From JBDRGX01 sp043817485 [NCBI: bacterium] (GTDB lineage Bacteria > JBDRGX01), in NCBI GenBank assembly GCA_043817485.1, contig JBDRGX010000018.1:1-19199 (forward strand): a stretch of DNA of 19,199 bases. Reading direction: 5' to 3'. Below are positions 1 through 19,199 of the stretch, in pieces. A model generated the notes under the pieces. It was not told where the DNA came from. It saw only the letters and a list, made by a program, of their open reading frames with translations, and ran no database searches. The stretch's first letter is position 1. Each line of letters begins with the position of its first letter. Position numbers and translations under genes: made by a program.

Positions 1-27
1 TAAATTTATACTTTAATATTAAAAACT

Positions 28-2979
28 TTACCATTTCAAAGTATTTTGCCAAGATTCTTTTAAATCCCAAATATTTGCTTTAATTAAAATATTTTCTTTT
101 AAGCCCTTAATAACCAATTCATTAGAATTATTTACTTTTCCTATTTCTGCTATAATATTTTCAGATAATATTTTTTCAAATTCTTCTTTATTATTATTAG
201 AAATAGTTACAACAAATCTTGAAGGAGTTTCTGAAAAAAGAATTGTAATATCATTTTCTATTTTTGATATTGGTACTTTAGATAAATTAATTTCCATTCC
301 TAATCCACCAGCAAATGAAATTTCAGATAAAGCTACTCCTAAGCCACCATCAGAAATATCATGACAAGATTTTACAAGTTTTTGATTTATTGCTTTGTGA
401 AGATCTTGATAAAGTTTTTTTGCTTTTAAAGCATTTACTTTTGGAACATTATTTCCAATATAATTTATATGATTAAAATATTCTGATCCACCTAATTCAT
501 TAAATGTTTCTCCAAGAATATAAACTAAATCTTCTTCATTTTTTACATCCATTGTAATTGCTAATGTTACATTCTCTATTTTTCCTATAGCAGAAATTAA
601 AATTGTTGGAGGTATAGAAATTTTTATATTTCCAATTTGATAATCATTTTTCATACTATCTTTGCCAGAAATAAAAGGAGTATTAAAACAAATAGCATAA
701 TCATAAAGTGCTTGATTGGATCTAACTAATTGAGCTAATTTATATTTTCCATCTAAATTTTTTTCTGAAACAATTGGATCACACCAACAAAAATTATCTA
801 ATAACGCAATTCTATCTGGATCTCCACCTACTGCTACAATATTTCTAATTGCTTCATCAATAGCACAACCAGTCATATGATAAGTATCGATATCTCCATA
901 TTTAGAACAAATTCCATTAGAAATTACAATTCCCTCAAAAGAATCAAATATTGGTTTAATTATAGAAGCATCACTTGGCCCATCATTGTTTATTCCTGTT
1001 AATGGTTTTATGACACTTGTGCCTTGAACTTCATGATCATATTGTCTTATTATATTTTCTTTACTACATACATTTAATCTTGCTAAAATTTCTTTTAATA
1101 AAGTTGTTAAATTTTTTTCTTCTTTTATGATTGGTTCTGCATAATTTGGCTTTTGCCATTTTGCTTCTAATTGCATTTTAGGTAGCCCATTATGTAAAAA
1201 TTCCATATTTAAAAAAACAGCATATTGATCCTTATATTTTGCAATAAATTTTCCAGAATTAGTAAATTTTCCTATTACAGTAGCTTCTACATCTCTTTTT
1301 TTTGCTAATAATAAAAAAGCATCTTTATTTTCTATTTTAATAACTAATGACATTCTTTCTTGAGATTCAGAAAGTAAAATTTCCCAAGGTTCAAGTCCAG
1401 AATATTTTAAAGGACATTTATCTAAATATATTTCACAACCATTACTAAAACAAGCCATTTCTCCAATAGAAGAAGCTAATCCACCTGCTCCATTATCAGT
1501 AATACAATGATAAAGCCCTAAATTACGAGCTTCTAAAAGAAAATCAAACATTTTCTTTTGAGTAATTGGATCTCCAATTTGAACAGCACTTACTGGAGAA
1601 TCTTCATTCAATTCTTCAGAAGAAAAAGTTGCTCCATGAATACCATCTTTTCCTATTCTTCCACCTATCATTATAATTAAATCTTCTGGATAAGCTGTTT
1701 TTAAATGAGTCCCTTCTCCAAAAAGACTATTTGGCATTATAGAGCCAGTTCCACAATAAACTAATGGCTTTCCTAAAAATCTATCATCAAATACAATACA
1801 TCCATTAACTGTAGGAATACCACTTTTATTTCCACCATGTTCAACTCCTAATCGAACACCCTCAAAAACTCTTTTAGGATGAAGTAATCGAGGAGGAATT
1901 TCTTCTTGATAAAAAGGAGAAGCAAAACAAAATACATTTGTATTAAAAATTAATTTTGCTCCTTTTCCAGTTCCAAAAGAATCTCTATTAACTCCAACAA
2001 TCCCAGTTAAAGCACCTCCATAAGGATCTAATGCAGAAGGAGCATTATGAGTTTCTACTTTAAAAGCAATGTTCCAATTTTCATTAAATTTTACAACTCC
2101 AGCATTATCATGAAAAACAGAAACTAACCAATCAATTTTTTCACCAATTTCATCTGTTGATTTTTTAATATAAGTTTTAAATAAACTATCTATTTCAATA
2201 ATTTTGCCATCTTCTTCATAAGTAATAAAACTATTGAAAATTTTATGTTTACAATGTTCAGACCATGTTTGAGCCAAAATTTCTAATTCTGCATCTAAAA
2301 TTTTTTCTCCTAATCCTATTTTTTGTCTTTCTTCTATAATTTTTGAATTTTTAAAATAATTTTTAATTTGTTGCATTTCTTTTAAACTTAAAGCCAAAAT
2401 TCCTTTTTTGCTTATATTAAGCAATTCTTCATCAGAAATATTCAAATCTATTTCAGCAATTTTTATTTCTTGTTTTATAGAAACAGTTGGAAGAATAATT
2501 TTCATATTTTTTTCAAAATTAGCAAAATTTGTAAATTGCCAATTTTCAATAAGATCATTAGCTAATAATTTAGAACCTATAGTTTTAATTTTTTCTTCTT
2601 TTAAATTACCTTTAAATAAATATTGTTTAGAAGTATAGCAATTAATTTCTTCTCCTGAAATGTCCTTTATTGCTTCTTTTGTTGTTTTTCCAATATTATC
2701 AGTAACACCCGGTTTAAAACTAACTTCAATTAACCAATCAAAATTATTTGCAAGTGGTTTATTATAAGAAGCAATTTGAATAATAGAATCTACAAGAAGT
2801 TCATTTTGAATTTTATCTAATATTTCTTTTTTTAAATCTTTATCAATAGTATAGATTTCAATAATTTTTATTTCAGAAACATTTTTTATTTTTAAATCTT
2901 CATAAATTCTTTTTTGTATTTTTTCACTAGCTGGATTTTTTATTTCTGGTTTTAACATTACTTCAAATTTTATAGCCAT
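28..2979 (-). CDS. purL: Phosphoribosylformylglycinamidine synthase, PurS-PurL fusion (PurSL)
   Basis: This enzyme catalyses the fourth step of purine synthesis, converting FGAR plus ammonia and ATP to FGAM in the cytoplasm. At 983 aa it lies between stand-alone small PurL (about 730 aa) and the large glutaminase-containing form (about 1300 aa). Residues 1 to about 155 carry two PurS-like segments, the second with 'FKPGVTDNIGKTTKEAI'. The PurL part follows, with the TWSEHCKHK signature (H242), a GGNKSG segment, NDGPSDAS near D666 and GKDSM. No glutaminase (PurQ) domain is present at the C-terminus, so a separate PurQ should supply ammonia; none is visible here. The start ATG at 2979 has AGGAG at 2988-2984. 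It lies 45 bp after the helicase-like gene and is probably cotranscribed with it. Codon use is typical of the AT-rich host genes. The function is confident; that the N-terminus is PurS-derived rests on motif recognition. Confidence 0.95.
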   Translation of the reverse strand: MAIKFEVMLKPEIKNPASEKIQKRIYEDLKIKNVSEIKIIEIYTIDKDLKKEILDKIQNELLVDSIIQIASYNKPLANNFDWLIEVSFKPGVTDNIGKTTKEAIKDISGEEINCYTSKQYLFKGNLKEEKIKTIGSKLLANDLIENWQFTNFANFEKNMKIILPTVSIKQEIKIAEIDLNISDEELLNISKKGILALSLKEMQQIKNYFKNSKIIEERQKIGLGEKILDAELEILAQTWSEHCKHKIFNSFITYEEDGKIIEIDSLFKTYIKKSTDEIGEKIDWLVSVFHDNAGVVKFNENWNIAFKVETHNAPSALDPYGGALTGIVGVNRDSFGTGKGAKLIFNTNVFCFASPFYQEEIPPRLLHPKRVFEGVRLGVEHGGNKSGIPTVNGCIVFDDRFLGKPLVYCGTGSIMPNSLFGEGTHLKTAYPEDLIIMIGGRIGKDGIHGATFSSEELNEDSPVSAVQIGDPITQKKMFDFLLEARNLGLYHCITDNGAGGLASSIGEMACFSNGCEIYLDKCPLKYSGLEPWEILLSESQERMSLVIKIENKDAFLLLAKKRDVEATVIGKFTNSGKFIAKYKDQYAVFLNMEFLHNGLPKMQLEAKWQKPNYAEPIIKEEKNLTTLLKEILARLNVCSKENIIRQYDHEVQGTSVIKPLTGINNDGPSDASIIKPIFDSFEGIVISNGICSKYGDIDTYHMTGCAIDEAIRNIVAVGGDPDRIALLDNFCWCDPIVSEKNLDGKYKLAQLVRSNQALYDYAICFNTPFISGKDSMKNDYQIGNIKISIPPTILISAIGKIENVTLAITMDVKNEEDLVYILGETFNELGGSEYFNHINYIGNNVPKVNALKAKKLYQDLHKAINQKLVKSCHDISDGGLGVALSEISFAGGLGMEINLSKVPISKIENDITILFSETPSRFVVTISNNNKEEFEKILSENIIAEIGKVNNSNELVIKGLKENILIKANIWDLKESWQNTLKW

Positions 2980-3024
2980 ATTACTCCTAATTTTACAAAA
3001 ATTAAAAACAATTTTTTGAAATTT

Positions 3025-4710
3025 TTACATATTATGCATTATATCATTCATCGTAGAATCGCTTATTTTAACAGAAATATCTATTTGTTCATCTCTCCAA
3101 ATTAGTTTTTCATTAATTAATTTCTTAATAATTTGAGCAATTTTATTATAAGTATGTAATTCCTCTACATTTTTATACCCTAATTCAATAAAATTATTTT
3201 CTTCAATTAAAAATAAATATTGAAGAATAGGAGAAATTCCTGGAGGTGCATCTCTATTTTTTTCTATATTTATATTGATAACATCTAATTTTGGCATTTT
3301 TCGTTCTGGAATATTTTTTGCATTAGCTATATTTCTTAATTGTTTATGAAGTTCTAATGTATCATACCAATCTTTACTTAAAACTAAAGCAACATCTAAA
3401 TCATATTCAATATCTCCACTACCAGCACAATGATGCATTGAAGGAGATTCTTTGCTATCTTTTTCATCTAATTTACAACCTTCTTTATCAAGTGAAGAAA
3501 TAGCAAATATTGGACAATTTAGTTTTAAACTTAATTCAGCTAATTTAGTTGAAACAAGATTTATTCTCATTTGTTGATTTACATGACTTCCTTCAATAGG
3601 TATTTTTTGTAAATAATCAACAAATATAGCAATATCATTTGTCCCAAATTCTTGCATTGCATTATATGCATGTGCTTCAATTCGTTCAAAACTTTCTTTT
3701 TGACTACCTTCAATTAAAAATAAATAGTCAGTAAATGTTTTACATTCATCCCATGCTTTTTCAACTCTATCTATAGTATTTGGAATTTTGTATAAATTTT
3801 GTGTTTGTAAAAAAGAAGGACTAATCATACATTCTTTACCTAAAATACGATAAGTTAATATTTTTTGCGTTTGTTCCCAAGAATAATATAAAACTGGAAT
3901 TTTATTATTTTTAGCAAGATATGTAGCTAATATTAAAGAAAAATTAGTTTTACCTCTTCGTGGAGCACCAGCCAACCCATAATAAAAACCTTTTCTTAAT
4001 CCAGATAAAGCATTATTTAGCCCTAAAAAAGGACTTAAGGAAAATCCAATAATATTACTCGTGTTTTCAGAAAATTCTCTTTTTCTAATTTCTTTTTCTA
4101 CTTCATGAAATTTATATTTTACAGGAAGAATTACTTCTTTAAGTTGTTGTTTTTGAGCAATTATTAAACTACGAGAAATTTCTCCAATAAATTCAATTAT
4201 ATCTTTGTCTTTAGAAGGTCCAATATGATTCAAATAATCTTCTATGAATACTTTTAATTGAATTAAATTTTCTCTTCCTACTCGTGTTTTTAAGATTTCA
4301 ACATAAGCCATTGATTCTGATAAATTAGGTGGTGTAATTGCAATTATTTTTTCATAAAATTGTTCTACTTCTGAAGAAAAAAGGTTTCTTGATATAAGTT
4401 CTTTTTTTAAAAAAGTAGCATCTAAATATATTTTTTTATCTTCTTTTTCATATAAATCTATTAAAAGACTACAAATTATTTTTCCAAATTTTGATTTTAT
4501 AAATAAAATTTCAAAACCTTTTGCTAATATTTGTTTTAAAAGAAAATGATCACTTAAAAAACCTGCTATTAAAGAAATTTCTATGTTTTGTGTAGCATTT
4601 TCTTTTTTCTCAATTTCTTCTTGTTGAAGTTTTTTTTGTAATTCTAAATAATCTAATTTTTCATTTAATTTTTTAGTAAAATCTTTTTCGTTATTCTGTT
4701 CTAAAAACAT
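3025..4710 (-). CDS. DnaB-family replicative-helicase-like ATPase
   Basis: A 561-aa protein resembling DnaB. The N-terminal 200 residues look like the DnaB helical domain. The RecA-like ATPase follows, with Walker A GAPRRGKT at residues 248-255, a Walker B-like 'IFVDYLQKI', 'AISSLDKEG' at the sensor position, 'SGDIEYDLDVALVL' and 'IEKNRDAPPG' matching the C-terminal DnaB motifs. DnaB normally has SQLNR and SGxIEQDAD at these places, so this is a divergent copy. It is longer than usual DnaB (about 450 aa), with a C-terminal extension of about 80 residues. It may be the main helicase or a paralogue; the window cannot tell. An in-frame ATG lies at 4722, but GGAGG at 4720-4716 overlaps that codon and sits 5 nt before ATG 4710, so 4710 is chosen. 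A strong promoter precedes it and purL follows in the same direction. Confidence 0.8.
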   Translation of the reverse strand: MFLEQNNEKDFTKKLNEKLDYLELQKKLQQEEIEKKENATQNIEISLIAGFLSDHFLLKQILAKGFEILFIKSKFGKIICSLLIDLYEKEDKKIYLDATFLKKELISRNLFSSEVEQFYEKIIAITPPNLSESMAYVEILKTRVGRENLIQLKVFIEDYLNHIGPSKDKDIIEFIGEISRSLIIAQKQQLKEVILPVKYKFHEVEKEIRKREFSENTSNIIGFSLSPFLGLNNALSGLRKGFYYGLAGAPRRGKTNFSLILATYLAKNNKIPVLYYSWEQTQKILTYRILGKECMISPSFLQTQNLYKIPNTIDRVEKAWDECKTFTDYLFLIEGSQKESFERIEAHAYNAMQEFGTNDIAIFVDYLQKIPIEGSHVNQQMRINLVSTKLAELSLKLNCPIFAISSLDKEGCKLDEKDSKESPSMHHCAGSGDIEYDLDVALVLSKDWYDTLELHKQLRNIANAKNIPERKMPKLDVININIEKNRDAPPGISPILQYLFLIEENNFIELGYKNVEELHTYNKIAQIIKKLINEKLIWRDEQIDISVKISDSTMNDIMHNM

Positions 4711-4715
4711 TTTAA

Positions 4716-4720
4716 CCTCC
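4716..4720 (-). promoter_or_regulatory. Ribosome binding site fixing the helicase-like gene start
   Basis: GGAGG on the minus strand is spaced 5 nt from ATG 4710. It overlaps the alternative upstream ATG at 4722, which has no Shine-Dalgarno of its own. This supports the downstream start. Confidence 0.8.
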
Positions 4721-4740
4721 ATCTTTTAAAATTGAAAATA

Positions 4741-4769
4741 ATTTTACTGATTATCTATTTAATTGTCAA
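4741..4769 (-). promoter_or_regulatory. Sigma70-type promoter for the helicase-like gene and purL
   Basis: On the minus strand, TTGACA (4769-4764) is followed by a 17-nt spacer and TAAAAT (4746-4741). This is a consensus -35 and a 5/6 -10 about 30 nt upstream of the ATG at 4710. The position and spacing fit the start of the two-gene minus-strand unit. Confidence 0.7.
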
Positions 4770-4830
4770 GTTTTTGTGTATTTTTAAAGTTTTTTTTAAA
4801 CTATTTTATTGGCAAATTCTTTTATTTTAA

Positions 4831-4972
4831 ATAAATTTCATAAAAGTTGCTACTTCTAACCTACCTTTAATAAATCATGATCAAACAGAACTTCCATCAT
4901 TATCTAATTTATCACTTTCTTTGATACTTAAAAAATTAATTGCAAATACAATAAAAAGTAAGGATAAAGTAA
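4831..4972 (+). pseudogene. Spliced remnant copy of the gfo 3' end and msbA-like 5' end
   Basis: Two adjoining pieces match sequence about 8.3 kb downstream. Positions 4831-4900 match 13081-13150 (end of the Gfo/Idh gene) with about 7 mismatches in 70. Positions 4901-4972 match 13272-13343 (first membrane helix region of the ABC exporter) with about 2 mismatches in 72. The 121 bp between the source segments are missing, and both deletion edges share TTA. Because 121 bp equals the frame offset between the two genes, the remnant reads continuously from Gfo/Idh frame into exporter frame. That frame stays open from 4831 to a TAA at 5095-5097, with no ATG. The stretch from 4723 to 5176 otherwise holds only a promoter at each end and featureless AT-rich DNA. 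I read this as a duplication scar, not a functional gene. Confidence 0.85.
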
Positions 4973-5065
4973 TTTTTTTTTTATATTCTGTCAATTATTT
5001 TCTGTTGTTATATATAGAAGAAAAAAACACCAACAAAAATTTTCAATTTTTTTTTTTAAAAATCA

Positions 5066-5095
5066 TTGACAATATTATTTTTTTTCGTTTAAAAT
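5066..5095 (+). promoter_or_regulatory. Sigma70-type promoter of the transport/signalling block
   Basis: TTGACA at 5066-5071 is followed by an 18-nt spacer and TAAAAT at 5090-5095, about 80 nt upstream of the ATG at 5177. It is the only clear promoter ahead of the co-directional run 5177-12188. An 11-bp inverted repeat overlaps its spacer and -10. Confidence 0.6.
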
Positions 5096-5101
5096 AATAT
5101 T
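5071..5101. repeat. 11-bp inverted repeat overlapping the block promoter (possible operator)
   Basis: AATATTATTTT (5071-5081) and AAAATAATATT (5091-5101) are perfect reverse complements separated by 9 nt. They lie across the spacer and -10 region, a place where a repressor or LysR-type regulator could bind. In DNA this AT-rich such repeats also arise by chance, and no regulator gene is visible nearby. Confidence 0.4.
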
Positions 5102-5176
5102 TAAAAAATGGATATGGGAAATCTACATATTCAGTTTTGTTAGAAGATTTATAATAAATTTTGAAAGGAGCAAGTT

Positions 5177-6168
5177 ATGAATTTTATTCTACAAGAAAAA
5201 ATTTTTGAAAAAATGTCAGGGTTTATATTGACGATTATAATAGGGTTTATTGCTTTATGGATTGCCAAATTTCATAAAGCATTAGATCCTTTAGTGATAG
5301 GTATTGTATTAGGAATAGTAATAAGGACTTTCTTAGGAGAAAGGCATTACTTTTTATTAGGTTTTGATTTTGCTCCCAAATTCTTTATACCATTAGGCAT
5401 CATTTTTTATGGAATAAATTTGGAGTTTCATAAACTGGCTGCGATACCTGTTATTTTTTGGATTCAGTTAATAATAGGAATTATATTAATTTTTTTAATT
5501 GCTTTGTATTTAGGCAGAAGATTAGGTGCTGGAACCGCAATTCCTCTTTTAATAGCTACAGGAACTGCTATTTGCGGAGCTTCAGCTATTGCAATTGCTA
5601 CACCAATAGTAAAAGCAGATTCTGAAGATACCGGAGCAAGTTTGATAACTATTACCATCTTTGGACTGTTTGGTATGATGGTTTATCCCCTTGTTCTAAC
5701 CTGTTTTACACTTTCTAATACTGAATATGCATTTCTTTGCGGTACTACACTGCATCAGACCGGATTTGTGAAACTTGCTGCCAAAGCTTTGGGGGATGAT
5801 TGTTTGAAGATGGCCATGTCTTAAAAGTGGTAAGAACATTCTTGATAATACCTGTAATTGGATTTCTGTGCTGGTATATTGGAAAAAAAGAAGGGATAAA
5901 GAGAAAACCTATCTTGTATCAGATCCCCTGGTTTATGTGGGTTTTTGTTTTAGTAGGGCTTTTGGCTTCATTTGTTCCTACTTTTGGGCCATTGGCTAAA
6001 ACTTTAAAGCCATGGGCAGGCATATTTTTTACTATGGTTTTAACTAGCATTGGTCTAAAAGTTGACTTCAAGAGGATGCTCAATGTCGGCATATCACCAT
6101 TAATAATAGGTTTGGCTTGCTGGATTGCTGTAATTGGCGTATTTATTTTAGGAAAATTTATTTTTTAA
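5177..6168 (+). pseudogene. YeiH/UPF0324-type putative anion exporter, frameshifted
   Basis: Two overlapping frames together make one full-length YeiH-family (Cons_hypoth698) membrane protein of about 330 aa; members are often annotated as putative sulfate exporters. Part 1 (5177-5824, 215 aa) carries several hydrophobic helices, 'FFIPLGIIFYGINLEF', 'TGTAICGASAIAIATPIV' and 'LHQTGFVKLAAKAL'. Part 2 continues in the -1 frame with 'LKVVRTFLIIPVIGF' through 'LTSIGLKVDFKRML' to 6168. The frames must switch between 5800 (a TGA precedes it in frame 2) and the TAA at 5822-5824. One missing base near 5820 would rebuild 'MAMSLKVVRTF'. I see no slippery heptamer, so programmed shifting is unlikely; a real mutation or a sequencing error is more likely. 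RBS AAGGAG lies at 5165-5170. It heads the transport/signalling block. Confidence 0.85.
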
Positions 6169-6180
6169 AAAAAGGTTGGG

Positions 6181-7209
6181 ATGATGAAAAAATTATTAGT
6201 TTTTGGACTGTTAGGAATAATGATTTTTGGCTTTGTCGGATGTGAGCAAGAAGAAGCAAAGAGAATAGATCTTTCTAATAAAGAGGAAGCCAAAACTATT
6301 ATTGGGAAAAATAATAGTAATTCGCAGGTTGAGAAAAATACAGTGGTAATATCCGGTGCATGGGCACTCTATCCTATGGTAATCCGCTGGGCAGAGGAAT
6401 TCAAAAAAAATCATCCAAAGATAAAGTTTGATATTTCTTCAGGCGGTGCTGGCAAAGGAATGTCTGATGCTCTTGCCAATGTAGTTGATATTGGCATGGT
6501 TTCCCGAAAGGTGTTGTTAGAGGAGATTGATAAGAGAGCATATGCTATTGCTGTTACCAAAGATGCTGTAGTTCCTACCATTAATGCTGATAATCCTTAT
6601 CTGAATGCAATTCTCGAAGGAGGGATTAAAAAACAAACATTTATTGATATTTGGATTACTGGTAAAATTACTTCTTGGCAAAAGTTGTTACCTGAAATAA
6701 ATATTGCCAGAAATAATGATATTCACATTTATACCCGTTCTGATGATTGTGGCGCTGCTGAAACATGGGCTGAATATCTTAGTTTTTCACAAAAAGATTT
6801 AAGAGGAACAGGTGTTTACGGTGATCCAGGTGTAGCAGAAATAATAAAAAAAGATCCACTTGGAATAGGATTCAACAATATTAACTATGCTTATGATAGC
6901 AAAACGAAAATGCAAGTTAAGGGTCTGCGGGTGATACCGATTGATCTGAATGATAATGGTAAAATCGATCCAGAAGAAAACTTTTACAACCATCAAAACA
7001 ATTTAATTAAGGCCATCACCAATGGAATTTATCCTTCCCCGCCAGCTCGAGACTTATATTTTGTGACTTATGGCAAGCCAAAGCGGACAGCGGTCGTGGA
7101 ATTTATCAAATGGGTATTAACTGACGGTCAACAATATATAGCAGAATCCGGATATATTAATTTGTCTAAAAACAAGATTATGAAAGAACTGAAAAAAATC
7201 GAAAAATAA
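6181..7209 (+). CDS. PstS-like substrate-binding lipoprotein
   Basis: A 342-aa periplasmic or outer-leaflet binding protein of the PstS/PBP-like-2 type. A lipoprotein signal peptide ends in F-V-G-C with Cys21 as the lipidation site. The ligand-binding fold is suggested by 'VVISGAWALYPMVIRWAEE', 'SSGGAGKGMSDALANVVDIG' and 'YTRSDDCGAAETWAEYL', which match the segments that hold oxyanions in phosphate-binding proteins. Residues 255-266 (DLNDNGKIDPEE) fit an EF-hand calcium loop exactly. No permease or ATPase (PstC/A/B) is next to it; instead it lies 25 bp before a sensor kinase and 12 bp after the broken exporter. That makes a ligand-sensing partner role plausible, though phosphate as ligand is unproven. 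The start could be ATG 6181 or 6184; the upstream AAGG is only a weak Shine-Dalgarno. Confidence 0.85.
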   Translation: MMKKLLVFGLLGIMIFGFVGCEQEEAKRIDLSNKEEAKTIIGKNNSNSQVEKNTVVISGAWALYPMVIRWAEEFKKNHPKIKFDISSGGAGKGMSDALANVVDIGMVSRKVLLEEIDKRAYAIAVTKDAVVPTINADNPYLNAILEGGIKKQTFIDIWITGKITSWQKLLPEINIARNNDIHIYTRSDDCGAAETWAEYLSFSQKDLRGTGVYGDPGVAEIIKKDPLGIGFNNINYAYDSKTKMQVKGLRVIPIDLNDNGKIDPEENFYNHQNNLIKAITNGIYPSPPARDLYFVTYGKPKRTAVVEFIKWVLTDGQQYIAESGYINLSKNKIMKELKKIEK

Positions 7210-7233
7210 TAACTTTATAAAAAAAAATCAGAA

Positions 7234-9303
7234 ATGGTTAAAAGGAAAGAAATAAAAAAACAAATGGAAAAAAAAGTAAATTTAGGAAATAAAATTATTA
7301 CCACAATAATACTTATTGTTCTATTTTTTGGATTAATTATAACCTTTATTATCAATCAAATATTACCGCAAGCATTAAAAAATGAAACTAAAAAAATAGG
7401 TATAACAATAGCAAAAAATCTTGCTAACCGTAGCGTAATTCCCATATTAGAAAAAAATTTTGTAATACTTAAATATATGGTTGATGAGGAAAAAGAATCC
7501 AATAAAGATGTTGTCTACGCATTTGTTGTAAATTGGAAAAAAGAGGTCGTGGCTCACACTTTTGAAAAAGAATTTCCTGTGGAATTAAAAGATGCTAACC
7601 TTGTTTTTTTTAATCAAATTAATAATATCTGTTTATTAGATACAGAAAAAGGTTTTATTTATGATATCGCTGTTCCTATTATAATAAAGGATGAAAGATT
7701 TGGCATAGTAAGAATTGGAATAACAAATAAAAATATTCAAAAAACAATTAATACATTTCTGGGTATAATTATAGGAACAGTTGTCATCGCGATAATGATG
7801 AGTGTATTCGTTGGATTAATTCTAACTAAAACGATAGTAAAACCAATCAAAGAACTTCATCATGCTACTGAAGAAATACTAAAAGGAAATCTTGATATCA
7901 AAGTCAATGTTCCTCTTATTCCATGCTGGGAGATGAAAAAGTGTGAAAAAAAGGAGTGTCCTGCTTATGGGAAAGGTGATTCTCCTTGTTGGTATATTGT
8001 AGGGACAATGTGTGACAAAGTAGTACAAGGAACTTATGCGAAAAAAACAGGAGATTGTAAAAAATGCGAGGTTTATCAGGAATATTCAGGCGATGAAGTA
8101 CAGCAATTAGGAGAAACCTTCAATATAATGGTAGCTAATATTAAAAATGCAAAAACAGAACTTGAGAAAAAAATTATAGAACGAACAAATGAACTTCAAA
8201 AATCTGAAAACCGATTTAAAGATATTGCTTTTAGTTTGGTTGATTGGATATGGGAGGTTGATGAAAAAGGGGTGTACACATATTGCTCAATGAAAATTAA
8301 AGACATTTTGGGTTATACTGAAGAAGAGATTATCGGAAAAACCCCATTTGATTTAATGCCACCAATGGAAGCTGAAAAAATTGGAAAAATATTTTCTGAA
8401 ATAGTAAAAAACAAGAAACCAATCAAGGACTTAGAAAATTTAAACTTGTCCAAAGATGGTAGACAAGTCTATTTTCTTACAAATGGTGTTCCAATATTAG
8501 ATGAACGGGGAAATTTAAAGGGCTACCGCGGAGTGGATAAAGATATTACTGAACGAAAACAAGCAGAGGTCGAATTAAAAACACACACAGAAACTCTTGA
8601 AAGCGTAAATAAAGAACTGGATTCGTTTGTCTATACTGCTTCACATGACTTAAAAGAACCTTTAAGAGGAATAGATACCTTTAGTCAATTTATATTAGAA
8701 GATTATTCTGATAAATTAGATGATACTGGGAAGGACTATTTGAAACGAATTTCTGCGAGTATTAATAGAATGCAAAATTTAATTGATGACTTACTTGCTT
8801 TATCAAGAATTTCAAGAATAAAAAATCCCTATACTTCAGTTGATTCTGGCAATCTTGTTAAATCGGTAATTAAACGCTTAAAATATTTTGTTGAAGAAAA
8901 AAATGTAAAGATAGAAATAGATGATGAATTGCCATTTATTTTTTGTGATGAAGTAAAAATAAAAGAAGTTTTTTATAACCTTATTTTAAATGCTATTAAA
9001 TATAATAATAAATCAAATCCAGAAATTGAAATAGGAGTAGTTGTTAACAACCAAATACCAACAACCGAACATCAATTTTTTATTAGGGATAACGGTATTG
9101 GTATTCCCAAAGAACATTTTGAAACAATATTTCAGATTTTTAAACGACTTCATGCTCGTGATGAATATGGTGGTGGTACAGGAGCTGGACTTGCCATTGT
9201 CAAAAAAATTATAGATGAGCATAATGGAAAAATTTGGCTAAAATCAGAAGAAAGCAAAGGAACTACTTTCTTCTTTACAATATCTAAAAAGGAGAAAAAC
9301 TAA
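7234..9303 (+). CDS. Membrane sensor histidine kinase (Cache-like, HAMP, two-CW, PAS, HisKA, HATPase)
   Basis: A 689-aa sensor kinase. TM1 is near residues 19-43. An extracytoplasmic Cache-like domain carries 'YAFVVNWKKEVVAHTFEKEF'. TM2 is near 175-203, then HAMP. A cysteine-rich insert follows with CW pairs at 231-232 and 252-253 and Cys at 237, 242, 260, 275 and 278. A coiled segment, a PAS domain (about 327-446, ending DITERKQAE), HisKA with phospho-acceptor H471 in SHDLKEP, and HATPase (N-box around N582-N586, G1 DNGIGIP at D619, G2 near 646) complete it. The PAS-to-kinase part resembles phytochrome-type kinases that pair with Rcp1-like receivers, and such a receiver starts 2 nt after the stop codon. 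The start is uncertain: ATG 7234 has no clear RBS, and ATG 7264 has AGGAAAG about 14 nt upstream. The kinase core looks intact. Confidence 0.92.
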   Translation: MVKRKEIKKQMEKKVNLGNKIITTIILIVLFFGLIITFIINQILPQALKNETKKIGITIAKNLANRSVIPILEKNFVILKYMVDEEKESNKDVVYAFVVNWKKEVVAHTFEKEFPVELKDANLVFFNQINNICLLDTEKGFIYDIAVPIIIKDERFGIVRIGITNKNIQKTINTFLGIIIGTVVIAIMMSVFVGLILTKTIVKPIKELHHATEEILKGNLDIKVNVPLIPCWEMKKCEKKECPAYGKGDSPCWYIVGTMCDKVVQGTYAKKTGDCKKCEVYQEYSGDEVQQLGETFNIMVANIKNAKTELEKKIIERTNELQKSENRFKDIAFSLVDWIWEVDEKGVYTYCSMKIKDILGYTEEEIIGKTPFDLMPPMEAEKIGKIFSEIVKNKKPIKDLENLNLSKDGRQVYFLTNGVPILDERGNLKGYRGVDKDITERKQAEVELKTHTETLESVNKELDSFVYTASHDLKEPLRGIDTFSQFILEDYSDKLDDTGKDYLKRISASINRMQNLIDDLLALSRISRIKNPYTSVDSGNLVKSVIKRLKYFVEEKNVKIEIDDELPFIFCDEVKIKEVFYNLILNAIKYNNKSNPEIEIGVVVNNQIPTTEHQFFIRDNGIGIPKEHFETIFQIFKRLHARDEYGGGTGAGLAIVKKIIDEHNGKIWLKSEESKGTTFFFTISKKEKN

Positions 9304-9305
9304 AA

Positions 9306-9746
9306 ATGGAAAATACATTAAAACAGATTCCCATTTTAATTATTGATGATAATGAAGATGACATTTTTATCCTCCAAAGGGCATTTAAAAGGGTAAAAAT
9401 ATTAAATGAAATTTTTGTTGTTCGATCAGGAGAAGAAGCGGTTGATTTTATTTATCATCAAGGTAAATACGCTGATAAAAAATCACCTACTCCTGGACTT
9501 ATATTACTTGATATTTCAATGCCCAAAATTGATGGATTTGCTGTGCTTAAAAAACTTAAAGCCGATCCAATTTATAAAAAAATACCAGTCATAATGCTTA
9601 CGACTTCCAGTCGTGAAGAAGATATAGTAAGAAGTTATGAAGACGGTGCTTGTTCATATATAACTAAACCAACAGATTTCAATGAGTTTATGAAAGCAAT
9701 AGAGCGGTTTGAAGTCTATTGGACACTTGTAGTAAAGATACCGTAG
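9306..9746 (+). CDS. Rcp1-like single-domain response regulator
   Basis: A 146-aa receiver without an output domain. Acidic residues D14/D15 lie in 'LIIDDNEDD', the predicted phospho-acceptor is D69 in LLDISMPKIDG, the Thr/Ser switch is in 'IMLTTSS', and the conserved lysine is K121 in 'YITKP'. The long loop before D69 (HQGKYADKKSPTPGLI) is typical of Rcp1-type receivers serving phytochrome-like kinases. It starts 2 nt after the kinase stop, with AAAGGAG at 9288-9294 inside the kinase 3' end, so the two are probably cotranscribed and are likely cognate partners. With no output domain it probably passes phosphate on or acts by protein contact. All key receiver residues are present. Confidence 0.93.
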   Translation: MENTLKQIPILIIDDNEDDIFILQRAFKRVKILNEIFVVRSGEEAVDFIYHQGKYADKKSPTPGLILLDISMPKIDGFAVLKKLKADPIYKKIPVIMLTTSSREEDIVRSYEDGACSYITKPTDFNEFMKAIERFEVYWTLVVKIP

Positions 9747-9754
9747 AATAAAAA

Positions 9755-11332
9755 ATGAAAATGAATCTTAACTTCCAGAGCATAAAAGTTTTATTGATTG
9801 AAGATAATCCTGACGATATTCTCATTACAAAAAAGGTGTTTGCAGAAATCAAAAAAATGGATTTTGAACTGATTTGTGTGGATCGGCTTCAAACAGCGAT
9901 TGAATATCTTAATCAACAAAAAGTTGATGTAATTCTATTGGATCTCGGACTACCAGAAAGTCAAGGACTCGACACTTTCCACAAATTACATACTCAAATA
10001 CCAGAAGTACCAATTGTTGTATTAAGCGGTTTTGATGATATAGATACCGCATTAAAGGCCATCTATGAAGGTGCCCAAGATTATCTGATTAAGCAAACTT
10101 ATAACTCTAATGCAATGGTACGAATTATACGATATGCTATGGAACGCTACCAAATATTAAAGGAATTAGACCAGAAAAACAAGGAATTAAAAAAACTTGA
10201 TGAAATGAAAGATGAGTTTGTTTTAATGGTCTCTCATGAACTTAGAACCCCTTTAGCAATTATGAAAACATATATTAACATTCTTTTGGATGAAATTCAG
10301 GGTAAAATAAATGACCAACAGAAAATTTTTTTAACTATAGTTTATAATAATATTGGTCGCCTAACTGGTGTAATCAATGATTTATTGGATATGAACAAAA
10401 TTAATATAGGTAAAATGAAAATTTTTAAATCAAACATGAATCTTGCCAAACAGATAAAACAGGTAGTTAACTTTTTTGAAATTGAAACCATGGCTAAAAA
10501 CATTACGCTAAAGCTAGAAATTCCCACCAACTTAGCCGAAGTATTTGCTGATGAAGAAAGAATAGTTCAGGTTCTAATTAATATTATAGGAAATGCGATT
10601 AAATTTACACATAAAGGAGGTAAAATAGTTATTCAAGCCTGCCAAAAAGATAAATTCATAGAAGTAAGCATCTTGAATACAGGAGATGTAATTGCGACTA
10701 AAGATTTGGAAAGAATTTTTGAACCCTTTAATCAAGGGAATCAAACCACTGACATAAGTATCAAAGGCACTGGTTTAGGGCTTACGATTACTAAAAAAAT
10801 AATTGAACTTCACCAGGGGAAAATTTGGGCAGAAAATATATTCATTCCTGAAGGTAAAGGTTGTAAATTTAATTTCCTTTTACCAAAATTTGAAAGAAAG
10901 GTAGTTTTTCGAGAAGGTTTATCTTGTGCGATTAAAGAAGCCAGAGAAACAAGGGCATCACTCTGTTTATATCTTATTGGTATAAAAGATTTTGCATCCT
11001 TGCAAGAACTTGCAAGTTCAGAAGAGATTCAATTTTTTTTGGAAAAAATAATGAATAAAATTAAAAACACTTTCAGAAACGCTGATATTATTATTCCTTA
11101 TGAAAAAGAAGGAATAATGGCTTTACTAACTGATGGTAAAAAAGAAATGGTATTTTTGTTAATAGAGCGACTAAACAAATTTATTAGTGATGATGAATTT
11201 TTTTTATCAGATAAATCATTTAAGGTCTTATTGAATTATGGTATATCTTGTTTTCCAGAAGAGGCTGATGAAGAAAATGAATTGCTTATAAAGCTTGAAA
11301 AAAGCTGGGAAAAAGAAAAGAAAAATGTTTGA
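9755..11332 (+). CDS. REC-HisKA-HATPase hybrid with degenerate G1 box and degenerate GGDEF tail
   Basis: A 525-aa soluble hybrid protein. The receiver (about 9-130) has D17, acceptor D63 in LLDLGLP and K113. HisKA carries H161 in 'VSHELRTPLA'. In HATPase the N-box is present (N280) and G2 is intact (GTGLGLTI), but the G1 box, usually DxGxG, reads NTGDVIA, with Asn308 replacing the adenine-contacting Asp. From about residue 370 the tail follows the layout of a GGDEF domain: a 'SLCLYLIGIKDF' strand, then 'NTFRNADIIIPYEKEG' where RxGGDEF should be (449-453), then 'LLNYGISCFPEEADEE'. The catalytic motif is lost. It begins 8 bp after the receiver gene and overlaps the next gene by 8 bp. The kinase may be weak or inactive; receiving phosphate at D63 and modulating the next cyclase is plausible but inferred. 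Confidence 0.85.
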   Translation: MKMNLNFQSIKVLLIEDNPDDILITKKVFAEIKKMDFELICVDRLQTAIEYLNQQKVDVILLDLGLPESQGLDTFHKLHTQIPEVPIVVLSGFDDIDTALKAIYEGAQDYLIKQTYNSNAMVRIIRYAMERYQILKELDQKNKELKKLDEMKDEFVLMVSHELRTPLAIMKTYINILLDEIQGKINDQQKIFLTIVYNNIGRLTGVINDLLDMNKINIGKMKIFKSNMNLAKQIKQVVNFFEIETMAKNITLKLEIPTNLAEVFADEERIVQVLINIIGNAIKFTHKGGKIVIQACQKDKFIEVSILNTGDVIATKDLERIFEPFNQGNQTTDISIKGTGLGLTITKKIIELHQGKIWAENIFIPEGKGCKFNFLLPKFERKVVFREGLSCAIKEARETRASLCLYLIGIKDFASLQELASSEEIQFFLEKIMNKIKNTFRNADIIIPYEKEGIMALLTDGKKEMVFLLIERLNKFISDDEFFLSDKSFKVLLNYGISCFPEEADEENELLIKLEKSWEKEKKNV

Positions 11333-12188
11333 TAAAATTCTGATAATTGATGATGAAGAAGAAATGTTGAACGCCATAGAAATAATATTATCATCTGCTG
11401 ACTATGAAACTTTTAGTGTTTCAAACGGAAAAGAGGTGTTTGAAAAAGTAAAAAAGATAATTCCTGATTTAATTCTTCTTGATATTATGATGCCTAATAT
11501 GGATGGGTTTATGATAAAATCTCAGTTAAATGAAGAGCTATCTACTGCTAATATCCCTGTGATATTTTTAACTGCCAGAGATAAAACAACAGATAAAGTA
11601 AAAGGATTTCAATATGGAGTTGATGATTATATAACAAAACCGTTTGATTCAAAAGAACTTTTGGCTCGAATTGATTCTATTTTAAGTCGTAGAAAAATAT
11701 ATGAAAAAATATCTATGACCGATGGACTCACAGGTCTTTATAATTTACATTTTTTTAAAAAGCAAATTACTATATTTTTTAATATCGCTAAAAGATACAA
11801 AAAGAAATTTTCATTAGTCATAATTGATATTGATAAATTTAAAACCATAAACGATACACATGGACATATGGTCGGAGATCAAGTGTTAAAAAAAACTGCA
11901 ATTTTAATGAAAGAAACATTAAGAAAATCCGATATAATTACAAGATATGGTGGAGATGAATTTGCTATTATTTTACCCGAATGCGATGAAAACTGTGTCG
12001 ATGAATTTATAAGAACTTTAAGAAAAAAAATCAAAGATGAATCATATGTTTTAAAAGGAAATGAAATAAAAATATTGTTTTCTATAAGTATTGGTGTTGC
12101 AACATATAGAGAAGATTTTATAGATGAAACTCAAATATTTGAATTAGCAGATAAAAATATGTATAAAGATAAAAAAGTAGTAAAATAA
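11325..12188 (+). CDS. Response regulator diguanylate cyclase (REC-GGDEF, PleD-like)
   Basis: A 287-aa protein predicted to make c-di-GMP from two GTP when its receiver is phosphorylated. The receiver carries 'ILIIDDEEE', acceptor D53 in LLDIMMPNMDG, 'FLTARD' and 'YITKPF'. The cyclase follows after 'SMTDGLTGLYNLHFF', with 'IIDIDKFKTINDTHGH' and an intact GGDEF at 209-213. An RxxD inhibitory site (RKSD, 200-203) sits at the usual place before it, so product feedback control is expected. The start is placed at ATG 11325, immediately before the receiver fold; the frame is open from a TTG at 11295, but that would add a poor lysine-rich leader. It overlaps the hybrid kinase gene by 8 bp, which suggests translational coupling. 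It is the only recognisable output of the signalling block. Confidence 0.93.
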   Translation: MFDKILIIDDEEEMLNAIEIILSSADYETFSVSNGKEVFEKVKKIIPDLILLDIMMPNMDGFMIKSQLNEELSTANIPVIFLTARDKTTDKVKGFQYGVDDYITKPFDSKELLARIDSILSRRKIYEKISMTDGLTGLYNLHFFKKQITIFFNIAKRYKKKFSLVIIDIDKFKTINDTHGHMVGDQVLKKTAILMKETLRKSDIITRYGGDEFAIILPECDENCVDEFIRTLRKKIKDESYVLKGNEIKILFSISIGVATYREDFIDETQIFELADKNMYKDKKVVK

Positions 12189-12237
12189 ATTTTTACTTTA
12201 TAGTTTTTTGTTATTTATTAATTTTATAGGAGCATAA

Positions 12238-13197
12238 ATGAATAAAATAAAAGCAGGAGTTGTTGGAATAGGTCGTATGGGCGAATATCATACTCGTATT
12301 TATGCAGAACTTTTGGATGTAGAGCTTAAAGCAATAGTAGATATTTATCCCGAAAAAGCTAAAAATTTTGAAAAAATGTATCAAACAGAACATTATATTA
12401 ATTATCAAGATATTTTTGGAAAAGTAGATTTAGTAAGCATTTCAGTACCTACTTCTTTACATTATAAAATAACTAAAGATTTTTTAAATCAAGGAATACA
12501 TGTTTTATTAGAAAAACCCATTACTACAAATTATGAAGAAGCAAAAGAACTTTTTTCATTAGCTAAAGAAAAAAGTTTAGTACTTCATATTGGACATGTA
12601 GAAAGATTTAATGGAGCAGTTCAAGAATTAGAAAAAATTGTAGAAAATCCTATTTTAATTGAATCTCGAAGATTAGGCCCTTATGCTCGAAAAGAATATG
12701 ATACAGGAGTAGTTTTAGATTTGCTTATTCATGATATTGATATAATTTTAAATTTAGTTAAATCTCCTATTAAAAAAATTTCTGCAATAGATGTAAAAAA
12801 CAATAATTCTTTTGAAGATGCTATTAGTGTTCAAATTTTATTTGAAAATAATTGTATTGCTAATTTAATTGCAAGTAGAATTACTGAAGAAAAAGTTAGA
12901 ACATTATCTATTACTCAAAAAAATGCTTATATTATTTTAGATTATACAGAACAAAATTTACAAATACATAGAAGTGCTCGACAAGAATATTTTATACAAA
13001 AAGAAGAAATTTTATATAAGCAAGAATCTATTATTGAAAAAATTTTTGTACATAAAGATAATCCGTTAAAATTAGAAATAATAAATTTTATAAAAGCTGC
13101 TACTTCTAAACCAGCTTTAATAAATAATGATCAAACAGAACTTCAATCATTAAAAATTGCTCTTAATATTTTAGAGATAATAAATGAAATTTCTTAA
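12238..13197 (+). CDS. Gfo/Idh/MocA-family NAD(P)-dependent oxidoreductase
   Basis: A 319-aa cytoplasmic oxidoreductase of the glucose-fructose oxidoreductase family. An N-terminal Rossmann motif GVVGIGRMGEYH is followed by 'VSISVPTSLHY', E92-K93-P94 (the family's conserved EKP lysine), 'HIGHVERFNGA' and 'DLLIHDIDIIL', which place the catalytic His/Asp region. The substrate is probably a nucleotide sugar or other carbohydrate. Family members lie in lipid A gene clusters of several diderm groups, and an MsbA-like exporter overlaps it here, so a role in lipid A or envelope sugar synthesis is a reasonable inference only. ATG 12238 has AGGAG at 12228-12232. Codon use returns to the strongly A/T-ending host pattern. 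No good promoter is visible in the 49 bp behind the signalling block. Its last 117 bp are partly duplicated at 4831-4900. Confidence 0.9.
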   Translation: MNKIKAGVVGIGRMGEYHTRIYAELLDVELKAIVDIYPEKAKNFEKMYQTEHYINYQDIFGKVDLVSISVPTSLHYKITKDFLNQGIHVLLEKPITTNYEEAKELFSLAKEKSLVLHIGHVERFNGAVQELEKIVENPILIESRRLGPYARKEYDTGVVLDLLIHDIDIILNLVKSPIKKISAIDVKNNNSFEDAISVQILFENNCIANLIASRITEEKVRTLSITQKNAYIILDYTEQNLQIHRSARQEYFIQKEEILYKQESIIEKIFVHKDNPLKLEIINFIKAATSKPALINNDQTELQSLKIALNILEIINEIS

Positions 13198-14908
13198 AAT
13201 ATTATTTAAGTATTTAAAACCATATCGTTTTTATGTAATCTTAGCACTTGTTTTTGCACTTGTTTTTGCTTTATCTAATTTATCACTTCCTTTGATACTT
13301 AAAAAATTAATTGCAAATACAATAAAAAGTAAAGATAAAGTAAATTTATTTTTTAGTGTCATTGGATTAATTATCGTAGGAATAATTAAATTTGGGTCAA
13401 ATTATGGAAAATCTTTTTTTATGGAATATGTGGGACAAAAAATAATCTATGATTTACGAAAAAATCTTTTTAAACATATTCAATTACTTCCTTTAAATTT
13501 TTATCATGATAATAAAACTGGCCAAATTATGTCCCGATTTTTAAATGATACTAATATTTTATCTAATTTTTTAGGATCTGGATTAATATCGCTTATTTCC
13601 GATCCTTTGATTTTAATTGGTTCTATTGTTTTTATTTTTTATATTCATTGGAAATTAGCTTTATATATTTTAATAATTGCTCCTTTTGCTATATTTTTTA
13701 TTTATTCATTAGGTAAAAAAATGAGATATATTACTAATTTATTGCAAAAAAATATTGGAGGAATTACTTCTATTCTTCAAGAAACTATTAACGGAATTAA
13801 AACTGTAAAAGCTTTTGGAATGGAACAAGAAGAAGTAAATAAATTTGAAAAAAATAATCAATCTTATGTAAATATTTATCTTAGAGTAATAAAAATATTA
13901 ATAATATCTTCTCCTTTAATAGAATTTTTAGGATTATTAGGTGTTGCTTTTATTTGTTGGTATGGCGGTTGTGAAGTAATGAATGGAAAATTAACATTTG
14001 AATCTTTTATTGCTTTTACTTTATATTTAGGAATTGTTTCTTCTCCTCTTCGTAGTATCAGTGTAGTTTATCAACAAATTCAACAAGCTTCTGTTTGTTC
14101 AGAAAGAATATTTTCTATTTTAAATACCCCAGTTTTAATTAAAGATAAAAAAGATGCAAAAGATATGGCTTCAATTAAAGGAAAAGTAGAATTTCAAGAA
14201 GTTTTTTTTAGTTATGATACAAACAAAGAAGTGCTTTGTGATATTAATTTTATAGTAAATCCAGGAGAAACAGTAGCATTAATAGGTTCAAGTGGTTCAG
14301 GAAAAACAACATTAATAGATCTTCTTTTACGATTTTATGATCCAACTCAAGGAATTATTAAAATAGATGATACCGAAATTAAAGATATAAAAATAGAGTC
14401 TTTAAGAAAACATATTAGTATTGTTCCTCAAGAAATTGTACTTTTTGCTGGAACTGTTCAAGAAAATATTTTATATGGCAATAAAAATGCTTCATTCGAA
14501 GAAATAATTGAAGCAAGTAAAATAGCTAATGCTCATAATTTTATTACTAATTTAAGAGATGAATATTATACAGAAATTGGAGAAAAAGGAGCAAGACTTT
14601 CTGGTGGAGAAAAACAACGAATTGCTATTGCTCGAGCCATTATAAAAAAACCAAGTATTTTAATTTTAGATGAAGCTACTTCTAATTTAGATTCAGAATC
14701 AGAAAAATTAATTCAAGAATCTTTAAGTAAAATATTAAAAAATCAAACTACATTTGTAATTGCTCATCGGCTTTCAACTATTATAAATGCAGATAGAATC
14801 ATTGTGCTTCATAAAGGTAAAATTGTAGAAAATGGGACTCATAAAGAACTTATGAAAAATAATGGTTTATATAAAAAATTTTATACAATACAATTTGAAG
14901 AAATTTAA
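13184..14908 (+). CDS. MsbA-like ABC exporter, fused membrane and ATPase domains
   Basis: A 574-aa half-transporter expected to work as a homodimer in the inner membrane. Six hydrophobic helices span residues 15 to about 290, with 'LPLNFYHDNKTGQIMSRFLN' in the first coupling region. The nucleotide-binding domain has Walker A GSSGSGKT (368-375), a Q-loop in 'IVPQEIVLF', signature LSGGE (from 472), Walker B ILILDEA (D496, E497) and H-loop His528 in AHRL. All ATPase residues are present. The overall look is closest to lipid A/lipid flippases such as MsbA, but drug and peptide exporters share the architecture, so the substrate is unproven. It overlaps the oxidoreductase gene by 14 bp (translational coupling) and lies 18 bp before gatC. 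Part of its first helix region is duplicated at 4901-4972. Confidence 0.9.
   Translation: MKFLKILFKYLKPYRFYVILALVFALVFALSNLSLPLILKKLIANTIKSKDKVNLFFSVIGLIIVGIIKFGSNYGKSFFMEYVGQKIIYDLRKNLFKHIQLLPLNFYHDNKTGQIMSRFLNDTNILSNFLGSGLISLISDPLILIGSIVFIFYIHWKLALYILIIAPFAIFFIYSLGKKMRYITNLLQKNIGGITSILQETINGIKTVKAFGMEQEEVNKFEKNNQSYVNIYLRVIKILIISSPLIEFLGLLGVAFICWYGGCEVMNGKLTFESFIAFTLYLGIVSSPLRSISVVYQQIQQASVCSERIFSILNTPVLIKDKKDAKDMASIKGKVEFQEVFFSYDTNKEVLCDINFIVNPGETVALIGSSGSGKTTLIDLLLRFYDPTQGIIKIDDTEIKDIKIESLRKHISIVPQEIVLFAGTVQENILYGNKNASFEEIIEASKIANAHNFITNLRDEYYTEIGEKGARLSGGEKQRIAIARAIIKKPSILILDEATSNLDSESEKLIQESLSKILKNQTTFVIAHRLSTIINADRIIVLHKGKIVENGTHKELMKNNGLYKKFYTIQFEEI
13244..13267 (+). repeat. 12-bp perfect tandem duplication inside the exporter gene
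   Basis: GCACTTGTTTTT occurs twice in direct succession, encoding a repeated A-L-V-F in the first membrane helix. It keeps frame. It ends 3 bp before 13271, the position where the remnant copy at 4901 begins to match. Confidence 0.8.
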
Positions 14909-14914
14909 AAATAT

Positions 14915-14919
14915 AGGAG
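14915..14919 (+). promoter_or_regulatory. Ribosome binding site deciding the gatC start
   Basis: AGGAG is one base from the first in-frame ATG (14921) but 7 nt from the ATG at 14927, so 14927 is the better start. Confidence 0.7.
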
Positions 14920-14926
14920 AATGATA

Positions 14927-15220
14927 ATGAGTATTTCTAAAGAACAAGTTGTGCATATTGCAAAATTAGCTCGATTAAAATTAACCTTGCAAGAAATAGA
15001 AGAATTTTCAAAACAACTTTCAGATATTTTATTGTATATGGAAAAATTAAATGAATTAAATACAGAAAATATAAAACCTTTATCTCATATTTTACCAATA
15101 CAAAATGTTGTAAGAGAAGATGAAGAAAAAGAATCATTAGCAATAGAAGATGTTTTGAAAAATGCACCTGATAAAGAAAATAATTTTATTAAAGTTCCTA
15201 AAATATTAGAAACAGAATGA
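14927..15220 (+). CDS. gatC: Asp-tRNA(Asn)/Glu-tRNA(Gln) amidotransferase subunit C
   Basis: A 97-aa protein, the normal GatC length. It begins 'MSISKEQVVHIAKLARLKLT' and continues with 'EEFSKQLSDILLYMEKLNEL', 'IKPLSHILPIQNVVREDE' and 'VLKNAPDKENNFIKVPKILE', which follow the GatC pattern closely. GatC stabilises the GatA-GatB heterodimer that converts misacylated Glu-tRNA(Gln) or Asp-tRNA(Asn) to the amide form. GatA and GatB are not in the window, although gatA commonly follows gatC; here scpA follows after 134 bp. It is probably cotranscribed with the exporter 18 bp upstream. The start at 14927 is preferred over 14921 because of Shine-Dalgarno spacing. Confidence 0.95.
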   Translation: MSISKEQVVHIAKLARLKLTLQEIEEFSKQLSDILLYMEKLNELNTENIKPLSHILPIQNVVREDEEKESLAIEDVLKNAPDKENNFIKVPKILETE

Positions 15221-15274
15221 AAAAATAATTTTCTTTGCAAAAATTCGATATAATTTTAAAAGTTAAAAAATTTC

Positions 15275-15304
15275 TTGACGAATTCATTATATTGCAATTA
15301 TTAA
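15275..15304 (+). promoter_or_regulatory. Possible promoter for scpA
   Basis: TTGACG at 15275-15280 is followed after 18 nt by TATTAA (15299-15304), about 50 nt before the scpA start. The -35 is good and the -10 poor. The 134-bp gap between gatC and scpA, larger than others in this run, is consistent with separate transcription. Confidence 0.35.
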
Positions 15305-15354
15305 TTACCATATATTCAATTTTTAAATAAATTTAAATTAAATATGGAAAAAAA

Positions 15355-16047
15355 ATGTATCAAATTAAATTAGATATATTCGAAGGCCCTTTTGATCTAT
15401 TGCTTTTTTTAGTTAAAAAAAATGAAGTAGATATATATAATATTCCTATTGTAAAAATAACCAATGAATATCTTGAATATTTAGAACTTATGAAAGAGTT
15501 GAATTTAAATATAGCAAGTGAATTTATAGTTGTATCTGCTACTTTATGTTATATTAAATCAAAATCACTTCTTCCTAAAAGTTTATTAGAAGAAAAGGAA
15601 GAAGATTCTGCTCAAAAATTAGTTTTTCAATTAGAAGAATATCAAAAATATCAACAAATTTCTCAAACTTTTAAACTAATGGAATTAGAACAAAAAAATA
15701 TTTTTATTCCACAACCAAATGAAAATAATAAAAATAAAAGTAAAATAATGTTTGATGATATAAATTTATTTGATCTTTTATTGATTTTTAAAAAACTAAT
15801 GAAAAATATGGAAAAAAAGTCAAGAGAAATTGTAGAAGAAGAATTTACTATTGAACAAAAAATAAATACTATTATAAAAATACTTGAAGAAAAAAAAGTT
15901 CTTGATTTTGTAGTTTTTTTTGAAACTTGTTTTTCTAAAATAGAACTTATTATTACTTTTTTAGCTTTATTAGAACTTATTAAAATAAAAAAAGTTTGTA
16001 TACGACAAACAGAATTATTTGGAAATATTAAAATGTTTCTTCAATAA
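15355..16047 (+). CDS. scpA: Segregation and condensation protein A
   Basis: A 230-aa kleisin subunit of the SMC-ScpA-ScpB condensin, needed for chromosome compaction and segregation. The N-terminus is diagnostic: 'YQIKLDIFEGPFDLLLFLV' followed by 'KNEVDIYNIPIVKITNEYLE' and 'ASEFIVVSATLCYIKSKSLL'. The charged, low-complexity middle (about 105-130) and the C-terminal winged-helix part 'FLALLELIKIKKVCIRQTEL' fit the family. Length is within the normal range. The ATG at 15355 has only a weak GGAAAA upstream. scpB, often the next gene, is absent; the gene is instead followed at once by a repeat/palindrome element and a convergent gene. Confidence 0.93.
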   Translation: MYQIKLDIFEGPFDLLLFLVKKNEVDIYNIPIVKITNEYLEYLELMKELNLNIASEFIVVSATLCYIKSKSLLPKSLLEEKEEDSAQKLVFQLEEYQKYQQISQTFKLMELEQKNIFIPQPNENNKNKSKIMFDDINLFDLLLIFKKLMKNMEKKSREIVEEEFTIEQKINTIIKILEEKKVLDFVVFFETCFSKIELIITFLALLELIKIKKVCIRQTELFGNIKMFLQ

Positions 16048-16048
16048 C

Positions 16049-16084
16049 TTGAACCGAAATTTGAATCGAAACTTGAATCGACGA
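16049..16084 (+). repeat. Three tandem copies of a 12-bp unit after scpA
   Basis: TTGAACCGAAAT (16049), TTGAATCGAAAC (16061) and TTGAATCGACGA (16073) are successive degenerate copies. The last forms the left arm of the palindrome that follows. The CG-containing unit stands out against the surrounding DNA. Confidence 0.8.
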
Positions 16085-16102
16085 TTTAAATCGTCGGTTC
16101 AA
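16073..16102 (+). terminator. 30-bp palindrome between convergent genes, probable terminator
   Basis: The 30 bp form a near-perfect palindrome centred between 16087 and 16088, with one mismatched pair (16078/16097) that is a U-G wobble in plus-strand RNA. The transcript would fold into a 13-bp stem with a TTAA loop, followed after some 10 nt by a T-rich stretch (16108-16120). It lies 25 bp after scpA and just before the 3' end of the convergent gene. The U-tract is late and interrupted, so efficiency is uncertain; a protein-binding site is the alternative. Confidence 0.55.
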
Positions 16103-16114
16103 ATATATTCCTTT

Positions 16115-17041
16115 TTATTTAAACATTTCTTTAATTGCACCCCAAGATTTATTTTCTATAGAAGTAGGAGAAGTTATAGAAAAATTAACTTCATCAATTA
16201 AAACTGTTCCTTTTACAGCATCAGCAAAACCAATACAAAATTCAGTTACAAGTAAAGTAAATTTGTCACCAAGTTTTAATGGATCATCTATTTGTTGACC
16301 TAATTGAGAAATATCAAATTTTGCTACATCTGATAAATAAGGAGAAGAACCAATTAAATTACTTCTATCTCTCATTTTAAAAGACATTCCATTTGTTAAT
16401 GGAATACTTACTAACTGCCATTGTCCAGCAGCAGGTAATATATAAGAAACTACATTACCTGGAACTCCCAATTGTCCTAATGTACAAGAATAAGTAGTTT
16501 GTCGTCTATAATGAGGTGAATCTTTTTGGTAATCTGCATCATTTGGATTTTTAGCAGTAACAGTTGTTGTAGTTCCAGAAGTTTTTACTTCAATTCCTAC
16601 ACCATGTTCATATTTTTTTCCTATAACAAGACCTATCCCCATAGTAGCAACATCTGTTTGAAGAATACTTTCGGGATAATTAATATATAAATTTAAATAT
16701 TTTGCACCATTAGATTCAGAAATATATATTCCTCCATTAAGAGTATTAGCTGGATCAAATTCATCTTTTAAAGTATCATTATCAATCCAATAAAAACTCA
16801 TTCTGTTATTTTGTCCACTTAAATTTAATTTTAATGCTTGATTAGTTCCATTTGCTCCTGGAGTTTGTATCTCAGCATTTATCGTATCATTAGCCAATGG
16901 CGTATAATCAAAATCACCAGTACCATCCCAATATTTCCATTGGCTATTAATTCCTGTATCAAAATTGTCTAATTTATCTGCTGCTTGAGAAAAATTAATA
17001 AACAAAAATAAAATTAATCCTAAAATAAAATTTGTTTTCAT
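16115..17041 (-). CDS. Secreted beta-sandwich protein, CBM11/CIA30-like
   Basis: A 308-aa exported protein of unknown function. A clear Sec signal peptide is cleaved after SQA (about residue 20). The mature part begins 'DKLDNFDTGINSQWKYWDG' and ends with 'FADAVKGTVLIDEVNFSITS'. This opening (an Asp-Phe-[DE] strand followed by an aromatic-rich turn) and closing (G-x-hydrophobic-IDEVxF) are typical of galactose-binding-like or CBM11/CIA30 jelly-roll domains, so carbohydrate or surface binding is suggested without certainty. The last residues, 'SIENKSWGAIKEMFK', follow a linker after the fold and could be a sorting or interaction tail. AAGGAGG lies at 17057-17051, 9 nt before the ATG, which is the strongest RBS in the window and suggests high expression. 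It lies downstream of the phosphatase/CBM9 gene on the same strand. Confidence 0.75.
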   Translation of the reverse strand: MKTNFILGLILFLFINFSQAADKLDNFDTGINSQWKYWDGTGDFDYTPLANDTINAEIQTPGANGTNQALKLNLSGQNNRMSFYWIDNDTLKDEFDPANTLNGGIYISESNGAKYLNLYINYPESILQTDVATMGIGLVIGKKYEHGVGIEVKTSGTTTTVTAKNPNDADYQKDSPHYRRQTTYSCTLGQLGVPGNVVSYILPAAGQWQLVSIPLTNGMSFKMRDRSNLIGSSPYLSDVAKFDISQLGQQIDDPLKLGDKFTLLVTEFCIGFADAVKGTVLIDEVNFSITSPTSIENKSWGAIKEMFK

Positions 17042-17105
17042 TAAGAATAACCTCCTTAAAAGTTTTTAAAAAATATTATAATATTGTCATATTGTTTAAA
17101 TATAT

Positions 17106-17156
17106 TTACCAAAGTCCATTTTTAATTTCAAAAATAAAAATTTTTATTTTATCCAT
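17106..17156 (-). CDS. Possible 16-codon leader-like ORF
   Basis: ATG 17156 to TAA 17106 encodes MDKIKIFIFEIKNGLW. It has a good AAAAGGAG (17168-17161) 4 nt upstream and lies alone in the 143-bp gap between the CBM9 gene and the secreted-protein gene. It could be a leader peptide or simply chance in AT-rich DNA; only the RBS argues for it. Confidence 0.25.
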   Translation of the reverse strand: MDKIKIFIFEIKNGLW

Positions 17157-17184
17157 ATTTCTCCTTTTTAATTAAAAAAAATAT

Positions 17185-19199
17185 TTATTCAAAGATTAAT
17201 TCTCCTAATAAAGATGCTTGTTCTGTATGAGTATAACTTGGAGACCATTGTGTATAAACATTTTGAGGGTTATTATTTCTGCTTATATTAAAATTCCATA
17301 TTTCCCCATTTTGAGGAGTAGTAGTTTCTAAATCTTTCAAAGGAATAACAAATTCTATTGACCAACCAAGTTCATTAATAACTCCATAAGATTGCCATTT
17401 ACCATTCCATTCTGTATTACTATTTTTGCTATCAAATTGAACACCTAAACAATTTGCAATAAATTGAAAATTTTTATCTGAAGAAAAATTTATTAATACT
17501 TCTATACAATCATCTTTCCAAACTCTTTCATCATCTTTCCCAAGAGCATTATGAAAAAGTTTTTCTACATCACTTTCTTCGCAATCTACTCCTATATAAA
17601 GATTTTCATCATCATAAGTAATAAAAAAAGCAGTTCTTTTTTTATTTAAAAAATTTCCAGTAATTGCTACAAAATCTGTTTGAGGTTTTTTTTCTGTCCA
17701 TAGATTTTCATTTAAAAAACCATCTAATTGAATTTTTTCTTTTGTTTTAGAACAAAAAAATTGTTTTCTAATTTGTAATGAATTTTCAACTTTTGAAGTA
17801 ATTTTTTCATGAGAAATAGAAGTTTGCATTATAGGAGTAGGATATAAATAAGCAGAAAGAATGTTTACTTGAAATTCTTTTTCAAAAGGTTGTTCTTTTT
17901 TTATTTCAAAATCAACTTTTTGAGGATCAATAGAATAATTTTTATCTGTTTTCCAAAAAATTTGACCTTTACAAATTTCTGAGAAATCAGTGTTTATTTT
18001 TATTTTTATTTTTTGTTCTTTTTTATCAAAATTTAAAGAAGGAATTTTAATTTGAGGTCTTATTAAATCTATTTTTTCAATATTAAATTGAGTCATAGAT
18101 GAAAGTAAATATTTTTGTTTAAACCAAGAATTTTTTTTATCTATTGTAAAAATATCAAATACATTTTTATTAATATCAATTGCTTTTAGAGTTAATTGAT
18201 TTTTTTGAATAGAAATGAAACAATAATGAGGTATATTTTTAAATAATCGTGTCCAAACAGATTGAGATTTTTTATGAAAAAAATTTTCATCTCCATTTGC
18301 TGTAGTAACAAAAGTAGTTGCATATTTATCATCAAAATTACCTGCTCTAATAGGAAAACTACATTCGTAAAAATGATTTTTTCCACTAAAAACTAAATCT
18401 ATTCCATATTGATAAAATAAATGACAAAGATTATTTCTAATTTTTAAATTTGAATTTTTAGAAGAAAAAGTAAAAGGAGAATGATGAAAAAAAACAATTT
18501 TCCATTTAAAATTTATAGATTGTTTTAAATCTTGTTCTAACCATTGAAATTCTGGACTTTCTTTTTCCCATTCAGAATTAGAATCTAATGCAATAAAATG
18601 AGCATTACCATAATTAAAAGAGTAACCTTTTTCATCAAAAGGAAAATTAAAATAATCAGAATAAAAAGAATTTTTTTCTTTTTCAAGATTTCCAGGACAA
18701 GTAAAAATTGGTTTTTCTTTAATAATATTTTTCAAAGGATTAAAAAATTGATTTTTTAAAGAATTTTCATTTTCATAAGAAGATAAATTTCCAGTATGAA
18801 GAATAAAAAAAATTTTTTGTTCTTTAAAAAGATCTATTAAACAAGAATGAATTTCATTTTCAAGAGTTTCTCCATAAACAACAAATGAAAAAAAATTACA
18901 TTTTGATGAAGGAGTTTTAAAAGTATTTATTTCTAAATCTTTTTTTTGAGTTATTATTTTATAACAATAAGTTGTATTTTCTTTTAAATTTGAAATTTTG
19001 ATTTGGTGAAAAATATTTTCTTTTTCTTCTACAATTTCTATTGGTTTTGGTTTTTTTAAAAAATTGTTTTTAGAAAAATAAAGAATTTTTCCTTTTGTTT
19101 TTATATTTGTTTGCCATTTAATAATTACTTCATTTGAAGTAATATTTTGTAAATATGGCCCAATTATAATATTTTCATTAGATAAAGATATTTTTAAAA
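17185..19199 (-). CDS. Purple-acid-phosphatase-like protein with lost metal ligands, fused to CBM9 (5' end outside window)
   Basis: The frame is open from the window edge (first full codon 19197-19195) to 17185, about 671 codons; the true start lies beyond the window. First comes a purple-acid-phosphatase N-terminal FnIII-like domain ('IIIGPYLQNITSNEVIIKWQ', 'HQIKISNLKENTTYCYKI'). A calcineurin-like metallophosphatase fold follows, but the ligand motifs are changed: GD is GE (18873-18868), the second GD is GN in HTGNLSSY (18792-18787), GNH is GNL (18693-18685) and GHxH is GKNH (K at 18381). Only the VxxH histidine (18486) and the last His remain. The C-terminal 190 residues are a CBM9/DOMON-like domain: 'IQLDGFLNENLWTEK', 'FFITYDDENLYIGVDC', 'VWKDDCIEVLINF', 'WSIEFVIPLKDL'. 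A catalytically dead binding protein is likely. Composition is host-like. Export cannot be judged without the N-terminus. Confidence 0.85.
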   Translation of the reverse strand, partial: LKISLSNENIIIGPYLQNITSNEVIIKWQTNIKTKGKILYFSKNNFLKKPKPIEIVEEKENIFHQIKISNLKENTTYCYKIITQKKDLEINTFKTPSSKCNFFSFVVYGETLENEIHSCLIDLFKEQKIFFILHTGNLSSYENENSLKNQFFNPLKNIIKEKPIFTCPGNLEKEKNSFYSDYFNFPFDEKGYSFNYGNAHFIALDSNSEWEKESPEFQWLEQDLKQSINFKWKIVFFHHSPFTFSSKNSNLKIRNNLCHLFYQYGIDLVFSGKNHFYECSFPIRAGNFDDKYATTFVTTANGDENFFHKKSQSVWTRLFKNIPHYCFISIQKNQLTLKAIDINKNVFDIFTIDKKNSWFKQKYLLSSMTQFNIEKIDLIRPQIKIPSLNFDKKEQKIKIKINTDFSEICKGQIFWKTDKNYSIDPQKVDFEIKKEQPFEKEFQVNILSAYLYPTPIMQTSISHEKITSKVENSLQIRKQFFCSKTKEKIQLDGFLNENLWTEKKPQTDFVAITGNFLNKKRTAFFITYDDENLYIGVDCEESDVEKLFHNALGKDDERVWKDDCIEVLINFSSDKNFQFIANCLGVQFDSKNSNTEWNGKWQSYGVINELGWSIEFVIPLKDLETTTPQNGEIWNFNISRNNNPQNVYTQWSPSYTHTEQASLLGELIFE

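Follow-up and report, generated by a model that had tools for sequence, protein, structure and literature searches.

The gene at the right end of the window, by which is meant the whole 19,199-nucleotide stretch of contig JBDRGX010000018.1 analyzed here, raises the question of what role is left to a protein that is organized like a purple acid phosphatase (PAP), carries a CBM9 carbohydrate-binding module, and has substitutions in four of its five catalytic motifs. Its sequence and a structure model point to a product that is probably a maintained pseudo-phosphatase, in which a disarmed PAP fold and the CBM9 would serve a binding or scaffold role. The frame contains no stop codons and its 5' end runs past the window, placing the start codon and any signal peptide outside it. 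The initial annotation had described a well-kept PAP architecture fused to a CBM9, and both parts are borne out, the latter at family level: the FnIII-like, Metallophos, and CBM9_1 domains all score above their Pfam cut-offs (Table 1), and the FFHHSPF signature lies at residues 236 to 242. CBM9_1 scores 34.6 bits when the domain is searched alone, and the related family CBM9_2 falls below its cut-off (22.6 against 25 bits) with the whole window protein. There are no NCBIfam matches to the window protein at E 0.01, and no Pfam matches to the stretch joining the PAP and CBM9 parts (searched as residues 356 to 482).

Table 1. Coordinates of the putative pseudo-phosphatase gene, its domains and motif residues, and the adjacent gene
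Feature	Position	Strand	Basis
Putative pseudo-phosphatase with CBM9, open frame, 670 codons	17185..19197	-	ORF
FnIII-like PAP N-terminal domain, Pur_ac_phosph_N (PF16656), residues 16-95	18913..19152	-	Pfam, 36.5 bits (cut-off 30)
Metallophos (PF00149), residues 122-272	18382..18834	-	Pfam, 43 bits (cut-off 21.5)
Motif I, Asp to Glu110	18868..18870	-	Motif alignment
Motif II, Asp to Asn137	18787..18789	-	Motif alignment
Motif III, Asn170 retained, His to Leu171	18685..18690	-	Motif alignment
Motif IV, His238 retained	18484..18486	-	Motif alignment
Motif V, GHxH as G-K273-N-H275, first His gone, second retained	18373..18381	-	Motif alignment
PAP-CBM9 link, residues 360-479	17761..18120	-	No Pfam match; part from residue 390 common to L215
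CBM9_1, residues 492-645	17263..17724	-	Pfam, 30.8 bits (cut-off 23.4)
Trp560, aligned to Trp71 of TmCBM9-2 via W-x-x-D-x-[IV]-E	17518..17520	-	Profile alignment
Downstream gene, 308 aa, hydrophobic N terminus, possible partner	16115..17041	-	ORF

The five PAP motifs, as listed in an excerpt of PMC12999176, read GE, GNLSSY, GNLE, FFHHSPF, and GKNH in the window protein. Seven positions were scored, at which the usual D-D-N-H-H-H-H is replaced by E110, N137, N170, L171, H238, K273, and H275; that is, GD becomes GE in motif I, GD becomes GN in motif II, GNH becomes GNL in motif III, and GHxH becomes GKxH in motif V, with N170, H238, and H275 unchanged. The motif IV ligand is present whichever of His238 and His239 serves. 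The metal ligands of PAPs are two Asp, an Asn, three His, and one Tyr, the last of which (in GDxxY) was left out of the scoring, being displaced by one residue here and not general among the aligned relatives. The motif II Asp (here Asn137) is presumably the bridging ligand, and the His of GNH (here Leu171) is taken to act in catalysis and not in metal binding; on that count, three scored ligands and one catalytic residue are altered. The initial annotation had counted four substituted metal ligands, and although all four substitutions (D to E, D to N, H to L, and H to K) are real, the ligands among them are thus three.

Nine relatives on viral contigs keep the usual residue at all four changed columns (8 of 8 at motif I, which lies before the start of one row). 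Further changes in the window protein at positions kept in at least 80% of intact relatives are Q216E, P240S, G293A, G300A, and G303D, mostly within or adjoining motif IV and in the loops after motif V, with R279C as an additional conserved-position change in an earlier, smaller set of relatives; the five losses fit, without proving, a pocket that is no longer catalytic. Sequence comparison, with the viral-contig relatives and in the motif census described below, strongly supports loss of the canonical two-metal site, and canonical catalysis has very probably gone with it.

The census drew on a pool of all loci from L081 to L239 (n = 159), comprising relatives of the window protein, viral contigs, and loci retrieved with PF16656, L081, and L084 queries; the genome sets searched overlap, with 1,992 genomes counted in total, and one row matching the PAP part (G393:C12:288763-289128) was left out. 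There are 131 frames matching at E 1e-5, from which 14 near-duplicates (90% identity) were removed; 117 were aligned, two gapped ones were set aside, and 115 were scored. Most of these relatives lose none of the seven positions (82), with 20 losing one, three each losing two, three, and four, one losing six, and three losing all seven, and the heavy losses are over-counted because L084 relatives were sought for their degeneracy. Smaller earlier passes gave similar tallies of relatives intact at all seven positions (51/70 and 59/82). Both Asp residues are lost in only four of the 115, each with six or seven losses, these being L158 (which is the L081 gene) and three members of the L084 family. 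The E-N-N-L-H-K-H pattern of the window protein is found in none of the 115.

The nearest relatives by score, at 31 to 32% identity, are L101, L196, and L174 from the phylum of G001, a Chloroflexi-labelled MAG, and they lose one, one, and none of the positions, respectively. Searches of genome contigs, plasmids, phages, and viral contigs reveal no close orthologue of the window protein: the genome-contig search with the protein and the viral-contig searches with single proteins returned no match, and the plasmid and phage matches are distant, none covering 80% of the query (the top-ranked have 26.8% and 24.2% identity). Among the relatives there are several partial departures from the usual motifs. 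GHxH reads AHxT, with the other positions intact, in L101, L102, L103, and L133, from four genomes of one class of 41. L177, L178, and L104, from the phylum of G001, keep both Asp and have an altered GNH (both residues in L177 and L178, the His alone in L104), together with Gln for the motif IV His and Asn for the first His of GHxH. L212 has lost four positions, with Glu for the motif I Asp, and L206 and L235 have lost two and three, respectively. A MAG labelled Candidatus ainarchaeum codes for a PAP-like protein (L081:1294-2646) with six of the seven positions lost; its PAP part has no relative among 245 sampled genomes of its phylum, other matches falling within L081 residues 4 to 120.

A single relative is informative as to where the gene may have come from. 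L215 (L215:992-2899, in genome G033 from the phylum of G014) is organized as phosphatase, linker, and CBM9, and is colinear with residues 145 to 669 of the window protein at 22% identity (E 3.6e-24), sharing its stretch from residue 390 onward. As analyzed, it comprises 636 residues of a 734-residue frame, with Metallophos at 76 to 257 and CBM9_1 at 446 to 606, and there is no PF16656 match at E 0.01 in the 636 residues scanned. All seven positions are intact (D-D-N-H-H-H-H), and L215 is thus an apparently working enzyme, judged by its motifs. Of the 131 phosphatase frames, L215 alone has a further match, at E 1e-5, to the CBM9 part of the window protein. The notion that the phosphatase-CBM9 layout is unique to the window gene was dropped, since L215 has the same layout. 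With only 22% identity, L215 is distantly related to the window protein and does not qualify as an orthologue. The layout does occur with a site that seems functional, and the simplest view of the window gene is as a relative of such an enzyme that has been disarmed; it may derive from a CBM9-carrying phosphatase like L215.

The structure prediction that the initial annotation had recommended yields a PAP fold. The model, for which the window protein was aligned with the nine viral-contig relatives, has a mean pLDDT of 52.4; of the first 27 blocks of ten residues, 25 score between 60 and 88, residues 356 to 670 fall below 50, and the PAP fold extends to approximately residue 359. Its top Foldseek matches are the PAPs of wheat, lupin, and kidney bean, with E values down to 1.7e-17, and VPS29 is also among the fold matches. 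VIA-align 2 superimposes the model on kidney-bean PAP (4DHL) with a Z score of 25.6 and an rmsd of 5.2 over 333 residues, and on GAP50 (3TGH) with a Z score of 21.6 and an rmsd of 3.3 over 233 residues. A phmmer search with the window protein also retrieves a PAP (6GJA, E 1.9e-9). The linker and CBM9, modelled from the single sequence, have a mean pLDDT of 34, which is too poor to judge their fold.

For the CBM9, a profile of the module and six relatives finds TmCBM9-2 (1I82) with an E value of 2e-4. Both of the two relatives scanned in Pfam, among these six, carry DUF5916. The sugar clamp of TmCBM9-2 is formed by Trp71 and Trp175, according to an excerpt of PMC8280721, and W560-K-D-D-C-I-E of the window protein aligns with W-E-Q-D-S-V-E, the stretch that contains Trp71. 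None of the six relatives has a Trp in the Trp560 column, and L215 has Phe there. The Trp175 column is non-aromatic in the window protein by reading of the alignment, with a Tyr nearby. Sugar binding by this module would be plausible, and the same excerpt of PMC8280721 includes a CBM9 without the expected residues and of unclear role, which by analogy is a caution on a glycan-binding reading.

These features suggest how the protein could have arisen and how it could act. A PAP-type metallophosphoesterase domain, in a CBM9-carrying phosphatase of the L215 kind, would have lost its two-metal site and catalytic His, and the disarmed domain would have been retained, as a scaffold or a surface for binding, between the FnIII-like domain and the C-terminal CBM9. 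The CBM9 would hold a glycan, with Trp560 stacking on the sugar, and the PAP fold would act as a structural or ligand-holding module; we infer that the protein is probably exported, its N terminus lying outside the window. A more specific version, which we regard as a long shot, is that the dead pocket is a phosphate- or phosphoglycan-binding site in which Lys273 substitutes for the metal charge and which acts together with the CBM9, making the protein a bacterial lectin derived from a CBM9-carrying phosphatase.

Whether the gene is under selection is addressed in part by its coding statistics. The initial annotation took the intact, long frame to argue for selection, and in keeping with this there are no in-frame stops, against a mean of 55.9 and a minimum of 33 when this DNA is simulated 500 times with a first-order Markov model. 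The codon-bias score is 0.525, compared with 0.516 for PurL and 0.508 for the downstream gene, both of which are in the reference (the other scored genes but one), and it remains within 0.45 to 0.60 over the length of the gene, which has a third-position GC of 5%. An antisense frame scores 0.479 and has 50 stops, so codon bias alone is no proof of coding. The argument for selection does not extend to the distribution of the losses, which are not significantly clustered at the active site in either set of relatives (p 0.07 to 0.68). In the larger set, three of the seven catalytic positions are kept, compared with 11 of 16 other conserved positions at an 80% threshold (p 0.36), 13 of 20 at 75% (p 0.39), and 7 of 7 at 90% (p 0.07); in the earlier set, three thresholds give p values of 0.38, 0.36, and 0.61, and the 19 close relatives give 0.68.

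Continued activity as a hydrolase, using one metal or an altered site, is an unlikely alternative that draws on the residues still in place: Glu110, Asn170, His238, and His275 are potential ligands that could still hold a metal, and Lys273 could supply the charge of a missing one. Relatives with a single loss are also common, including those with AHxT, the Asp-to-Glu change at motif I recurs in L212 (itself with four positions lost), and L215 shows that the layout exists with an intact site. The absence of both Asp residues argues against it, as this is otherwise confined, among the 115 scored relatives, to those with six or seven losses, and the catalytic His is gone too.

A gene only recently inactivated and heading to loss would also be consistent with the lack of a close orthologue in the genome, plasmid, phage, and viral searches and with losses that show no significant restriction to the active site, and gene breakage or base errors are seen in this window, where a YeiH-type gene is split over two frames. 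It is nonetheless doubtful, as 670 codons are stop-free with codon bias even along the frame, and the four motif codons differ from the usual ones by at least five base changes, which, with the further conserved changes, would have needed time. Sequencing or assembly errors in an ordinary phosphatase are hardly credible, even though another gene shows a shift of frame close to a run of G (5791-5795). They would require five or more separate substitutions falling precisely on the four motif positions, one codon needing two bases, with the frame left unbroken. The initial annotation named intact homologues together with such errors as a case that would overturn it; intact homologues are indeed the rule, L215 with its identical layout among them, and the four codons give no sign of error. 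A maintained pseudo-phosphatase is the preferred reading.

The downstream gene has no Pfam or NCBIfam family and no plasmid match, and no terminator-like site was found between it and the window gene; there are no tRNA genes in the window. The YeiH-type transporter gene (5177-6168) is split near the G run, which is either real or an assembly error, and the scored genes in 5177-12188 have third-position GC of 15 to 28%, compared with 5 to 8% in the other scored window genes, which may reflect recent acquisition. PurL (28-2979) has an N-terminal part with PurS-like matches and is 55 to 61% identical to MAG proteins of several phyla among the best 80 of 569 matches. A DnaB search gave distant matches (23 to 28% identity) in 30 of 37 genomes, and the class of G051 comprises two genomes only.

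A separate PAP-like family offers a parallel. L084, from a Deltaproteobacteria-labelled MAG, codes for a PAP-like domain (Metallophos 17.1 bits, below the cut-off of 21.5) with all seven residues gone, followed by Glyco_transf_4 and Glycos_transf_1. It has relatives at 88% and 43% identity in two other genomes of its 155-genome class, neither of which has any of the seven residues, and the 43% relative carries a glycosyltransferase by sequence reading; L219 in G202 has likewise lost all seven and has Glyco_transf_4. All seven are thus lost in four genomes (L084, L187, L188, and L219), the glycosyltransferase being assigned from Pfam matches in L084 and L219, and in L188 from a reading of the sequence. 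The loss of all seven across these divergences indicates that at least one site-less bacterial PAP-like domain is maintained over large divergence. The L084 family is not orthologous to the window protein, and together they suggest that bacteria also keep PAP-like folds without catalytic residues, attached to carbohydrate modules. Labelling genes of this type as phosphatases would be misleading, and a count of the motif residues offers an easy screen for them.

To our knowledge, most described pseudo-phosphatases with a metallophosphoesterase fold are eukaryotic, and no paper on a PAP pseudoenzyme or on bacterial metallophosphoesterase pseudoenzymes was found in the literature searched, which omits most subscription papers. 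The window protein shares the FnIII and metallophosphoesterase arrangement and the fold of plant-type PAPs (1KBP, 4DHL, and wheat phytase 6GIT), but with motifs I, II, III, and V substituted and a CBM9 added. The profile of its CBM9 matches TmCBM9-2, with the Trp71 motif in common, but the equivalent of Trp175 is not kept by reading, and the module is attached to a phosphatase fold whereas that of TmCBM9-2 belongs to a Thermotoga xylanase. The B-subunits of eukaryotic DNA polymerases and VPS29 have metallophosphoesterase folds like the window protein; both are intracellular, belong to other subfamilies, and have no CBM9, and VPS29 has a scaffold role. In the parts of the literature available, the B-subunits are a precedent for a non-enzymatic metallophosphoesterase fold. 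GAP50 of Plasmodium, which the model also matches, has a PAP fold described as a membrane anchor, but it is eukaryotic and is also termed a fully active unit or an acid phosphatase in excerpts of PMC4256932 and PMC8949495. By analogy, GAP50 is thus a precedent for a non-catalytic role and not a clean pseudoenzyme, and the window protein is best viewed as a variant of known non-catalytic metallophosphoesterase folds, with GAP50 and the polymerase B-subunits as its likely precedents.
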